Under the pieces are notes generated by a model. The model did no database searches. It saw only the letters and a list, made by a program, of their open reading frames with translations, and was not told the origin of the DNA. From positions 1 through 64,000 of the forward strand of contig NZ_JOIU01000035.1 of the NCBI RefSeq assembly GCF_000720135.1: a stretch of 64,000 nt of DNA. The letters are read 5' to 3'. The first letter of the stretch is position 1. The number at the start of each line of letters is the position of its first letter. Position numbers and translations under genes: made by a program. Source of the stretch: Streptomyces sp. NRRL S-1022 (GTDB taxonomy: Bacteria > Actinomycetota > Actinomycetes > Streptomycetales > Streptomycetaceae). Shown here piece after piece: positions 1 through 64,000 of this stretch.

Positions 1-913
1 GCGGTACGGGGGCCGGGGGCGGGGGCAGCGGTACGGGCGCCGGAGGCGGGGGCGGTGGGGGTGGCTCGTGCAGCTCGAACTCGCCGGTCGCGTGGGCCTT
101 GAGCAGCGGCGGCCACTCCGGACAGCCGTCGGGCCGCAGCGTCTTGAGCCGGTCGCTGCCCGTCACCTTCCCCTCGCTGAGGTACCAGCCCGGGAGCCGC
201 TCCACGGTCGCGACGCAGCGCGCCGAGCCGCCCGGTTCCAGGCTCGGGACGACGTCGCCGCCGGACGCACAGACGATGGCGGGCGGCTGGAGGACGGGGT
301 CGGTGAGCCGGAGGTCGAACACCGTGCGGTCACCGGTGTTGGTCACGTCGTAGAAGACGGTGGCGCGGCCGAGGGTCAGGAACCGGTCCGGGGTTCCGGC
401 GCCGGTCGTCACCGTCTCGGTCAGCTCCAGGTGCCCGCCGACGCCGGCGTATCCGGAACGGGCGGCGGCCCGGGACTCCGTGCCGAGGGAGGGAATGCGG
501 CCGACGGCGGTGACGTCGGCGATCCAGGTGCCCGGCCGGGCGGTGGCCCACGCGGTGCAGGTCGCCGAGTCCAGGCCACGGAGCATCGGAAGGTGGTCGC
601 CGCCGCCGGGGCAGCGGATGTCGGCGTCCGGGAGGCCCGGGTCGTTCACCCGCACGTCGTACAGGTCGGCCCCGGTGCGGTTGATGAGGCGGTACGTCTT
701 CACCAGCGGGCGGCCCACGCGGATGCCGGGGCTGGTCGCCTCCGTACCCGGTCTGGTGTCGACGGCGACCCGGAGGTCCAGCCCCTCGGACCCGGCGCCG
801 TCGGCGACGGCACGCTGCGCCGGTCCGCCGTAGGCGGCCATGAGCAGCGGCAACACGGCGGGAAGACGTGTCCCGAGGGCTCGCCAGCACCTCCCTAACA
901 ATCCTATGAACAC
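1..913 (-). CDS. Secreted DUF11-type repeat protein, C-terminus cut by the window edge
   Basis: The product begins with a probable signal peptide: a basic stretch (GRCWRALGTR), a hydrophobic LPAVLPLLMAA core and a likely cleavage after Ala near AVA. Two similar beta-rich units of about 110 residues follow, each with a cysteine pair and the pattern 'T..N.TG..L.DV.V.DP', as in DUF11/conserved-repeat domains of actinobacterial surface proteins. The last visible part is a long Pro/Val/Ala tail, typical of a wall-spanning region, and it continues beyond base 1. The start is uncertain. GTG at 913 keeps the signal peptide but lacks a clear ribosome site; GTG at 856 and ATG at 841 are shorter options that remove the basic n-region. 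A GGGAGG lies at 895-890 without a start codon correctly placed after it, so a small frame error at the 5' end is possible. Function is structural by inference only. Confidence 0.6.
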   Translation of the reverse strand, partial: MFIGLLGRCWRALGTRLPAVLPLLMAAYGGPAQRAVADGAGSEGLDLRVAVDTRPGTEATSPGIRVGRPLVKTYRLINRTGADLYDVRVNDPGLPDADIRCPGGGDHLPMLRGLDSATCTAWATARPGTWIADVTAVGRIPSLGTESRAAARSGYAGVGGHLELTETVTTGAGTPDRFLTLGRATVFYDVTNTGDRTVFDLRLTDPVLQPPAIVCASGGDVVPSLEPGGSARCVATVERLPGWYLSEGKVTGSDRLKTLRPDGCPEWPPLLKAHATGEFELHEPPPPPPPPAPVPLPPPPAPVP

Positions 914-1011
914 ACGAAAAGGACTAACAGGGCGGTCTGCGGGCGGGCTTCGGCACACGCCGGGCACCGGACGCAACCGTACGAAGATCACTCCGGTGGC
1001 CGCGCGACCGC

Positions 1012-1470
1012 TCAGCTGCCGGGCATCAGGCCCGCCGCGAGCGTGGCCCCCAGTTCCCAGCAGGCCTCGATGCCGGCCTTGCCCGGCTCACCGGTGACGG
1101 TCACCGGCTCGGCCGCCCGGCGCCAGCCGAGGCCGGTGGTGACGGAGTCGACGGCGCGGACGGCGCCGGTGACGTCGTTGCCGCCGTGCACGTAGTAGCC
1201 GAAGGGGCGGCCCCGGGTCTCGTCCAGGCAGGGGTAGTAGATCTGGTCGAAGAAGTGCTTGAGGGCGCCGGACATGTAACCGAGGTTGGCGGGCGTGCCG
1301 AGCAGGTAGCCGTCGGCTTCCAGCACGTCGGAGGCGGTGGCCGACAGGGCCGCCCGGCGTACGACGCGGACGCCCTCGATGTCCGGTGTCGTCGCGCCCG
1401 ACACGACGGCCTCGAACAGGGCCTGGCAGTGCGGCGAGGGGGTGTGATGGACGATCAGCAGGGTAGGCAC
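1012..1470 (-). CDS. NAD(P)H-dependent FMN reductase / flavodoxin-fold protein
   Basis: This 152-residue product begins PTLLIVHHTPS, the first strand and phosphate-binding loop of a flavodoxin fold. It carries the family pattern ADGYLLGTPANLGYMSGALK followed by HFFDQ, as in NADPH-dependent FMN reductases and WrbA-like proteins, where these residues hold FMN. A likely cytosolic flavin-dependent quinone or flavin reductase; the substrate cannot be read. The GTG start at 1470 has AGGG about eight bases upstream; a GTG three codons earlier (1479) is possible. It stands alone, divergent from the methyltransferase gene at 1572. Confidence 0.78.
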   Translation of the reverse strand: MPTLLIVHHTPSPHCQALFEAVVSGATTPDIEGVRVVRRAALSATASDVLEADGYLLGTPANLGYMSGALKHFFDQIYYPCLDETRGRPFGYYVHGGNDVTGAVRAVDSVTTGLGWRRAAEPVTVTGEPGKAGIEACWELGATLAAGLMPGS

Positions 1471-1571
1471 AAGCGGCACCCTGCCGTGCGTCCGCCACCC
1501 GTGGCAAACGGCGGGCGGGCCGCGGCGGCGTCGCGAGGGGCACGCCGCCGGGGGTGGCGGGAGGAGTCGTG

Positions 1572-2231
1572 GTGACCGAGGAGGACCACCGGACCGAGGA
1601 GGAGCGCCGGGCACCGGCCGCCGTGGTGTTCGACGCGCTGGGGCTGGACTACGAGCGGGCGTTCGCCGGCTCCGCACCGCACCGGGCGTCGCTCGGCCGG
1701 CTGCTGGAGCTGCTGGCGCCCGGCAGCAGGGTGCTGGACGTGGGCAGCGGGACGGGACGGCCGACCGCGGGGACACTGGCCGAGGCCGGTCACCGGGTGG
1801 TCGGCGTCGATGTCTCCCCGGTCATGGTCGAGCTGGCCGCCCGGCAGGTGCCCGGCGCCGAGTTCCGGCTCGCCGACATCCGAGAGGCGACGGTGCCGGA
1901 GGCCTCCTTCGACGCCGCGTGCGCCTACTTCTCGCTGCTCCAGATGACCCGCGCCGAACAGGCCGCGGTGGTGGCGAAGCTGGCCCGGGCGGTGCGGCCC
2001 GGCGGACTGGTCGCGCTGGCCACCGTGCCCCTGGACGTGGAGGACGTCGAGGGTGTCTTCATGGGTCAGCCGGTGCGGGTGACGAGCTTCGCCGCGGAGG
2101 CGTTCACCGGGCTGGTGTCCGGGGCGGGCCTGACGGTGCTGTCCGAGGAGCACGAGGTGTTCACCCCGGCCCATCCCGAGGCCGTGCCCGAGCCGCATCT
2201 GTTCGTCCTCGCCCGGCGTGCGGCGCGGTGA
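1572..2231 (+). CDS. Class I SAM-dependent methyltransferase
   Basis: The 219-residue product has the Rossmann motif I VLDVGSGTG at about residues 54-62, the acidic end of strand 2 (VVGVDVS), and a motif II/III region with the conserved FDAACAYFSLLQM and RPGGLVAL segments. This is the Methyltransf_11/25 layout of a small-molecule methyltransferase. The substrate is not evident. GTG at 1572 is chosen because GGGAGGAG sits five bases upstream; another GTG lies directly before it at 1569. The gene is divergent from the FMN reductase and has no obvious partner. Confidence 0.8.
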   Translation: MTEEDHRTEEERRAPAAVVFDALGLDYERAFAGSAPHRASLGRLLELLAPGSRVLDVGSGTGRPTAGTLAEAGHRVVGVDVSPVMVELAARQVPGAEFRLADIREATVPEASFDAACAYFSLLQMTRAEQAAVVAKLARAVRPGGLVALATVPLDVEDVEGVFMGQPVRVTSFAAEAFTGLVSGAGLTVLSEEHEVFTPAHPEAVPEPHLFVLARRAAR

Positions 2232-2321
2232 CACGGCCCCCGGGCGGTGAGCCGTATTCCCGTTCGGCGTTGTCGGTGCCCTCGGTTACAGTGACGGCTC
2301 GGAACCGAAGGGGAGGCGACG

Positions 2322-3044
2322 GTGCAGGTCAGTGTGGGGACCGTGGGGGGCCGTGTGGTCGCGGCGGCGGCGCTCGCCGCACTGCTCGGCGGCTGCGCGG
2401 GCTCGGCGGACGGCGACGGCAAGAAGGCCGCGGGCGCCTCGGCGGACGCCGCGGGCGGGGCGGCCGGGGGCGCGGGTGCGAAGAGCCCGGCTGCGGCACG
2501 CGGCGGCACGGTCGGCGCGGCCGGCTCGGCCTGCGAACTGCCCGTCAGCTTCGCCCTCGCCAGGCACTGGAAGCCCGAGTCCGTCGACGCCGGCAAGGAG
2601 CTGTCCAAGTCCTCGAAGGGCGGGGAGGGCGAGGACGGCGACCTGAACGGGGCCCTCGCCGACGCCTTCCTCCGCCAGGGACCGGTCACCGCGGCCTGCG
2701 AGATCGACGCCAAGCCGGCCGGCAACATCGGCTTCCTGCGCGTGTGGACCGGCAAGCCCGGCGACACGGACACGGCCGGTGTGCTGCGCGCGTTCGTCGC
2801 CGCCGAGGACAACGTCAGCAAACCGAAGTACCACTCCTTCAAGACCGGCGGCGGCGTCGACGCCGTCGAGGTGGAGTACCTCTACACGAGCAAGCTCCTG
2901 GACGAGACCAAGAAGGAGAGCGCCTTCGCGGTCGCCACGCCCGACGGTCCGGTCGTCCTGCACCTCGGCGGCATGGACACCCAGGAGCACGAGGAGATGC
3001 GGCCCGCGTACGAACTCGCCAAGGCGACCCTCCGGCTGGCATGA
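2322..3044 (+). CDS. Putative lipoprotein of unknown function
   Basis: The N-terminus is a lipoprotein signal: hydrophobic VVAAAALAA then the lipobox LLGGC with the lipidated cysteine at about residue 25. A low-complexity Ala/Gly/Lys linker (about residues 26-65) follows, then a folded domain of about 170 residues with two cysteines (SACELP and TAACEID) that may form a disulfide. It is probably anchored on the outer face of the membrane. The start is well supported by AAGGGGAGG five bases before the GTG. I do not recognise the globular domain. Similar short lipoproteins with acidic/charged domains are common in Streptomyces. Confidence 0.78.
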   Translation: MQVSVGTVGGRVVAAAALAALLGGCAGSADGDGKKAAGASADAAGGAAGGAGAKSPAAARGGTVGAAGSACELPVSFALARHWKPESVDAGKELSKSSKGGEGEDGDLNGALADAFLRQGPVTAACEIDAKPAGNIGFLRVWTGKPGDTDTAGVLRAFVAAEDNVSKPKYHSFKTGGGVDAVEVEYLYTSKLLDETKKESAFAVATPDGPVVLHLGGMDTQEHEEMRPAYELAKATLRLA

Positions 3045-3065
3045 GGCCGGCCGCCCCGCGCCCGC

Positions 3066-3698
3066 TCAGTCCGGTGCCGTGGACCGGCCCAGGTAGGTGA
3101 GCGGCCCGGCGTCCGCGACCGGGATGCGGTGGAAGCCGGTCCGGTCGTAGAACGCGCGGGCCTCGGTGTTCGCGGTCACCATGCCGAGGTGAACCGCCTG
3201 GACCCCCTGTCCGTGCAGGGCGTCCAGGAAGGTGCGCATCAGGCGGCGGCCGTAGCCCCGCCTCTGCCAGGCCGGCAGCAGGTCGATGTGCAGATGGGCC
3301 GGGTAGCCGGCGAGTTCGGGGACGAGCATCCGTTCCGGGTGGTGCAGGAGCCGGACCAGCTCCTCGGTGGGCGTCCGGGGCGGCCCGGCGGGCTCCGGAT
3401 AACGGTCGGACAGCCGGGGGATCCAGTCCCGCCGGAAGTCCTCGACGAAACGTTCGGTGTCGGCGGTGCCGACGATGTACCCCACGGCCCGGCCCGTGCC
3501 GGCGTCCAGGACGAAGGCGAGGTCCGGGTCGAAGTGGCAGTACGGCTCGGCGAAGAGCGACGGCATGAGGCGCTGGTCGGGGTAGATCGCCCGGGAGTCG
3601 CCCCCCAGGTGCGCGGTGCGGACGCAGACGTCGGCCACGGCGTCGCGGTCGGCGGGGTGGTAGGGCCGTATCACGGCGCCCTGGGAAGAGCTCGGCAT
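3066..3698 (-). CDS. GNAT-family N-acetyltransferase
   Basis: The 210-residue product starts VIRPYHPADRDAVADVC, the usual first strand and helix of GNAT enzymes. It has the acetyl-CoA pyrophosphate loop QRRGYGRRLM (motif A, R/Q-x-x-G-x-G/A) and the C-terminal motif 'NTEARAFYDRTGF' that closes the fold. It would transfer an acetyl group from acetyl-CoA to an unknown amine. A longer reading frame extends upstream, but the ATG at 3698 places the GNAT fold correctly and excludes the terminator hairpin at 3729-3774. It is separated from the upstream DUF1996 gene by that hairpin, so it is probably transcribed alone. Confidence 0.85.
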   Translation of the reverse strand: MPSSSQGAVIRPYHPADRDAVADVCVRTAHLGGDSRAIYPDQRLMPSLFAEPYCHFDPDLAFVLDAGTGRAVGYIVGTADTERFVEDFRRDWIPRLSDRYPEPAGPPRTPTEELVRLLHHPERMLVPELAGYPAHLHIDLLPAWQRRGYGRRLMRTFLDALHGQGVQAVHLGMVTANTEARAFYDRTGFHRIPVADAGPLTYLGRSTAPD

Positions 3699-3728
3699 AC
3701 AGGCATCCTGGCGGTTTGGGAGCGCTCC

Positions 3729-3774
3729 CACAAGGGTGGGGCCGCCGTGCCGGTACGGCGGCCCCACCCTTGTG
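3729..3774. terminator. Strong intergenic hairpin terminator
   Basis: A perfect 19-bp inverted repeat (arms 3729-3747 and 3756-3774, eight-base loop) starts six bases past the stop codon of the DUF1996 gene. There is no T-run, as is usual for Streptomyces terminators. It most likely ends transcription of the minus-strand surface-protein gene ahead of the GNAT gene. Confidence 0.8.
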
Positions 3775-3779
3775 ACGGT

Positions 3780-5885
3780 TCAGTAGCGCAGGCGCCTGGC
3801 CCGCAGGAGCATGAACAGGCCGGACAGGGCGAGCAGCGTGCCGATCGCCCCGGGCCACAACCGGGCTCCCGTCTGCGCCAAGCCGCCCTGTGCGGCCTGG
3901 GATCCGGAGCGCGCGGACGACGGCGGAGCGAAGGCCGCCGCGGTGACCTGGCCGGGAGCGGAGGAGGCGGGCACAGAGGAGACCGGCGCGGAGGAGACGG
4001 CTGCGGAGGAGACGGGCGCGGACGGGGAAGGCGTCGGGCGGCCCGCTGCCGAACGAGCCGGCGTGACACGGGGACGGGCGGACTCGGCCGGTGCGGCCTT
4101 GTCGTCCGTGTCGTGCTTGGTGGTGCGGGCCGGTGCGGTCGTCGCGTCGTGGCGCGGTACCTCGGCGGACCGGGAGGCCGCGGGCGGCGCGGAGGCGGAG
4201 GCGCCGCTCCGGCCGGGCTGCCCGGCGGAACCGTCACCGGGCTGCGCACTGGAACCGTCGCCGGACTGCTGGGCACCGCCGTCGCCCGGCTGTTCGGTGG
4301 AACCGTCACCGGGGGCGGCGGAGCCCGGACTCGCGGTGGGAGCCGCGGTGGGAGCCGCCGTCGTACCGGAGCCGTCCCCGGCCGAGGGGCCGCAGGTGCG
4401 GCCCGTGTTGATGCAGTCGACCATCTCGCGCATCAGGTCCTCGTCGAAGACGTTGATGAAGTCGCCGTGGTCGGTGACGGGCTTGTGCAGCTGTTCCGGG
4501 AAGGAGTCCACCGCGAACAGCGGGACCGTCCGGCCGCCGTCCGCGAGGCTCGGCGCGTCGACGTCGTAGACGATGCGCTGGACCAGCTGGGGAATGGGCC
4601 GGAAGCCGGCCGGGCAGGAGCCGTCGACGGCGGTGAAGGCCACGTGGGTCCGGTGGTTGGCGCTGTCGATGTTGCGGCCGTCCCAGCAGCTCTGGAACCG
4701 GAAGGTGCGCACGACGTCGCTGCCCCGCGGGCACAGCGGGTACTTGTCCTTCAGCTGCCGGTCCTCGTAACCGGTGCAGCTCCAGGAGGCGTTGGCGTTG
4801 CCGGGGCCGTTGACGAAGGCCTTGGCGTCGCCGGTGATGATGCGCAGCAGGCGCGGCATGGCCGTGACCTGGCCGAGCGGGTTGCCGACGAAGGTCAGCG
4901 TCACCTGCTTGGGCGTCACGATCCGGCCCGCGTTGCCCTCCGTACCGCCGCCCGGCGCCCCGGCGTCCCGCTCCTGGGTGCCGTTCTGCAGGCGCAGCAC
5001 CGGCCAGTAGTACGTGGACCTGTCACCCTGGTCCACGCAACTGGTGCCGGCCTGCGCCAGGTCATCGTCGCTCGCGAACGCGTTGTTCGCCTGGTTGCCC
5101 ACGTAGTCGTGGAAGTGGTGGGCGCCGTTGGAGACGCCGGGGGCGACGATGACGTTGTCGGAGTTGAACAGGCCGTTCGCGTTGACCCCGCAGTCGGAGG
5201 TGAAGGTGCCGCGCGAGGCGCCGGCCTGCGGCGGCGGGGCCGGTGCGGCGGGCGGTACGGCGGTGATGTCCGCGTAGTCGGAGACGACGGGCCCGTTGCC
5301 GCCCTGCCCCGCGCCGCCCTGGCCCGTGCCGGTCTGCCCCTGCCCCGCGCCGGTCTGCCCTTGAGCGTCGCCGCCCTGCCCGCCGTCACCCGCCGGCGTG
5401 CCGGTGGCCTGGCCGGTGTCGCCGGGGCGCAGGGTGCAGGCGGCCAGGGAATCCAGGCCCTGCGGACGCTCCCCCGCCCGGTCGATGGCGTCGGCTATCC
5501 GCCCGATGGACGCCGACCGCTGCTCCTTCAACGGCTGCATGATCGTGGCGTCGAGGGAGCCGGCGTCCGGGCCGCCGGCCTGCTGGAGCTGTCGGTAGGC
5601 CGCCGCCGTCTGCTGGTCGAGGCGGGCGAGTTCACGGTCGACGTCCGCGCGGGCCGCGTCCGGTACGGCCGTCAGCCGGCCGCCGACGTCGGGGCAGTCG
5701 ACGGTCGCCATGCCCGTGGACCGGACGTGCCCGGTGGTGTCCGTACCGGAACCGTCACCCCAGCCCTCGCTGGCCGAGGCATAGACGTTCGCCGCCACGA
5801 GCCCGGCGCCGCCCAGCATCAGGGAGACCGCGGCGAGGGTCGCGCGTCGTGCGCGGGTCGGGCGTCTGCGGCTGTTGCGTACCAA
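3780..5885 (-). CDS. DUF1996 surface protein with LAQTG sortase sorting signal
   Basis: The 701-residue product has a basic, hydrophobic signal peptide (RRATLAAVSLMLGGAGLVAA). An alpha-helical stretch rich in Gln/Ala follows (about 75-150), then a Gly/Gln-rich linker. The DUF1996 domain covers about 225-470, with its typical HFHDYVGN, SCWDGRNIDS and FINVFDED segments. After it come about 200 residues of Ser/Pro/Ala/Gly linker and, at the C-terminus, LAQTG, a hydrophobic helix and the basic tail RARRLRY. LAxTG is the signal for class E sortases in Streptomyces, so the protein is predicted to be joined to peptidoglycan with DUF1996 displayed outside. DUF1996 is of unknown biochemical role. No sortase gene is in the window. 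The gene is monocistronic, ended by the hairpin at 3729. Confidence 0.9.
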   Translation of the reverse strand: MVRNSRRRPTRARRATLAAVSLMLGGAGLVAANVYASASEGWGDGSGTDTTGHVRSTGMATVDCPDVGGRLTAVPDAARADVDRELARLDQQTAAAYRQLQQAGGPDAGSLDATIMQPLKEQRSASIGRIADAIDRAGERPQGLDSLAACTLRPGDTGQATGTPAGDGGQGGDAQGQTGAGQGQTGTGQGGAGQGGNGPVVSDYADITAVPPAAPAPPPQAGASRGTFTSDCGVNANGLFNSDNVIVAPGVSNGAHHFHDYVGNQANNAFASDDDLAQAGTSCVDQGDRSTYYWPVLRLQNGTQERDAGAPGGGTEGNAGRIVTPKQVTLTFVGNPLGQVTAMPRLLRIITGDAKAFVNGPGNANASWSCTGYEDRQLKDKYPLCPRGSDVVRTFRFQSCWDGRNIDSANHRTHVAFTAVDGSCPAGFRPIPQLVQRIVYDVDAPSLADGGRTVPLFAVDSFPEQLHKPVTDHGDFINVFDEDLMREMVDCINTGRTCGPSAGDGSGTTAAPTAAPTASPGSAAPGDGSTEQPGDGGAQQSGDGSSAQPGDGSAGQPGRSGASASAPPAASRSAEVPRHDATTAPARTTKHDTDDKAAPAESARPRVTPARSAAGRPTPSPSAPVSSAAVSSAPVSSVPASSAPGQVTAAAFAPPSSARSGSQAAQGGLAQTGARLWPGAIGTLLALSGLFMLLRARRLRY

Positions 5886-6074
5886 GGTCGTCCCCTGTGT
5901 GTGAGCACCGGTCGGGCATGGAGTTCCCCGGCTTCATACGGGAGCGGGAGTCACCGTGTTCAACGGAATCTCGAATTCACCGGGATCTCACAGGAAACCA
6001 TGGCTCGCGCCCCTTCCCTGCCGAACGTCTCAGCGAACATCACGAATATGTATCGGACATTTCACACCTCAACC

Positions 6075-6104
6075 TTCACACGAGCCACACACGTTGGCTA
6101 GGTT
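6075..6104 (+). promoter_or_regulatory. Candidate vegetative promoter of the NlpC/P60 gene
   Basis: TTCACA (6075-6080) and TAGGTT (6099-6104) are separated by 18 bases and lie in the most A/T-rich part of this intergenic region. They predict a start near 6111 and a leader of about 70 bases that can fold CGGG/CCCG and TGCCC/GGGCA hairpins before GGAAGGAG. Confidence 0.45.
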
Positions 6105-6181
6105 GACGCGAGGCCGCCGCCCGGGTCTGTCCCGGCGAGCCGCTCAACTGCCCTGCGGGGCAAGGAAGGAGCACGTCTTCC

Positions 6182-7981
6182 ATGGCGCCGGAGAGCCGCG
6201 ACGAGGTTCGGCAGCGGATCGCATCCCTCTACGATCAGGCGGAGAACGACACCGGGAACTTCAACGCGACCCGGGCGATGGCCGCCCGCACACGGTCCCG
6301 TGGTGTCCCGCTGGCCAAGCGGACGGGCCGGCGTCCGGATCCGGGGCTCGAAGAGATCGCCCGGCAGTGGTTCGACGCGGCCCGCGCCAAGCTCGGCCCG
6401 ACCGTCCCGGCCGCACTGCCCGCCGACCGGCTTCCCGACGTCCCCGTGACGTCCGGGCGTTCATGGGGCCGGACCGGCGGTCCGTCCGGGGGTGAGCGGG
6501 AGGTCCGGGCACTCCCCGCCGGCGGGGACGCCCTCGCCCTTCCGGGTGGGGAGCGGCCGGCCCTGCCGTCCGCCGAGCGGCCCGAGGCCCTTGAGCGGGG
6601 CGCCAGCGCGGTGGCCGAACTGACGGCCGGCTCACCGGCGGACCCGCCGGGCCGGCCCACGCAGGCCCCGCAGAGCGGGCAGTTCGCGCTGCCGGGTGCG
6701 ACGGGCCCCGAACTGCCGGGGCATGCGGTGGCGTTGCCCGGCGCCGGTACGGCGGAACCGGGCGACTGGGGCACGCCCGGCCCGGTGAGCTACGCCGCCC
6801 TGCCGGCTGCTGCGGGGCCGGGCGCACCGGGAGCCGCCGCTCAGGCACCGTGGGCAACCGCGGTCCAGGGAGAACCGGGAGCCGCGGGCCCGTCGGCGAC
6901 GGCGGCTCTGCTGCCGACGGGAGGTGCGGACCTTCCGCGGCCTGAGGCTCCGGGTCTGCTGCCGACGGGAGGTGCGGACCTTTTGCGGCCTGAGGCTCCG
7001 GGTCTGCTGCCGGGGGCAGCGATGCAGCTGCCGGGGGCAGCGTCGGCTCAGGTGGCGACGGGGGCTGCGCTGCCGATGGCGCACCCGGTCCCGGCGCCGA
7101 CGGGAGCCCCGGTCGAGATAACGACGGGGGTTGCGGTGCCGCTGCCCACGACGGCCCCGACCCACGTGCCGGCGGGGGCCGCGGTGCAGCTGCCGGGGAC
7201 AGCCACCGCTCAGGTGCCGGCGGGGGCCGCGGCGCAGTTGCCCAGGACGCTGCCCGGTACCGACGTGCCCGGACGCCTCTCCCCCACCGCCTCCAAGTCC
7301 GGCGCCCGGTGGAAACTGGGCAGGGCACGCGACCTGCTGTCCCTGGGGGCCGCTCGGACCAGCTTCCCCGGCATCGCGGTACAGCCGGAATGGGCGCCCG
7401 GGACCCAGGAGGTGCGGCAACCCGCCGTGGCCGAGGCCACGGGACAGTGGCGGCAGCCTCAGTGGACGGCGACGCCGGCCACGGACGCTCCGCCGGCCGC
7501 GCCCATCGCCTCCTTGACCGACACCGGTTCCCTCACCGCGCTCACCGCCCTCACCGACACCGGTTCCTACGCCGTCCCCGCCGCTGCCCCTGCCGCCGCA
7601 CCCGCACCCGAGTCGCCGCGCGCCCTCCGGGCCGCGAAGGCCATCGCGTTCGCCCGGGCGCAGATCGGGAAGCCCTGTGTCTGGGGTGCGATGGGACCGG
7701 GCTCGTACGACTGCTCCAGCCTCACCCAGGCGGCCTGGCGGGCGGCCGGCGTCACGCTGCCGCGCGCGGCGCACGAGCAGGCGCTGGCCGGCACGCCGGT
7801 GACGCTCGCCGGTATCGAACCCGGTGACCTGGTCCTCTTCTTCGACGACGACCGGCACGTGGGCCTGCACGTCGGCGACGGCATGATGGTCCACGCCCCG
7901 GGGCCGGGGTCGTCCGTCCGCGAGGAGTCGGTCTACGGTGCCGGCGAGGCGGCCATCCACCGGATCGTCCGGCCGGCCTGA
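6182..7981 (+). CDS. NlpC/P60 cell-wall hydrolase with long low-complexity linker
   Basis: The product is 599 residues. The C-terminal ~120 residues form an NlpC/P60 domain: the catalytic cysteine is in YDCSSLTQAAW, the histidine in RHVGLHVGDG, and VHAP follows. Such enzymes cut the D-glutamyl-mDAP bond of peptidoglycan stems. An N-terminal helical segment (DEVRQRIASLYDQAENDTGNFNATRAM) resembles the coiled-coil of other Streptomyces NlpC proteins. The ~400 residues between are Pro/Ala/Gly-rich with repeated LPGA, ATAQVPAGA and LLPTGGAD units. I see no signal peptide at the ATG, which is unusual for a wall hydrolase. Export could need another start, another pathway or an intracellular role. 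GGAAGGAG lies ten bases before the ATG. Confidence 0.85.
   Translation: MAPESRDEVRQRIASLYDQAENDTGNFNATRAMAARTRSRGVPLAKRTGRRPDPGLEEIARQWFDAARAKLGPTVPAALPADRLPDVPVTSGRSWGRTGGPSGGEREVRALPAGGDALALPGGERPALPSAERPEALERGASAVAELTAGSPADPPGRPTQAPQSGQFALPGATGPELPGHAVALPGAGTAEPGDWGTPGPVSYAALPAAAGPGAPGAAAQAPWATAVQGEPGAAGPSATAALLPTGGADLPRPEAPGLLPTGGADLLRPEAPGLLPGAAMQLPGAASAQVATGAALPMAHPVPAPTGAPVEITTGVAVPLPTTAPTHVPAGAAVQLPGTATAQVPAGAAAQLPRTLPGTDVPGRLSPTASKSGARWKLGRARDLLSLGAARTSFPGIAVQPEWAPGTQEVRQPAVAEATGQWRQPQWTATPATDAPPAAPIASLTDTGSLTALTALTDTGSYAVPAAAPAAAPAPESPRALRAAKAIAFARAQIGKPCVWGAMGPGSYDCSSLTQAAWRAAGVTLPRAAHEQALAGTPVTLAGIEPGDLVLFFDDDRHVGLHVGDGMMVHAPGPGSSVREESVYGAGEAAIHRIVRPA
6908..7003 (+). repeat. 48-bp tandem duplication inside the NlpC/P60 linker
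   Basis: Two adjacent, nearly identical 48-base units (6908-6955 and 6956-7003) encode the 16-residue motif LLPTGGADLxRPEAPG twice. The shorter LPGAA/GTATAQVPAGA repeats follow. The duplication preserves the frame and lengthens the linker only. Confidence 0.85.
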
Positions 7982-7987
7982 CCGGGG

Positions 7988-8154
7988 TCAGCCGCGGCGT
8001 CGCCGGGCGCGCATGCTCTCGTAGTGGTCGAGAAGGGGTCTCCTCCACGGGGAGCTGTTGCCGACGCGGAACCGGATGCCGAGGTGTCTGCGATGTAGTC
8101 CTGGGTGAGGCCGAAGGCGGCACCCAGGACCCGGTCGGGTGCGGGACGTCTCAT
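7988..8154 (-). pseudogene. Possible frameshifted remnant of a small gene
   Basis: On the minus strand an ATG at 8154 opens a natural-looking sequence (VLGAAFGLTQDYIAD). From about 8083 the neighbouring frame continues more naturally (IRFRVGNSSPW, then RRPLLDHYESMRARRRRG and stop at 7988). The two halves read as one protein of about 55 residues broken by a one-base shift. I do not recognise the family, and chance cannot be excluded at this length. A plus-strand fragment, DVIASAAPIVGDKARLGEA with stop, overlaps at about 8155-8212, so only one interpretation can be right. Confidence 0.25.
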
Positions 8155-8259
8155 GGAACGACGTCATCGCCTCGGCCGCCCCGATCGTCGGCGATAAGGC
8201 ACGACTGGGGGAGGCATAAGATCACCTTATGAGGTCATAGACCGGACCCGCGTACCAAG

Positions 8260-8278
8260 TAAGGTCTGCCTTAGTTTA
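8260..8278. promoter_or_regulatory. Iron-box-like (DtxR/IdeR/DmdR) site upstream of the ferredoxin-NADP reductase gene
   Basis: TAAGGTCTGCCTTAGTTTA matches the IdeR/DmdR consensus TWAGGTWAGSCTWACCTWA at 15 of 19 positions and lies 44 bases before the start codon. It also contains the inner palindrome TAAGG-TCTG-CCTTA. It suggests iron-dependent repression of the downstream gene. The inference rests on the consensus as I remember it. Confidence 0.5.
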
Positions 8279-8322
8279 GGCTTCGTGATCAGTCACCCAT
8301 TCGCCTCGAAGGGAACCTGATC

Positions 8323-9687
8323 ATGCCGCGCCCCCTGCGGGTAGCCATCGTCGGAGCCGGCCCCGCCGGGATCTACGCCGCCGACGCCCTGCTCAAATCC
8401 GAGGTGGCCGCCGACCCCGGTGTGTCCATCGACCTCTTCGAGCGAATGCCCGCCCCCTTCGGCCTGATCCGGTACGGCGTCGCGCCCGACCACCCTCGCA
8501 TCAAGGGCATCATCACCGCCCTGCACCAGGTGCTCGACAAGCCGCAGGTCCGCCTGTTCGGCAACGTCGACTACCCGGCCGACATCAGCCTCGACGACCT
8601 GCGCGCCTTCTACGACGCGGTGATCTTCTCCACCGGCGCGACGGCCGACCGCGATCTGTCCATCCCCGGCATCGACCTGGACGGTTCCCACGGCGCCGCC
8701 GACTTCGTGTCCTGGTACGACGGCCACCCCGACGTGCCGCGCACCTGGCCCCTGGAGGCCGAGAAGGTCGCCGTGCTCGGCGTCGGCAACGTCGCCCTGG
8801 ACGTCGCCCGCATCCTCGCCAAGACCGCCGACGAGCTGCTGCCGACCGAGATCCCGCCGAACGTCTACGACGGCCTGAAGTCCAACAAGGCCGTGGAGAT
8901 CCACGTCTTCGGCCGCCGCGGTCCGGCGCAGGCGAAGTTCAGCCCGATGGAGCTGCGCGAGCTGGACCACTCCCCGAACATCGAGGTCATCGTCGACCCG
9001 GAGGACATCGACTACGACGAGGGCTCGATCGAGACCCGGCGCGGCAACAAGCAGGCCGACATGGTCGCGAAGACCCTGGAGAACTGGGCGATCCGGGACG
9101 TCGGCGACCGCCCGCACAAGCTGTTCCTGCACTTCTTCGAGTCGCCGGCCGAGATCCTCGGCGAGGACGGCAAGGTCGTCGGCCTGCGCACCGAACGCAC
9201 CGCCCTGGACGGCACCGGCAACGTCAAGGGCACCGGCGAGTTCAAGGACTGGGACGTCACCGCCGTGTACCGCGCGGTCGGCTACCTCTCCGAGAAGCTG
9301 CCCAAGCTGCCCTGGGACCTCGACTCCGGCACCGTCCCGGACGAGGGCGGCCGGGTCATCGAGGAGGGCGGCGCCCACCTGCAGTCCACCTACGTCACCG
9401 GCTGGATCCGGCGCGGCCCCGTCGGCCTGATCGGGCACACCAAGGGCGACGCCAACGAGACGGTGGCCAACCTGCTGGCCGACCACGCGGGCGGCCGGCT
9501 GCACACCCCGTCGGCGCCCGAGCCGGAGGCCGTGGAGGCCTTCCTCGCCGAGCGGAACGTCCGCTTCACCACCTGGGAGGGCTGGTACAGGCTGGACGCC
9601 GCCGAGCGCGCCCTGGGCGAGCCGCAGGGCCGCGAGCGCGTGAAGATCGTCGAGCGTGCGGACATGCTGCGGGAGAGCGGGGCGTAG
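8323..9687 (+). CDS. fprA: Ferredoxin-NADP(+) reductase, FprA/adrenodoxin-reductase type
   Basis: The 454-residue product opens with the FAD dinucleotide-binding motif VAIVGAGPAGIYAA (about 7-20). It continues with the family signature APFGLIRYGVAPDHP and has the NADP-binding motif VLGVGNVALDVARIL near 152-166. The C-terminal YVTGWIRRGPVGLIGTxKGDA-like segment is also diagnostic (here TGWIRRGPVGLIGHTKGDA). Length and order match mycobacterial FprA. It moves electrons between NADPH and ferredoxin in the cytosol, commonly for cytochromes P450 or Fe-S enzymes; no ferredoxin or P450 is adjacent. The candidate iron box upstream fits a role in iron metabolism. A GAAGGGAAC stretch precedes the ATG. 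A hairpin follows at 9713. Confidence 0.93.
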   Translation: MPRPLRVAIVGAGPAGIYAADALLKSEVAADPGVSIDLFERMPAPFGLIRYGVAPDHPRIKGIITALHQVLDKPQVRLFGNVDYPADISLDDLRAFYDAVIFSTGATADRDLSIPGIDLDGSHGAADFVSWYDGHPDVPRTWPLEAEKVAVLGVGNVALDVARILAKTADELLPTEIPPNVYDGLKSNKAVEIHVFGRRGPAQAKFSPMELRELDHSPNIEVIVDPEDIDYDEGSIETRRGNKQADMVAKTLENWAIRDVGDRPHKLFLHFFESPAEILGEDGKVVGLRTERTALDGTGNVKGTGEFKDWDVTAVYRAVGYLSEKLPKLPWDLDSGTVPDEGGRVIEEGGAHLQSTYVTGWIRRGPVGLIGHTKGDANETVANLLADHAGGRLHTPSAPEPEAVEAFLAERNVRFTTWEGWYRLDAAERALGEPQGRERVKIVERADMLRESGA

Positions 9688-9712
9688 GCTCCCGCCTCCC
9701 CCTCGGGCCCCT

Positions 9713-9741
9713 GGGGGCCGGCGCCGGGTGCGCCGGCCCCC
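9713..9741. terminator. Hairpin terminator after fprA
   Basis: A perfect 12-bp stem (9713-9724 with 9730-9741, five-base loop) begins 26 bases beyond the fprA stop codon. It is G/C-only without a T-run, as usual in this genome. Confidence 0.75.
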
Positions 9742-9775
9742 GCCGCCGTTCGGGTCTGCCGTTCGGGCCTGCCGT

Positions 9776-10063
9776 TCAGGCGCCTGTGCCGCGCGGGCGA
9801 ACAGCTCGTGCAGCGGTACCGGTGCCGAGCAGGGCGACGGCGGCGCCCTCGGCCCCCGGGTCGTGGGACCTGACCCAGAGCGCATAGGTCGTGGACCGGA
9901 GGGTTTCCGCAAGCAGCAGATCGTGAGTGAGCGTGCGGCGATCTTGGCACGCGGCTCCTACAGGGGCTTGATTCCACGGCCGCTGTGCTGGTCAGAGGCA
10001 TCCGGCTGGGCGTACTTGAAGACCTCGTCCACCAACGGTCCACGTGATCAGTGGGCGTAACAC
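9776..10063 (-). pseudogene. Minus-strand remnants of one or two unidentified genes
   Basis: Two natural-looking pieces lie end to end. From GTG 10063 (GGGGGAG just upstream) the frame reads VLRPLITWTV; after a one-base shift it continues DEVFKYAQPDASDQHSGRG-IKPL and stops at 9958. A second piece without any start codon reads LTHDLLLAETLRSTTYALW, then VRSHDPGAEGAAVALLGTG, and stops at 9776. Codon use in these pieces is native, but neither forms an intact gene and I do not recognise the families. They are best seen as decayed genes between fprA and the VOC remnant. Confidence 0.35.
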
Positions 10064-10077
10064 GCAATCTCCCCCTA

Positions 10078-10312
10078 GCCTGGGGCGCGCCCTGCCCCGG
10101 GACCTGGGCCCGCACTGGCTGACCTACTTCGAGGTGGCCTGCCTGGACGACGTGCTGGACCGTCTCGCCCGCCTCGGCGGCCAGGTCCTCGTACCGGCCC
10201 ACGACGGGGCCCACGGCCGTTGGCCCGGGTGACGGACCCGGACGGCACGCGGTTCGCGCTGCTCCAGCGCCCCCGCCGACGTCCGGGCCTCCAGATGGTG
10301 GCCAGCCGTTGA
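10078..10312 (+). pseudogene. C-terminal remnant of a VOC/glyoxalase protein with a frameshift
   Basis: The first frame encodes GPHWLTYFEVACLDDVLDRL and ARLGGQVLVPAHDGAHGR, then hits TGA at about 10230. In the next frame, from about 10218, it continues LARVTDPDGTRFALLQRP and stops at 10312. Joined, this is the last half-module of a VOC (glyoxalase/bleomycin-resistance) domain, whose usual pattern is HWLVYF-V-D-D-(A)LGG-VL-P-GR-(V)DP-G-F-LLQ. No first module, start codon or ribosome site precedes it. It is therefore truncated as well as frameshifted. Confidence 0.7.
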
Positions 10313-10420
10313 AGGGGCCGGCCGGCATGCGTACGACCGCGGGTGCACCGGCTGGCCGACTCCATCGGCAGCGGCGGCATGGACCGGGTGGTGCGGGACG
10401 CAGGGACGTACGCCGTGGCC

Positions 10421-11281
10421 TCAGGAGCCGGTCCGCTTCTCGATCCGCTCCAGGGCCTGTCCCAGGTATTGCGCGAAGCGCGGGTGGTTCTCGCTCATCG
10501 GGAAGTGGCCGATCTCCTTCATCTCGATGAACTCCGCTCCGCGGATGGCCTCCGCGGTCCGGCGCCCGTCCTCGGGGGTGGTGAGGTAGTCGTACTCGCC
10601 GGTCAGCATGATCACGGGACACCGGTCGCCGTCGATGTCGTCCAGCCGGTCCCTCAGATCGTGGTCGACGGAGTAGAAGTACAGGTCGCCCTTGAACGCC
10701 TCCGATCCCTGGGTGTAGTAGAACCAGGTGGCCCAGCGGTCCTGCTCCGGGGACTGCGGTGCCATGAGGTCCCACACGCCGCTGGCGCACACCTGGGCGG
10801 CATTGGCGTGGGGATGCTGCCACCAGTCGAGGTAGAAGCCGGGTGAGTAGTCCGCGCCCTCGACGGGGATCACCGCTTTGAACCGGTCCGGGTGCCGCAG
10901 GGCGAGTTGCAGGGCCACGTTCCCCCCGAACGACGACCCCATGAAGATCGGGTCCTGCAGCTCGAGGGCGTCGCAGAAGGCGACGATGAAGGACGTGAAG
11001 TGGTCCGCGGTGAGCCGGTACTCCTCCTTCCACCACTCCTGGTTCGACGGCGGGTCCGACTTGCCGTGCCGGGGGAGGTCGTAGGCGATCACCCGATAGC
11101 GGCCAGTGATCTCCTCGTCCTCAAGGAGGCCCCGCCACTGGTGGTTGTGACAGCCCGCGGTGTGCTGGCACACCAGAGGCGTGCCCTGCCCGTTCTCCAG
11201 GTAGAACACCTTGTACTGTGCGTCCTCCACGTCGACGGTGACGTAGTGGCCGGTGACCGGAGAGATCCTGCCGCTGACCAT
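10421..11281 (-). CDS. Alpha/beta-hydrolase
   Basis: The 286-residue product has the whole alpha/beta-hydrolase layout: an oxyanion-type segment CQHTAGCHNHQWRGL, a strand-turn VIAYDLPRHGKSD, and the nucleophile elbow G-S-S-F-G-G with Ser117. The likely acid is Asp231 (LTGEYDYLTTPED) and the base His259 (EIGHFPMSENHP). It resembles MhpC-like C-C hydrolases or esterases more than haloalkane dehalogenases. The substrate is unknown. It starts nine bases after the SCP2-like gene with AGGAG before the ATG, so the two are co-transcribed and may act on the same hydrophobic compound. Confidence 0.85.
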   Translation of the reverse strand: MVSGRISPVTGHYVTVDVEDAQYKVFYLENGQGTPLVCQHTAGCHNHQWRGLLEDEEITGRYRVIAYDLPRHGKSDPPSNQEWWKEEYRLTADHFTSFIVAFCDALELQDPIFMGSSFGGNVALQLALRHPDRFKAVIPVEGADYSPGFYLDWWQHPHANAAQVCASGVWDLMAPQSPEQDRWATWFYYTQGSEAFKGDLYFYSVDHDLRDRLDDIDGDRCPVIMLTGEYDYLTTPEDGRRTAEAIRGAEFIEMKEIGHFPMSENHPRFAQYLGQALERIEKRTGS

Positions 11282-11290
11282 GGGAAGCTC

Positions 11291-11725
11291 CTATGTCTCA
11301 CGAGAGGATGGGGCGGGCCCGGCCTCGTCCGCCGGACCGAGGGGGCCCGTGACGCGCAGCAGCTCCAGCTGCCGGGTCACGCAGCGCAGGTTCTGCATGA
11401 GCACGAGCAGGTCGCCCTCCAGGCGCATGCCCCGCCGGAACGTGGCCGCCCAGATGCCGTGGCACATCGGCGGAGGCGTCTCCTGGCAGAAACCCTGCCA
11501 TGTCTCCGCGTCCGCGCGGATCGCGAAGTCGTAGGCCGCCAACGGCTCGGGGTCGGTGACCAGTTCCTCCACCTTTCCCTTGTGCATCCGCACGAGGAAC
11601 CGGTGGGGGGCCATGTCCAGCAGGAAGCTGCACGAGTAGTACGTGCCGTGAGCCCGCAGTTCCGGATCGTCGTCGCTCAGCCGGCGGAACTCCTCCGCCG
11701 CGTCGGTCGTCGTCGCTGATGTCAT
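11291..11725 (-). CDS. SCP2-like / small hydrophobic-ligand-binding-type protein
   Basis: The product is 144 residues, acidic and without a signal peptide or membrane segment. The pattern FLVRMHKGKVEELVTDPEPLA followed by YDFAIRADAETWQGF resembles SCP2 sterol-transfer-type folds, where a beta sheet leads into the 'D..I..d..tw..l..g' segment. This is a fold-level resemblance only. It heads a two-gene unit with the alpha/beta-hydrolase, spaced nine bases. GAGGTGG precedes the ATG. A ligand-presenting partner for the hydrolase is an inference from the gene order. Confidence 0.55.
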   Translation of the reverse strand: MTSATTTDAAEEFRRLSDDDPELRAHGTYYSCSFLLDMAPHRFLVRMHKGKVEELVTDPEPLAAYDFAIRADAETWQGFCQETPPPMCHGIWAATFRRGMRLEGDLLVLMQNLRCVTRQLELLRVTGPLGPADEAGPAPSSRET

Positions 11726-11948
11726 GTGCCACCTCGAGACGTGTCGCCGCTGCCGTACACCGGGGCACCGGCACGGTGACCGGCCGGTCGCCGCACGGCG
11801 CGGCCGACGACCGCTTCCCGGCCTCGCTCCTTCCAGCCTGGGCGTCCTGTCGGCCACCTGCAATCCGGGTGCGCGCCCGCCCCGGAGCCGTCGCATGGCG
11901 CAGTGACGACGCCGGGGATCCTCTCCTCGGGGTGAGCGGGGTCCCGGC

Positions 11949-12366
11949 TCACTGCCGGGGAGGCGACGGGAACGCGTACTCGGCCCGGACGGTCCCGCCC
12001 GGTCCGTCCGGGCGCGCGTGCGCAGGACCAGCGGGCCGCGAGGTGCGACACCAGGAGCAGCCCGCGGCCGGCCTACTCGGCGCCGGCGACACCCTCCGGA
12101 ACCGCGGTACGGCGGGGAAGGCGTTCGGTGCGGGTGTCGGTCACCTCGACGCGCACGACCCGGCCGCCGGGCGCGGCGTGGAGGCGGAGGTGGAAGTCCC
12201 GGCCGGGGACGTGCCCGGGCTGCACGGCGTTCGCGGTGAGCTCCGCGACGATCAGCACGATCGCGTCGTGGGGACCGGTGCCGCACGGGATGCCCCACGC
12301 GTCCAGGCGGACGGCCGCCTGGCGGCGGGCGAGACGGGCTCCGCGGGGCGTGGAGGTGAAGCACAT
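11949..12366 (-). pseudogene. Broken ATP-binding (RsbW/SpoIIAB-type histidine-kinase-like) protein gene
   Basis: From ATG 12366 the frame encodes a HATPase_c_2 domain: GARLARRQAAVRLDAWGIP, then the N-box IVLIVAELTANAVQPGHVPG, then LRVEVTDTRTERLP-type strands. A TAG codon at 12073-12075 stops it just before the ATP-lid/G-box. The same frame then reads AGRGLLLVSHLAARWS, the expected continuation. A second lesion shifts the end: the natural C-terminus TVRAEYAFPSPPRQ with TGA at 11949 lies in another frame. So the gene has a premature stop and a downstream frameshift. Without the GRGL box it cannot bind ATP. Family members are small regulatory kinases usually found beside helix-turn-helix and DUF397 genes, which are absent here. 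The ATG sits about 95 bases from the tRNA-like scar, so the true 5' end may be lost. Confidence 0.82.
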
Positions 12367-12460
12367 CGCGAAGGAACGGTCCGGCTCCGGGGCGAGGGTG
12401 AGCGCGGCGCTCAACGGTGTGTCCTGGTCAGGGCCTGATTCAGGCTGGCTGACCGACGAG

Positions 12461-12498
12461 TGCCCCCGGCAGGATTCGAACCTGCGCACACGGCTCCG
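12461..12498 (-). other. 3'-half tRNA (Arg-like) fragment, probable att-site scar
   Basis: Read on the minus strand, this is the 3' part of a tRNA. It has an anticodon-stem 3' strand, the T arm GCAGG-TTCGAAT-CCTGC and the acceptor strand CGGGGGC plus discriminator A. No D arm and no matching GCCCCCG 5' acceptor strand precede it, so it is not a gene. The T arm and acceptor look like an actinobacterial tRNA-Arg; the identity is from memory. Tyrosine-recombinase elements leave exactly this tRNA segment (anticodon loop to 3' end) as their distal attachment site. Orientation predicts that the element lay at higher coordinates, where today there is a normal chromosomal gene and no integrase, so the element appears to be gone or the site is an unused secondary target. 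Confidence 0.65.
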
Positions 12499-12627
12499 AC
12501 AGCCGTGCGGGCCTGTGGACGACCGCCGCGGCCGGCCCCCGGGCCTGTGGACACTCGGGGCCGGCTGCGGGTCCGTACGGCGGGAATCCCCAAGCTGCCT
12601 CGGGGGCGGCCCTGTTAGGGTCCTGCG

Positions 12628-13593
12628 GTGTTCTCGCTGTCCGAACCCGCGTTCTTCACCCGCCTGCGCGAGGCCCGTCGCGTGCTGGTCGCCGGCGCCG
12701 GCGGCGGCTTCGACGTCTACGCCGGACTCCCCCTGGCCCTCGCGCTGCGCTCGGCCGGCAAGGAGGTGCACCTGGCCAGTCTGTCCTTCGCCGACCTGTA
12801 CGGCCTGGGCCCGGACAGCCGGGTCGCGGAGGACGTCGCCGCCGTCCGGGCCGACACCCCGCTGCGCGGCGACTACTTCCCCGAGCGCTCGCTCGCACAG
12901 TGGCTGCGCGCACAGGGCCTGCCCGAGACCGTGTACGCCTTCCCCCTCACCGGTGTCGGGCCGCTGCGCGCCGCCTACCGGGCGCTCCTCGCGCACCTCG
13001 GCGGGGTGGACGCGATCGTGCTGGTGGACGGCGGCACGGACATCCTGATGCGCGGGGACGAGCACGGACTCGGAACTCCGGAGGAGGACATGGCGAGCCT
13101 GGCCGCCGTCGCCGGTCTCGACGAGGTGCCGGACCGGCTGGTGGCCTGCCTGGGCTTCGGTGTGGACGCCCATCACGGCGTCAACCACTCCCTGGTGCTG
13201 GAGAACCTGGCCGCGCTGGACCGCGCGGGCGGTTACCTGGGCGCGTTCTCGCTCCCGCGCGACAGTCCCGAGGGGACCGCCTACCTGGACGCCGTGGACC
13301 ACGCCCAGCGCTGCCACGGGAGCCGTCCCAGCATCGTGCACGGGTCCGTCGCCGCGGCGGTGCGGGGCGCCTTCGGCGACGTGCGGTTCACCGAACGCAC
13401 CCGCGGCAGCGAACTGTTCGTCAACCCGCTGATGGCGCTGTACTTCTGCGTGGACCTGCCCGCGCTGGCGCAGGCCAACCTGTACCTGGACCGGCTGGCG
13501 GACACGGTGCTGATGCGCCAGATCAGCACCGCCGTCAGCGCGTTCCGGGACGAGCTGCCCCGGCAGCGGCCGCCCCGCGTGTTCCCGCACTGA
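12628..13593 (+). CDS. DUF1152 family protein
   Basis: The 321-residue product opens RVLVAGAGGGFDVYAGLPLA, a nucleotide-binding-like glycine-rich turn after the first strand. It contains the DUF1152 signatures IVLVDGGTDILMRGDE, LGTPEEDMAS and CLGFGVDAHHGVNH. DUF1152 proteins are cytosolic, widespread and biochemically uncharacterised; the DGGTD and acidic motifs suggest a metal or nucleotide site. The GTG start has no strong Shine-Dalgarno. It stands alone beside the tRNA scar and converges on the membrane-protein gene. Confidence 0.85.
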   Translation: MFSLSEPAFFTRLREARRVLVAGAGGGFDVYAGLPLALALRSAGKEVHLASLSFADLYGLGPDSRVAEDVAAVRADTPLRGDYFPERSLAQWLRAQGLPETVYAFPLTGVGPLRAAYRALLAHLGGVDAIVLVDGGTDILMRGDEHGLGTPEEDMASLAAVAGLDEVPDRLVACLGFGVDAHHGVNHSLVLENLAALDRAGGYLGAFSLPRDSPEGTAYLDAVDHAQRCHGSRPSIVHGSVAAAVRGAFGDVRFTERTRGSELFVNPLMALYFCVDLPALAQANLYLDRLADTVLMRQISTAVSAFRDELPRQRPPRVFPH

Positions 13594-13650
13594 CCGCTGA
13601 CCGCCGGCCGGCCGGGACGGCGGCGGACCGGAACACCGCGAACGGAGCGG

Positions 13651-14694
13651 TCACCGTCCGTCCGCACGGCCCGGAACCGGCCGGCTGCGGGCGAGGTCGC
13701 GGCCCCCCACCACGGCCAGGGCCACGGTCAGCGCGGCCAGGGCCGCCGTCTGGCCGAGGCCGCCGCCGAGCAGCGCACCGGCTCCGGGAACGTGCAGCCA
13801 GGGATAGAGGGCCGCGATCCGGACCGCGAGGAGGAGCAGGCCGAGCGCGGCCAGGGCGAGGCCGGCCCCGGGGGTCGCACGGTCGGTCCTCCGGGCGCGC
13901 CACAGCAGCCAGCCGAGGGCGCCCACGACGAATCCGGTGGCGGGCGCCCAGACCAGGTCCGCGACGCCCGGCAGCAGCACCGTTGACCCGCCGGTCACCA
14001 CGCACGCGGCCAGGAGCACCAGTCCCGGCGAGCCCACGGGCAGGCGGGCCGCGGGTGCGTCCCGGTGGTAGGCGGCGCACAGGGCGAGCGCCGGCAGCCA
14101 GGCCAGCAGTGCCGCCGACGTCTCGTACCACGGCAGCCCCGGTGCCATGCCGTCCCCGGCCGGCGGGCCCATCGCACGGACGAGGGGCCACAGGGCCGGC
14201 AGGGCCGCGCCGAGCGCGGCGTAGCGGGCCGGGCGGCGGCGGTCGTGCAGGAGCGCGAAGTAGGCCACCGGCCACAGCAGGGGCAGCGTCCAGGTCAGCA
14301 CGGCGGCGACCGTCTCGGTCGTACCCCGGCCGGTGAACCCGGTGAGGAACATGTGCCGCCCGCTCGGCCCGTGGGTGAACGACCAGGTCAGCTGCAGGAC
14401 CGGGCCGACGATCGCGCAGGCCGCCTGGAGCAGCAGGGCGGACAGGGCGAAGAGGCGGACGGCGGAGCCGAGGAGGGCGTACCGCCGGGGTGCGCCGGGG
14501 GCGCCGAGCCGGCAGCGCACGGCGAGCGCGGCGATGCTGGCCACCTCGCCGAACGTGGGCCGGCTCTGGTCCTGAAGGTCGCGGTCGACGTCCCACAGGT
14601 ACGTCTCGACCATCTCCTCCTCCCGGTCGCGCCGGTAGGAGGCGGGGAGCAGGCGCAGGACGGTGCGGTAGCGGGTCTCCAGCAGCGTGGTCAC
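13651..14694 (-). CDS. Polytopic membrane protein co-transcribed with a PadR regulator
   Basis: The 347-residue product has a short cytosolic N-terminus, LLPASYRRDREEEMVETYLWDV, resembling the domain found at the front of PadR-linked membrane proteins. About nine hydrophobic helices follow. The basic start RYRTVLRLLPASYRRDR is typical of actinobacterial proteins encoded next to PadR repressors. Its GTG overlaps the PadR stop codon by four bases (GTGA), so expression is translationally coupled. The role is unknown; these pairs often respond to membrane stress or drugs. Helix number is my estimate. Confidence 0.75.
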   Translation of the reverse strand: MTTLLETRYRTVLRLLPASYRRDREEEMVETYLWDVDRDLQDQSRPTFGEVASIAALAVRCRLGAPGAPRRYALLGSAVRLFALSALLLQAACAIVGPVLQLTWSFTHGPSGRHMFLTGFTGRGTTETVAAVLTWTLPLLWPVAYFALLHDRRRPARYAALGAALPALWPLVRAMGPPAGDGMAPGLPWYETSAALLAWLPALALCAAYHRDAPAARLPVGSPGLVLLAACVVTGGSTVLLPGVADLVWAPATGFVVGALGWLLWRARRTDRATPGAGLALAALGLLLLAVRIAALYPWLHVPGAGALLGGGLGQTAALAALTVALAVVGGRDLARSRPVPGRADGR

Positions 14695-15098
14695 GCGAAG
14701 CCTCCCGCGAGTCCGGGCGTGGTCGGGGGTTCGAGGCCGGCCTGGCCGCCGGTGGTGGGGCGGGCCGGGGCGCCGGCGCGGCCCGCGGCGATGCGCCGCT
14801 TGGCGGCCCCGGCGCCCGCGGCCATCCGCTCGGCCTCGGCGTCGAGGGCCGCCACGCCCTCGTCGGTGAGCCGGTAGTAGCGCCGCAGCCGGCCCTGCTG
14901 CACTTCCTCCCGGTCCAGCACGATCAGGCCGTCCGCGGTGAGCCGGTCCAGCACGCCGTACAGCGTGCCGACCCGCAGCTGCACCTCACCGTCGGAGAGG
15001 TCCTCCACCTCGCGCAGGATGCCGTAGCCGTGCCGCGGCTGGTCGGCGAGCGCCGTGAGGACGAAGAACGCCGCCCGGGTCATGCCCTTCGCTGTCAT
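14691..15098 (-). CDS. PadR-family transcriptional regulator
   Basis: The 135-residue product has the PadR winged helix: FFVLTALADQPRHGYGILRE, then the wing region VGTLYGVLDRLTADGLI and RRYYRLTDEGVAALDAE. After it comes a short helical dimerisation end and an Ala/Gly/Pro tail. PadR proteins are dimeric repressors, often of adjacent membrane-protein genes. The ATG at 15098 lies only eight bases from an A/T-rich palindrome (15107-15131), predicting autorepression. It is the first gene of a two-gene operon with the membrane protein. Confidence 0.9.
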   Translation of the reverse strand: MTAKGMTRAAFFVLTALADQPRHGYGILREVEDLSDGEVQLRVGTLYGVLDRLTADGLIVLDREEVQQGRLRRYYRLTDEGVAALDAEAERMAAGAGAAKRRIAAGRAGAPARPTTGGQAGLEPPTTPGLAGGFA

Positions 15099-15106
15099 GC
15101 GGCCAG

Positions 15107-15132
15107 GATATATAGGCCGCCGATATATATCG
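15107..15132. promoter_or_regulatory. Palindromic PadR operator
   Basis: GATATATA (15107-15114) and TATATATC (15124-15131) form an inverted repeat with a nine-base spacer. The right part is also a perfect 12-base palindrome, CGATATATATCG (15121-15132). This is a rare A/T island in the region and sits directly upstream of the padR start codon, covering the likely promoter. Confidence 0.65.
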
Positions 15133-15416
15133 AGAGGAGGGGGGCGGTGGCGCGCCGGGGCGGGGCGAACGGGGGCCGCCTCTGAGCGGACGGGACGGAC
15201 CCCGATCGCCGGACATTCCGGGCGCCGTACGGGGCTGCCGGGCACGGGTGAACCGCGGTCGCCCGACGCGCGCCGCGCACACCCCGGGCGTACGGCACAC
15301 ACCCCGTGCGCCGGTCGCGCCCCCGGACGACGCGCGGGGCCGGGCCCCGGCCACCGTATCCCGCCGCCGAACGGTGATACTGGGTGGCACACCCGCCCCC
15401 ATCAGCAGATTGGCTC

Positions 15417-16619
15417 ATGTCGAACTCCGCCAGCGACCACGCCACCATCCCTCAGACCCTCTGGGCGGCCCGGGGCCGTCACACCGGTCCCGCACCCGAG
15501 GAGGCCGTCCGCCGCACCCTGCGCCGGCACAAGAACAGCGGGGACATCGACGACTTCGCCGAACCGCCGGCCGAGGACCCGGACCTGCGGGTCTTCGAGG
15601 CCCGCTGGCGGGCCGGGGGCACGGTGGCCGTGCGGGCCCGGCTCACCCTCGTACCGCACCAGGGCCGGCCGCAGGGCCACGAGTGGCGGCTGGTCGCGGA
15701 GGCGGAACGGCCGTGGGACGACGCGTGGCCCTCGCCGGCGACCCTGTTCTGGCCGGAGGGCGGCTCGGACGAGGGCGAGGACGGTGCCTGGGACCACCAC
15801 CCCACGGTCCCCGGTCTGCGCCTGCGGCAGGTCAACGCGCTGCCCGACGACGACAAGGAGATGCGGCGCCGGCTGCGGGACGCGGCCCGCCAGGCGTGGT
15901 GCGTGCACGTCGTCGTGCACGAGGCGATGACGCCGGACGAGCGGGGCCGGCTGCCGCTGGCCCGGCTGCTGCCGCCCGGGCTGCGGCACCGCGTGGTGGA
16001 GCACCGGGCCGCCCCGCAGCAGCTGCGCGCGGTCAACTGGGCGCTGAAGGACCTCGGTGTGGAGGTGCCGCGCGGCGGCGCCGTGCTGCTGCCGCCGGAT
16101 CCGGCCCCGGAGGACTACGACGGCCGGGAGCACAGCGTACGCAACGTTTTCCTGGACGGCTCGGAACCGGCCGAACTCATCGCGGCGCTGCGGCACTTCG
16201 CCGCCCTGCCCCGGCCGCTGCCGCAGGGCGCCGAGGAGGCGCTGGCCGACCTGCGGGACAACTGGACCCTGCTGACCCTCCAGGAGGAGCTGGAGCGCCA
16301 GCGGCGGCTGGTCGCCATGTACGCCGAGGCGCTGGAGGCGATGACGAGGTCCCGGGACCTGTACAAGCAGGCCGCCGAGCAGGCACTGGAGGCCCTGGCC
16401 GCCTACCGTGACGTGCCCGTGTCCGCCCTGCCCCAGCAGCGGCCCGCCGCGCGGACCCCGGGGGCGCTGCAGCAGCTGACGCGGACGTTCGAGAAGCTGA
16501 GGCTGACGGCCAGGGGGCGGCCGCAGCCGGAGCCCGCCGCGGACGCCTCGCCGAACGGCACCGCGCGGGAGACGGACGCCGCCGAGGACACCGAGGGCGC
16601 CGGCGACCGGTCGTCGTAG
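15417..16619 (+). CDS. Conserved hypothetical protein with C-terminal coiled coil
   Basis: The 400-residue product is acidic and has no signal peptide or membrane helix. The first ~280 residues look globular (TLWAARGRHTGPAPEEAVRR; FEARWRAGGTVAVRARLTL). About 280-330 is a helical, coiled-coil-like stretch (LQEELERQRRLVAMYAEALE), followed by a Pro/Ala/charged disordered tail. I do not recognise the domain. The start is the ATG at 15417; longer in-frame versions would run into the preceding non-coding region. It may be co-transcribed with the DUF1232 gene 26 bases downstream. Confidence 0.65.
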   Translation: MSNSASDHATIPQTLWAARGRHTGPAPEEAVRRTLRRHKNSGDIDDFAEPPAEDPDLRVFEARWRAGGTVAVRARLTLVPHQGRPQGHEWRLVAEAERPWDDAWPSPATLFWPEGGSDEGEDGAWDHHPTVPGLRLRQVNALPDDDKEMRRRLRDAARQAWCVHVVVHEAMTPDERGRLPLARLLPPGLRHRVVEHRAAPQQLRAVNWALKDLGVEVPRGGAVLLPPDPAPEDYDGREHSVRNVFLDGSEPAELIAALRHFAALPRPLPQGAEEALADLRDNWTLLTLQEELERQRRLVAMYAEALEAMTRSRDLYKQAAEQALEALAAYRDVPVSALPQQRPAARTPGALQQLTRTFEKLRLTARGRPQPEPAADASPNGTARETDAAEDTEGAGDRSS

Positions 16620-16645
16620 GCGCACGACCAGGACGAGGAGCCGGG

Positions 16646-16933
16646 ATGGACACGACCACGACCCTACTGGTGATCGCCGCCGTCGTGGCGGCGGCGTTGC
16701 TCGCCGTCGCGGTGGGTCTGCTGGTACGGCTGGTGCGGGCGCGGCGGACCCTGCGGCGGGCCGGGCTGCCGACGGGACCGCGGTGGGTGTTCTGGGGCGC
16801 GGTCGCGTATCTGCTGCTGCCCACCGATCTGCTGCCCGACCCCGTCTACCTGGACGACATCGGCGTTCTGCTCCTGGCCCTGCGCAGCCTGCGCACCGCC
16901 GGGCCGCTGCCACGGGAGACGGGCGGGTCCTGA
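16646..16933 (+). CDS. DUF1232 (YkvA-type) membrane protein
   Basis: The 95-residue product has an N-terminal helix (LLVIAAVVAAALLAVAVGLLV), a basic turn and the DUF1232 core WGAVAYLLLPTDLLPD-PVYLDDIGVLLLA, with the invariant P-x-D-x-x-P-D signature. It is a small integral membrane protein of unknown role. It follows the hypothetical gene at 15417 with a 26-base gap. Confidence 0.85.
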   Translation: MDTTTTLLVIAAVVAAALLAVAVGLLVRLVRARRTLRRAGLPTGPRWVFWGAVAYLLLPTDLLPDPVYLDDIGVLLLALRSLRTAGPLPRETGGS

Positions 16934-17022
16934 CCGACCGGCCCTGACGTGCGTTCCGCGCGTCCCGTGGCGCATTCTTGCTGTGTCATCCACCCGGAGG
17001 CGCACGGGACGAGGTAGGGCCG

Positions 17023-19578
17023 ATGGCTGGGAGCGACGAGCAGGCCGTCCGCAGGGGGGCCCGGCTGACCGCGCTGCTGGCCGACGCCTCGACCGGCGCC
17101 CTCACCGCGGGCGGCGGTCGGGTGGCGGGTGTGTACCTGCGCTCCGGCATCCCCGGCCTGCTGCGCCTCGCCGTGCTCGTGGGACTGCCCGGCCCGCTGT
17201 TCAAGCCCTGGTGGCGGCTGCACGTCGACCGTCCGTTCCCGGTCGCCGACGCCTACCGGCTCGGCGTGCAGGTGATCCTCCCGAACGCCATCGAGACCAT
17301 GCGCCGCTATCCGCAGTTCGCGGCCGGGCTGCCCTTCCCGTTCGGGTCCGTGCACGTGCCGGTGCCGGGCGGGACCGAGCCGCTCGGCGTGCTGACCGTG
17401 CTGCACCCGGCGGTGGCGGACAGCGTGGACGAACTCCTCGACCGCGACGTGCTCGCCCGGCTGGCCGACGCCCTGGGCGCCGAGCTGCTCTGCCTGACCG
17501 ACGGCAACGCGAACGCGGTGTCCTGGGACGCGGAGCCGCTCTGCCTGCGGCCGCCGCCCGCGAGCCCGCCCGCGCAGGCGGCCGTGGGACGGTTCAGCTG
17601 GGACCCGGCGACCTCCGCGGTCCACGCCGACGACCGGCTGCACGCCCTCCTCGGGCTGCGCCCCGGCGAGTTCGCGGGGACGGCGGCGGCGCTCGCGGAC
17701 GCCGTGGCCCCGCTGGACGCGCACCGGGTCCTGGCCGCGCTGCGCGAAGCCGCCGCCGGGAAACCGCCGGGCGCACTGCTCAGCCTGCGCGCCCGGGACG
17801 GCACACCGCGGCTGATGGACCTGTGGCCGGCCGGCACCGGCGGGGTCGGTCCGGGGGTCGGCGGGATGGTGTTCGACCTCGGAACGTCCGCCTCCGCGGA
17901 CGGCGCGGCCGACCTGCTGCCGCAGGGTGTGTTCTGCCTGGACCGGCTGGGGCTGATCGTGTACGTCAACCCGGCCGCGGCCCGGCTGGCGGGCCGGCCG
18001 CGGGAGGCGCTGCTCGGGCGGCCGCTGTGGGAGGCGCTGCCCTGGCTGACCGGTCCGCCCTACGACGACCACCTGCGCGGTGCGCTGCTCTCTCCCGAGC
18101 CGGTGCACTTCCACGCCCGGCGGCCGGCCGGGGGCCGGGAGGAACCCGCCGAGGGCGACTGGCTCGCCGTGTCGGTGCACCCCGGCCCCGACCTGCTGAC
18201 CTGCACACTCGTCCCGGCCATCCGCATGGACACCACCCGGGAGGCGGTTCCGGCGCCGCACGTCGTGCGGGACCCGGCGGCCCGCGGTCACGCGATGGCG
18301 CCGCTGTACCGGCCGATCGCGCTGGCCATCGCGCTGACGGACGCGGTGACCGCCCGGCAGGTGTCGGAGGTGGTGATGCAGGAGCTGCTGCCCGCGTTCG
18401 GCGGCCGGCAGCTGGCGATCTACCTGCTCCAGGACCGCCATCTGTACCTGGCCTGGGAGACCGGGTTCCCGCAGGGCTTCCTCGCCCCGTTCGAAGGCGT
18501 CGGCCTCGATGCCCGCCTGCCCGGGGTGGAGACCCTGACCACCGGCCGGCCGCTGTTCTTCGAGTCCATGGAGCAGATCGCGGCGGCCTATCCGGGCATC
18601 GCGCTCGACGCGGACGAGGGGGCGCGGGCCTTCCTGCCGCTGATCGCCTCGGGCCGGCCGGTCGGCTCCTGCATCCTCGGCTTCGACTGCTCGCGCAGCT
18701 TCAGCACGGAGGAGCGTACGGTCCTCACCGCGCTCGCCGGGCTGATCGCGCACGCGATGGAGCGGGCCCGCCGGTACGACGACGAGGCGGCCCTCGCCCG
18801 CGGACTGCAGCAGGCGCTGCTGCCGCGGCGGCTGTCGGCACACCCGCGGGTGGAGACCGCGGGCCGCTACCTGCCGGGCACCCAGGGCATGGACGTGGGC
18901 GGCGACTGGTACGACGTGGTGGAGGCCGGGGACGGGCTCGCCCTGGTCATCGGCGATGTGCAGGGGCACGGGGTGCAGGCGGCGGCCACCATGGGCCAGC
19001 TGCGCAGCGCGGTCCGCGCGTTCGCACTGGGCGACCGGCCGCCGGACGAGGTGCTGAGCGGCACCAACCACCTGCTGATCGACCTGGACCCCGGCCAGTT
19101 CGCCAGCTGCTGCTACCTGCGGCTGGACCCCTCGACCGGCCGGGCCCGGATCGCCCGGGCCGGCCATCTCCCGCCGCTGCTGCGGGCCCCCGACGGCAGC
19201 ACCCGGCCGCTGGACATACCCGGGGGTGTCGTCCTCGGGGTGGACCCGCACGCCCGGTACCCGGTGACCGGGCTGCTGCTGGAGCCGGACGCGATCCTCG
19301 CCCTGTACACCGACGGCCTGGTGGAGCGGCCCGGCGCCGACATCGACGAGGGCATCGCGGCGCTGCGCCGGGCGCTCGCCGGGGCCGGCGCCGCCACCGG
19401 CCGGCGCGGCGGGCGGTCCCTGGCCTCGGTCGCCGACCGGCTCACGGCCACCGCCCGGCACGCCACCGACCGCCCCGACGACGTCGCCCTCCTCCTCGCC
19501 GCCCGGCGCGCGGTCCGGGACCCCGGGCCCGACCGCGCCGGCCCGGCGCGCTCCGGTCGCCGAAGGCGGCTCGGGTGA
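17023..19578 (+). CDS. PAS/GAF sensor PP2C (SpoIIE-type) phosphatase
   Basis: The 851-residue product appears cytosolic. After an N-terminal GAF-like region (to about 180) come a PAS-like segment (~190-280) and a clear PAS domain (~297-390, VFCLDRLGLIVYVNPAAARL). A GAF domain (~432-590) and a SpoIIE phosphatase domain (~593-840) follow. Catalytic metal ligands are in DVGGDWYDVV (~624) and GDVQGHGVQAAATMG (~644). Such enzymes dephosphorylate anti-sigma-factor antagonists of the SpoIIAA/BldG type. It has no HATPase domain, unlike its neighbour. The ATG at 17023 is preceded by GAGGTAGGG. The gap to the next phosphatase gene is 41 bases, so the two are probably one transcript. Confidence 0.85.
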   Translation: MAGSDEQAVRRGARLTALLADASTGALTAGGGRVAGVYLRSGIPGLLRLAVLVGLPGPLFKPWWRLHVDRPFPVADAYRLGVQVILPNAIETMRRYPQFAAGLPFPFGSVHVPVPGGTEPLGVLTVLHPAVADSVDELLDRDVLARLADALGAELLCLTDGNANAVSWDAEPLCLRPPPASPPAQAAVGRFSWDPATSAVHADDRLHALLGLRPGEFAGTAAALADAVAPLDAHRVLAALREAAAGKPPGALLSLRARDGTPRLMDLWPAGTGGVGPGVGGMVFDLGTSASADGAADLLPQGVFCLDRLGLIVYVNPAAARLAGRPREALLGRPLWEALPWLTGPPYDDHLRGALLSPEPVHFHARRPAGGREEPAEGDWLAVSVHPGPDLLTCTLVPAIRMDTTREAVPAPHVVRDPAARGHAMAPLYRPIALAIALTDAVTARQVSEVVMQELLPAFGGRQLAIYLLQDRHLYLAWETGFPQGFLAPFEGVGLDARLPGVETLTTGRPLFFESMEQIAAAYPGIALDADEGARAFLPLIASGRPVGSCILGFDCSRSFSTEERTVLTALAGLIAHAMERARRYDDEAALARGLQQALLPRRLSAHPRVETAGRYLPGTQGMDVGGDWYDVVEAGDGLALVIGDVQGHGVQAAATMGQLRSAVRAFALGDRPPDEVLSGTNHLLIDLDPGQFASCCYLRLDPSTGRARIARAGHLPPLLRAPDGSTRPLDIPGGVVLGVDPHARYPVTGLLLEPDAILALYTDGLVERPGADIDEGIAALRRALAGAGAATGRRGGRSLASVADRLTATARHATDRPDDVALLLAARRAVRDPGPDRAGPARSGRRRRLG

Positions 19579-19619
19579 CGGTCTCGCCTGAAGGCGTCCG
19601 GCAGTGTAGACATGGGCAC

Positions 19620-22394
19620 ATGGTGCGTCTGCCCGGCCGGCCCGTGTCCCGGCCGCCCCGTTCTCCCGGGCAGCCGCGCGCACCGCACAGCCCGCCGCGG
19701 CAGGCGCGCGGCAAGGGCGGCAAGGGCGTCAGCCGGCCGGGAGTGCTGCGGTCGGCGGTGACCGGGCGCAGCGTGGCCGGTCAGGTGTTCCTCCTGCAGG
19801 TGGTGATCGTGCTGCTGCTGGTCGTCTCGGCGGTGGTGGCCCAGGTGCTCCAGGTGCGGCACGACAGCGACCGGGAGGCGACGAACCGTTCCCTCGCCGT
19901 GGCCGAGACCTTCGCCAACTCGCCCGGCATGGTCGCCGCGCTGCGCTCGGCGGATCCCTCGGCCGTCCTGCAGCCGCGCGCGGAGGCCGCCCGCGAGGCG
20001 ACCGGCGTGGACTTCCTCGTCGTGATGAACACCGAGGGCATCCGCTACACGCACCCCAAGCCCGACCGCATCGGCAAGAAGTTCGTCGGCACGCTCGCGC
20101 CGGCGGTGGCCGGCGGCACGGTCACCGAGCACATCAACGGCACGATCGGCCCGCTGGTGCAGGTCGTGGTGCCGGTGAAGGACCGCGCCGGCACGGTGGT
20201 GGGCCTGGTGTCGGCGGGCATCACCACGGCGCACGTCGGCGGGGCCGCCCACCAGCAGCTGCCCCTGCTGCTCGCGGCGGCGGCCGCCGCGCTCGCGCTG
20301 GCCACCGCGGGCACCGCGCTCGTCAGCAGACGCCTGCTGCGCCAGACGCACGGCCTCGGGCCGTACGAGATGACCCGGATGTACGAGCACCACGACGCGG
20401 TGCTGCACGCCGTCCGTGAGGGTGTGCTGATCGTCGGCGGCGACGGCCGGCTGCTGCTCGCCAACGACGAGGCGCACCGCCTGCTGAACCTGCCGGCGGA
20501 CGCCGAGCGGCGGCATGTGCTGGAGCTGGGCCTGGACGACGAGACGGCGGGGCTGCTGACCTCGGGCCGGGTCGCCACGGACGAGGTGCACCTGGTCAAG
20601 GACCGTTTGCTGGCCGTCAACCAGCGGCCCACCGACCTGCGCGGCGGCCCGCCCGGCAGCGTCACCACGCTGCGCGACTCCACCGAGCTGCGCGCCCTGT
20701 CGGGTCGCGCCGAGGTGACCCGGGAACGGCTGAACATGCTGTACGACGCCGGGGTGGGCATCGGCACCAGCCTGGACGTGACCCGGACCGCGGAGGAGCT
20801 GGCCGAACTGGCGGTGCCCAGGTTCGCGGACTTCGCGACGGTGGACCTGTTCGACGCGGTGCTGAACGGGGAGGAGCCGCGGCCGGGGACGGCGCTGCGC
20901 CGTACGGCCTGCGTGGGCGTACGCAAGGACTCGCCGCTGATGCCGGCCGGCGAGCGTATCCGGTTCGTGGCCACCTCGCCGCAGGCCCGCGCCCTGACGA
21001 CAGGGCAGTCCGTCGTGGGAGCGCGGCTGCGCGACGAGCCCGGCTGGCGGGCGCAGCACCTGGAGCGCGCCGACCAGGTGCTGGCGTACGGCATCCACTC
21101 GCTGATCACCGTGCCGCTGCGGGCGGGCAGTCTGGTGCTGGGCGTGGCGAACTTCTGGCGGGCGGAGAAGCCGCAGCCGTTCGACTCCGAGGAACTGGCC
21201 CTCGCGGAGGAGCTGGTGGCGCGGGCGGCGGTGTCGATCGACAACGCCCGCCGGTACACCCGCGAACACAGCATGGCGGTCACGCTGCAGCGCAGTCTGC
21301 TGCCGCGCACCCTGCCCGAGCAGGGTGCCCTGGAGCTCGCCTACCGCTATCTGCCGGCGCAGTCCGGCGTCGGCGGCGACTGGTTCGACGTCCTGCCGCT
21401 GTCCGGTGCCCGGGTGGCCCTCGTCGTCGGGGACGTGGTGGGGCACGGGCTGCACGCGGCGGCGACCATGGGCCGGCTGCGCACGGCCGTGCACAACTTC
21501 TCCTCCCTCGACCTGCCCCCGGACGAACTCCTGGGCCTGCTGGACGAGCTGGTGGGCCGGCTCGACCAGGACGAGACCCCGGTGACCGGCGGGGCGGTGG
21601 TGACCGGTGCGACCTGCCTGTACGCGATCTACGACCCGGTGTCCCGGCGGTGCACCGTGGCCCGGGCCGGCCATCCGCCGCCCGCGCTGGTGCACCCGGA
21701 CGGCGCGGTGGAGTTCGCGGAGGTGCCCGCGGGCCCGCCGCTGGGCCTGGGCGGGCTGCCGTTCGAGACGGCGGAGCTGGAACTGACGGAGGGCAGCCGG
21801 CTGGTGCTGTACACCGACGGTCTGGTGGAGGACCGGGAGCGGGACATCGACGAGGGGCTCGATCTGCTGCGCGACGCCCTGCTCAGGACGCCGGGCGCCT
21901 CCCCGGAGGACACCTGCCGTACCGTGCTGGACCGGCTGCCGGCCCGGCCGAGCGACGACGTGGCGCTGATCGTCGCCCGGACCCGGGTGCTGGGCGGCGA
22001 CCGGGTCGCGCAGTGGGAGGTGCCGTCCGACCCGGCGGCCGTGTCGGAGGTGCGGGCCTCGGTGACCCGGCGGCTGGCCGACTGGGGGCTGGAGGAGCTG
22101 GCGTTCACGACGGAGCTGATCCTGAGCGAACTGGTCACCAACGCCATCCGCTACGGGCGCGACCCGATCGGGGTCCGGCTGCTGCGTGACCGCGCGCTGG
22201 TCTGCGAGGTCTCCGACAGCAGCACGACCTCGCCGCACCTGCGGTACGCGGCGAGCACCGACGAGGGCGGCCGGGGCCTGTTCCTGGTCGCCCAGCTCGC
22301 CGAACGCTGGGGCACCCGGTACACCCCGCACGGCAAGGTGATCTGGGCGGAGCAGCCGCTGCCCCGAGATCCGGGGGCACGGGAAATGCGTTGA
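19620..22394 (+). CDS. Membrane Cache-PAS-GAF-SpoIIE phosphatase with HATPase domain
   Basis: The 924-residue product has a basic N-terminus, a transmembrane helix (~57-80), an extracytosolic Cache/sCache3-like domain (~80-210, DFLVVMNTEGIRYTHP), a second helix (~212-238), PAS (~258-330), GAF (~373-540), SpoIIE PP2C (~553-780, GVGGDWFDVLP near 584), and a C-terminal HATPase (~800-915). The HATPase carries ELVTNAIRYG and EGGRGLFLVAQLAERWG. The architecture joins an external sensor, a phosphatase and an RsbW-like kinase in one chain, so it could set the phosphorylation state of an anti-anti-sigma factor both ways. The start is ATG 19620; the same frame stays open much further upstream, but only as antisense-like sequence overlapping the first phosphatase. 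Confidence 0.88.
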   Translation: MVRLPGRPVSRPPRSPGQPRAPHSPPRQARGKGGKGVSRPGVLRSAVTGRSVAGQVFLLQVVIVLLLVVSAVVAQVLQVRHDSDREATNRSLAVAETFANSPGMVAALRSADPSAVLQPRAEAAREATGVDFLVVMNTEGIRYTHPKPDRIGKKFVGTLAPAVAGGTVTEHINGTIGPLVQVVVPVKDRAGTVVGLVSAGITTAHVGGAAHQQLPLLLAAAAAALALATAGTALVSRRLLRQTHGLGPYEMTRMYEHHDAVLHAVREGVLIVGGDGRLLLANDEAHRLLNLPADAERRHVLELGLDDETAGLLTSGRVATDEVHLVKDRLLAVNQRPTDLRGGPPGSVTTLRDSTELRALSGRAEVTRERLNMLYDAGVGIGTSLDVTRTAEELAELAVPRFADFATVDLFDAVLNGEEPRPGTALRRTACVGVRKDSPLMPAGERIRFVATSPQARALTTGQSVVGARLRDEPGWRAQHLERADQVLAYGIHSLITVPLRAGSLVLGVANFWRAEKPQPFDSEELALAEELVARAAVSIDNARRYTREHSMAVTLQRSLLPRTLPEQGALELAYRYLPAQSGVGGDWFDVLPLSGARVALVVGDVVGHGLHAAATMGRLRTAVHNFSSLDLPPDELLGLLDELVGRLDQDETPVTGGAVVTGATCLYAIYDPVSRRCTVARAGHPPPALVHPDGAVEFAEVPAGPPLGLGGLPFETAELELTEGSRLVLYTDGLVEDRERDIDEGLDLLRDALLRTPGASPEDTCRTVLDRLPARPSDDVALIVARTRVLGGDRVAQWEVPSDPAAVSEVRASVTRRLADWGLEELAFTTELILSELVTNAIRYGRDPIGVRLLRDRALVCEVSDSSTTSPHLRYAASTDEGGRGLFLVAQLAERWGTRYTPHGKVIWAEQPLPRDPGAREMR

Positions 22395-22415
22395 GCCGGG
22401 ACCGGCCGGCGGGTG

Positions 22416-23765
22416 ATGATCTCCGGCATGTTCTCGCGCAGAAACCGCCGGGCCGGCCGGTCGGACCGGCCCTCCTCCCCCGCTCTCGTCACCGCCTGGG
22501 AAGCCCTGGACGCCGGGGACGTGCCCGGTGCCCTGCGGCAGGTCCGGGCCGCCGGGGAGGACCAGCCGCTCGCCGAGGTGGCCCTGGTGGTGGGGCGGGC
22601 GGCCGGCTCGGCCGGCTTCCCCGACCTCGCCGACGCCTCGGCCGCCCTGGCCGCGGCGCCCGAGGACGCGCGGGCGCTGTACGACTTCGGGTACGCGTGC
22701 GTCGAGCGGGGGGTGCCGGCCCTGGCGGTTCCCGCGCTGCGGGAGGCGCTGCGCCGCAGCGGCGGGGCGCTGCCCGTGCTCCGGGAGCTGGTGTCGGCGT
22801 ACGAGGACGAGGGCCGGCACCGCGAGGCGGTGACCGAACTCCTCCGTCACGACGAGCGCCTGGCGGACTGGCCGGACCGCTACCTGCTGGTCTACAACGC
22901 CGTCCTCGCGGGCGACCTGGACCTGGCCCGGAGCCGGCACGCGCTGCTGTCCGACCCGGAGGACCCGCAGTGGCAGCCCGCCCGGGACCGGCAGAACCGC
23001 ACCCTCGCCCGGGCCGCCGACGCCGGGCGGGCGGGCCGGCTCGGCCCGTCGGATGTGCGGGGCTGGCAGTACGTGCTGGGCGGCACGGTGCTCGGCACGC
23101 TGTCGCCGTACGGCTTCGACGACGGCATGAACGGTCGCTACGCATGGCTGCAGGACACCCCGGACCAGTGCCTGCGCGGTCTGCTGCGGCTGCGGGCGCT
23201 GCTGGACGGCGCCGGGGTCCGGCCGCGGACGGTGTCGCTGCTGCCCGACCGGGACTCGCGGATCCTCGGGCTCGCCGCGGCGGAGGTACTGGGCCTGCCG
23301 GCCGAGCCGTTCGCGCCGGGCCGGCCGGACACGGTGGTCGTGGCCTACGACCTGGACGGGCTCGCGGCGCACGACGGCGGACCGGAGCTGATCGGAGAGC
23401 TGTTCGAGCGGGTCCCGGGGCAGGTGCTGCACGCGCACGCGTGCTGCTGGACGGACCCGCCCGCCGTCACCCCGGACAGTGCCGCCCTGCTGCACCAGTC
23501 GGTGGTGGCGCCGTGGAGGGCGCAGCTGCGCCAGTCCGCCGACGGCGGGGTGGAGCAGGGGCCGGCGGACGACCGTCCGGAGGCGGAGGTGGCCGCCGGC
23601 ATCACCGGCGCGGGCCTGTCCGACGGCGCCGGGGACGGCACGGGCCCGGCGGACGGCGACGCGGAGTTCGCCGCGTTCGCCACGGCCGTCGCGGGCACGT
23701 GGCTGCGCGGCGACCGGGCGCGTGTGCGGTCCGCCGGGCCCGTTCCGAGTTCCCGGTTCGCCTGA
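22416..23765 (+). CDS. TPR-like repeat protein of unknown function
   Basis: The 449-residue product begins with a basic stretch (FSRRNRRAGRS) then helical TPR-like pairs (ALRQVRAAGEDQPLAEVAL, LYDFGYACVERGVPALAVP, ELVSAYEDEGRHREAVTEL) over about 30-200. A separate C-terminal domain (~220-400) carries WQYVLGGTVLGTLSPYGFDD and a histidine/cysteine cluster HAHACCWTDPP. I do not recognise that domain. The ATG could be 22416 or 22428. It follows the phosphatase by about 20 bases and may share its transcript. Confidence 0.7.
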   Translation: MISGMFSRRNRRAGRSDRPSSPALVTAWEALDAGDVPGALRQVRAAGEDQPLAEVALVVGRAAGSAGFPDLADASAALAAAPEDARALYDFGYACVERGVPALAVPALREALRRSGGALPVLRELVSAYEDEGRHREAVTELLRHDERLADWPDRYLLVYNAVLAGDLDLARSRHALLSDPEDPQWQPARDRQNRTLARAADAGRAGRLGPSDVRGWQYVLGGTVLGTLSPYGFDDGMNGRYAWLQDTPDQCLRGLLRLRALLDGAGVRPRTVSLLPDRDSRILGLAAAEVLGLPAEPFAPGRPDTVVVAYDLDGLAAHDGGPELIGELFERVPGQVLHAHACCWTDPPAVTPDSAALLHQSVVAPWRAQLRQSADGGVEQGPADDRPEAEVAAGITGAGLSDGAGDGTGPADGDAEFAAFATAVAGTWLRGDRARVRSAGPVPSSRFA

Positions 23766-23774
23766 GCGGGGCGG

Positions 23775-24011
23775 TCAGCCGCCGTCGAGCCGCGAGCGCA
23801 GCAGCCGCTTGCCCATGTCGGCACCCTTGCGGCTGTCGGCCTGGGCCTTGCGGAACAGCTCGGCGACCTCGTTGTCCTTGTCGCGTTCGGCGTCCTGGAT
23901 GTACTGCTCCAGACGCAGGGCGTTGCTCAGGCACGCCTCGACGTACCAGATGAGGTTGTAGTCCTTGTCGCGGGTGCCGGTGACGTCGCCGGTCTCGCTG
24001 GTGCTGGTCAT
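23775..24011 (-). CDS. Small conserved helical protein
   Basis: The 78-residue product is charged and helical (DYNLIWYVEACLSNALRLEQ, YIQDAERDKDNEVAELFRKA). It has no signal peptide. GAAGGAGGAGG precedes the ATG strongly, so it is well translated. I know similar sequences only as hypothetical proteins in Streptomyces; no function can be given. It converges on the TPR-like gene with a nine-base gap. Confidence 0.75.
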   Translation of the reverse strand: MTSTSETGDVTGTRDKDYNLIWYVEACLSNALRLEQYIQDAERDKDNEVAELFRKAQADSRKGADMGKRLLRSRLDGG

Positions 24012-24133
24012 CCGGGGCCTCCTCCTTCTGTCGACCCTGTGGCGATTCCGCTTGCGGACCGCCCGGGTACCCGTGCCGCCTGCGGGCACACCGGCCGTTC
24101 GGGTCCGCCCCCGCCCGCCGGTCACCGCGCGGT

Positions 24134-25972
24134 TCAGCCGAGGGCGCGGTCCAGGTTGAACGCGGCGCTGATCAGGGACAGGTGGGTGAACGCCTGCGGG
24201 AAATTGCCCTGTTGCTCCCCGGTGCGGCCGATCTCCTCGGCGTACAGGCCGAGATGGTTGGCGTAGGTGAGCATCTTCTCGAAGGCCAGCCGGGCCTCGT
24301 CGAGCCGGCCGGCCCGCACGAGTGCCTCGACGTACCAGAACGAGCAGATGGAGAAGGTGCCCTCGTCACCGCGCAGGCCGTCGGGGCTGGCCTGCGGGTC
24401 GTAGCGGTAGACGAGGGAGTCGGAGACGAGGTCCTCGGTGAGCGCGTCCAGGGTGGACAGCCACTTGGGGTCGGTGGGGGCGATGAACTTGGCGAGGGGC
24501 ATCATCAGCAGGGAGGCGTCCAGCACGTCACCGCCCTCGTACTGCACGAAGGCACGCCGGCGCTCCGACCAGCCGCGGTCCATGATCCGCCGGTAGATGG
24601 TGTCGCGGGCCTGGCGCCAGCGCCGGTGGTCGGCCGGGAGGCCGCGGTGGGTGGCGAGGCGGATGGCGCGCTCGATCGCGACCCAGCACATCAGCCGCGA
24701 GTACAGGAAGTCCTTCCGTCCGCCGCGGGTCTCCCAGACGCCCTCGTCGGGCTGGTCCCAGTTGTCGCAGACCCAGTCGACCAGGTGGCACACGTCGTCC
24801 CACTGGCCGCTGGGGATGGGCTGGGCCCACTTGTCGTAGAGGTAGATGGAGTCGATCAGGGCGCCGTAGATGTCGAGCTGGAGCTGGCCGACGGCGGCGT
24901 TGCCGATCCGGACCGGGGCCGAGCCCCGGTGGCCCTCCAGGTGCGGCAGCACGCGTTCGGGCAGGTCGGCTCTGCCGTCGATGCCGTACATGATCTGCAG
25001 CGGGCCGGAGCCGTCGCCGCAGCCGGGGCTGATGTGCGTGGTCAGGAACCGCATGAACGCCTCGGCCTCGCCGCTGAAGCCGAGCCGCAGCAGTGCGTAG
25101 ACGGCGAAGGCGGCGTCCCGCACCCACACGTACCGGTAGTCCCAGTTGCGCTCGCCGCCGAGCTGTTCGGGCAGGCTGGTGGTGGGGGCGGCGATGATGG
25201 CGCCGGTGGGGGCGTAGGTGAGGAGCTTGAGGGTGAGCGCGGAGCGGTGCACCATCTCGCGCCAGCGGCCCCGGTAGCGGGACTGGTGCAGCCAGCGCCG
25301 CCAGTAGGCCACCGTGGCGTTGAACTCGTGTTCCGCCTCGGCGTGGGCGCAGCCGCGCGGGGCGACCGCGCCGTCGACCTGGTCGAGGGCGAACACCGCG
25401 GACTCGCCCTCGCTCAGCTTGAAATCGGCCCGGGCGTCGCGGGCGTCGCACTCCAGGGCGACGGTCGAGGTGAGCGCGAGCGACCGGACGGACGACTCGA
25501 ACAGGACCAGGCCGTCCACGGTGCGCACGGTGTGGGCGACGGCGCCGTAGTCGAAGCGGGGGGCGACCAGCATCCGGAAGGGGACGGTGCCGCGGACGCA
25601 CACCACGCGCCGGATCAGCCGGTGCCGGCCGGTCTCGTGGGGGGCCTCCGCCGCGACCGGCATGAAGTCCTGCACCTCACCGACGCCGTCCTCGGTGAAG
25701 AACCGGGTGATCAGCACGTTGGTGTCGGGGAAGTAGAACTGCTTGGTACGGGCGGGTACGGCGGCGGCCAGTTCGAAGGAGCCGCCGCGCTCGGCGTCCA
25801 GGATCGCCGCGAAGATGCTGGGGGCGTCGAAGGCGGGGCAGCAGTACCAGTCGATCGTGCCGTTGCTGCCGACCAGGGCCACCGTGCGCAGGTCGCCGAT
25901 GAGTCCGTGCTCGGCGATGGGCAGGTAGCGGGGGCCGCGCGGGGGGTCCTCGGGATACGGCGTGTGGACCAT
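24134..25972 (-). CDS. Glycoside hydrolase family 15 (glucoamylase/trehalase type)
   Basis: The 612-residue product has the GH15 layout: an N-terminal beta-sandwich (YLPIAEHGLIGDLRTVALVG, TIDWYCCPAFDAPSIFAAIL) and a C-terminal (alpha/alpha)6 barrel with GGERNWDYRYVWVRDAAFAV and the catalytic-end segment YAEEIGRTGEQQGNFPQAFTH. Actinobacterial members of this type often hydrolyse trehalose; glucodextranase or glucoamylase activity is also possible. There is no signal peptide, so it acts in the cytosol. GGGAGG lies five bases before the ATG. Together with the GH65/beta-PGM operon it points to alpha-glucan or trehalose breakdown. Confidence 0.92.
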   Translation of the reverse strand: MVHTPYPEDPPRGPRYLPIAEHGLIGDLRTVALVGSNGTIDWYCCPAFDAPSIFAAILDAERGGSFELAAAVPARTKQFYFPDTNVLITRFFTEDGVGEVQDFMPVAAEAPHETGRHRLIRRVVCVRGTVPFRMLVAPRFDYGAVAHTVRTVDGLVLFESSVRSLALTSTVALECDARDARADFKLSEGESAVFALDQVDGAVAPRGCAHAEAEHEFNATVAYWRRWLHQSRYRGRWREMVHRSALTLKLLTYAPTGAIIAAPTTSLPEQLGGERNWDYRYVWVRDAAFAVYALLRLGFSGEAEAFMRFLTTHISPGCGDGSGPLQIMYGIDGRADLPERVLPHLEGHRGSAPVRIGNAAVGQLQLDIYGALIDSIYLYDKWAQPIPSGQWDDVCHLVDWVCDNWDQPDEGVWETRGGRKDFLYSRLMCWVAIERAIRLATHRGLPADHRRWRQARDTIYRRIMDRGWSERRRAFVQYEGGDVLDASLLMMPLAKFIAPTDPKWLSTLDALTEDLVSDSLVYRYDPQASPDGLRGDEGTFSICSFWYVEALVRAGRLDEARLAFEKMLTYANHLGLYAEEIGRTGEQQGNFPQAFTHLSLISAAFNLDRALG

Positions 25973-26202
25973 CGGCGGCCTCCCGGTCGGGGCTGTGGTC
26001 TCGTCCGGTGTACGGGATTCTCCCGCTTTCGGATATTTTCCAGCTTAGGGGGGAGTGGATCCGTGTGGCGTGGGAAGGTGCCCTTCACCCTTCCCCGGGG
26101 CGCTTCGGGATGCACGCTGCGCCGGGGAGGGGAATGGTGAGAGTGTGCTCCGTTCGGAGGCACCGGCACGGATGCGGTCATCCGGACCGAGGAGGAGGCA
26201 TC

Positions 26203-26409
26203 ATGTCGACATCCACACCCGAAGAGTCCCGTTCGTCGGACGACGTCTGCACCCCGGACGCCCTGCTCCACTCCGCGCCCCCCGGGGACGTCACCCCTGA
26301 GGACCTGGTGATGGCGGCGGGCAGGGACGTCACACCGAAGACCCTCGACTGGGCGCGTCGCAAGCTGGAGTCGGAGGGCACGGCTGCCATCGAGAAGCTG
26401 CTGCCCTAG
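26203..26409 (+). CDS. Small conserved hypothetical protein
   Basis: The 68-residue product has an acidic first half and a C-terminal helical part (TPEDLVMAAGRDVTPKTLDW, ARRKLESEGTAAIEKLLP). It is preceded by a very strong GAGGAGGAGG ribosome site seven bases before the ATG. No domain is recognised; similar short proteins are common stress-type hypothetical genes in Streptomyces. It ends at the bidirectional terminator at 26444. Confidence 0.75.
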   Translation: MSTSTPEESRSSDDVCTPDALLHSAPPGDVTPEDLVMAAGRDVTPKTLDWARRKLESEGTAAIEKLLP

Positions 26410-26443
26410 GGCGGTCCGGGGATTTCCGGGACGGCAACGGGGA

Positions 26444-26473
26444 ACCGGCCGGGCGCATTCGCGCCCGGCCGGT
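26444..26473. terminator. Bidirectional terminator between convergent genes
   Basis: A perfect 13-bp stem (26444-26456 with 26461-26473) with a four-base ATTC loop lies between the 68-residue gene (+) and the DUF5709 gene (-). It can end both transcripts. Confidence 0.85.
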
Positions 26474-26515
26474 GGTGTGTGCGCGCCGGCCCGACGGCCG
26501 CCGGCGGGGGTCCGC

Positions 26516-27004
26516 CTACTCCGGCAGTTCCGTCTCGTCCGGTACGACGTGCATCGCGGCCTCCTCCGCCCCGGCCGCTCCCCCGTCGATGCCCACGTCC
26601 CGGGCGACCTCTTCCTTGGTGGTGTCGGTGTGGGCACCCTCGTCCGGGGCGACGAGCCGCCCGGCGCGGGCCTCGCCGGCCTCGGGATCGACCGGTTCGC
26701 CCTCGCCGCCGGGGAGGTCGCCGATGTCGTCGCCGGGCGGTGCGGTCACGTCCGGGACCTCCTGGCCGAGCCGTTCGTCCAGGGTCTCGCCGGCCTGCTG
26801 TTCGGCGGCGGTCGTGCCGTGCCGGGTGACGCCCAGGGGGCGTTCGGGCGGGGAGTAGCCCTCGTCGAGCATGTCGTCGTAGGTGCGTTCGCCGACCGCG
26901 TCCTGCAGGTCCAGGGGCCCGGCGTCCTCCTGTTCCTCGTTGGTGCCCGTGGGCTGGTAGGCGTCGTCCGCCATGGGGGTCTGCTCGGACTGCTGGTCGC
27001 TCAT
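26516..27004 (-). CDS. DUF5709 family protein
   Basis: The 162-residue product is strongly acidic and disorder-like. It has the family's ordered motifs: AYQPTGT...DDAGPLDLQDAV, MLDEGYSPPERPLGV, TLDERLGQEVPDV, GEARAGRLVAPDEGAH and AAGAEEAAMHVVPDE. DUF5709 is restricted to actinobacteria and its role is unknown. GCAGGAGG precedes the ATG by six bases. It is monocistronic, ended by the hairpin at 26444. Confidence 0.9.
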   Translation of the reverse strand: MSDQQSEQTPMADDAYQPTGTNEEQEDAGPLDLQDAVGERTYDDMLDEGYSPPERPLGVTRHGTTAAEQQAGETLDERLGQEVPDVTAPPGDDIGDLPGGEGEPVDPEAGEARAGRLVAPDEGAHTDTTKEEVARDVGIDGGAAGAEEAAMHVVPDETELPE

Positions 27005-27102
27005 GGTCGCCTCCTGCGGGGGTTGTCGGACGGTCCCGGTCCGCGTTTCCCGTGGCCGGATCATTAACCCCGTGTCGTCGACCCCGCGGGCGCCCGGACG
27101 GA

Positions 27103-27217
27103 TCGGCCGCCGGCCCTGATCCGCTCCTGCCGCGTCACGGAGCCGCGGACGCGGTGCCGGGCCGGGGGCGGTGCCCCGGTCCGAGCGGGGAGGGACGGAG
27201 CGGATCAGGGGCGGCCG
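27103..27217. repeat. Long inverted repeat in a gene-free stretch
   Basis: CCCTGATCCGCTCC (27114-27127) is repeated exactly inverted at 27197-27210, 69 bases apart. With a two-base offset the match extends through CGGCCGCC/GGCGGCCG. The 344-base gap between the DUF5709 start and the flippase stop codon holds this repeat, a further TGACA-6-TGTCA dyad (27241-27256) next to a TTGACA hexamer, and the terminator at 27300; I see no gene in it. Confidence 0.7.
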
Positions 27218-27299
27218 TGAGGGGAGGCGTTTCCCGCGCTTGACAGCCTTGTGTCATCCACCCGTACCTGCAACCCATGTGCAGTAAAGGGCGGGGAAA

Positions 27300-27322
27300 G
27301 CCGCGCCGGGCCGTGGCGCGGC
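27300..27322. terminator. Terminator of the GT-C/flippase operon
   Basis: GCCGCGCC (27300-27307) pairs perfectly with GGCGCGGC (27315-27322) around a seven-base loop, 26 bases past the stop codon of the minus-strand operon. Confidence 0.65.
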
Positions 27323-27348
27323 GGGCGCGCGGGAAACTCCCCCGGCGC

Positions 27349-28296
27349 TCACAGGGCCTTGCGGCGCACCAGCACCGCCAGCACCAGCAGACCGGGAAGC
27401 AGCGGCAGCCACACGGTCAGCAGCCGGTAGCCGAGCACCGCGGACGCGGCGGCGGCGCCGGGGGTGCCGGCGGCGGTGAACGCGAGGGCCAGTGCGGCGT
27501 CCAGCGAGCCGAAGCCGCCCGGTGTGGGCAGCAGCGCGGCGGCGCTGCTGGCGGCGAGGTACAGCAGGACGACCTGGAGCGGGGCGAGGGGCAGACCGAC
27601 GGCCCGGGTGACGGCCACGAGGACCAGGGCGTGCAGCAGGGCGAAGGCCACGGAGCCGCCCCACAGAGCCGCCGCGCGGACCGGGCAGGCGTGCAGCGCG
27701 CGGATGTCGGCCAGGACGGCGGCGAGCGGCCGCCGGCAGCGCGGCCACAGGGGGCTGGCGAGCAGGACCGCCGCGAGGGCGGCGACGCCCACGGCGACGG
27801 CGACCGCCGCCAGGGAGAAGCGCGGGAGGCGCAGCAGGCCCGGGCAGGCCGGGGCGAGCAGCGCGATCAGCGTCAGGCGGGCGGTGGCGCCGGCGGCGGC
27901 CTTGACGGCGAGCGCGCCGGCCGAGCGCCCGGCCGGCAGCCCGCAGCGCATCAGGAACCGCAGGTTCACCGCGCCCGCGCCGAGCCCCGCGGGCAGCAGG
28001 TGGTTGGCGGCGGAGGCGGCGAACTGGGCCGCGACCAGCCGGGGTCCGGGCAGCCGCGGGACGACGGCGCCCTGCTGGGCGAGCGCGGAGGCCGCCCAGG
28101 TGCCCAGCGCCGCCGCCGCGCCGACCAGCAGCCAGCCCTGGTCGGCGACCGCCAGCCGTCCGGCCCCGCTCTCGACGGCGGGCCAGTGCCGGCGGGCCAG
28201 GTACACCGCGCCGAGCAGGAGGACGAGGCAGACGCCGGCCTGCCAGCGGGCGTGCCGGCGGCCGAGGGTGGGGGCGAGTCCGGCGGGCGCCGTCAT
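27349..28296 (-). CDS. Flippase-like integral membrane protein (LPG-synthase transmembrane domain)
   Basis: The 315-residue product has about eight hydrophobic helices and the hallmarks of the lysylphosphatidylglycerol-synthase TM/AglD superfamily: an ASAANHLLPAGLGAGAVNLRFL loop, a second ALLPTPGGFGSLDAAL loop (the conserved P-x-P-G-G-x-G-x-x-[DE]), and YRLLTVWLPLLPGLL. It lacks the soluble aminoacyl-transferase domain of MprF. Members are proposed lipid-linked-sugar or lipid flippases. Its ATG overlaps the stop of the GT-C gene (ATGA), so both are coupled. It may flip what the GT-C protein makes or uses; this is inference. Confidence 0.82.
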   Translation of the reverse strand: MTAPAGLAPTLGRRHARWQAGVCLVLLLGAVYLARRHWPAVESGAGRLAVADQGWLLVGAAAALGTWAASALAQQGAVVPRLPGPRLVAAQFAASAANHLLPAGLGAGAVNLRFLMRCGLPAGRSAGALAVKAAAGATARLTLIALLAPACPGLLRLPRFSLAAVAVAVGVAALAAVLLASPLWPRCRRPLAAVLADIRALHACPVRAAALWGGSVAFALLHALVLVAVTRAVGLPLAPLQVVLLYLAASSAAALLPTPGGFGSLDAALALAFTAAGTPGAAAASAVLGYRLLTVWLPLLPGLLVLAVLVRRKAL

Positions 28297-29861
28297 GAGC
28301 CGGCGCCCGGTACGGCGTAGTAGATCCGGACCGTGCCGGCGGGGACGGACCGCCAGGCGCGGGCGTAGCCGGGCGGCGCGGAACCGGTCGGCACCAGCAC
28401 GGCGACCGGCGTGTGCCGCGCGGCCCCGGCGATGCCGTCCTCGGTGGCGTTGGCGTTGGGCCCGGCCGTCGCGGCCGAGCCGCAGCCGGCGGCGAAGGCG
28501 ACCGGCAGGGCCTCGTGGCCGGCGACCAGGCAGGGCGGGCGCACACCGGTGCGGCGCAGTGCGGCCGCGGTGCGCGTCCACTCCCGGTGGGCGGCGGTGG
28601 TGTGGCCCACGGTGTGCAGGAGCACGGCGAGCTGCACCGCGAGGTGGGCGGCGAGCCCGGCGCAGACCAGCACCACGGCGACCGGACGGACGGCCGGGCG
28701 CGGGGCCGGGGGCAGGGCCGGGCGCCGGGGCAGGTGCGGGAGCAGGAGCGGGGCGGTGCGCGGGGTGGAGCGCCGGGGCCGGCGGGGTGCCCGGGGCGGG
28801 GCGGTCGTCAGATGGAAGAGGGCGTCCGCGACGGGCACGGCGAGCAGGGCGTAGGCCGGGAGGAGGAAGCGGGGGGCCGCGTAGCCGATCAGGAAGAGGT
28901 AGGGGAAGGCGGCGGTCGCCGCGCAGCCGAGCGGGAGTGCCGTGGCCGTCGTGCGCCGGGTGCGGACGGCGACGGCCAGGGCGAGCGCGGCGAGCAGCGG
29001 CAGGGTGAACCACCAGAGGGTGAGCAGCGGGTGCGGGAGGGCGCCGGTGCAGGGCCGGCACAGCGTGCGCCCGCCCAGGCTGCGCAGCTGGTCCACGACG
29101 GCGACGTGCCAGCCGAGACCGCCCTGGATCGCCGAGGCCTCGGACAGCCGCCGCGCCAGGCCGCCGTAGCCGGTGTACGCCTCGATCACCCACTCGGCGG
29201 CTCCGGCGGCGAGCCCGGTGAGCAGGGCGGGCAGGGCATGCCGGCGGTGGCGCGCCAGAGCGAGGACGAGCAGGGGCAGAGCCGCCCAGACCGCGTCCAC
29301 CGGCCGCATCCACGCCATGAGTGCCGCGCTGCCCGCCAGCCCCCACAGGGCGCCGGGCCCGGTGCGGGAGCGCAGGAAGCAGCCGGTGGCGGCCAGGGCG
29401 CCGACGGCTACCCAGTAGTTGGGCATGGCCTGGGGGCCGTAGAACAAGGTCACCCAGAGGGAGGCGAACAGGGCGCCGCCGAGGGCGAGGACGCGGGCGG
29501 GGAACAGTCCGCGCCAGGCGCGCAGGGCCAGGTACAGGGCGAGCCCGGAGAGCAGAGCGAGGTGGACCCGCAGCAGGGGGGTGGACGACGACCAGGACGC
29601 GATGGGCGCGACCAGCAGGGAGATGCCCCGGGCACGGGGTGCGCTGAAGAAGGACGCGGGGGCGTGGCCGCTGACCTGGCTGACGTACACCGTCTCGTCC
29701 CAGCCGAGGCCCATCCCGGGCCGGACCAGGACGAGTTGGGCCACGGTGAAGGCCGCGGCGACGGCCGCGAGCGGCCAGGCGGTGCGTGGCGGGCCGGCGG
29801 ACGGGCGCCGCGCACGCGCACGGCTCGCCGTGGCGACTGCCGCGTGCGCACTGCCGGTCAT
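28293..29861 (-). CDS. GT-C fold polytopic glycosyltransferase-like protein
   Basis: The 522-residue product has about eleven hydrophobic helices. After the first comes the acidic loop GMGLGWDETVYVSQVSG, the 'DE' motif of GT-C enzymes (GT39/GT83 type) that use polyprenyl-phosphate sugars. A short Arg/Pro-rich cytosolic loop lies near 350-385 and the C-terminal ~110 residues form an extracytosolic domain. Donor and acceptor are unknown. It is the first gene of a coupled operon with the flippase-like protein. Two CCCTAC-N5-GTAGGG dyads lie 17 and 44 bases upstream of its ATG, matching the one before the blaI-type gene. Confidence 0.78.
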   Translation of the reverse strand: MTGSAHAAVATASRARARRPSAGPPRTAWPLAAVAAAFTVAQLVLVRPGMGLGWDETVYVSQVSGHAPASFFSAPRARGISLLVAPIASWSSSTPLLRVHLALLSGLALYLALRAWRGLFPARVLALGGALFASLWVTLFYGPQAMPNYWVAVGALAATGCFLRSRTGPGALWGLAGSAALMAWMRPVDAVWAALPLLVLALARHRRHALPALLTGLAAGAAEWVIEAYTGYGGLARRLSEASAIQGGLGWHVAVVDQLRSLGGRTLCRPCTGALPHPLLTLWWFTLPLLAALALAVAVRTRRTTATALPLGCAATAAFPYLFLIGYAAPRFLLPAYALLAVPVADALFHLTTAPPRAPRRPRRSTPRTAPLLLPHLPRRPALPPAPRPAVRPVAVVLVCAGLAAHLAVQLAVLLHTVGHTTAAHREWTRTAAALRRTGVRPPCLVAGHEALPVAFAAGCGSAATAGPNANATEDGIAGAARHTPVAVLVPTGSAPPGYARAWRSVPAGTVRIYYAVPGAGS

Positions 29862-29877
29862 GGACCACCCCTCCGTC

Positions 29878-29894
29878 CCCTACAGGTCGTAGGG
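29878..29894. promoter_or_regulatory. BlaI-type operator, site 1
   Basis: CCCTACAGGTCGTAGGG is a perfect six-base dyad around a five-base spacer, 17 bases upstream of the GT-C gene start. The TAC/GTA halves fit the BlaI/MecI/CopY repressor class. Confidence 0.7.
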
Positions 29895-29904
29895 CCCGAC
29901 GCCA

Positions 29905-29921
29905 CCCTACGGCCTGTAGGG
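29905..29921. promoter_or_regulatory. BlaI-type operator, site 2
   Basis: CCCTACGGCCTGTAGGG has the same perfect arms as site 1 and starts 27 bases after it, placing both on nearly the same helical face 2.5 turns apart. Confidence 0.7.
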
Positions 29922-30005
29922 CCGAGGGAGGGAGCCGGGGAACACGGCTCAACCTAACCCGGACCACCCGGCGATGCCCGGCTGACGGGGCCAACCGGCC
30001 GACGG

Positions 30006-30022
30006 CCCTACGCGCTGTAAGG
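30006..30022. promoter_or_regulatory. BlaI-type operator, site 3
   Basis: CCCTACGCGCTGTAAGG matches sites 1 and 2 in eleven of the twelve arm positions. It ends seven bases before the ATG of the BlaI-type gene, so bound repressor would also block the regulator's own expression. Confidence 0.68.
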
Positions 30023-30029
30023 TTGGGGC

Positions 30030-30413
30030 ATGGCTGGCACAGGGTCCCGCGGCAGGGCGGAGCGGCGCAGCGCCGGGGCGCTGGAGAGCGAGGTGCTGGC
30101 CGCGCTCTGGGCCACCGAGCGGCCGCTGACACCGGCCGAGATCCAGCACGGGATCGGGGGCGGCCTCGCCTACAACACGGTCCACACGATCCTCAAACGC
30201 CTGTACGACAAGGGGCTGGTGCTGCGGGACGCCGACGGGCGGCGCGGCGCGTACCGGCCGGCCAAGAACGCGGCCGAGCTGACCGCGCAGGCGATGCACG
30301 AGGCCCTGGACCGGGGGCCGGACCCGATCGCTGCGCTCCAGCAGTTCGTGACCGGGCTGAGTGCCGAGGAAGAGCGGGCGCTGCGCGAGCTGCTCGCCGG
30401 AGGCGGCGTGTGA
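30030..30413 (+). CDS. BlaI/MecI/CopY-family repressor
   Basis: The 127-residue product has the Penicillinase_R fold: GALESEVLAALWATERPLTP, AEIQHGIGGGLAYNTVHTIL (recognition helix), KRLYDKGLVLRDADGRRGAY (wing) and a C-terminal dimerisation helix region AALQQFVTGLSAEEERALRE. Such repressors are inactivated by proteolysis triggered by a membrane M56 protease, here encoded 41 bases downstream. Three dyads in the divergent intergenic region are its likely targets. Because of site 3 the translation signal is embedded in an operator and no strong Shine-Dalgarno is seen (GGTTGGGG only). Confidence 0.9.
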   Translation: MAGTGSRGRAERRSAGALESEVLAALWATERPLTPAEIQHGIGGGLAYNTVHTILKRLYDKGLVLRDADGRRGAYRPAKNAAELTAQAMHEALDRGPDPIAALQQFVTGLSAEEERALRELLAGGGV

Positions 30414-30454
30414 GGCCGGGCCCATGAGCGGAAGCGGACGGTGAGGTACGGCGC

Positions 30455-31348
30455 ATGAGGTTCGCTGTGTACGCCCCGCTGGTGCTGTCGCTGCTGTTGT
30501 CGGCGCTCGCTCCCGTGCTCGCCCGGCGGGCCGAGCCGGCGCTCGCCGCGCGCGTGCTGGCCCCGGCCGCGGTGCTCACGGCGGCGGCCACCGTGTGGTC
30601 GCTCGTGCTGCTGGCCGCCGCGCTGCTCGGGGACGTGCCGCCGCTGGTGCGCGAGGCCCGGGAGGACGGGCGTCCGTTCACCGATCCGGTGCCGGAGGCG
30701 ATCGGGCTCGCCGCGTGCCTGGCGCTGGCGGTCGTCGCCCTGCGGCTGCGCCGGGCCGTGCGGGCCGAGCGGAGCACGCGGCGGGCGCTGCGACGGCTCG
30801 CCGCGGGGCAGCCGGGGGACACCGAGCTGATCGTCGCCGCCTCCGAGGTGCCGCGGGCGTTCGCGATCCCGGGCCGGCCGGGCCGGATCCTGGTGACCTC
30901 GGCGATGCTGGGTGCGCTGGGGCCCGCCGAGCGGCGGGTGCTCCTCGCGCACGAGCGGGCCCATCTCACGCACCGGCACGGGCTGGTGGTGACGGCGGTG
31001 ACGCTCGCCGCGGCGGCCGATCCGCTGCTGGGTCCGGTGCGCACGGCGGTCGTCTTCCTGGTGGAGCGCTGGGCCGACGAGCGGGCGGCGGCCGCGGTCG
31101 GGGACCGGCGGGTGACGGCGCGGGCACTGGCCCGGGCCGCGCTCACCGCGGGCCGCACCGGCACGGTGTGCGCCCTGCAGTTCACCGACCGGGCGGTCAC
31201 CCGCCGCATCGCGGCCCTGCAGACCGGCCCGCCCCCGTTCCTGTGGCCCGTCGCGCTGGTCGCCCTCGCCCTCGGCACGCTCCCGGCGCTCCTCGCCGCC
31301 GACGCCACCGGCGACCTGCTGGGACTGCTCTCCGCCATGCTCGACTGA
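30455..31348 (+). CDS. M56-family integral membrane metalloprotease (BlaR1/MecR1-like, no sensor domain)
   Basis: The 297-residue product has two or three N-terminal hydrophobic helices, the zinc motif HERAH (166-170) in VLLAHERAHLTHRHG, a downstream glutamate in VERWADERAA that fits the third ligand, and a C-terminal helix. The penicillin-sensor domain of BlaR1 is absent, as in most actinobacterial M56 proteins, so the signal is unknown. It is encoded directly after the BlaI-type repressor and is expected to cleave it or a partner on induction. GGTGAGG precedes the ATG. Confidence 0.87.
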   Translation: MRFAVYAPLVLSLLLSALAPVLARRAEPALAARVLAPAAVLTAAATVWSLVLLAAALLGDVPPLVREAREDGRPFTDPVPEAIGLAACLALAVVALRLRRAVRAERSTRRALRRLAAGQPGDTELIVAASEVPRAFAIPGRPGRILVTSAMLGALGPAERRVLLAHERAHLTHRHGLVVTAVTLAAAADPLLGPVRTAVVFLVERWADERAAAAVGDRRVTARALARAALTAGRTGTVCALQFTDRAVTRRIAALQTGPPPFLWPVALVALALGTLPALLAADATGDLLGLLSAMLD

Positions 31349-31407
31349 CCGACACCGCCCGACCACTGCCCGAATCACGATCCACCGCCCCGACCGCCCC
31401 GGAGCCC

Positions 31408-31838
31408 GATCCACCGCCGCGGTCGACCCGGAGCCGCTGCCCGACGCGGCCGACCGACCGGCAGCGCTCAGCCGCTGCCCGGGGCCGGGATCGGCGGCCC
31501 GCCCCAGAGCCTGCGATCCACCGCCGCGGTCGACCCGCAGCCGCTGCCCGACGCGGCCGACCGGCAGGCGGGGGTCAGCCTCTGCCCCGAGGGCCAGGAA
31601 CAGCGACCCGCCCCCGAGCCCGATCCACCGCCGCGGTCGACCCGGAGCCGCTGCCCGACGCGGCCGACCGGCAGGGCTCAGCCGCTGCCCAGGGGGCCAG
31701 GAACAGCGACCCGCCCCAGAGCCTGCGATCCACCGCCGCGGTCAACCCGCAGCCGCTGCCCGGCGCGGCCGGCCGACCGGCAGCGCTCAGCCGCTGCCCG
31801 GGGCCGGGGACGGTGGTCCGTCCCGGAGGCTGCGATCC
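31408..31838. repeat. 107-bp tandem repeat between convergent genes
   Basis: The motif GATCCACCGCCGCGGTC recurs at 31408, 31515, 31622 and 31727, with a degenerate copy at 31834, giving periods of 107, 107, 105 and 107 bases; a partial copy starts at 31379. Each unit carries ...CCGCTGCCCGACGCGGCC and a small hairpin of the type GGCAGCG-loop-CGCTGCC. The period is not a multiple of three, and the array lies beyond the M56 stop codon and before the GH65 stop codon, so it is non-coding. It fills the whole 528-base gap; I see no gene here. Confidence 0.85.
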
Positions 31839-31876
31839 GGTGCCCCCGTCGTCCTGGGGCCGCCGGCCGGTGGGGG

Positions 31877-34231
31877 TCAGCCGTTGTTGGGGCTGCGGTG
31901 CGGGGGTTGTTCGGGGGTGGGGCGGCGGGTCACCGGTGGTACCGCCCGCACGGCCGGCTCGTCGGTGCTGACGGTGAGCGGCTCGCCGTGGTGGCTGAGC
32001 CGCAGCGGCGGGCCGTCCAGCAGCGCGTACGTCACCTTGTCCGCGCCGATGTCGACCCGCAGCCGGCGCCCGCGGAACTGGACGTGGAAGGCGAGCCGGC
32101 GCAGCCGCTCGGGCAGGCGGGGCGCGAACCGCAGCCGCTCGCCGTCGCGGCGCATCCCGCCGAAGCCCGCGACCAGCGCCATCCAGGTGCCGGCGAGCGA
32201 GGCGATGTGGAGTCCGTCCCGGGTGTTGTGCTCCAGGTCCTGGAGGTCCATCAGAGCGGCCTCGGAGGCGTAGGCGTAGGCCAGGTCCAGGTGGCCCGTC
32301 CGGGCGGCCATGACGGCCTGGCAGCACGCGGACAGGGAGGAGTCGCGGACGGTCAGCGGCTCGTAGTAGGCGAAGTTCCGGGCGATCTGCTCCTCGTCGT
32401 ACCGGCGCTCGAACCAGTCGCCGCAGGTGTACATGGCCAGCACCAGGTCGGCCTGCTTGACGACCTGCTTGCGGTACAGGTCGAAGTAGGGGAAGTGCAG
32501 AAGCAGCGGGTACTGGTCGGCGCGGGTGCCGTCGAAGTCCCAGCGCTGGTAGCGGGTGAAGCCGGCGTGCTGCTCGTGAACGCCCAGCTCCTCGTTGTAG
32601 GGGACGTGCATGGCTTCGGCGGCGTCCCGCCAGTCCGCGCTCTCCTCCTCGTCCACGCCCAGCCGCCGCGCCTCGCGCGGATGGCGTTCGACGGCGTCGG
32701 CCGCGGCCAGCAGGTTCTGCCGGGCCATCAGGTTGGTGTACGTGTTGTCGTCGGCGACCGCGCTGTACTCGTCGGGGCCGGTGACGCCGTCGAGGTGGAA
32801 GACGCCGTGCCGGTCGTGGTGGCCCAGCGACCGCCACAGCCGGGCGGTCTCCACCAGCAGCTCCACGCCGGTCTCCCGCTCGAAGGCGGTGTCGCCGGTG
32901 GCCTCGACGTACCGGACGACGGCGTCGGCTATGCCGGCGTTCACGTGGAAGGCGGCCGTGCCGGCCGGCCAGTACGCGGAGCCCTCCGGGCCGGCGATGG
33001 TCCGCCAGGGGAACGCGGCCCCGGCGAGCCCGAGCTGGGCGGCGCGTTCACGGGCCTCGTCCAGGGTGTTGTACCGCCAGCGCAGCGCCTCGGCGACGGC
33101 CTGCGGCGCGGTGTGGGTGAGCACGGGCAGCACGAACATCTCGGTGTCCCAGAAGGCGTGCCCGTCGTAGCCGGAACCGGTCAGTCCCTTCGCCGGGATG
33201 GCGCGCTGCTCGGCGCGGGCACCGGCCTGCAGGACGTGGAACAGCGCGAACCGGACCGCCTGCTGGATCTCCTCGTCGCCCTCCACCTCGACGTCCGCGC
33301 GGGCCCAGAAGTCGTCCAGACAGGCCCGCTGGTCGTCGAGCAGGCCCTGCCAGCCGTCGTGGCCGGCGGCGGCGAGCGCGGCGTCGACCTGGTCGGCCAT
33401 CGCGGGCAGCGACCGGGCACCCGACCAGCCGTGGGCGACCAGCTTCTCCAGGCGCAGCGTCTGTCCGGGCTCCAGCACGGAGGTGACGGTCAGCCGGGCG
33501 ACGTCGATGCCGCTCTCGCTGCGGGTGGTGGTGCGTTCCGGGCCGGTGACGGTGTGGTCGGCGGCCACGGCGACCCGCAGGCCGCTGCGCCTGGTGCGGT
33601 GGACCATGCGCAGCCGGGTGCCGGAGGCGAAGTGGTCCTCCTGCTCCAGCGGGCTCTTCAGCGCCCGCGCCGCGCGCGGGTCGCCGTCGGGCTCGGGCAG
33701 GCTCTCGTTGGCGACCAGCTCCGACTGGATCACCACCCGGCTGCGGCTGCCGACGGCCTCCACCTCGTAGGCGACGGCGGCCACCGCCCGCTGGGTCAGC
33801 GACACCAGCCGGGTGGAGCGCACCCGGACCGTCGAGCCGGCCGGCGAGGTCCACTCACAGGTCCGCTCCAGCACCCCGCGGCGCAGGTCCAGGACGCGTT
33901 CGTGGGAGACGAGGCGGCCGTAGCGCAGGTCGAACGGCTCGTCGTCCACGAGCAGGCGCACGATCTTGCCGTTGGTGACGTCGATGACGGTCTGCCCGGA
34001 CTCCGGGTAGCCGTAGCCGGCCTCCGCGTACGGCAGCGGGTGCACCTCGTGGACGCCGTTGAGGTAGCTGCCGGGCAGGCCGTGCGGTTCGCCCTCGTCG
34101 AGGTTGCCGCGCCAGCCGACGTGCCCGTTGGACAGGGCGAACACCGACTCGCTCTGGGCGAGGACGTCGAGGTCGAGGGCGGTCTCGCGGACGGTCCACG
34201 GCTCGACGGCGTACGAGCGGTCGGTGATCAC
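31877..34231 (-). CDS. Glycoside hydrolase family 65 (maltose/trehalose/kojibiose phosphorylase type)
   Basis: The 784-residue product has the GH65 order: an N-terminal beta-sandwich (SVFALSNGHVGWRGNLDEGE, LPGSYLNGVHEVHPLPYAE), the helical barrel with the catalytic acid Glu488 in VTGPDEYSAV, and phosphate-site segments (ARAEQRAIPAKGLTGSGYDG, HAFWDTEMFVLPVL). It should split an alpha-linked glucosyl disaccharide with phosphate, releasing beta-glucose 1-phosphate. The natural partner, a beta-phosphoglucomutase-like HAD, is directly upstream and overlaps by four bases (GTGA). Exact disaccharide specificity cannot be read. The product is cytosolic. Confidence 0.93.
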   Translation of the reverse strand: MITDRSYAVEPWTVRETALDLDVLAQSESVFALSNGHVGWRGNLDEGEPHGLPGSYLNGVHEVHPLPYAEAGYGYPESGQTVIDVTNGKIVRLLVDDEPFDLRYGRLVSHERVLDLRRGVLERTCEWTSPAGSTVRVRSTRLVSLTQRAVAAVAYEVEAVGSRSRVVIQSELVANESLPEPDGDPRAARALKSPLEQEDHFASGTRLRMVHRTRRSGLRVAVAADHTVTGPERTTTRSESGIDVARLTVTSVLEPGQTLRLEKLVAHGWSGARSLPAMADQVDAALAAAGHDGWQGLLDDQRACLDDFWARADVEVEGDEEIQQAVRFALFHVLQAGARAEQRAIPAKGLTGSGYDGHAFWDTEMFVLPVLTHTAPQAVAEALRWRYNTLDEARERAAQLGLAGAAFPWRTIAGPEGSAYWPAGTAAFHVNAGIADAVVRYVEATGDTAFERETGVELLVETARLWRSLGHHDRHGVFHLDGVTGPDEYSAVADDNTYTNLMARQNLLAAADAVERHPREARRLGVDEEESADWRDAAEAMHVPYNEELGVHEQHAGFTRYQRWDFDGTRADQYPLLLHFPYFDLYRKQVVKQADLVLAMYTCGDWFERRYDEEQIARNFAYYEPLTVRDSSLSACCQAVMAARTGHLDLAYAYASEAALMDLQDLEHNTRDGLHIASLAGTWMALVAGFGGMRRDGERLRFAPRLPERLRRLAFHVQFRGRRLRVDIGADKVTYALLDGPPLRLSHHGEPLTVSTDEPAVRAVPPVTRRPTPEQPPHRSPNNG

Positions 34232-34968
34232 TGCTTGCCTCCCAGTTCGGCGAGGTCCTTCACGACGGTGTCGGCGCCGTGTGCGTACAGCGCGTCGGTC
34301 TGGCCGGCCCGGTCCACGCCGACGACGTACCCGAAGCCGCCCGCGCGGCCCGCGTCCATGCCGGCCAGCGCGTCCTCGAAGACGGCCGCGCGGGACGCCT
34401 CGACGCCCAGGTCGCGGGCGGCGGCGAGGAAGGTGTCGGGGCGCGGCTTGCCCGGCAGGTTCCGCTCGGCGGCCACCACGCCGTCGATGCGGACGTCGAA
34501 GAAGTGCTCGGCGCCGACGGAGCGCAGCACGTCCCGGCAGTTGGCGCTGGAGGAGACGATGGCGGTGCGCAGCCCGGCGGCGCGCACCGCCTCCAGGTAC
34601 CGCAGGGTGCCCTCGTACGCCTCCACTCCCCCGGTGCGGATCTTCTCCAGCAGCAGCTCGTTCTTGCGGTTGCCGAGGCCGTGGACGGTCCGGGCGTCCG
34701 GCGGGTCGCCGGGGTCGCCCTCGGGCAGCCGGATGCCGCGCGAGGCCAGGAAGGAGCGGACGCCGTCGGCGCGGGGGCGGCCGTCGACGTACTCGTCGTA
34801 GTCGGCGGAGGTGTCGAACGGCCGTCCCTGTTCGCCCGGGTAGTCGCGCAGGAACGCGTCGAACGTCTCCTTCCAGGCCGCCGCGTGCACGACGGCCGTC
34901 CTGGTGACGACCCCGTCGAGGTCGAAGAGACAGGCCTGGATGGTGTCGGGCAGACCGAGCTGAGTCAT
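34228..34968 (-). CDS. HAD-superfamily beta-phosphoglucomutase-like protein
   Basis: The 246-residue product has the HAD motif I FDLDGVVTRT with both aspartates, a cap domain (about 20-105), motif II IVSSSANC, the Lys in NLPGKPRPDTFL (motif III) and motif IV VFEDALAGMDAGRAG. This is the beta-PGM subfamily, which converts beta-glucose 1-phosphate to glucose 6-phosphate. Coupling to the GH65 gene supports that step. It starts at ATG 34968, divergent from the kinase gene. Confidence 0.9.
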   Translation of the reverse strand: MTQLGLPDTIQACLFDLDGVVTRTAVVHAAAWKETFDAFLRDYPGEQGRPFDTSADYDEYVDGRPRADGVRSFLASRGIRLPEGDPGDPPDARTVHGLGNRKNELLLEKIRTGGVEAYEGTLRYLEAVRAAGLRTAIVSSSANCRDVLRSVGAEHFFDVRIDGVVAAERNLPGKPRPDTFLAAARDLGVEASRAAVFEDALAGMDAGRAGGFGYVVGVDRAGQTDALYAHGADTVVKDLAELGGKQ

Positions 34969-35053
34969 ACCCAGGACTGTTCCCCGTCCGGAGCGCTCCA
35001 GTGAGTGGCGCACGCCACATGCCGCGCGGCCGGGCGGTGACACACTCTGCTGT

Positions 35054-35695
35054 GTGCCGCTGACCTTCGACGACCTCCTCCTCCGCGCCCGTGCCCTGCC
35101 GCGCGGCGGCCGGCGTGCCCTGCTGGGCATCGCCGGCAGCCCCGGCTCGGGCAAGTCGACCCTGGCCGAGCGGCTGGTGGCCGCGCTGAACGGCGACGGA
35201 CCGCCCTGGGCGGCGCAGGTGCCCATGGACGGCTTCCATCTCGCCGACGCCGAACTGGACCGGCTGGGCCGCCGCCTGCGCAAGGGCGCGCCGGACACCT
35301 TCGACGCGGGCGGGTACGCGGCGTTGCTGCGGCGGCTGCGCGAGGAGACCGGCGAAGTGGTGTACGCGCCGGGGTTCGAGCGGGATCTGGAGCAGCCGCT
35401 CGCCGGTGCGATCCCGGTGCCGCCCGGGATCCGGCTGGTGGTGACCGAGGGCAACTACCTGCTGCTGCGGGAGGGTTCGTGGGCGCGGGTGCGGCCGTGC
35501 CTGGACGAGGTGTGGTTCTGCGAGATCGACGAGGAGGAGCGGATCCGCCGGCTGGTCGCCCGGCACGAGGAGTTCGGCAAGGAGCACGCGGCGGCCGTGT
35601 CCTGGGTGCTGGACACCGACCAGCGCAACGCCGACCTGGTCGCGAGGACACGGGAACGCGCGGATCTGCTGGTGCCGGCCGGCGTGCTGAGCTGA
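35054..35695 (+). CDS. P-loop nucleoside/nucleotide-type kinase
   Basis: The 213-residue product has a Walker A motif GSPGSGKST (28-36), the conserved VPMDGFHLADAELDRLG and TFDAGGY segments and VTEGNYLLL (Walker B-like) of the uridine kinase/PanK superfamily. YAPGFERDLEQP is a usual substrate-side loop. It phosphorylates a small molecule with ATP; the family is often labelled nucleoside/nucleotide kinase or fructose transport-linked protein, so substrate is open. The 3' end of the gene is the template for a tandem repeat that starts at the stop codon. Confidence 0.85.
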   Translation: MPLTFDDLLLRARALPRGGRRALLGIAGSPGSGKSTLAERLVAALNGDGPPWAAQVPMDGFHLADAELDRLGRRLRKGAPDTFDAGGYAALLRRLREETGEVVYAPGFERDLEQPLAGAIPVPPGIRLVVTEGNYLLLREGSWARVRPCLDEVWFCEIDEEERIRRLVARHEEFGKEHAAAVSWVLDTDQRNADLVARTRERADLLVPAGVLS

Positions 35696-35866
35696 CGCGC
35701 GGGCCGCCATGCTGCGCTGACGCGCGCTGTGCGGGGCCGGCGTACTGCGCCGACGCGCGGGCCGCGGTTGCCGGCGTGCTGCGCTGACGCGCGCTCTGCA
35801 GGGCCGGCATGCTGCACCGAGGCGCGGGACGCCGGGGCCGACATGCCTGCGCCGACGCGGGCGCCG
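35677..35866 (+). repeat. 33-bp tandem repeats derived from the kinase gene 3' end
   Basis: The end of the kinase gene, GCCGGCGTGCTGAGCTGACG, with its stop codon, is repeated about five more times downstream. GACGCGCG-like cores lie at 35694, 35719, 35752, 35786, 35819 and 35854 (spacing 25-35 bases), each preceded by GCCGGC(A/G)T(G/A)CTG. The rest of the 366-base gap up to the PAP2 gene (35867-36061) shows no gene. Confidence 0.8.
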
Positions 35867-36061
35867 GCGTTCGGTTCTGTGCGCCGTGGGCCGCGCGTTC
35901 ACCCGCCGCCCACCCGCCGGCCGCCGGGTCCTCCCCGGGCGGACACGAACCGGCCCTAGACATGCACCCGTTCACCTTCCCGCTCCAGCGTTTCCCCCGG
36001 GACCGCACAACTTCGCACAGCGGCACGGCCGTTCCGGGCACGCTCTCCGAGAGGCACAGGC

Positions 36062-37969
36062 ATGCCGTCAACCGCCGGGCACCGCACCCCTGTTCCGAAC
36101 CGCCGCGGGTTCCTCACCACCTCGCTGGCCGCGTCGGCTGGAGTGCTCTCCGTGCCGGCCGCCGCCGTCTGGCTGCTGGCGGCCGACGCGAAGGCCGCGA
36201 CCGCGCCGGCCGCGTTCGTGGACGACTACCGGACCAACACCGCGGGCAATCTGACGCCCGGGACGAACGCGGTGGTCCGTGTTCTCGGCGGCTTCGGCCG
36301 GCTGTGGAAGACCGGCCCGGCATGGCACACCGGCCTGCCGCTGCGCCCCGACATCCTCCGCGCCGACCTGCGCTACTGCGCGCGGATCACCGCCGGACGC
36401 ACCGACGCGCAGGCCGCGGAGGCGTTCGTCTACGACCGCCAGCACCAGAGCTACGCCATGATCGCCGGCCTCGGCCCGCTCGCCGACGTGTACCGGACGG
36501 ACGCCCGGGCCGTCACGTCGATCACGAGCGCACCCGACGGCACCCCCGCGACCACCGTGAGCGACGCGGTACCCGCGGACGCACCCGCGGGCTCGGCGCT
36601 CGGCGCCGGCGCGCACGACTCGCCGCTGGGCAAGGTCGCCGAGCTGGTCGACACCGTGCGCGGCCCGTTCGCCTCCGGCAACCCGGCCAAGTACGCCTAC
36701 CAGTACCCGCGGCCGTGGCGGCTGACCGAGGACAGCGAGGTCGTGGACACCGGCCGGACGGACGCGTTCGGCTTCCCGGTGTACGCGTCGGACGTGACCG
36801 TGGCACCGCAGCTGCTGCGCCAGCGCGGCACCTCCCCCGCCGACGACGGCGGCTTCCCCAGCGGCCACACCAACGCCTTCCACCTGGCCGCGCTGGCGTA
36901 CGCGTACGCCGTGCCGGAGCGCTTCCAGGAGCTGGTGGCGCGCGCGTTCGAGCTGAGCCACACCCGGATCGTGGCCGGCATGCACCACCCGGTCGACGTC
37001 ATCGGGGGCCGGATCATGGCGACCGCGCTCGCCGCGGCCACCCTCGCCGACCCGGCCAACGCCGGGCTGAAGGCCGCCGCCCGCGCCCAGGCCCTCGCCC
37101 GCTTCACCGCGCGGACCGGCACCACCGCCGACACGCTCCACGCCTACGCCCACCCGGCCGACGACCGTGACGCCGACCGGGACGCCCGGCGGCGCGCGGT
37201 GCGGCACCGGCTGACGTACGTCCTGCCCCGGGAGGGCCGCGAGGTGCCGCTGACCGTGCCGAAGGGTGCGGAGGTGCTGCTGGAGACCCGGCTGCCGTAC
37301 CTGACGGCGGACCAGCGCCGGGAGGTGCTGCGCAGCACCGGGCTGCCCTCCGGGTACGCGCTGCTCGACGGGTTCGAGCAGTGGGGTCGGCTGGACCTGT
37401 TCGCCGCGGCGGACGGCTACGGCGCCTTCGACGCGGACGTCACCGTCACCATGGACGCGGCGGCCGGCGGCTTCTCGGCCGCCGACAGCTGGCGCAACGA
37501 CATCGGCGGGCGCGGCGGGCTGACCAAGCGGGGCACGGGCACGCTGACGCTGACCGGCCGCAACCGGTACACCGGCGCCACCGTGCCGGCCGGGGGCACG
37601 CTGGTGGCGGGCTCCGAGGACGCGCTGGGCCACGGGGACGTGCGGGTGACGGCCGGGACGCTGCGGGTGGCGCGGCGGCTGCGGGTGCGGGGCGCCTACG
37701 CGCAGGAGGCGGGCACGCTGGAGGTCACCGTACGGGCCGGCGGCAGGGCACCGCTGACGGCCGGGCGCCGGGTGGTGCTCGGCGGCCCGGCGGTGCTGGC
37801 GCTGCGGCTGGACACCGAGCGGCCACCGGCGCCGGGCGACACCCTGCCCGTCCTGGACGCGCCCCGGCTGGCCGGGCGGTTCGACCGGATCGAGGTGAAC
37901 TCCGACGCGCTGCGGGCCGTACCCGTGTACACGGCAGAAGGTCTGTCGGTACGACTCGTGCGGCGGTGA
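36062..37969 (+). CDS. Tat-exported PAP2 acid phosphatase with autotransporter-type beta repeat
   Basis: The 635-residue product starts with a twin-arginine signal peptide (NRRGFLTTSLAASAGVLSVP). A class A acid phosphatase/PAP2 domain follows with all three active-site motifs: K210YAYQYPRP, P266SGH269 and R302-x5-H308-H-x2-D312. After about 400 residues comes an autotransporter-associated beta-strand repeat, GGLTKRGTGTLTLTGRNRY then TGATVPAGGTL (~485-515), and a beta-rich C-terminus. The enzyme should remove phosphate from an extracellular phosphomonoester. The fused repeat is normally found in large Gram-negative surface proteins and may be a beta-helix adhesion module here. It is monocistronic by position. 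Confidence 0.88.
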   Translation: MPSTAGHRTPVPNRRGFLTTSLAASAGVLSVPAAAVWLLAADAKAATAPAAFVDDYRTNTAGNLTPGTNAVVRVLGGFGRLWKTGPAWHTGLPLRPDILRADLRYCARITAGRTDAQAAEAFVYDRQHQSYAMIAGLGPLADVYRTDARAVTSITSAPDGTPATTVSDAVPADAPAGSALGAGAHDSPLGKVAELVDTVRGPFASGNPAKYAYQYPRPWRLTEDSEVVDTGRTDAFGFPVYASDVTVAPQLLRQRGTSPADDGGFPSGHTNAFHLAALAYAYAVPERFQELVARAFELSHTRIVAGMHHPVDVIGGRIMATALAAATLADPANAGLKAAARAQALARFTARTGTTADTLHAYAHPADDRDADRDARRRAVRHRLTYVLPREGREVPLTVPKGAEVLLETRLPYLTADQRREVLRSTGLPSGYALLDGFEQWGRLDLFAAADGYGAFDADVTVTMDAAAGGFSAADSWRNDIGGRGGLTKRGTGTLTLTGRNRYTGATVPAGGTLVAGSEDALGHGDVRVTAGTLRVARRLRVRGAYAQEAGTLEVTVRAGGRAPLTAGRRVVLGGPAVLALRLDTERPPAPGDTLPVLDAPRLAGRFDRIEVNSDALRAVPVYTAEGLSVRLVRR

Positions 37970-38064
37970 CGTCCACGGCGGCGGGAGCGGTGCGACAGTG
38001 GGGCCATGTTCCGGCCCCCGGACCCTCCCGTCGCCGGCCGGCCGGTGCCGCCGCGGGGCGGATG

Positions 38065-39783
38065 ATGGCACGCGCACGACACCCGGTCCTCACTCCCGAG
38101 GCCCCCACGGCGCCGGTACGGCAGGCGCCGGCCGGCCGCTACGCCCGGCTGCGCCGGCACCGGCGGTGGCTGCCGCCGCTCCTGGTCGCCCTGCTGCTCA
38201 CCCAGATGGCCGCGGCGATGGTCACCACGGCGGTCCAGCAGACGCCGACGATCGACGAGCCGGTGTACGTCGCCACGGCCACCGACTACCTGCGCGAGCA
38301 CCGGCTGCGCTACAACCCCGAGCATCCGCCGCTCGGGAAGCTGCTGATCGAGGCCGGGGTGGCGGTGGCTGACCCGCACTACGACCCCTCGTACACCGGC
38401 GACCAGGGCGAGGTGGGCCGGCACCTGCTGTACGCCTCGGGCAACGACCCCTGGCGGCTGATGCTGTGGGCGCGGCTGCCGGTGATCGCGCTGACGCTGC
38501 TGTGCGGGCTGGTGGTGTTCGCGTTCGCCCGGGACCTGGCGGGCACGGCGGGGGGCCTGACCGCCCTCGCCCTGTACGCGTTCTCCCCCGACGTGATCGC
38601 CCACGGTTCCCTGGCCACGCTCGACATGCCGGCCGTCGCCCTCGTCCTGACGGCGTGCTTGCTGGTCTGGCGGGCCCGCCGCCGCCCCGCCCGGTACCTG
38701 CCTCTGGCGGGCGCGGCCCTGGGCGGGGCGGTGGCGACCAAGATGAGCGCCCTGCCGGCGGTGCCGGTGCTGATGGCGCTGGCGGCGCTGTCCGCCCTGA
38801 CGGCCCACCGGTCCGAGGCGGTCTCCTGGCGGCCGCTCCCCTGGCTCCGGGCGCGACGGCCGGCGGTGTCGGCGCTGGTGGGTGCCGTCGTCGTCGCGTT
38901 CGTGGCCGTCGCCGTCGTGTGGGCCGCGTACCTGGCCGTCGACCCGCGGCTGCGGTTCGTGCCCGCCGGGCCGGTGCCTGGGGTGCACGGGCTGCGGGGA
39001 CGGCTGGTGGAGCTGCTGCCGGTGCCGCCGGCGTACCGGGCCGGGATGCGGGTGCAGTTCGGGCTGGAGGACTACCCCTGGCAGGGGTACCTGTTCGGGC
39101 ACGTGTACACCGGTTCGCTCTGGTACTACCTGCCGGCCGCCCTGCTGGTGAAGACCCCGCTCGGGCTGGCGGCGCTGGGCGCGGCGGGTGCCGTGGCGGT
39201 CGTGGCGCGGCGCCGGCTGCGGCCCGCGGCGCCGTACCTGCTGGCGGTGCCGGCCGTGCTGCTGGCGGCGGCGATGACGGGGTCGCGGGACTTCGGCACC
39301 CGGTACGCGCTGTTCGTGCCGGTGTTCCTCGCGGTGGCGGCGGCCGGGGTGCTCGCGCTGCGGTGGCGGTGGGCGGGACTGCTGACCGGCGCGCTGGTGC
39401 TGTGGGCGGCGGTGAGTTCGGTGCGGACCTTCCCGTACTACCTGCCGTACGCGAACGAGGCGTTCGGCGGCCCGGCGCACACGCACCGGCTCCTGCACGA
39501 CTCGAACGTGGACTGGGGACAGGACCTGGGCCGGCTCGCCGACCGGCTCCGGGAGCGGTACCCCGGCGAGCGGGTGTGGCTGGTGTACAAGGGCAGCGGA
39601 GTGCCGTCGTACTACGGCATCCACGCCGCCGATCCGCGGTCCGTGCCACCCGGCCGGGTGCACGGGCTGCTGGTGGTGTCGGACTCCGCCGTCGCCAAGG
39701 CGCGCGGGCGGCTGGCCGAGCTGATCGCGGACAGCCGGCCGGTCGGCGAAGTGGGCCATTCCATCAGCCTGTACCGCCGGTGA
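38065..39783 (+). CDS. GT39-like (dolichyl-phosphate-mannose-protein mannosyltransferase type) membrane protein
   Basis: The 572-residue product has about nine hydrophobic helices and, after the first, the acidic catalytic loop TIDEPVYVATATDYL with NPEHPPLGKLL, as in ArnT/PMT GT-C enzymes. The C-terminal part has the conserved HDSNVDWGQDLGRLADRL and KGSGVPSYYGIHA of this subgroup. It probably moves a sugar from a polyprenyl carrier to a protein or wall glycan on the outer face. The start is ATG 38065 (ATG 38062 also possible). The upstream frame overlaps the PAP2 gene in antisense-like composition and is discarded. No operon partner is visible. Confidence 0.85.
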   Translation: MARARHPVLTPEAPTAPVRQAPAGRYARLRRHRRWLPPLLVALLLTQMAAAMVTTAVQQTPTIDEPVYVATATDYLREHRLRYNPEHPPLGKLLIEAGVAVADPHYDPSYTGDQGEVGRHLLYASGNDPWRLMLWARLPVIALTLLCGLVVFAFARDLAGTAGGLTALALYAFSPDVIAHGSLATLDMPAVALVLTACLLVWRARRRPARYLPLAGAALGGAVATKMSALPAVPVLMALAALSALTAHRSEAVSWRPLPWLRARRPAVSALVGAVVVAFVAVAVVWAAYLAVDPRLRFVPAGPVPGVHGLRGRLVELLPVPPAYRAGMRVQFGLEDYPWQGYLFGHVYTGSLWYYLPAALLVKTPLGLAALGAAGAVAVVARRRLRPAAPYLLAVPAVLLAAAMTGSRDFGTRYALFVPVFLAVAAAGVLALRWRWAGLLTGALVLWAAVSSVRTFPYYLPYANEAFGGPAHTHRLLHDSNVDWGQDLGRLADRLRERYPGERVWLVYKGSGVPSYYGIHAADPRSVPPGRVHGLLVVSDSAVAKARGRLAELIADSRPVGEVGHSISLYRR

Positions 39784-39861
39784 GCCGCCTGCTCCGAGCC
39801 CCTGGTCACGGCGGTCGGTGAGCTATGTTGAGTGCTCGTGGCAGACAAAGGAGGCCGACCG

Positions 39862-40779
39862 GTGCCCTCGCCGCAGCAGGCACGCGCACAGGCATCAGCG
39901 ATCACGTCGGGGAAGACGGTGCCCCAGGCCGAGGCCGCGCCGACCTCGCGGCTCCGGGAACTCTTCGACGGCCCGCGTCTGTCGCCGGGGCAGCGGCGCA
40001 TCGCCCAGTACCTGATCGAGCACATCACCGAGGCCGCGTTCCTGTCGATCACCGAGCTGGCCGACCGGGTCGGGGTCAGCCAGCCCTCGGTGACCCGCTT
40101 CGCCGCGGCCGTCGGCTTCAGCGGCTATCCCGCCCTGCGCGAGAGGCTCCAGTCGATCGCGCTCAGCAGCCTGGCCGGCGGGCCCGGCGAGGAGAACCGG
40201 GCCAACGAGCTGCAGGCGGCCGTCGACGCGGAGATCGAGAACCTGGAGAACCTGCGGCGCGACCTCGCCGACCCCGACCGGGTCATCCGGGTCGGCCGCG
40301 AGCTGTCCCGCTCCACCCCGCTGACCGTGCTGGGCCTGCGCATCTCGGTGTCGCTCGCCGAGTACTTCGGCTACGCCGCCCGCCGTATCCACCCGGACGT
40401 GCGGCTGGTGACCCGCGGCGGCAGCGTGGCGTACGACGCGCTGCTGCAGTGCCGCGAGGCGGGCGGCAGCTGGGTGCTGGCCTTCGCGATGCCCCGGCAC
40501 TCCCAGGAGACGCTCCAGGCGGTCCGGGTGGCGCGGGGGGCGGGCCTGAAGGTCGCCCTGGTGACCGACCTGGCGCTGGGCCCGCTGGCCGACGAGGCCG
40601 ACGTCACCTTCGCCACCGGCACCGGTTCCCGGCTGGTGTTCGACTCCTATGCCGCGCCCGGTGTGCTGGCCGCGGCGCTGCTGCAGGCCATGACCGACGC
40701 CGACCCGGAGCGCACCCAGGCCCGGCTGGAGAAGTACGAGCAGCTCTCGGAGCAGCACCAGTTCTTCCTTCGGGACTGA
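39862..40779 (+). CDS. RpiR/MurR-family transcriptional regulator with SIS domain
   Basis: The 305-residue product has an N-terminal RpiR helix-turn-helix (LSPGQRRIAQYLIEHITEAA, LSITELADRVGVSQPSVTRF) and a C-terminal sugar-isomerase (SIS) domain (~150-290) with SRSTPLTVLGLRISVSLAEY and AFAMPRHSQETLQAV. SIS domains bind phosphosugars as effector. The GTG at 39862 is seven bases after AAAGGAGG; an upstream in-frame ATG is ignored. Its own A/T-rich downstream region ends in a hairpin at 41002. The sugar is not evident. Confidence 0.9.
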   Translation: MPSPQQARAQASAITSGKTVPQAEAAPTSRLRELFDGPRLSPGQRRIAQYLIEHITEAAFLSITELADRVGVSQPSVTRFAAAVGFSGYPALRERLQSIALSSLAGGPGEENRANELQAAVDAEIENLENLRRDLADPDRVIRVGRELSRSTPLTVLGLRISVSLAEYFGYAARRIHPDVRLVTRGGSVAYDALLQCREAGGSWVLAFAMPRHSQETLQAVRVARGAGLKVALVTDLALGPLADEADVTFATGTGSRLVFDSYAAPGVLAAALLQAMTDADPERTQARLEKYEQLSEQHQFFLRD

Positions 40780-41001
40780 CCGGCCGATTCTTTCGCCCGC
40801 ACCGGGCCGGCCGTGAAGATCTTGCGGTCCTCCACTTCCTGGACCGGGATGATTCACCCCATACCGAGCATGAATGTTTTCATACGTCTTGCAAACCGGT
40901 CGGCATATATAAATACTGCTCGGCGCACCCCGTGCCGCCGTCCCCTACCCACGACGGCGCCCGGGGCGCACCGGGGCGCGCCGTCTGCGCGACGCGCCCG
41001 T

Positions 41002-41035
41002 GGCGGCCCCGGCCATCCCCTAGGCCGGGGCCGCC
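41002..41035. terminator. Strong hairpin terminator
   Basis: A perfect 13-bp stem (41002-41014 with 41023-41035, eight-base loop) lies 222 bases past the RpiR stop codon and 50 bases before the next gene. The distance leaves room for an A/T-rich promoter-like stretch (40870-40917) and a short transcript between. Confidence 0.78.
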
Positions 41036-41085
41036 CCGAATCCGTCGGTCAACCTTCACGACGCCGCACACCGGAAGCGATGATC

Positions 41086-41460
41086 ATGCCCCTGACCACC
41101 ACGCGCATCACCCCCGACTGGCCCTGTCAGGTCAAGACGCCGGGCTCGTACGACTGGGAACGCTCGGCGGCCAAGTGGCTGCGCGATCTGATCCCCGCGC
41201 GCTACGCCAGCTATCCGGCGCTCATCCGGCACCCGGTCCTGCTCGCCCGGCACGCGCAGATCCAGGTGCAGCAGGAGATCCGGGTCGCACGGACCGCCCT
41301 GCAGACCGCGCGGGCCGAGTTGCCGATGCTGGGACTGCCCGAATCGGTTATCGAACACACGATCAAGATGTACGCGGCGGAGGTACTCCAGTTGCAGCAC
41401 ATCGCGCGCAGTGTCCGTGCGGTCAGCGAGGCCCTGGCCGGTCGCGGCACCAGCCGCTGA
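41086..41460 (+). CDS. Conserved hypothetical protein
   Basis: The 124-residue product has tryptophan-rich start PDWPCQVKTPGSYDWERSAA then a long helical part (LARHAQIQVQQEIRVARTAL, IEHTIKMYAAEVLQLQHIA). No signal peptide. It is of a type widely annotated as hypothetical in Streptomyces. GGAAG lies nine bases before ATG 41086; ATG 41080 is alternative. It precedes the SpoIIE gene by 110 bases. Confidence 0.75.
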   Translation: MPLTTTRITPDWPCQVKTPGSYDWERSAAKWLRDLIPARYASYPALIRHPVLLARHAQIQVQQEIRVARTALQTARAELPMLGLPESVIEHTIKMYAAEVLQLQHIARSVRAVSEALAGRGTSR

Positions 41461-41570
41461 CCCCGTCCGACCTGCGGATTCCCCCTCGCGGACAGCTTTC
41501 CCGACGGTCCTACGAATCCCGACCCGGCAGACGAGTGATCGAACGGCCCCGGGTGTGCGATGCTCGTCGC

Positions 41571-43964
41571 GTGACGAGCGAGCCCCTGCCTCCGGTGGAC
41601 CGCGACCCGAGCGCCGATCTGGCGGCGCTGGCGAAGGTCGTCGCCCGGCAGCGCGCGGAGATGGAACGGCTGCGGGACCTGGCCGCGACCTCGGCCGTGC
41701 TGGAGCGGGCCAAGGGCGTACTGATGGCTCTCACCGGGTGTACGCCGGACGAGGCCCACGAGGAGCTGGCCCGGCGCGCCAAGGACGGCAACCGCACCCT
41801 CCTCGAACAGTGCTGGCTCACCCTGGGCGCCCTGCCGCCCCTGGAACGGCCCGCCGCCACCCCGGCCGCGCCGCCCGCCGAGGCCGACGCCTCCGGGGCC
41901 CCGGCCGCCGGCACCACGGAACTCGCGGAGGTCCTCGGGCACATCGCCCGCGACCTCGTCCGGGTCGGCTCGCCCCACGAACTGGCCGGGTGCCTGCTCG
42001 AACACCTGGCGCACGAGATCGACGGCGACGCGGTGATGCTGTACGAGCGGCTGCCCGAGGGCGGCCTGAGGCTGATGGCGTACGCCGGCCTCGACCCCAC
42101 CCTCGCCGCCCAGTGGCGGCAGCTGCCACCGGTGAGCAGCGTGGCCGCGATGGACGCCCTGCGGTCCGGCGAGCCCCGCTGGCTGGAGGACCTCACCGCC
42201 GACCGCACCCGCTACCTGCTCATCGGGGATCCCCCGGAGCGGTGGGCCACCCGGGCCTGGCTGCCCCTGCGGGCCGGGGAGACCGCCCACATCGCCCTCG
42301 GGGTGCTGCGCCGCCGGAGCGGGCCGTTCGCGCCGCGCGAGCGGGAGCTGCTGCGGGCCGTGAGCCGGCTGTGCGCGGGCCGGCTGCGGGCCTTCGACGG
42401 CCCGCCGGGCGGCACGCCCGGGGACCTCTCCCCCACCGTGCAGGCGGTGTTCGACGCGCTGCCGGGCGCGGCGACCTTCCTGACCCCGCTGCGCGGAGCC
42501 TCCGGCGAGGTGGAGGACTACCGCATCGACGCCGCCACCCCGGAGGCGGTCGACGTGTTCGGCCGGACCGGTCGGGACATGGTCGGCAGTCACATCCTGG
42601 AGAGCTACCCGTCGGTCGCGGGCGAACCGCTGTGGCAGGGCTACCTGCAGGCCCTGGAGACCGGAGTGCCCTTCGAGGGCGAGCCGTTCGCCTACCAGGA
42701 CGTGATCGGCGACGTGCCCGTGACCGCCACCTACACGGTGCGTGCGGCCCCGCTGGGCGAGGGCCTGGTGGTGACCTGGCTCCGGCACGACCCGGTGGAC
42801 CGGCAGGAGCAGCGCCTCGCCGACGTGCAGCGGCTCGGCAACCTGGGCTGGGCGAACTGGAACCTGATCACCCAGGAGATCTCCTGGGCCGCACAGACGT
42901 ACGCCGTGCTGGGCGTGGTCCCCGGCCAGGAACCGGTCCGGCTGGAGCGGCTGCCCGACCTGGCGCTGCCGGAGGACACCGGTCCGCTGGCGCACGCCAT
43001 CGCCGAACTCGTCTCCCGGGGCCGGGCGTTCAACGTGCCGTTCCGCATCGACACGCCGGCGGGCGTCCGGCACCTGCGGATGGTCGCGGAGGCCGTCACG
43101 GCGCCCGACGGCACCCCGGTCGAGGTGCACGGCTTCGTCCAGGACCTCACCGCGCAGCGCAGCGCGGAACTGGCGCTGGTGGAGAGCGAACGCGCGATGC
43201 TCCTCCAGCGCGGCATCCTCCAGGCCGAACGGGCCCTGGCGGCCCGGCTGCAGCACGCCCTGCTGCCACTGCCCAGCAAGCCGGTCGAGCTGGCCGGGCT
43301 GCGCGTCGAGGTCGCCTACCTGCCCGCGCAGGCCGGCATCCATGTCGGCGGCGACTGGTTCAGCGCCATCGAACTGCCCGACTGCGAAGCGCTGTTCGTG
43401 GTCGGCGACGTGGCGGGCCACGGCATCGACGCCGTGGCCACCATGGCCCAGCTCAGGTTCACCGCGAAGGGCATGGTCAGCACCGGCTCCTCGCTCACCG
43501 GGGCCCTGGCGCGGCTGAACCAGCTCCTGCTGCACTCCCGGGACGGCCAGATCACCGCCACCATGGTGCTGGCCCGCTACGACCCCGACCGGCACGTACT
43601 GGCCTGGGCGCAGGCCGGGCACCCGCCGCCCATGCTGGTGCGCCGGGGCGAGGTGCATTTCCTGGACCGGCCCGGAGGCATGCTGCTCGGTGCGATGTCC
43701 AGCCCCGCCTACGAGTCGCGCGAGCTGCGGCTGGAGCCCGGGGACCGGCTGCTGCTCTACACCGACGGCCTGGTCGAACGCCCCGGCGAGGGTCTCGACG
43801 CGGGCTTCGCCCGGCTGTCCGAGGCCGTGCGCGCCCACGGCAGCGGCGATTCCGACTCCCTGGAGGCACTGCTCGCCTCGATGATCGCCGAGGAGCGGCG
43901 GGACGACGTGTGCGTGCTGGACATCCGGGTGCCCCTGGAGGAGGAGCCGGGCGCGGACGGCTAG
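41571..43964 (+). CDS. ANTAR-GAF-PAS-SpoIIE phosphatase
   Basis: The 797-residue product starts with an ANTAR-type helical unit (~38-90, RDLAATSAVLERAKGVLMAL, TPDEAHEELARRAKD), normally an RNA-binding antitermination module. A GAF domain (~120-275), two PAS domains (~285-410 and 425-540) and a C-terminal SpoIIE PP2C (~555-785) follow. Metal ligands are in HVGGDWFSAIE (~592) and GDVAGHGIDAVATMA (~611). The fusion of ANTAR to a phosphatase is recurrent in Streptomyces but unexplained. It is cytosolic. The GTG at 41571 is chosen; the frame is open further upstream in non-coding sequence. Confidence 0.85.
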   Translation: MTSEPLPPVDRDPSADLAALAKVVARQRAEMERLRDLAATSAVLERAKGVLMALTGCTPDEAHEELARRAKDGNRTLLEQCWLTLGALPPLERPAATPAAPPAEADASGAPAAGTTELAEVLGHIARDLVRVGSPHELAGCLLEHLAHEIDGDAVMLYERLPEGGLRLMAYAGLDPTLAAQWRQLPPVSSVAAMDALRSGEPRWLEDLTADRTRYLLIGDPPERWATRAWLPLRAGETAHIALGVLRRRSGPFAPRERELLRAVSRLCAGRLRAFDGPPGGTPGDLSPTVQAVFDALPGAATFLTPLRGASGEVEDYRIDAATPEAVDVFGRTGRDMVGSHILESYPSVAGEPLWQGYLQALETGVPFEGEPFAYQDVIGDVPVTATYTVRAAPLGEGLVVTWLRHDPVDRQEQRLADVQRLGNLGWANWNLITQEISWAAQTYAVLGVVPGQEPVRLERLPDLALPEDTGPLAHAIAELVSRGRAFNVPFRIDTPAGVRHLRMVAEAVTAPDGTPVEVHGFVQDLTAQRSAELALVESERAMLLQRGILQAERALAARLQHALLPLPSKPVELAGLRVEVAYLPAQAGIHVGGDWFSAIELPDCEALFVVGDVAGHGIDAVATMAQLRFTAKGMVSTGSSLTGALARLNQLLLHSRDGQITATMVLARYDPDRHVLAWAQAGHPPPMLVRRGEVHFLDRPGGMLLGAMSSPAYESRELRLEPGDRLLLYTDGLVERPGEGLDAGFARLSEAVRAHGSGDSDSLEALLASMIAEERRDDVCVLDIRVPLEEEPGADG

Positions 43965-43990
43965 GGCCGCCGTCCGGGAACCGGGCGTGC

Positions 43991-44503
43991 TCAGTCCACG
44001 GGGTGGCCGGCCTCGATGCCTGCGGCGTCGGAGAGCCGCAGCAGCGGCCCGTCCCGGCCCTCGCCCCACTCGACCGGGTCGAGCACGAAGCCGACGTGGT
44101 CGCCGCCGTCGATGCGGTGCAGGACGGCGCCGACGAACCAGGCCGCCGTGTCCGTCAGGACGGCGCTGCCGCCGTGTCCCTCCCGCCAGTGCAGCCGGGC
44201 GAACTTGTCGGTCTCGTCGCCCGTCTCCCCGCCGAGGAGTTCCGCCAGCTCCCGCTGGTCCCGGGTGAGCAGGTGGACGGCGAGGAACTGGGCGGCCCGG
44301 GCGGCCCGGTAGGTGCGGTTGACCTTGGACAGCCAGACGGCGAACCGGAGCGGCTCCATGGAGCACTGCGAGGCGAAGCCGACCAGACAGCCAGCGCGCT
44401 CGCCGCCCGCCGCGGCGGTCACCACGCACATGTCCGGATCCAGCCGGTCGAAGAAGCCGCTCAACCGCCCGGCGCCGCCCCGCGTGCCGCTCTCGTCCGC
44501 CAT
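43991..44503 (-). CDS. Flavin reductase-like protein
   Basis: The 170-residue product has the flavin reductase (FMN-binding split barrel) pattern: MCVVTAAAGGERAGCLVGFA, SQCSMEPLRFAVWLSKVNRT, AQFLAVHLLTRDQRELAELL. A diflavin or NAD(P)H:flavin oxidoreductase of the HpaC/DIM6 group is likely. It is cytosolic. Convergent with the SpoIIE gene (27 bases between stops), and followed 57 bases upstream by the peptidoglycan-binding gene on the same strand. Confidence 0.85.
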   Translation of the reverse strand: MADESGTRGGAGRLSGFFDRLDPDMCVVTAAAGGERAGCLVGFASQCSMEPLRFAVWLSKVNRTYRAARAAQFLAVHLLTRDQRELAELLGGETGDETDKFARLHWREGHGGSAVLTDTAAWFVGAVLHRIDGGDHVGFVLDPVEWGEGRDGPLLRLSDAAGIEAGHPVD

Positions 44504-44560
44504 GCCGTCCGCTCCCGTCCGCCGCCGCCGTTGGGTTACGCATGCTCGCGCCGCGTGCGC

Positions 44561-45325
44561 TCATGCATCGTCCCCCGAGCCGGTGCGGGACTCCAGCGCG
44601 CGCCGCGTGTCGTCCCCGTAGACACCCCTCTCGTCACCGCTGATGCCGTACCAGAGCTGGAAGCGGGCCACGGCCTCGGTGAGCGTGACGTCGTAGGTGC
44701 CGCCGGCGGAGCCGTCACGGTAGACGTCCGGGATGCGCAGCAGACGCCGCTGGAGGTCGGCGACCTCGGGGCCGGTGTCGCCCTGCCGGAGCGTGCCGGG
44801 GCCGTCCGGGTCGCTCGCGCCGGTGGGCGCGGCGGGGGCGACGTCGGCCGGGGCGCTCGGGGCCGGCGGGGCTGAGGCGCTGGCGGGCGGGGCGGTCGTG
44901 GCCGGCGGGGCGGTCGTGGCCGGCGGGGGCGGGGCGGCGGTGGCGGCCTGCTGGCGGCCGGGGAGCAGCAGGGCGCAGCCGAAGCCCACGAGAGCCGCGG
45001 CGGCCACCGCCACGGCGACGGCGGCCCGGCGCCGTCCGGAGCCGGAACCGGGAGCGCCCTTGGCCGGCGGCCGTCCCGGGGCGGTCGCGGGACGGGCACC
45101 GGCCGGCCGGGGCGTGGGGACGGGCGGGATCTCCTGGGTGTCGGCCTCGGCGGAGTGCGCCGTCCGCGGCCGCGGTGCCGCGCCGACGGGCCGGTACGTC
45201 ACCGGGTCGGGCCGGAACTCGCGCATCAGCTCCGCGAGGGCGTCGAAACGGCGGGTCCGCAGGACCCGGACGGGCTCCAGCACCCGTCCGGGCGGCGGCT
45301 GTTCGGGGTCGGGCGGTGTCGGCAC
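44561..45325 (-). CDS. Membrane-anchored peptidoglycan-binding protein
   Basis: The 254-residue product has a cytosolic N-terminus (~95 residues), one transmembrane helix (RRAAVAVAVAAAALVGFGCALLL, split here: RRRAAVAVAVAAA then ALVGFGCALLLPG), an Ala/Pro-rich linker and a C-terminal PG_binding_1 domain (LRQGDTGPEVADLQRRLLRI, TLTEAVARFQLWYGI). It is a type II membrane protein with the wall-binding domain outside. It may tether a partner to peptidoglycan. The N-terminal VLRTRRFDALAELMREF piece is common to actinobacterial membrane proteins. Confidence 0.8.
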   Translation of the reverse strand: MPTPPDPEQPPPGRVLEPVRVLRTRRFDALAELMREFRPDPVTYRPVGAAPRPRTAHSAEADTQEIPPVPTPRPAGARPATAPGRPPAKGAPGSGSGRRRAAVAVAVAAAALVGFGCALLLPGRQQAATAAPPPPATTAPPATTAPPASASAPPAPSAPADVAPAAPTGASDPDGPGTLRQGDTGPEVADLQRRLLRIPDVYRDGSAGGTYDVTLTEAVARFQLWYGISGDERGVYGDDTRRALESRTGSGDDA

Positions 45326-45401
45326 CTGGCTCTCCTTCCGTCCCGCGGATACGGGGCTGTCACACCCCCACGCTCAGATACGGCGCCCACCGCGGCCCCG
45401 T

Positions 45402-45952
45402 TCAGACACCTCCCGCGCACCGGGCCGCCCGCGCTCGCAGCAGCGCCGGTCGGACGGGGAGGGTCCCGGGGAACGCGCCGTGGCCGACACCCGGTGCGGT
45501 CACGGCCAGCCGGCCGTGGCCGCGCACGACGGTGTCCGGGCCGACCTCGCCGGGGTCGAGCGAGAGGTATCCGCGGGCGGACCGGGCGCCCACGGTGCCC
45601 GCCTTCGGCGGGGCCTCGCGGTCTCCCAGGGCAGCGGCTCGCCCTCCCGTTCGGGGTCGCTGTCGGCGGCGTAGCGGCGGATCACCCGGCCGTTCTCGGC
45701 GACGATCCACACGTCGGAGCCGCCGGCGTCGTCCAGGAAGAAGAACTGGGCCCGGCCGCAGTGGTCGCTGACCCGCTCGACCGTCTCGGTCATGCCGTCC
45801 CAGGAGTCGCCGACGAGCAGGTCGAACGGACCGAAGACCGGGCGCCAGCCGTCCAGCTCCGGGGCGACGAAGGGCCGCCCCGCGGTGCGCCCGGCGCCGC
45901 CCGGGCCGGGGACGCCGATCTCCCGGGCCCCGACAAGGGATTCGACCTTCAT
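45402..45952 (-). pseudogene. Frameshifted hypothetical gene after the ATP-grasp gene
   Basis: From ATG 45952 one frame encodes FVAPELDGWRPVFGPFDLLV, ERVSDHCGRAQFFFLDDAGG, SDVWIVAENGRVIRRYAAD and ends about EPLPWETARP near 45625. The natural continuation AGTVGARSARGYLSLDPGEV, GPDTVVRGHGRLAVTAPGV to the stop at 45402 is in the minus-one frame. One base is missing near 45610-45630. The domain resembles SMI1/immunity-like proteins of unknown role. It may be a real mutation or an assembly error; no slippery sequence is evident. It follows the ATP-grasp gene on the same strand by 120 bases. Confidence 0.7.
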
Positions 45953-46072
45953 GTGGCCGGACAGGACCGGCGACCGCCGACAGCGCTCCGGGGCGGGCGG
46001 GAGCGCCGCTCGGCCACGGTTTCGGCACACCGCCGAACCGACGGCCGGCGCGCTGACCCCGGGGTGTTCCTG

Positions 46073-46915
46073 TCAGGCGGGGCTGAGCGCCCCCTGTACG
46101 AAGCGGCTCAGGGACGCCGTGAACGCGGTGACGAAGGCGTCCCTGGCCTCCTCCGGGAGGGCCTCCAGGGACAGGTAGGGGTTGAGGTCCTCCAGCTCCA
46201 CCAGGAGCAGACCGCCGTCCGGGGTGCGGCAGGCGTCGACGCGCTGGATGCCGTGCCCGAGGTCGTTCCAGTCGATGAACCGGCGGGCGAACTCCAGGTC
46301 GGCGGCGGTGGCCGCGTAGGGCTCCAGCTCCCAGCGCCGCCCGGGGTCGGGGGCGTACAGGGCGTACTGGAAGTCGTCGTCGACGAAGTAGAAGGACACC
46401 TCGTAGGCGAAGTCGACGCGGGGCTGGATCAGGACGTCCCCGGCGGTGAGTCCGGCGAGCCGGCCGGCCGGGACGACGCGCAGGCCGAGGGAGTCGGCGC
46501 CCAGCTTCGGCTTGACCACGTACTGCTCGGCGGACGGCAGTCGGTCCGCGTCCTCGGCGCGGTCGACGGTCGGTATCACCGGGTAGCCGGCGGCCGTCAG
46601 GTCGAGCAGGTACTGCTTGCCGGCCATGTCCGCCTTCCCGGTGAGCGGGTTGTACACCCGGGTGCCGGTGCCGAGCGCGCGGGCGCGGAAGGCGTCGTAC
46701 TCCCGCTGGTAGCCGAGGACGGGACCGCTGTTGCGCACGACGACGGCGTCGAAGCCGTCCATCAGCGCCGCCGCGTCCAGCGGATGGCACAGGGCCAGGT
46801 CGAAGTGGTCGCGCAGCCGCGAGGCGAGGTGGATGTCCTCGTCGCAGTAGCGGCGCCCGCGGGCCTGGTACGCCAGGTCCGTGACGTAGAGCAGGCGGGG
46901 ACGGGCGGCCGGCAT
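46073..46915 (-). CDS. ATP-grasp / RimK-like ligase
   Basis: The 280-residue product has PLTGKADMAGKQYLLDLTAA, QYVVKPKLGADSLGLRVV (the ATP-grasp 'KP..G..s.G' motif) and DVLIQPRVDFAYEVSFYFV, then ELEDLNPYLSLEALP near the end, where a metal-binding Glu/Asn pair lies. The fold is that of RimK/glutathione-synthase enzymes, which couple a carboxylate to an amine with ATP. Substrates are unknown. It is cytosolic. The downstream gene on the same strand is frameshifted. GAGGAGCC precedes the ATG at 46915. Confidence 0.82.
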   Translation of the reverse strand: MPAARPRLLYVTDLAYQARGRRYCDEDIHLASRLRDHFDLALCHPLDAAALMDGFDAVVVRNSGPVLGYQREYDAFRARALGTGTRVYNPLTGKADMAGKQYLLDLTAAGYPVIPTVDRAEDADRLPSAEQYVVKPKLGADSLGLRVVPAGRLAGLTAGDVLIQPRVDFAYEVSFYFVDDDFQYALYAPDPGRRWELEPYAATAADLEFARRFIDWNDLGHGIQRVDACRTPDGGLLLVELEDLNPYLSLEALPEEARDAFVTAFTASLSRFVQGALSPA

Positions 46916-47076
46916 GGGGGCTCCTCGGGACGGCGCGGGTGTCAGGCGGGAGTGAGGGAAAGGCGCTGCGAGTCGTCGTTGCCGACGGCGGAGAAAGGTT
47001 ACGCCGGGGGGTGCGGCGGTTTTCGGCCACCCCCGTCGACCCACTCGCCGGCCACCCCGTCGACCCGCCCACGGCA

Positions 47077-47086
47077 GCACTCAGTT
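47077..47086. promoter_or_regulatory. TetR operator-like half site
   Basis: GCACTCAGTT shares the ACTCAGT core with the two sites at 47109 and 47981 and lies 78 bases before the TetR start codon. One arm is imperfect. Confidence 0.4.
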
Positions 47087-47108
47087 CCCCCGAAGGAGCA
47101 CTCCCGCT

Positions 47109-47119
47109 GCACTGAGTGC
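47109..47119. promoter_or_regulatory. TetR operator upstream of the TetR gene
   Basis: GCACTGAGTGC is a perfect palindrome with a central base, 36 bases before the TetR gene start, where it would overlap the promoter. A copy of its core lies before the DUF35 gene at 47981. Confidence 0.55.
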
Positions 47120-47154
47120 CACGAATCCAGGGCCCGGATGCTACGTTCCCGTCC

Positions 47155-47928
47155 ATGAGCTCCAGCAGCGCGGCGCCGGCCGCGAAGCCGCCGATCCGGG
47201 ACGCCCTGGTGGGGGCGGCCTTCCGGCTCTTCCTGGAACACGGCTACGAGCAGACCACGGTGGACGACATCGTGACCCTGGCCGGGGTCGGCCGGCGTTC
47301 GTTCTTCCGGTACTTCCCCTCCAAGGAGGACGTGGTCTTCCCCGACCACGAGCGCTGCCTGGCCGACATGACCGCGTTCCTGGCGGCGGGCGGCCCGGAG
47401 CACGATCCGGTGCGGCGGGTCTGCGACGCGGCCCGGCTGGTGTTCGGGATGTACGCCGAGAACCCGACCTTCTCCGTGCAGCGCTACCAGCTCACCCGGC
47501 AGGTGCCGGGCCTGCGGGCCTACGAGCTGTCGGTGGTGTGGCGCTACGAGCGGGCGCTCGCCGAGTACCTGCGCGCGCGGTTCGCGGGGCGGCCCGACGG
47601 GATCCTGAACGCCGACGTCATCGCGGCCGCGGTCGTCGCCGCGCACAACAACGCGCTGCGCTCCTGGCTGCGCTCGGACGGCGAGGACGACCCGGGCGCG
47701 GCCGTGGACCACGCACTGGGACACGTGCAGCGGACGTTCGGCCGGACGGCCGCCACCCAGGCGGCCCCCTCGCCGCCGGCCACCGCGACGGCCGCCGCCT
47801 GGCTCGGCCCCGCCGGCGCCGGGGCGGGACCGGCGCGGCCCGACGACGTGGTGGTGCTGGTCGCCCGCCGGGACGCCCCGTTGTGGCGGCTGGTGCAGGA
47901 ACTGGAGACGGCGCTCGGCCGCGGCTGA
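47155..47928 (+). CDS. TetR-family transcriptional regulator
   Basis: The 257-residue product has the TetR_N helix-turn-helix (ALVGAAFRLFLEHGYEQTTV, DDIVTLAGVGRRSFFRYFPS) and an all-helical ligand domain (LVFGMYAENPTFSVQRYQLT). The C-terminal ~50 residues are Ala/Pro-rich with an unusual basic/acidic end (VVVLVARRDAPLWRLVQELE). It is probably a dimeric repressor of its own gene and the DUF35 gene downstream, judging from shared CACTnAGTG sites. The ligand is unknown, but an acyl-CoA thioester fits its neighbour. Confidence 0.88.
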   Translation: MSSSSAAPAAKPPIRDALVGAAFRLFLEHGYEQTTVDDIVTLAGVGRRSFFRYFPSKEDVVFPDHERCLADMTAFLAAGGPEHDPVRRVCDAARLVFGMYAENPTFSVQRYQLTRQVPGLRAYELSVVWRYERALAEYLRARFAGRPDGILNADVIAAAVVAAHNNALRSWLRSDGEDDPGAAVDHALGHVQRTFGRTAATQAAPSPPATATAAAWLGPAGAGAGPARPDDVVVLVARRDAPLWRLVQELETALGRG

Positions 47929-47980
47929 TCCGCGAACCCTCCCTGGCGCAAATTCGGGGTACGGAGTGCCTTTACGAGTG

Positions 47981-47992
47981 ACACTCAGTGCC
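47981..47992. promoter_or_regulatory. TetR operator upstream of the DUF35 gene
   Basis: ACACTCAGTGCC contains the palindrome CACTCAGTG (47982-47990) that is repeated upstream of the TetR gene. It lies 100 bases before the DUF35 start codon and suggests coordinated control. Confidence 0.5.
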
Positions 47993-48092
47993 ATAACCTG
48001 ACGGCGTGCGCGGTGGCACGGCAACCGCGCACATGTGTGCCCGGTCTGCGCCGGGTACGCGGGATCCGGCCGAGCGCAGGGAGTTGACCAGC

Positions 48093-48506
48093 GTGTACCA
48101 CCACTCAGCAAGCACCTCGCATCCGGCGGCCGGTTCCGCTGCGGGTGTTCTCGATCCCGCCGCGGACTCCAAGGACGCCATCCTCTTCCAGCGCTGCACC
48201 TGGTGCGGCACCGCGATGTACCACCGGCTGCTCTGTCCGGTCTGCCAGGGCAGCGAGCTGCGCACCGAGCGCAGCGAGGGCGTCGGCACGGTCCGCCACT
48301 CCACCGTGGTGCACCGCAACACGCCCGCGGCGCGCAATGTGTCGCTGGTGGAGATGGCCGAGGGGTTCGTCGTCCGGGGCCGGGTCATGGGCCCGCCGGT
48401 CGGGATCCACAGCGGCGACCGGGTCCGGCTGTCCACCGCCAAGGACCCGGTGCGCGGCGAGCCGGTCTTCCAGCTGCTGGACGAGCCGTACCGGGCCTGG
48501 ACCTGA
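48093..48506 (+). CDS. DUF35 OB-fold / zinc-ribbon protein
   Basis: The 137-residue product has a zinc ribbon with two CxxC pairs (CTWCG and CPVCQG, about residues 35-52) followed by an OB-fold (GVGTVRHSTVVHRNTPAARN, VRGRVMGPPVGIHSGDRVRL). DUF35 proteins work as non-catalytic partners of thiolases/3-ketoacyl-CoA synthases, but no thiolase is adjacent. The GTG start is nine bases after GGGAG. It is transcribed from behind the TetR gene with a shared operator core. Confidence 0.85.
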   Translation: MYHHSASTSHPAAGSAAGVLDPAADSKDAILFQRCTWCGTAMYHRLLCPVCQGSELRTERSEGVGTVRHSTVVHRNTPAARNVSLVEMAEGFVVRGRVMGPPVGIHSGDRVRLSTAKDPVRGEPVFQLLDEPYRAWT

Positions 48507-48700
48507 CCGCCGTACCCCGCGCCGCACCCGGGACCAACCCGGTTGCCGTCGGGCCCTGTTGAACGGCGCCCCGCTCGTTCCCCGATGTGATCGACCACCT
48601 CTCCTCCACAGGCAACCCACAGCCTCCCCTTTTCATCCTCCCGGGGCGAGGGACGCCCGGGAGGGCCGGGACGTCCGTGGTCGGGGTTCGAGGAGGAACT

Positions 48701-51460
48701 GTGGTCCGTGCCCGGCGCATATGGGTGACCGCCGCCGCGTTGCTCGCGGTGGCGGGGGCATCCCCGGGAGTGGCTCTCGCCCACTCCCGACCGCCCGCGA
48801 CACCAGGCGTGTCGACAGGGGACACGCCGTTGCCGCCGGGATGGCGGCTGACCGGCGGCGGCTCGGCACCACAGCTGGTGTGGCGCTCGCGGGGGCCGGT
48901 GCCGATGGGGGACGCGCGAGTCGAATTCCGCGCCGGGGAGAGGCTGTTGGGCGTGCCGCGGCCGGCCGCCGACGGGCACACCTTCCGGCTCCCGCTGGAC
49001 GGACGGCGGGCGACCGGGCTGCGGGGGCTGCAAGTCTGGTCCGGCGGACGGCGGTTGGACGTCCGGGAGCCGGCCGCCACCGCGTCGGCGCCCCGGTTGC
49101 CGGCCCCGCTGCCGGCGAACGGCGTGGACCCGGGCAAGCCCGGCGCGTACCGCACCAGGACCGGCGAGTACGGGCTGAAGTCCGTGCGGCTGCCGGGCTT
49201 CGCCAAGCCGGTGGAGATGCGCGCGGTGGTCGTCGCCCCGGTCGGCGCCACCGGCAAGCGGCCGCTGGCCCTGTTCCTGCACGGCCGCCACTACACGTGC
49301 TACAAGGGTCATGACGAAAGCAGCGGTACCTGGCCCTGCCCGGCCGGTACCAAGCCGGTGCCGAGCCACCGCGGCTACCTGCGGGACCAGCGACTGCTCG
49401 CCTCCCAGGGCTATGTGACCGTGTCGATCTCGGCCAACGGGATCAACGGGCAGGACTTCGCGGCGGAGGACGGCGGCGCGCAGGCCCGTTCGTCGCTGGT
49501 GCGGCTGCACCTGGCCCGCTGGGCCGACTGGGCCGAACACCCCGGCACCGCACCGAAGGTGGTCCGTGAGGCGCCCCGCGCCGACCTGTCGCGGGTGCTG
49601 CTGGTCGGGCACTCCCGGGGCGGCGAGGGTGTCAACCGGGCCGTGCTGGACAGCCTCGCCCCGCCGCCCGCCGACCAGGACGGCTACCACGGGCCGGTGC
49701 GCTGGACCATCCGGGGCACCGTCCTGATCGGCCCGACCGTCTTCGGCCAGAACCCGGTGCCCGACGTGCCCTCGGTGACCATCCTGCCGGGCTGCGACGG
49801 TGACGTCTCCGACCTCCAGGGCGAGGTGTACGTCGACGGCACGCGCGGGGTCGGCGCCGGTGCCGCGCTGCACAGCGCGGTGTACGTGATCGGCGCCGAC
49901 CACAACTTCTTCAACTCGGAGTGGACGCCCGGCCAGGCCGCGGCTCCCGCCGAGGACGACTTCTACGACGATCCGCAGCACCCGGACAAGGTGTGCGGCA
50001 AGCGGGCGGCGACCCGGCTGACCGCCGACCGGCAGCACCGGGCCGGCTCGACGTACATCGCCGCGGCGGCACGCCTGTTCCTCGCCGGGGACGACCGGGT
50101 ACGGCCGCTGCTGGACGGCTCCGGGAAGCGGGCGCCGTCCGCGGACCCGGCGCGGGTCCTCACCCACGCGGTGGGTGCCCGCCGCTCCGGCGGCTTCCTG
50201 CCCGACGGCGGGGTGTCGGTGAGCGGCGGCACGCTGTGCGCCGCGGTGGACCCGAGCCCGGCCAAGGCCTGTCTGGGGCAGGGCGCCAAGGGGGCCTCGC
50301 CGCACTTCGCGCAGTGGGAGGTCGGCCCGGAGGCGGGCCGGCACGCGATCGCGCTGCACTGGACGCGCACCGGCGCCCCGGCCCGGGTGACCGTGCGCAA
50401 GCCGGTGTCGCTGTCCGGCGCCAAGGCCCTCGCGCTGCGGCTGTTCGTGCCGCCGAACTCCAGGGGCACGCAGCTGGACGTGTCCCTCACCGACACCGCC
50501 GGCAAGAAGGCCGAGCTCGGCCGGGTCACGCTGGACGGGCTGCCCGGCAGCGAGCGGACCGCGTCCTACTGGGCGCGGGAGATCCGGGTGCCGTTGCCGG
50601 CGGCCGGCCGCTCCGGACCGGACCTGGGCTCGGTCAAGTCGCTCGAACTGACGCCGCGTTCGCCGTCGGGGCGGGCCTGGCTCATGGACGCGTGGGGCTG
50701 GCGGCCGGGGACGCCGGCGGTGCGGACCGAGGCGCTGCCGCGGGTCGACCTCGGCCGGACGACCGTGCAGGAGGGTGACTCGGGTGTGCGCACCTACCGG
50801 GTCCCGGCACGGGTGACGGGCCGGGGCGGCAGTGGTCAGGTCCGGGTGTACGTCGTCGACCCGGCCGGCGGCAAGGCCACCGACCGGCTGGTGACGGTGC
50901 GGCCGGGCGGTCAGGACATCGACGTACCGGTCCGGGTGAAGGGCAACACCCGGTACGGCACCGACGTGTCGTACGACGTGCTGGTCAAGGCGGTCCGCGG
51001 TGCGGTCGTCGGTTCCTACCGGGGCGGGATCACCGTCCACGACGACGATCCGGCGCCCACGATGACCGTCACGCCCGTCGCCGGCGAGGTGACCGAGGGC
51101 AAGTCGCTGACATGGCGGGTGTCGCTGTCCGAGGCGGTCGACGTGGACATGGGCGCGCTGTTCGCGGTCGCGCCGGCCACCTCGCCCGAGGTGTCCACCA
51201 AGGACGTCCCGGCGAACTGGCTGCGGGAGATGAGCGGGGAGAAGCCCGACCCGGAGCGTCCGCTGTCCAAGGTGAACGGGCTCTACCTGTGGGCGGACAT
51301 CCCCGCGGGGCGTACCAGCGCGGACATCACCCTGCCGACGGTGAAGGACGGGGTGCGGGAGTCCACGGAGTCGGTGCGGTTCCGGCAGGCCGACCCGGGC
51401 ACCGGTGAGCCGCGGACCGGCGGCCTGGAGCTGAAGGGTTCGGTGCGGAACGCGTCGTAG
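48701..51460 (+). CDS. Secreted multidomain alpha/beta-hydrolase with beta-sandwich repeats
   Basis: The 919-residue product has a signal peptide (IWVTAAALLAVAGASPGVALA), then an alpha/beta-hydrolase region with GKRPLALFLHGRHYTCYKGH and the nucleophile elbow VGHSRGGEGVN, followed by DHNFFNSEWTPG, where an active-site His could lie. About 450-650 is a jelly-roll-like part; the C-terminal ~300 residues contain Calx-beta-like repeats (TTVQEGDSGVRTYRVPARV; GEVTEGKSLTWRVSLSEAV). An exported esterase or chlorophyllase-like hydrolase of a surface polymer is plausible. GAGGAGGAAC directly precedes the GTG start. Monocistronic, ended at 51501. Confidence 0.85.
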   Translation: MVRARRIWVTAAALLAVAGASPGVALAHSRPPATPGVSTGDTPLPPGWRLTGGGSAPQLVWRSRGPVPMGDARVEFRAGERLLGVPRPAADGHTFRLPLDGRRATGLRGLQVWSGGRRLDVREPAATASAPRLPAPLPANGVDPGKPGAYRTRTGEYGLKSVRLPGFAKPVEMRAVVVAPVGATGKRPLALFLHGRHYTCYKGHDESSGTWPCPAGTKPVPSHRGYLRDQRLLASQGYVTVSISANGINGQDFAAEDGGAQARSSLVRLHLARWADWAEHPGTAPKVVREAPRADLSRVLLVGHSRGGEGVNRAVLDSLAPPPADQDGYHGPVRWTIRGTVLIGPTVFGQNPVPDVPSVTILPGCDGDVSDLQGEVYVDGTRGVGAGAALHSAVYVIGADHNFFNSEWTPGQAAAPAEDDFYDDPQHPDKVCGKRAATRLTADRQHRAGSTYIAAAARLFLAGDDRVRPLLDGSGKRAPSADPARVLTHAVGARRSGGFLPDGGVSVSGGTLCAAVDPSPAKACLGQGAKGASPHFAQWEVGPEAGRHAIALHWTRTGAPARVTVRKPVSLSGAKALALRLFVPPNSRGTQLDVSLTDTAGKKAELGRVTLDGLPGSERTASYWAREIRVPLPAAGRSGPDLGSVKSLELTPRSPSGRAWLMDAWGWRPGTPAVRTEALPRVDLGRTTVQEGDSGVRTYRVPARVTGRGGSGQVRVYVVDPAGGKATDRLVTVRPGGQDIDVPVRVKGNTRYGTDVSYDVLVKAVRGAVVGSYRGGITVHDDDPAPTMTVTPVAGEVTEGKSLTWRVSLSEAVDVDMGALFAVAPATSPEVSTKDVPANWLREMSGEKPDPERPLSKVNGLYLWADIPAGRTSADITLPTVKDGVRESTESVRFRQADPGTGEPRTGGLELKGSVRNAS

Positions 51461-51472
51461 GACGCCCTGCCC

Positions 51473-51501
51473 GGGTGGCCCTCACTCCCCGAGGGTCACC
51501 C
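51473..51501. terminator. Hairpin between convergent genes
   Basis: GGGTGGCCCTC (51473-51483) pairs with GAGGGTCACCC (51491-51501) with one G-U pair and a seven-base loop. It lies after the hydrolase stop codon and overlaps the end of the F420-type oxidoreductase gene, so it can serve both. Confidence 0.6.
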
Positions 51502-51868
51502 GGATCCCGACCGTGCCGTCCAGGCCCCGTCGCAGGCGGCTGCCGAACAGGGTCAGGCGGCCGAGGACGCCGTACTTGCGGGCGATCAGCTTGCGGTAGC
51601 GGGCGGTGGTGGCCGCGTCGGCGATCTCGGCGGTGGCCGGCTTCTGGTCGCCGGTGGGGTTGCCGCGCACGTCGCAGGGGCCGACGAGGACGTCGGGACG
51701 GCGCCGGATCCGCTTGACCTTCCAACTGCCGGCGACCGTCCACACCCCGAGGGCGCCGCCGTCCCGGACCACCCACACCGGGGTGGCGACGGGGGTGCCG
51801 TTCTTGCGGAAGCTGGTCACCAGCAGGTACTTGCCGGAACCGAGCCGGTCGAGCCGCGTGTCGTCCAT
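51482..51868 (-). CDS. PPOX-class F420-dependent oxidoreductase
   Basis: The 128-residue product is a split-barrel flavin/F420 protein: KYLLVTSFRKNGTPVATPVW, GALGVWTVAGSWKVKRIRRR and VLVGPCDVRGNPTGDQKPAT, all family hallmarks. It probably uses F420H2 to reduce a small molecule. It is cytosolic and monocistronic, divergent from the phosphotransferase gene 147 bases away. Confidence 0.87.
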   Translation of the reverse strand: MDDTRLDRLGSGKYLLVTSFRKNGTPVATPVWVVRDGGALGVWTVAGSWKVKRIRRRPDVLVGPCDVRGNPTGDQKPATAEIADAATTARYRKLIARKYGVLGRLTLFGSRLRRGLDGTVGIRVTLGE

Positions 51869-52015
51869 ACCCGCAGTCTAGGAGGCGACGCGCCGCGGGA
51901 GGAGGGCCGGACCGGCGCCGAGCGCGACGCCGGCGAGCGGTGGGCAGCCGCCCGCCCCGGCGCGCGGCGCGGGCGGCTGCCCCGGCAGGCCGTCGCCCGG
52001 CTACCGTTGCCTCGC

Positions 52016-52933
52016 ATGACGGCCACCGGGATCGACATCACCGAGGACCTGGTCCGGGAACTGCTGCGCGAGCAGCACCCCGACCTGGCGGACCGGCCCC
52101 TGGAGCTCGGAGCGCTCGGCTGGGACAACCAGGTGTGGCGGCTCGGCGACGACCTCGCCGTCCGGTTGCCCTGGGCGACGCGGTCCGCGGACGCGCTGCT
52201 GCGCAAGGAGCACGCCTGGCTGCCGCGCCTCGCCCCGCACCTCCCGCTCCGGGTACCCGTCCCGCAGCGGCTCGGTGAGCCCTCCGGACGGTTTCCCCGG
52301 CCCTGGCTCGTCACCACCTGGGTCCCGGGCGAACCCGCCGACCGCGCCCCCGCCACGCGCGCCGCGGAGGCGGCCGTCGCCCTGGCCGCCTTCCTGACCG
52401 CCCTGCACCGCCCCGCCCCCGACGGGGCGCCCGAAGGCCGGGACCGGGGTGGCCCGCTGGCCGGCACCGCCGGAGACTTCGCCCACGGGCTGGCCTCGGC
52501 CACCGAACTGGGGCTGGTGCGCGACCCGGACGCCGTCCGCGCGGTCTGGGAGGACGCCGCCGCCGCGCCGGACTGGGCAGGTCCGGCACTGTGGCTGCAC
52601 GGCGACCTGCATCCGGCCAACATCCTGACCACGGACGGCACCTTCTCCGGCGTGATCGACTTCGGCGACCTGTTCGCCGGCGATCCGGCCTTCGACCTCG
52701 CCGCCGCCTGGATCCTGCTGCCGGACGGCGCCATCGACCGATTCCACGCGACGTACCGGCCGGGCCCGGACGCCGCGACGCTGCGCCGCGCCCGCGGCTG
52801 GGCAGTGCTGCGCGCCCTCTCCTGCCTCCACATCGGGCACGCCGGCGTCCACGGCCGGCCCGGGGGCAAGCCCACGTGGGGCCCGCCCGCGCACGCGGCA
52901 CTGCGCCGCCTCACCGCAACCGTCCGCCCGTGA
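52016..52933 (+). CDS. Aminoglycoside phosphotransferase-family (APH) kinase
   Basis: The 305-residue product has the APH fold: DNQVWRLGDDLAVRLPWA, LRKEHAWLPRLAPHLPLRVP, the catalytic loop H195GDLHPANIL and the metal-binding VIDFGDLFAGDPAFDLAAA. Homologues are often housekeeping small-molecule kinases rather than resistance genes. No Shine-Dalgarno is seen before ATG 52016 (it may be leaderless: the sequence before it is intergenic, without a purine run). Confidence 0.88.
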   Translation: MTATGIDITEDLVRELLREQHPDLADRPLELGALGWDNQVWRLGDDLAVRLPWATRSADALLRKEHAWLPRLAPHLPLRVPVPQRLGEPSGRFPRPWLVTTWVPGEPADRAPATRAAEAAVALAAFLTALHRPAPDGAPEGRDRGGPLAGTAGDFAHGLASATELGLVRDPDAVRAVWEDAAAAPDWAGPALWLHGDLHPANILTTDGTFSGVIDFGDLFAGDPAFDLAAAWILLPDGAIDRFHATYRPGPDAATLRRARGWAVLRALSCLHIGHAGVHGRPGGKPTWGPPAHAALRRLTATVRP

Positions 52934-52993
52934 GCAGCGGGTCCGGGAGGGGCGGCGGTCGACGCATCCGTACGCCGGCCACCGCGTCCGGTG

Positions 52994-53437
52994 CTACGGC
53001 CAGTTGTGCATCGTCAGCGGACCGGTGCCGTCGAGGTAGCCGAGCAGGCCGGCCCTGGGGTACTCGATGATGTCGTCGGGGAGGCCGTGCACGGGGAACC
53101 AGGTGAGCGCCAGGCACTTGCCGGGTTCCTTGTTGACGGGCTCGCCCTCCCAGGCGAGGGCTTCGAAGAAGAAGCCGATCCGCTCCCCTTCGGTCTCCTG
53201 GCGGTGGTGGACGACCTGGACGAGCCGGAGATCGTGCGGGGCGACGGTGATCCCGGTCTCCTCGAACAGCTCGCGGGCGGCGCCGGCGTGCAGCGGCTCG
53301 CCCCGGTCGAGCTTCCCGGACGGCATGTGCCACCGGCCGTAGCCGTACGGGCTGCCCCGCCGGGACAGCAGGATCAGGTCGTCGTCGCGGACGATGACGT
53401 GGGTGTCGATGACGGGTGCTGCCGGCTGTCCGCTCAT
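52994..53437 (-). CDS. NUDIX hydrolase
   Basis: The 147-residue product has an intact Nudix box, G41-x5-E47-x7-R55-E56-x2-E59-E60-x-G62. The N-terminal DTHVIVRDDDLILLSRRGSP and HMPSGKLDRGEPLHAG are typical. It cleaves a nucleoside diphosphate linked to some group, perhaps an oxidised nucleotide. It is monocistronic and 61 bases downstream of the LysR gene on the same strand. Confidence 0.93.
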   Translation of the reverse strand: MSGQPAAPVIDTHVIVRDDDLILLSRRGSPYGYGRWHMPSGKLDRGEPLHAGAARELFEETGITVAPHDLRLVQVVHHRQETEGERIGFFFEALAWEGEPVNKEPGKCLALTWFPVHGLPDDIIEYPRAGLLGYLDGTGPLTMHNWP

Positions 53438-53498
53438 GTCCCCATGGTGTCGGTCTCCGGCGGGATCACGACGGACGGCGAGCTCGTACGGGTCCCCC

Positions 53499-54545
53499 TC
53501 ATCGGCTCCCGGCCGGGGGCGCGCCGGAGCCGCGCCGGTCGCTGCCCCTGGCTCCGGTGTCCCTCGGCAGCGTCAGATCCGCACGTCGGGCGACCTGTTC
53601 GGGCTCCGCCGGGCGTGGGAGCACCCAGCCCGGTGTCCAGGTGCCGGCGGCGTCGAGGCCGGTTGTGGTCGTGGCGAGGTGGGCGCGCAGGGCGGCCAGC
53701 GCCGGGTGGGCGTTGTCGCGGTGCCAGAGGAGCGAGTGCGGGTAGACGGGCGTCGGGTCGGTCACCGGGATGCGGCGCAGGCCGTGGCCGGCGGGCCACA
53801 CGAGACGCGTCTGTGCGCCCATGAACGTGGCCAGGGCCGGGGTGTCGGCGACGGTGTCGAGGAGCGCGTCGGAGCCGAAGTTGGGGCCGGTCGCCTCGAT
53901 GGTGAGGCCGAACTCGGCGACGAGGTCGTCGTAGTAGGCGGCCCACTCGGTACCGGGGACGACGCCGGGCATCCAGATCCGGTGCCCGGCGAGCTCGGCG
54001 AGGGGCACGGACCTGGCGCCCGCCAGCGCGTGGGCGGGGCCGGTCAGGAGCTGGAGCGGTTCGTCGAGCACCCGGACGGACTCGATGTCCTCCGGAAGGG
54101 GGTGGCCGGGTGCGGCGACGGCGCGGAAGGAGGCGTCGATCTCACCGGAGCGGATCGCGGCGAGGGCCGTCTCGATGTCGAACAGCCACAGCACGTCGAG
54201 ATCGATCCCGGGGTGCGCGCGGTGGAAGCCGCGCATCAGGCCCGAGCCCGCGCCGCGCGAGGCGATCACGTCGACGCGCAGCGGACGGCGGCCGGTGCGC
54301 ACGGAGGCGACCGCGCGTTCGCCGATGCGCAGCAGCTCGCGCGCGTGGGGCAGGAACGCCTGCCCGTCGATGGTCAGCCGGGCGCCGCGCGGCGTGCGGG
54401 TGAACAGGCGCACCCCGAGGTGGCGCTCCAGCGCGGCGATGCGTTTGGAGACGGCCTGCTGGGTGATCGCCAGCTCGGCGGCGGCCTCCTGGAACCGGCC
54501 CGCGTCCGCGGCGGCGACGAAGGTACGGACGGCGTCGAGGTCCAT
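53499..54545 (-). CDS. LysR-family transcriptional regulator
   Basis: The 348-residue product has the LysR helix-turn-helix (VRTFVAAADAGRFQEAAAEL, AITQQAVSKRIAALERHLGV) and a periplasmic-binding-type effector domain. The C-terminal ~45 residues are a Pro/Arg/Gly-rich tail without structure. It is divergent from the MFS gene (133-base gap) that contains two GATCGGTTGT copies, so it probably controls that exporter. The effector is unknown. Confidence 0.88.
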   Translation of the reverse strand: MDLDAVRTFVAAADAGRFQEAAAELAITQQAVSKRIAALERHLGVRLFTRTPRGARLTIDGQAFLPHARELLRIGERAVASVRTGRRPLRVDVIASRGAGSGLMRGFHRAHPGIDLDVLWLFDIETALAAIRSGEIDASFRAVAAPGHPLPEDIESVRVLDEPLQLLTGPAHALAGARSVPLAELAGHRIWMPGVVPGTEWAAYYDDLVAEFGLTIEATGPNFGSDALLDTVADTPALATFMGAQTRLVWPAGHGLRRIPVTDPTPVYPHSLLWHRDNAHPALAALRAHLATTTTGLDAAGTWTPGWVLPRPAEPEQVARRADLTLPRDTGARGSDRRGSGAPPAGSR

Positions 54546-54562
54546 GCCGGCAGCCTACGGCC

Positions 54563-54577
54563 ACAACGATCGGTTGT
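54563..54577. promoter_or_regulatory. LysR operator-like palindrome
   Basis: ACAACGATCGGTTGT has ACAAC/GTTGT arms and lies 18 bases from the LysR start codon. The ten bases GATCGGTTGT are repeated at 54642-54651 before the MFS gene, giving a pair of sites in the divergent promoter region. Confidence 0.5.
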
Positions 54578-54678
54578 GCCTGGCGGCTCCGCGGTTGTTT
54601 GATCTCCCGGTGCCGTGCTCGCTTGGATGGTTCCGGTCGCGGATCGGTTGTACGGGTCGAGGGACGGGGGCGGCGGGC

Positions 54679-55911
54679 ATGCGGAGCGGGCACCGGCTGG
54701 GACGGCGGTTCGGGTGGCTGTGGGCGTCCTACGGGACCAGCGCGCTCGGCACGTGGCTCGCCTTCGGCGCCTTCCCGCTCATCGCCCTCCGGGTGCTGCA
54801 CGCCGGTCCGGCGGAGGTCGCCGCGCTCTCCGCGGTGGGGACCGCGGTGGGCGCGGCCGTGGCCGTGCCGCTCGGCCCGTGGGTGGAGTTCCGCCGCAAG
54901 CGGCCGGTGCTGATCGCGACGGACCTGGTGCGGTGCGCGGCGCTGCTGACGATCCCCGCCGCGTTCACGCTCGGCGCGCTCACCTTCCTCCAGCTCCTGC
55001 TGGTCTCGGTCGTCGTCGCGGCGGCCGACATCACCTTCCGCGCCGCCTCCGGCGCGTACCTGAAGACGCTGCTGCCGGCCGGGGACCTGCTCGTCGCCAA
55101 CGCCCGGTTCGAGTCCACGGCCTGGTCGACCACGATCCTCGGACCCCCGCTGGGCGGTGCCGCGACCGGGCTGCTCGGCCCGGTGGTGACAGTGGTGGCC
55201 GACGCGGTCAGCTACCTGCTCTCGGCCCTGGGCATCCGTGCGACGGGCGGCCAGGAGCCCCCGCCGGAGCGCCGGCAGGCGGCGCGGATGCGGGCCGGGG
55301 ACCTGCTCGACGGCTGGCGGTACATCCTCGCCGACCCGACGCTGCGTCCGCTGTTCCTCAACACCGCCCTGTTCAACGGCCTGGTGATGGCCGCCGAGCC
55401 GCTGCTGGCCGTGCTCATGCTCGGGCGGCTGCACTTCGCACCGTGGCAGTACGGCCTCGCCTTCGCCGCGCCCTCGATCGGCGGGCTGCTCGGTTCCCGG
55501 CTGGCCCGGCCGCTGGTCACCCGGTTCGGGCAGCACGAGGTCCTGCTCGCGGCCGGGGCGCTGCGCGCGCTCTGGCCCGTGGGGCTGGCGTTCCTGGGGC
55601 CGGGCACCGGAGGGCTGCTGCTGGTGATGGGCGTCGAGCTGGGGCTGATCTTCTGCTGCGGGGTCTTCAACCCCGTCTACGCCACCTACCGCCTGCGACG
55701 CACCCCGGCCGACCGGGTCACCCGCACGCTCTCCGCCTGGCAGGTGACGACCAGGGCCTCGACCGCGCTCCTGACGGCCCTGTGGGGGGTGCTGGGCAGC
55801 GTGCTCGGCCCGCGCACCGCCATCGGCCTGGCCGGCGTGCTCCTGCTGGCCACCCCGCTCCTGCTGCCCCGCCGCACCTCCGCCGCGGAGCCGGCACCCA
55901 GCCGTGCCTGA
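54679..55911 (+). CDS. MFS transporter
   Basis: The 410-residue product has about eleven to twelve hydrophobic helices in MFS order: SYGTSALGTWLAFGAFPLIA, the cytosolic loop GPWVEFRRKRPVLIATDLVR (motif A type) and VADAVSYLLSALGIR, as in the enterobactin-exporter-like (EntS/DHA3) group. An efflux permease is likely. The ATG at 54679 is preceded by GGGGGCGGCGGG; other starts upstream are possible. It is divergent from LysR. Confidence 0.87.
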   Translation: MRSGHRLGRRFGWLWASYGTSALGTWLAFGAFPLIALRVLHAGPAEVAALSAVGTAVGAAVAVPLGPWVEFRRKRPVLIATDLVRCAALLTIPAAFTLGALTFLQLLLVSVVVAAADITFRAASGAYLKTLLPAGDLLVANARFESTAWSTTILGPPLGGAATGLLGPVVTVVADAVSYLLSALGIRATGGQEPPPERRQAARMRAGDLLDGWRYILADPTLRPLFLNTALFNGLVMAAEPLLAVLMLGRLHFAPWQYGLAFAAPSIGGLLGSRLARPLVTRFGQHEVLLAAGALRALWPVGLAFLGPGTGGLLLVMGVELGLIFCCGVFNPVYATYRLRRTPADRVTRTLSAWQVTTRASTALLTALWGVLGSVLGPRTAIGLAGVLLLATPLLLPRRTSAAEPAPSRA

Positions 55912-56041
55912 CCGGCCTGACCGGCCTGGCCGGACCGTCCCGGTCTTCCGCGGTGGTGTGGGCCGCGGGGCAGCTGCGCGCTGCCGTCGGCCGGCGCCGT
56001 GCGGCATGCTGGTCGTGGGGCTCGGGACGAAGGGCTGTGGT

Positions 56042-57085
56042 GTGGGCGGAGACGGGGCCGGCGCGGCGCACGAAGCGTGGGAGGCGGTGGCGGAGGGCCG
56101 CTCGCGGGAGGTGGCCTGCGACGAGTCGGGGTCGGACGGGGAGAACCTGGCCGGCGGGAACACCGAGGTGTTCGCGCACGCGAGCGTGGCCCTGCCGGTG
56201 GACGCGGCCGCGGAGTGCGTCGGGGAGATCCGGCGCCGGATCCGTTCGCCCGCCGCGGAGTACAAGGCGGGCCACCTGCTGCGCGAGAAGCACCGGGCGG
56301 TGCTGCTGTGGCTGCTGGCCGAGGGCGGCCCCATCCACGGGCGGGCCCATGTGCACCTGACCGAGAAGGCGTTCCTCCTCGTGGACCGGGTCGTCGGGCT
56401 GTTGTCCGCGGACCCGGTGGACGCCGCCGCGCTGTACCGGCAGGGGCCGGAGGTCTTCGGCGCCGCGGCCTGGCGGGAGTTCCTGGTGGCCGCGAACCGT
56501 CTGCTGCGGGTGCGCCCGGGCGGGGCGGGGGACGCGGGCGGGGAGGGGTTCTTCGCGGCCGTCGACACGCTCGTGCGGGCGGCTGCGGGCACGCGGGCCG
56601 CGTGGGTTGCGGGCCGGCCGGCTGCGTACCGGGCGCGGGCGGAGGCCTACCGGACCCGGGTGCGGGCCGCACCGCCGCTGTTCCCGGTGCTCAATCCGCT
56701 GTTCCCGGCGATCCGCTGCACGGCCGCCCACTGGAGCGCGGACGGGCGGCCGGTGCTGCTGGTGCACGATCAGCAGAACGCGCTGACGCCGGGGCGGATC
56801 GCCCGGATCGTGCAGTCGGCCCGGCGGGACGGGATCGCGCTCGGCGGGCTGCGGCTGGTCGACTCCCGGGACGACGCCCGGGTGCAGATCGCCGACTTCC
56901 TGGCCGGGGTCGCCCGCAGGATCGCCTCCGACGAGCTGGCCGGCGGCGGTGACCCGGAGCTGGCGGCGTGCCTGCGGCCGTACGTGGACGCGCGGTCGGT
57001 GTGGGGCGACGCGCGCAGCTGGGCCCGGCTCGCTCCGGCGGCGGAAATCCCGGGGCGGTCGGCGGAGATCAACTCGGGCGTCTAG
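56042..57085 (+). CDS. DUF3800-like protein
   Basis: The 347-residue product starts with EVACDESGSDGENLAGGN, which has the DESGDxG-like acidic motif of DUF3800, a family with an RNase H-like fold and unknown activity. Later segments include EYKAGHLLREKHRAVLLWLL and HDQQNALTPGRI. DUF3800 proteins can be linked to phage or defence genes; here the neighbours are an MFS pump and a DUF574 methyltransferase, so no link shows. GTG 56042 has AAGGG seven bases upstream and is preferred over earlier starts. Confidence 0.7.
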   Translation: MGGDGAGAAHEAWEAVAEGRSREVACDESGSDGENLAGGNTEVFAHASVALPVDAAAECVGEIRRRIRSPAAEYKAGHLLREKHRAVLLWLLAEGGPIHGRAHVHLTEKAFLLVDRVVGLLSADPVDAAALYRQGPEVFGAAAWREFLVAANRLLRVRPGGAGDAGGEGFFAAVDTLVRAAAGTRAAWVAGRPAAYRARAEAYRTRVRAAPPLFPVLNPLFPAIRCTAAHWSADGRPVLLVHDQQNALTPGRIARIVQSARRDGIALGGLRLVDSRDDARVQIADFLAGVARRIASDELAGGGDPELAACLRPYVDARSVWGDARSWARLAPAAEIPGRSAEINSGV

Positions 57086-57141
57086 ATTGCGTCTTGCACG
57101 GTGCATCTCTTCACCCTTCAGGTATCCAGGAGCTGACCCAC

Positions 57142-57972
57142 GTGACCGACAACCCGGCAGCCACCAACGACGTGGCCGTGTCGCTGCGCGCCCGCATCAA
57201 CACCGGCCAGCCGCACACCGCCCGGATCTGGAACTACTGGCTCGGCGGCAAGGACAACTACGAGGTCGACCGCGCGGCCGGCGACCAGATCCGCCGGCTG
57301 CACCCGGGCATCGGGGAGTACGCGCGCGCCGACCGGCTCTTCCTGGGCCGCGCCGTGCGCCACCTGGTCGGCGAGGTGGGCATCCGGCAGTTCCTGGACA
57401 TCGGTACCGGGCTGCCCACGGCCGACAACACGCACGAGGTGGCGCAGCGGATCGCGCCGGAGTCCCGGATCGTGTACGTCGACAACGACCCGCTGGTCCT
57501 GGCACACGCGCGGGCCCTGCTGACCAGTACGCCGGAGGGCCGTACCGACTATCTGGACGAGGACCTGCGCAATGTCGACGCGATCCTCGAACACGCCGCG
57601 CAGACGCTGGACTTCAGCGAGCCGGTGGCGCTGATGCTGCTCGGCGTGGTCATCTTCATCGGCGACGAGGAGGACCCGTACGGTCTGGTGCGGCAGTTGA
57701 CGGACCGGCTGCCGGCGGGCAGCCATCTGGTGCTGTCGCACACCGTCACCAGCCCGTCGATGCCGGACGTGGACGAGGCGGTGAAGTTCTGGAACGAGCA
57801 CGGCACCCCGAAGCTCACCCAGCGCACGCCCGAGGACGTGGCCCGGTTCTTCGACGGTCTGGAACTGCTGGAGCCGGGTGTGGTGTCCTGCTCGCGGTGG
57901 CGCCCGCAGGACGCGTCCGGTGCCGAGCCGGCGGAGGTCGCCATGTTCGGCGGGGTGGCCCGGAAGATCTGA
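57142..57972 (+). CDS. DUF574 SAM-dependent methyltransferase
   Basis: The 276-residue product has the DUF574 start PHTARIWNYWLGGKDNYEVD, motif I FLDIGTGLPTADNTHEVA, IVYVDNDPLVLAHARALL and VALMLLGVVIFIGDEEDPYG. This actinobacterial family is abundant in Streptomyces; targets are unknown. GTG 57142 is preceded by AGGAG at ten bases. It follows the DUF3800 gene by 56 bases. Confidence 0.92.
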   Translation: MTDNPAATNDVAVSLRARINTGQPHTARIWNYWLGGKDNYEVDRAAGDQIRRLHPGIGEYARADRLFLGRAVRHLVGEVGIRQFLDIGTGLPTADNTHEVAQRIAPESRIVYVDNDPLVLAHARALLTSTPEGRTDYLDEDLRNVDAILEHAAQTLDFSEPVALMLLGVVIFIGDEEDPYGLVRQLTDRLPAGSHLVLSHTVTSPSMPDVDEAVKFWNEHGTPKLTQRTPEDVARFFDGLELLEPGVVSCSRWRPQDASGAEPAEVAMFGGVARKI

Positions 57973-58095
57973 GCCCGGCCGTCGGTGAACGCCGCCGCCC
58001 CGGGGCCCGTATGGAGATGCGGGCCCTCGACGAACCGGGGGCTCCGCGGTGCCTGTGGGGCAGCGCGCGTTCGGGTTCGGCTTCGGGAGCCATGC

Positions 58096-59472
58096 ATGCG
58101 GCACGCACGACGACGGGTCGTCCGGCGAGTGACACGGCTGGCGGCGGTCGGCGGACTCCTCCTGGGGGGCGCGATGGTCGCCCAGGCGGCCATGGCGAGC
58201 GAGCCTCCGCCCGCCTCCGCCCGGCCGTTCGCCGCCACGGACGACCCCGGTGCCGCGCTGGTGGCGCGGCTCGGCACGGCCCGTACGGCGGGCAACTGGA
58301 TCGGTGCGGACGGGCGTCCGGTCGTCGCGGTGACCGACGAGGCCGCGGCGCGGGCGGTGCGGCGGGCCGGGGTGCGCGCGAAGATGGTGCCGCACAGCAT
58401 GAACGAGCTGAAGTCGGCGACGGCCACGCTGCGTTCGGCGCCGCGGGTGCCGGGTACGGCGTGGGCGGTGGACTACCGGACCAACCAGGTCGTGGTACGG
58501 GCGGACCGCACGGTGTCCGCCGGCGACTGGTCCCGGCTGACCGGGGTCGCCGCGAGGATCGGCGGGTTCGTGCACATGGAGCGGACGAAGGGCACGTTCA
58601 CCACCCGGCTGAACGGCGCCCAGCCGATCCTGTCGACGGGCGGTCGCTGCTCGGCGGGGTTCAACGTCACCAACGGCCGGTCGGACTTCATCCTGACGGC
58701 CGGGCACTGCGGGCCGGCCGGGTCCACCTGGTTCGCCGACAACCAGGGCGATCAGCAGCTCGGCCGGACGGTGAACAGCTCCTTCCCGGGCAGCGACTTC
58801 TCGCTCGTGCAGTACGCCGCGGGCAAGGCCGGTGCGGGCGCCGACGTCGTCGCGATCGGCGGCGGCAAAGGGGTGCGGATCACCGGGGCCGCCGATGCGG
58901 CGGTCGGGCAGCGGGTGTTCCGCAGCGGCAGCACCAGCGGTCTGCACGACGGCCAGGTCACCGCGCTGAACGCGACGGTCAACTACCCGGAGGGGACGGT
59001 GACCGGGCTCATCGAGACCACGGTGTGCGCGGAGCCGGGCGACAGCGGCGGCCCGCTGTTCTCCGAGGGCATCGCGCTCGGCGTCACCTCGGGCGGCAAC
59101 GGCGACTGCACGACGGGCGGTACGACGTTCTTCCAGCCGGTGACCAAGGCGCTGACGTCACTCGGGGTGCGGCTGATCGTGTCGGCGCAGAACGCGGGCG
59201 GCGCGCCGGGCGGTGCCTCCTCCCCCGCGTCGTCGGCGCCCGCGAACCAGGGTGCGGCGGCCCCCAGCGCGGCCTCGCCGGGCTCCTCGGCCCCGGTGAC
59301 GGGCGCGTCGGAGGGCAGCACCCTGCTGGCGCGGCTGACGGACACCCGGAACATCGGGCCGGGGCTGCTGGTCATCGCGGGCAGCCTGATCGCGCTGGTG
59401 GCGACCCGGTTCATCCGGGCCGAGCAGGACCGCAAGGCGTACCAGCGGTACTACTCGGCGACATGGGGCTGA
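58096..59472 (+). CDS. Membrane-anchored S1-family serine protease (streptogrisin-like)
   Basis: The 458-residue product has a signal peptide (VTRLAAVGGLLLGGAMVAQAA), a propeptide of about 120 residues with the alpha-lytic-type sequence, and a chymotrypsin-like protease domain. Catalytic residues are His204 (LTAGHC), Asp234 (SDFSLV) and Ser317 (EPGDSGGP). Unlike secreted streptogrisins it has an Ala/Ser/Pro linker and a C-terminal transmembrane helix (LLVIAGSLIALVATRFI) with a cytosolic tail (RAEQDRKAYQRYYSATWG). It is thus tethered outside the membrane. GGGAG is six bases before ATG 58096; the ATG four bases earlier is out of frame. Confidence 0.9.
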   Translation: MRHARRRVVRRVTRLAAVGGLLLGGAMVAQAAMASEPPPASARPFAATDDPGAALVARLGTARTAGNWIGADGRPVVAVTDEAAARAVRRAGVRAKMVPHSMNELKSATATLRSAPRVPGTAWAVDYRTNQVVVRADRTVSAGDWSRLTGVAARIGGFVHMERTKGTFTTRLNGAQPILSTGGRCSAGFNVTNGRSDFILTAGHCGPAGSTWFADNQGDQQLGRTVNSSFPGSDFSLVQYAAGKAGAGADVVAIGGGKGVRITGAADAAVGQRVFRSGSTSGLHDGQVTALNATVNYPEGTVTGLIETTVCAEPGDSGGPLFSEGIALGVTSGGNGDCTTGGTTFFQPVTKALTSLGVRLIVSAQNAGGAPGGASSPASSAPANQGAAAPSAASPGSSAPVTGASEGSTLLARLTDTRNIGPGLLVIAGSLIALVATRFIRAEQDRKAYQRYYSATWG

Positions 59473-59498
59473 CGGAACGGCCGAGGGTACGACGAGAA

Positions 59499-59524
59499 GG
59501 GCACCCGTGTGCTCACGGGTGCCC
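59499..59524. terminator. Terminator after the S1 protease gene
   Basis: GGGCACCCGTG (59499-59509) pairs perfectly with CACGGGTGCCC (59514-59524) around a TGCT loop, 26 bases beyond the stop codon. It also ends the convergent 57-residue gene. Confidence 0.88.
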
Positions 59525-59551
59525 CGGACGGTTCGGCGTGGCGCGGGCCGG

Positions 59552-59725
59552 TCAGGCCGCCCGGCGCCCCCGCGGGGCCGCGGCGGCCCACTCCATCACG
59601 AGGCGCTGGTACTCCGCGCGCTGCTCGGTGGTCAGTGTCCCGCCCGACCGGCGCCACAGGGCCCGGATCTCCTCGTTGACCTCCGCGGCCGATCGCTCGG
59701 AGGCGGTTGCAACAGTGGTGGACAT
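59552..59725 (-). CDS. Small hypothetical protein
   Basis: The 57-residue product is helical: ASERSAAEVNEEIRALWRRS, GGTLTTEQRAEYQRLVMEWA, then RGRRAA. It is rich in charged residues and has no signal. The 'EIRALW.R.GG.LT.EQR.EY..L..EW' rhythm is a known Streptomyces hypothetical family of unknown role. No Shine-Dalgarno precedes ATG 59725 (ATG 59737 also possible). Confidence 0.62.
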   Translation of the reverse strand: MSTTVATASERSAAEVNEEIRALWRRSGGTLTTEQRAEYQRLVMEWAAAAPRGRRAA

Positions 59726-59935
59726 GCTGTGAAGCATATGCCGAGCGACGTGAAGGCACTGTGAGTAAGTACCCGCGATACGGACATTTCGGACCGTGTT
59801 ACTCATCACGTCAATGTGTCAACCGGAGGCGGGAGTTCATTTCGCGCGCGTTCACCTCGCGCCCGTAGGCGCCACCCGCCGCGCCCCGCCGGGCCTCCTC
59901 GCGAGCGAGTCGGCACGGCAGGGCGGGGTGCGGGC

Positions 59936-60631
59936 TCAGGTGCCCGGCTTGCGGCCGTAGACGAAGACGTCGTCCCCGGTCCTCAGCAGCGACCAGTACT
60001 TCTTGGCGTCCTTGGTGGTCATGTTGACGCAGCCGTGCGAACCCGGCGGGTTCCACATGCTCAGGCCCACCGAGTGGAAGGCCTGGCCGCCGTCGAAGAA
60101 CTGGCTGTAGGGCATCGGCACGTCGTAGATGGTCGAGCGGTGGTCGATGTCCCGCCAGTAGATCTTCTTCAGGCCGGTACGGGTCTCGTAGCCGTCACGG
60201 CCGGTGCGCACCGGCACCGGGCCGTAGACGAGCCGGTTGCCGTCCTGGATCCAGCTGAGCTGGAGCGTGAGGTTCACGCAGGCGGTCCGGCCCTTGTTCA
60301 CCGGGCACTTGCCGTCCTTGTTCGGCTTGCTCCCGACCGCCTTCTGCTTGTTCATGAGGTCCATCACGCCCCATGTCAGAGGGCCGGCGTAGCCGATGTT
60401 CGGCATGATGCCGTGCTTGGTCTGGAATGCCTGGACCGCCTTGCAGTCGGCGGCGGACTGCCTGCCGTCGACCGGCCGGCCCAGGAACTTCTCCACCTGC
60501 TTCTGGTACGGCCCCGTCCGCGTGGTGCAGCTCGCGGCCTGGGCCGGCGTCGCGGTCAGCGCCAGCGCGAGCGGCGCCACCAGTCCCGTGACCCCCAGCG
60601 CGACCACGCCTCGTCTGCGTATGACCCCCAT
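59936..60631 (-). CDS. L,D-transpeptidase (YkuD) with N-terminal peptidoglycan-binding-like part
   Basis: The 231-residue product has a signal peptide (RGVVALGVTGLVAPLALALTA), a PG-binding-like region (LGRPVDGRQSAADCKAVQAF, IMPNIGYAGPLTWGVMDL) and a YkuD domain with catalytic His199 and Cys201 in HSVGLSMWNPPGSHGCVNM. It makes 3-3 crosslinks or attaches proteins to peptidoglycan at the outer face. It is monocistronic. Confidence 0.92.
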   Translation of the reverse strand: MGVIRRRGVVALGVTGLVAPLALALTATPAQAASCTTRTGPYQKQVEKFLGRPVDGRQSAADCKAVQAFQTKHGIMPNIGYAGPLTWGVMDLMNKQKAVGSKPNKDGKCPVNKGRTACVNLTLQLSWIQDGNRLVYGPVPVRTGRDGYETRTGLKKIYWRDIDHRSTIYDVPMPYSQFFDGGQAFHSVGLSMWNPPGSHGCVNMTTKDAKKYWSLLRTGDDVFVYGRKPGT

Positions 60632-60794
60632 GCGTCCTCGTCCCCTTCCCCTTTTTCCGTCCGTTCGCCCGGGCCTCCCCCGGTCCTCACCGGCGCGGTT
60701 CCCTCGGTCCCGACTACTAGACCCGGCCGGGCGGCCGAGGGTTGTGGTTCCGGTCGGGCTGTGACGAAACGGTGAACTTCGGCCCGTACGGCGC

Positions 60795-62183
60795 TCAGGG
60801 CGTCCAGCACTCCCGTAGCAGCCCGACCGCCCGGGTCAGGGTGTCGGGTGTCGCCGTGAACGGCAGCCGCAGGTGGCGGGCCAGGGTGGTGCGGTCGGCG
60901 GTGAAGCGGGGTCCCGGAGTGATCGCGAGGCCGCGTGCGGCGGCCCTCGCCGCGAGGTCGGTGGCGAGCGGGCCGGCGTCCCCGAGGTGCAGCCAGAGGG
61001 TCAGCCCGCCCGCCGGGACGGTGTACGTCCATCCCGTGCCGGCGAGCAGCGCGGCGAGGTGGTCGCGCTGGGCGCGCAGCCGGGCGCGCCGGTCGGCGAG
61101 CAGGGCGGGCAGCGGTGCGCCGAGCAGTTCGGCGGCGATGAGCTGTTCCAGGGGCGGCGGTGCCAGCTGGGCCTGCAGCGGGGTGAGCCGCAGGTCTCGT
61201 ACGAGGTCCGCGGTGGCCCGGATCCAGCCGACCCTGAGGCCGCTCCACAGGGTCTTGCTCGCGGAGCCGATCTGGATGACCCGCGCCCCGGCGAGGTGGG
61301 GCTCGGTGCCGGGCGGTGTTCTCAGGTCCAGGTCGCGCATGGTCTCGTCGGCGAGGACGGTCAGCCGGTGGCGGTCGGCGAGCGCGGCGAGCGTCCGGCG
61401 GGCGGCGGGGTCCATGTGGGCGCCGGTCGGGTTGTGGAAGTCGGGGACCAGGTAGGCGAGCCGCGGGCGGTGCCGGCGTACGGCGGCTGCGAAGTGGTCC
61501 AGGTCCCAGCCGGCCGGTGCCGTCACGGGGACCGGCAGCAGGCGGGCCCGGCGGGCGCGCAGCACGGCGAGGGCCCCGGGATAGGCGGGGTTCTCCACCA
61601 CCACGGGTGCCCTGCGGTCGGTGTGCAGGTGGTCCAGGAGCAGGGTGAGCGCGGCCTGGGCGCCGGCGGTGACCAGGATCTGCTCGGGGCGGGTGGCGAG
61701 GCCGGCACGGGTGTAGCGGTCCGCGATCAGCTCGCGGAGCCGGGGCAGGCCGGCCGTGGCGACGCCGGAGTCGACGAGCAGGGGCGCGCAGCGTTCGACG
61801 GCGCGGGCGAGTGCGGCGCGGTAGGCCTCGTGGGGTGCGGCGGTCACCGCGAGGGTGAGGTCCAGGCCGGCGTCGGGGGCGCCGCCCCGGTCCAGGGACC
61901 AGGGGGTGGTGCGCTCGGTGAGGCGGGCGGGCAGCCGTACCGCGCTGCCGCTGCCGTGCCGGGTGTGCAGCCAGCCGTCGGCGCGCAGCAGGCCGAGCGC
62001 GGTGACCACGGTGCCGCGGCTGAGGCGCAGGGTGCGGGCCAGTTCCCGTTCCGAGGGCAGCCGGGTGCCGGCCGGGAGCCGGCCGTCGACCACGGCGTCG
62101 CGCACCGCCGCGGCCAGGGTGCGGGCGAGGGGCCCGGGGCGGGCGCGCCAGTCACCGAGGGCGGCGACGAATCCTGTGTCCAC
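60795..62183 (-). CDS. MocR-type GntR regulator with aminotransferase-like domain
   Basis: The 462-residue product has a GntR helix-turn-helix (LPAGTRLPSERELARTLRLS, RGTVVTALGLLRADGWLHTR) and a type I PLP domain, with the Schiff-base lysine in IQIGSASKTLWSGLRVGW and the RLPF end. MocR proteins sense PLP or amino acids; PdxR is an example. It faces the PLP-decarboxylase gene across a 75-base gap that holds TGGTCCA/TGGACCA repeats. The GTG at 62183 is used; nearby ATG reads in another frame. Confidence 0.88.
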   Translation of the reverse strand: MDTGFVAALGDWRARPGPLARTLAAAVRDAVVDGRLPAGTRLPSERELARTLRLSRGTVVTALGLLRADGWLHTRHGSGSAVRLPARLTERTTPWSLDRGGAPDAGLDLTLAVTAAPHEAYRAALARAVERCAPLLVDSGVATAGLPRLRELIADRYTRAGLATRPEQILVTAGAQAALTLLLDHLHTDRRAPVVVENPAYPGALAVLRARRARLLPVPVTAPAGWDLDHFAAAVRRHRPRLAYLVPDFHNPTGAHMDPAARRTLAALADRHRLTVLADETMRDLDLRTPPGTEPHLAGARVIQIGSASKTLWSGLRVGWIRATADLVRDLRLTPLQAQLAPPPLEQLIAAELLGAPLPALLADRRARLRAQRDHLAALLAGTGWTYTVPAGGLTLWLHLGDAGPLATDLAARAAARGLAITPGPRFTADRTTLARHLRLPFTATPDTLTRAVGLLRECWTP

Positions 62184-62184
62184 C

Positions 62185-62223
62185 GGTCCATTTTCGCTGG
62201 TCCAGTTGTGGTGAAGTGGACCA
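62185..62223. promoter_or_regulatory. MocR binding-site candidates
   Basis: CGGTCCA (62184-62190) and TGGTCCA (62198-62204) are direct repeats 14 bases apart; TGGACCA (62217-62223) is the inverted copy of the latter 12 bases beyond. MocR-type regulators typically bind such direct or inverted CTGGxCCA repeats between divergent genes. Confidence 0.55.
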
Positions 62224-62258
62224 GGTGGCGGATGCCGTCGCGGTCTACGCTGCGGCGC

Positions 62259-63647
62259 ATGGACCGTACCCTCGCCGATGATCTCTCCCGGCTCCCCGAA
62301 CTGCTGCAGGCCGCCCGCGATCTCGCCGTGCGGGAGGCGGCGGGGCTGGCCGAGCGGCCGGTCGCCGCACCCGGGGCCCCGCCGGGGCGGGCCGCGCTCC
62401 CGGACGCGGGCGCGGGCGGTGACGGCGCGCTCGCCCGGTTCGCCGAGCGGTGGGCGCCCGGCTTCTCCGGCTCCGCCGGGCCGCGCTACCTCGGCTTCGT
62501 CACCGGCGGCGCGACGCCCGCGGCCGTCGCCGGGGACTGGCTGACGTCCGCGTTCGACCAGAACCTGTCCGGGGCGGGCGGGTCCTGGGCGCAGGAACTG
62601 GAGCGGGAGACGGTGGCGTGGCTGCGCGAGCTGTTCGGGCTGGGCGAGGCGCACAGCGGGGCGTTCGTGACGGGTGCGACCATGTCGAACACGGTCGGTC
62701 TGGCGATCGGCCGGGAGTGGGCCGGCGAGCGGCTGGGCGTGGACGTCTCCCGGGCCGGCACCGCCGCGCTGGGCCCGCTCGACGTGCTCTCCGGCAGCCC
62801 GCACTCCAGCATCACGAAGGCGATGTCGGTACTGGGCCTGGGCCGGGACCGGCTCCACCGGGTGCCGCTGCTGCCCGGCGGCCGGGAGGCCGTAGACGTC
62901 GCCGCGCTGGAGGCGGCGCTGGCCGAGCGGGCCGGCCGGCCGGTGATCGTCGTCGCGAACGCGGGCACCGTGAACACCGTCGACTTCGACGATCTGCGGG
63001 CGATCGCGGCGCTGAAGGAGCGGTACGGCTTCTGGCTGCACGTGGACGCAGCGTTCGGTGCCTTCGCCGCGCTGTGTCCGGAGCACGCCGGCCTGGTCGA
63101 CGGGCTGGACGCGGCCGACTCGGTCTGCGTGGACCTGCACAAGTGGCTCAACGTCCCCTACGACGCGGCCGTCCAGTTCACCCGGCGGCGTGATCTGCAG
63201 GTGGCGGTGTTCCACAACGACTCGCCGTACCTGGGCGGACCCGAGGGCGAACCGGACTTCCTGCACCTGACCCCGGAGAACTCGCGCCGGCTGCGGGCCC
63301 TGCCGGCCTGGTTCTCGCTGGTGGCCTACGGGCGGGCCGGGCACCGGGAGATCGTGGAGCGCAGCGTGGCGCTGGCCCGCCGGCTCGGCGCGGGCGTCGA
63401 CGCGCTGCCGGGCCTGCGCCTGCTCGCCCCGGTCCGGCTCAACGTGGTCTGCTTCACGCTCGCCGGGGACCCGTCACCGCAGCGGGTGGCGGCGCTTGCG
63501 CGGGCGGTGGCGGACTCCGGGGAGGCGTTCGTGACGCCGACGGTGTACGGCGGGGTGCCCGGGCTGCGTGCCGCGTTCAGCAACTGGCGCACCACCGAGG
63601 CCGACACCGACCGGGTGCTGCGGGTACTGGCGGCGGCCTCGGGCTGA
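62259..63647 (+). CDS. PLP-dependent decarboxylase (group II, aromatic/glutamate type)
   Basis: The 462-residue product has the group II decarboxylase pattern: RYLGFVTGGATPAAVAGDWL, FVTGATMSNTVGLAIGREWA, PVIVVANAGTVNTVDFDDLR, and PLP lysine Lys295 in VDLHKWLNVPYDAAVQF. It converts an L-amino acid to an amine in the cytosol. Substrate (aromatic, glutamate or other) cannot be read. It is the likely target of the divergent MocR regulator. Confidence 0.88.
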   Translation: MDRTLADDLSRLPELLQAARDLAVREAAGLAERPVAAPGAPPGRAALPDAGAGGDGALARFAERWAPGFSGSAGPRYLGFVTGGATPAAVAGDWLTSAFDQNLSGAGGSWAQELERETVAWLRELFGLGEAHSGAFVTGATMSNTVGLAIGREWAGERLGVDVSRAGTAALGPLDVLSGSPHSSITKAMSVLGLGRDRLHRVPLLPGGREAVDVAALEAALAERAGRPVIVVANAGTVNTVDFDDLRAIAALKERYGFWLHVDAAFGAFAALCPEHAGLVDGLDAADSVCVDLHKWLNVPYDAAVQFTRRRDLQVAVFHNDSPYLGGPEGEPDFLHLTPENSRRLRALPAWFSLVAYGRAGHREIVERSVALARRLGAGVDALPGLRLLAPVRLNVVCFTLAGDPSPQRVAALARAVADSGEAFVTPTVYGGVPGLRAAFSNWRTTEADTDRVLRVLAAASG

Positions 63648-63650
63648 CGG

Positions 63651-64000
63651 TCAGCCGGAGCGTCGTACGGCCGTGTGGAAGCCGGTGTGGACGGCGGTCA
63701 GGCCGCCGTCGACGACGAGGCTGGTCCCGGTGATCCAGGCGGCGTCGCGGGAGGCGAGGAAGGCGACCGCGGCGGCGATGTCCTCCGGCTCGCCGACCCG
63801 GCCCAGCGGGTACAGGGCGCGGACGGCGTCGAGGTCGTCGTCGCGCCCCTCCCAGGCCGAGGTGCGGACCGTGCCCGGCACCACGAGGTTGACCCGGACG
63901 CCCCGGGCCGCGGCGTGCCCGGCGAGGGTCCGGGTGAGCGAGCCCAGGCCGGCCTTGGCGGCGCTGTAGGCGTGGTTGCCGAAGTCCTGCAGGCCGTTGA
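63651..64000 (-). CDS. Short-chain dehydrogenase/reductase, 5' part beyond the window
   Basis: The visible C-terminal ~115 residues contain YSAAKAGLGSLTRTLAGHAA with the catalytic YxxxK, then RGVRVNLVVPGTVRTSAWEG and RVGEPEDIAAAVAFLASRDA, ending WITGTSLVVDGG. This is the classical SDR C-terminal half. The N-terminal NAD(P) Rossmann motif lies beyond base 64000. The gene converges on the decarboxylase with a three-base gap. Confidence 0.9.
   Translation of the reverse strand, partial: NGLQDFGNHAYSAAKAGLGSLTRTLAGHAAARGVRVNLVVPGTVRTSAWEGRDDDLDAVRALYPLGRVGEPEDIAAAVAFLASRDAAWITGTSLVVDGGLTAVHTGFHTAVRRSG

Follow-up and report, generated by a model that had tools for sequence, protein, structure and literature searches.

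In the accessible parts of the reports cited in this paragraph, the BlaR1 protein of Staphylococcus aureus cuts the repressor BlaI directly (PMC9834060), and in Bacillus licheniformis the dipeptide gamma-D-Glu-mDAP frees BlaI (PMC3305447). The BlaI regulon of Mycobacterium tuberculosis takes in sigC and ATP synthase genes (PMC8265638, PMC12565901). MprF of S. aureus works when its two halves are made as separate proteins (PMC2774229), a Streptomyces coelicolor strain mutated in SCO3397 shows sensitivity to vancomycin and to bacitracin (PMC6767563, PMC3123327), and the naphthocyclinone cluster holds an annotated BlaI/M56 pair, ncnR1 and ncnF (PMC10697411).

In this work, we analysed a Streptomyces locus in which a repressor of the penicillin-resistance type appears to control scattered surface charge and sugar genes instead. 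BlaI-type repressors are numerous in this genus and we know of no account of what most of them sense or control; a precise candidate operator, together with a small named target set, makes the question of control testable. The system would further offer a natural split MprF, open to deletion of the synthase or the flippase singly, and, in addition to sigma-E, another way in which antibiotic producers may defend the cell surface against cationic peptides and antibiotics that act on the wall. A literature search, with subscription papers mostly outside it, found no paper joining BlaI with this gene set.

Methods

The window, i.e. the whole stretch of DNA analysed, comprises 64,000 nucleotides of Streptomyces sp. 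NRRL S-1022 (assembly GCF_000720135.1, contig NZ_JOIU01000035.1, positions 1 to 64,000, forward strand). Loci of the aminoacyl-phosphatidylglycerol synthase described below (LPGS) were scanned in named genomes, and the best 80 of 587 were confirmed (56 close orthologs and 24 paralogs). In the count of sigma-E motifs upstream of LPGS, one of 12 paralogs (L036) was left out, its locus being incomplete. TagF-like genes were searched in 28 genomes at E <= 1e-200.

Gene content of the locus

An earlier note, made from the sequence alone, had described four genes, and all of them were recovered by Pfam and fold prediction. On the plus strand, the gene of a BlaI/MecI-type repressor (BLAI, 127 aa; 30030..30413; PF03965 at 76.8 bits, Pfam cut-off 22.6), one of five BlaI-type repressors in this genome, is followed by that of an M48/M56-type membrane metalloprotease (297 aa; 30455..31348) carrying the motif HERAH. 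The solved chain closest to the repressor is 2g9w (E 6e-11), which we take to be M. tuberculosis BlaI. On the minus strand lie the genes of a membrane protein resembling GT-C fold glycosyltransferases (GTC, 522 aa; 28293..29861) and of an MprF flippase-like membrane protein (FLIP, 315 aa; 27349..28296), the start of the latter overlapping the stop of the former by four bases (ATGA).

The protease had been called an M56 enzyme without a penicillin sensor. Pfam detected no penicillin-binding sensor domain in its 297 residues, which end 17 residues past the last predicted helix, and the extracellular sensor domain is thus absent as claimed; the family assignment did not hold in full, M48 (PF01435) scoring 43.1 bits, above its cut-off of 20.3, and M56 (PF05569) 18.3 bits, below its cut-off of 31. 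Relatives of the protein are named partly M48, partly M56. A beta-lactamase switch was rejected, given that the protease lacks this sensor and that the genes scanned next to the dyad sites discussed below include no beta-lactamase.

FLIP matches the Pfam family LPG_synthase_TM (PF03706) at 90.4 bits (cut-off 33.4), and its best NCBIfam model is that of bifunctional MprF (51 bits, below the cut-off of 600, over profile positions 40-300 of 841). The GT-C gene product belongs to no Pfam family and was assigned to the GT-C membrane fold by prediction; GLGWDE is conserved in its first outer loop, where two residues, D55 and E56, do not vary among 31 sequences and may have a catalytic role. No solved structure similar by sequence was found for either protein. 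The gene identities speak for a modification of envelope lipids and glycans, as the earlier note had proposed.

A candidate operator at two loci

Three dyads had been reported as copies of CCCTAC-N5-GTAGGG. Dyad 1 (CCCTACAGGTCGTAGGG, 29878..29894, on the GT-C side) and dyad 2 (CCCTACGGCCTGTAGGG, 29905..29921, 27 bp from dyad 1) are exact, and dyad 3 (CCCTACGCGCTGTAAGG, 30006..30022), separated by 7 bases from the BlaI start codon, has one mismatch (CCCTAC-N5-GTAAGG). All within one 168-bp intergenic stretch, they are the only matches in the window with 0 or 1 mismatch; with up to 3 mismatches, the window holds 23 matches and shuffles 34.9, the value of 23 being reached in 99 of 100 shuffles.

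Beyond the window, the genome contains one further exact dyad, on another contig (C23), fronting the LPGS gene; a one-mismatch partner 520 bp off sits between the gene of a 90-aa small membrane protein with two helices (SHORT90) and that of a D-aminopeptidase (M55, DppA-like). Lone near-matches carry no meaning, since the whole genome gives 13 matches at up to one mismatch and the reversed control 32; for the same reason, one-mismatch sites inside a carboxyltransferase gene (C27:40373) and at a symporter and a dehydrogenase gene (C32:45977) were taken as chance. Neighbourhoods of BlaI paralogs had no dyad at up to one mismatch, neither in the relatives (0/13, i.e. 13 of 25 listed) nor in the own genome (0/4).

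LPGS matches PF09924 at 347.9 bits and aligns with the solved LysPG synthase 4v36 (E 1.5e-26), the solved AlaPG synthase matching too. It would correspond to the catalytic half of MprF and FLIP, by resemblance, to the flippase half, the two being separate genes on separate contigs (C23 and C35) and not one polypeptide. The membrane region of LPGS is LysX-type (PF16995), with six helices by hydropathy and the N-terminus inside; the synthase domain is therefore predicted inside, a kind of placing that can fail, as in LysX2, whose domain lies outside (PMC8974105). The latter result counts against reading LPGS and FLIP as a split MprF, as does the production of Lys-DAG, not Lys-PG, by actinobacterial relatives (PMC10580965). 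A sigma-E motif was found upstream of LPGS in 1/18 orthologs and 0/11 paralogs, with the strict as with the loose pattern.

Conservation and co-distribution among relatives

Among the best 80 of 587 LPGS loci, a dyad with at most one mismatch lies within 1 kb upstream of LPGS in 53 of the 56 close orthologs and in none of the 24 paralogs (shuffle expectation 0.3 and 0.16). Within 350 bp the count is 46/56, so that in seven of the 53 loci the site may be that of SHORT90 or of a neighbour. L156 and L172 have only two-mismatch sites at LPGS, and L150 has no dyad within 1 kb.

A close LPGS was found in 18 of 150 Streptomyces genomes, every one of which also has this BlaI (18/18) and dyads with at most one mismatch preceding LPGS as well as SHORT90 (18/18, own locus L001 included). 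The repressor is also present in 4 of the 132 genomes without a close LPGS, i.e. in 22 genomes in total. These co-occurrences rest on about two events, because the holders are mostly one clade: in a recA-region tree of 30 genomes, 15 of them fall into a single block and the other 3 group apart from it. The D-aminopeptidase was dropped as a core target, since only 5/17 relatives have a full-length match to it and the second dyad accompanies SHORT90 in 17/17.

The earlier note had proposed looking for the dyads in orthologous loci. Between BlaI and the divergent gene, at least one dyad with at most 2 mismatches is present in 17/17 relatives, and one with at most one mismatch in 16/17 relatives with close LPGS and BlaI. 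It had also presented the four genes as a system: they stand together in 13/17 relatives, but are only part of a regulon that appears dispersed through the genome and is best supported in trans, at LPGS and SHORT90.

Could an unseen regulator other than BlaI use the dyads as its operator, with BlaI a mere neighbour? We regard this as very improbable. It would fit the four of 22 BlaI genomes without close LPGS, one of which (G011) has no exact dyad genome-wide. However, a site at the position of dyad 3, abutting the BlaI start, is found in 16/17 orthologous loci at up to 2 mismatches, and across whole genomes exact dyads go with this BlaI: 17 holder genomes contain 38, of which 34 lie in the two loci, and 21 genomes with neither close LPGS nor this BlaI contain 2; G080 has no exact dyad. 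Moreover, the recognition region AYNTVHTIL is identical across 18 aligned BlaI orthologs and differs in 17 aligned paralogs, and the dyad core CTACA-N3-TGTAG presumably resembles the TACA/TGTA operators of the BlaI family. We infer CCCTAC[A/G]-N3-[T/C]GTAGGG as the operator of this BlaI.

The flippase gene is missing from the locus in 2/17 relatives, GT-C in 1/17 and the metalloprotease in 2/17, and the BlaI locus is more broken up in the four BlaI genomes without close LPGS. Conversely, LPGS joins the BlaI locus in L150, as a separate gene between GT-C and BlaI, and in L178 it adjoins GT-C with an exact dyad between them. In G068 and G086, GT-C (62% and 54% identity) is away from BlaI, with exact dyads at its own start.

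This arrangement bears on a reading in which the regulon is the same and FLIP and LPGS are not partners, FLIP supplying GT-C with an exported polyprenyl-linked sugar or glycolipid, and LPGS being an independent envelope-stress enzyme under the same regulator. PF03706 proteins also do other jobs, the overlapping FLIP and GT-C genes are nearer to each other than FLIP is to LPGS, and synthase and flippase are not strictly paired, which counts against a split MprF: two of the 17 relatives with LPGS have no FLIP beside BlaI, and both BlaI and FLIP occur in G011, with only a two-mismatch site there, in the absence of a close LPGS. We nevertheless judge this reading unlikely, since the same dyads front LPGS and the FLIP operon, LPGS enters the BlaI locus in L150, and FLIP scores best, albeit below cut-off, with the MprF model.

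Dyads also front teichoic-acid-type genes in four genomes. As core targets these were rejected: a TagF-like gene has an exact dyad in three of the six holder genomes in which the gene was found, and none in the remaining three or in two non-holders, and a TarS_C1-like gene, found in 6/22 genomes at 8 places, has dyads at only one.

Proposed regulation

We consider it probable that a BlaI/M56-type switch without a penicillin sensor controls a split MprF and surface glycosylation. BlaI would bind the CCCTAC[A/G]-N3-[T/C]GTAGGG dyads and repress, at this locus, both its own operon, which includes the metalloprotease, and the divergent operon of GT-C and FLIP; at other places in the genome it would repress LPGS and SHORT90, as well as the D-aminopeptidase where present. 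LPGS would charge a membrane lipid (phosphatidylglycerol or diacylglycerol) with an amino acid in the inner leaflet, FLIP would expose the aminoacylated lipid outside, the two making up the split MprF, and the GT-C enzyme would glycosylate a lipid or wall polymer at the outer face. Envelope damage may activate the protease, which, judging from gene order and the HERAH motif, would cut or otherwise inactivate BlaI and open the whole gene set.

Alternatively, BlaI may be freed by a small wall-derived ligand and not by cleavage, the protease making the ligand or being dispensable. Such a release, reported for B. licheniformis BlaI (PMC3305447), would agree with G016 and G080, which have no protease at the locus and keep BlaI and dyads, and with the DppA-like D-aminopeptidase adjoining a dyad in some species. 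Against it stand the direct cleavage reported for S. aureus BlaR1 (PMC9834060) and a phenylalanine at the apparent matching cut position, placed by eye, which is kept in 18 aligned BlaI orthologs; we thus hold it to be possible, if rather unlikely.

Returning to the protease-triggered switch, a wider role is doubtful and offered as speculation: in part of Streptomyces, the sensorless system might be a general envelope-charge regulator, parallel to sigma-E, that responds to cell-wall damage, perhaps via wall peptides consumed by the DppA-like aminopeptidase of the regulon. It would simultaneously raise the positive charge of the membrane through the split MprF and remodel outer glycopolymers through GT-C, joined in certain species by a TagF-like polymerase and by TarS-like/GT4 genes.

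Comparison with known systems

With the BlaI/BlaR1 and MecI/MecR1 systems of Staphylococcus and Bacillus, this locus shares a PF03965 repressor, an HExxH membrane zinc protease encoded by the next gene, predicted divergent control and tandem dyads. It differs from them in having no penicillin-binding sensor, in predicted targets that are envelope-modifying and partly in trans, and in its candidate operator CCCTACR-N3-YGTAGGG. M. tuberculosis BlaI (Rv1846c; 2g9w) is the nearest solved repressor and likewise has a regulon wider than beta-lactamase, but its target genes are others, and no lipid aminoacylation gene is among the targets named in the accessible parts of its reports.

SCO3397, compared by description only, is an MprF homolog from a Streptomyces, inducible by wall stress; as far as its partly accessible sources describe it, it is annotated as a lysyl-tRNA synthetase and is sigma-E dependent, whereas LPGS has BlaI-type dyads. 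As in MprF, both halves are recognised by Pfam (PF03706, PF09924); unlike MprF, they are two genes at two loci of the own genome, tied by common dyads.

Gene content and dyads of the window locus

The four genes described in the earlier note were all found on contig C35 (NZ_JOIU01000035.1) of this 8.9-Mb genome, i.e. a BlaI-type repressor (30030-30413, plus strand), a membrane protease (30455-31348, plus strand), a GT-C protein (28293-29861, minus strand) and a flippase-like protein of family PF03706 (FLIP, 27349-28296, minus strand), the last two genes overlapping by ATGA. The protease, presented there as M56, is indeed a short membrane metalloprotease (HERAH) but is assigned by Pfam to M48; both names are in use for its relatives across databases. 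The three dyads of the pattern CCCTAC-N5-GTAGGG (candidate BlaI operators; mismatches are counted against this pattern) are present, those at 29878 and 29905 being exact but that at 30006 carrying one mismatch, and no further site with ≤1 mismatch was found in the whole window. On the minus strand after the protease gene (31877-35454), ORFs resembling a GH65 maltose/trehalose phosphorylase and a HAD phosphatase were seen by eye; apparently the same phosphorylase directly follows BlaI in genome G080 (locus L081, by eye), where the protease is missing.

No sequence family matched the window GT-C protein. Its predicted model (pLDDT 75; weak at 50-93 and 247-273) aligns with protein O-mannosyltransferases, AftA, ALG9/ALG12, oligosaccharyltransferases, ArnT and Emb proteins, and its loop motif GLGWDE (residues 51-56) is invariant across 31 sequences. 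The usual donor for this fold is a polyprenyl-phosphate sugar.

A synthase locus in trans

Across this genome, dyads with ≤1 mismatch occurred at 13 places vs 32 for a reversed control pattern, so that near-matches alone are no proof. Exact dyads were present at three places only, i.e. the two in the window and position 48111 of contig C23, which has a 1-mismatch partner at 48631. This pair fronts the gene of a putative aminoacyl-phosphatidylglycerol synthase (LPGS; PF09924, the catalytic half of MprF), a 594-aa protein that combines a LysX-type membrane region with an LPG_synthase_C domain (348 bits). Between the two dyads lies the gene of a 90-aa membrane protein (SHORT90), and a DppA-like M55 D-aminopeptidase gene starts across the partner dyad from it. 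No BlaI gene was found on C23, those of this genome being on C44, C9, C4, C33 and C35. The LPGS synthase domain aligns with solved LysPG and AlaPG synthases and, by hydropathy, is predicted to lie inside; the domain of LysX2 is on the outside (PMC8974105), and actinobacterial relatives produce Lys-DAG (PMC10580965). The lipid charged by LPGS may be PG or diacylglycerol. With FLIP, the window therefore carries the MprF half that resembles a flippase; the synthase half, LPGS, is found by way of the dyad on C23.

Other genes were observed around these loci. In this genome, LPGS is flanked on its far side by genes for a response regulator and a histidine kinase (L001:2300-4462); 12 of the 17 relatives also have such a pair at their LPGS locus. 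By eye, EfeU/FTR1 iron permease-like and EfeB-like genes separate SHORT90 from LPGS in L097 (G040), and an EfeU/FTR1-like gene adjoins GT-C in L081. Beside the SHORT90 dyad at L090, L095 and L100, short pieces of the M55 gene (68-81 % identity in the best ones) suggest that some species have lost this gene.

Conservation and specificity of the dyads

Of 150 Streptomyces genomes, 18 (this one included; hereafter holders) encode a close LPGS, with 76-100 % identity across 93-100 % of its length. The dyads put forward by the earlier note proved to be conserved: sites with ≤1 mismatch precede both LPGS and SHORT90 in all 18, a site with ≤2 mismatches abuts the BlaI start in 16 of the 17 relatives, and one with ≤1 mismatch lies on the divergent-gene side in 15. 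None of the 12 LPGS paralogs fetched from the same search had a dyad at ≤2 mismatches.

Named genomes were scanned through the best 80 of 587 confirmed LPGS loci, i.e. 56 close orthologs and 24 paralogs, the border between them being drawn by identity after the dyad sites had already been seen. Within 1 kb upstream, dyads with ≤1 mismatch were found for 53/56 orthologs and 0/24 paralogs (mononucleotide shuffle expectation 0.3 and 0.16, respectively), 39/56 orthologs having an exact site; within 350 bp, the counts were 46/56 and 0/24. The 1-kb misses were L150, L156 and L172, the latter two with 2-mismatch sites. Among these best 80 of 587 loci (own records possibly left out), the closest named relative by LPGS was S. 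capoamus (98 %); as its GT-C is only 86 % identical, the source species was taken as near to S. capoamus and not the same.

BlaI of the window type (79-100 % identity) occurs in 22 of the 150 genomes, i.e. the 18 holders plus G011, G014, G068 and G086. Its recognition region, AYNTVHTIL, is identical across 18 aligned orthologs and different in BlaI paralogs; the more distant G086 BlaI has AYNTIHTIL. Near BlaI paralogs, no dyad with ≤1 mismatch was found in 13 fetched neighbourhoods of relatives (of 25 listed) or in four of this genome, and the 2-mismatch form TCCTAC-N5-GTAGGA appeared in 2 of the 13. Genome-wide, 17 holders contained 38 exact dyads, 34 of them in the BlaI and LPGS loci, vs 2 in 21 non-holders, the reversed control giving 22 in each set; holder G080 had 1-mismatch sites only.

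The scarcity of exact dyads relative to the control in the 21 non-holders (2 vs 22) may hint at dyad avoidance or composition effects. Separately, an exact dyad was found at position 5745 of L205 (G040), ~22 bp upstream of an ORF resembling 6-phosphofructokinase by eye; its centre CGCCG departs from R-N3-Y, the rule at most other sites, and it was taken as chance.

A tree of the recA region from 30 genomes (18 holders and 12 without) placed 15 holders in one block and the other three (G040, G024 and G095) in a second group, with non-holders between them; because of this clustering, the relatives are not independent. One Streptomyces genome, G031, had two recA-family matches of near-equal score (E 8.9e-143 and 1.9e-142) at two places.

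Natural rearrangements and possible further targets

In Streptomyces sp. NBC_01669 (L150), FLIP, GT-C, LPGS, BlaI, protease and dyads are gathered at a single locus. Two dyads separate FLIP and GT-C from the remainder, which runs in the order of a gene with a borderline TarS_C1 domain (26.5 bits vs a cut-off of 26.3), LPGS, a dyad, BlaI and protease. In Streptomyces sp. P3 (L178), LPGS adjoins GT-C with an exact dyad between them, and neither FLIP nor BlaI was found within the 9.8-kb stretch examined. In two genomes GT-C is away from BlaI and has tandem dyads at its start: both are exact in G086 (GT-C on another contig; 54 % identity), and in G068 (~24 kb off; 62 % identity) an exact dyad is paired with a 2-mismatch one. 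G014 has two exact dyads between BlaI and GT-C. G011 is a counter-example: it has BlaI and FLIP, the single site there carries 2 mismatches, and its genome lacks any exact dyad.

A GT2/TagF-like polymerase gene is a further candidate target in few species (G106, G148 and G077). Next to BlaI in G086 lie a GT4 gene and a small gene that shares 51 % identity with the TarS_C1 gene of L150, with two 2-mismatch sites. These TagF-like and TarS_C1-like/GT4 candidates point to wall glycopolymers.

Proposed mechanism and comparison with known systems

The dyad-linked gene set is a well-supported predicted regulon. BlaI would repress at the dyads and, upon envelope stress, be released through the membrane protease, so that a split MprF and the GT-C enzyme would be expressed jointly. 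S. aureus MprF halves are functional as separate proteins (PMC2774229), and BlaR1 cleaves BlaI directly (PMC9834060). Release of BlaI by a ligand is also possible: B. licheniformis BlaI is freed by a wall dipeptide (PMC3305447), and 2 of the 17 relatives have no protease at the BlaI locus.

In S. coelicolor, PMC6767563 and PMC3123327 place the MprF homolog SCO3397, which matters for vancomycin and bacitracin resistance, under sigma-E control and describe a second homolog, Sco6384, as not a sigma-E target. Cathelicidin resistance has been linked to S. aureus BlaI (PMC4549145). Within the open-access literature searched, no report was found that connects an MprF-type gene set with BlaI in Actinobacteria. 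In the naphthocyclinone cluster, ncnR1 (a 127-aa BlaI/MecI-type regulator) and ncnF (an M56 peptidase) are annotated as antibiotic-cluster members, and S. humi has counterparts matching them at 98 % and 95 % (PMC10697411); this pair might be a copy of the window BlaI/protease pair. The predicted regulon is best seen as a variation on BlaI control and on the way MprF is organised, and not as a new kind of system.
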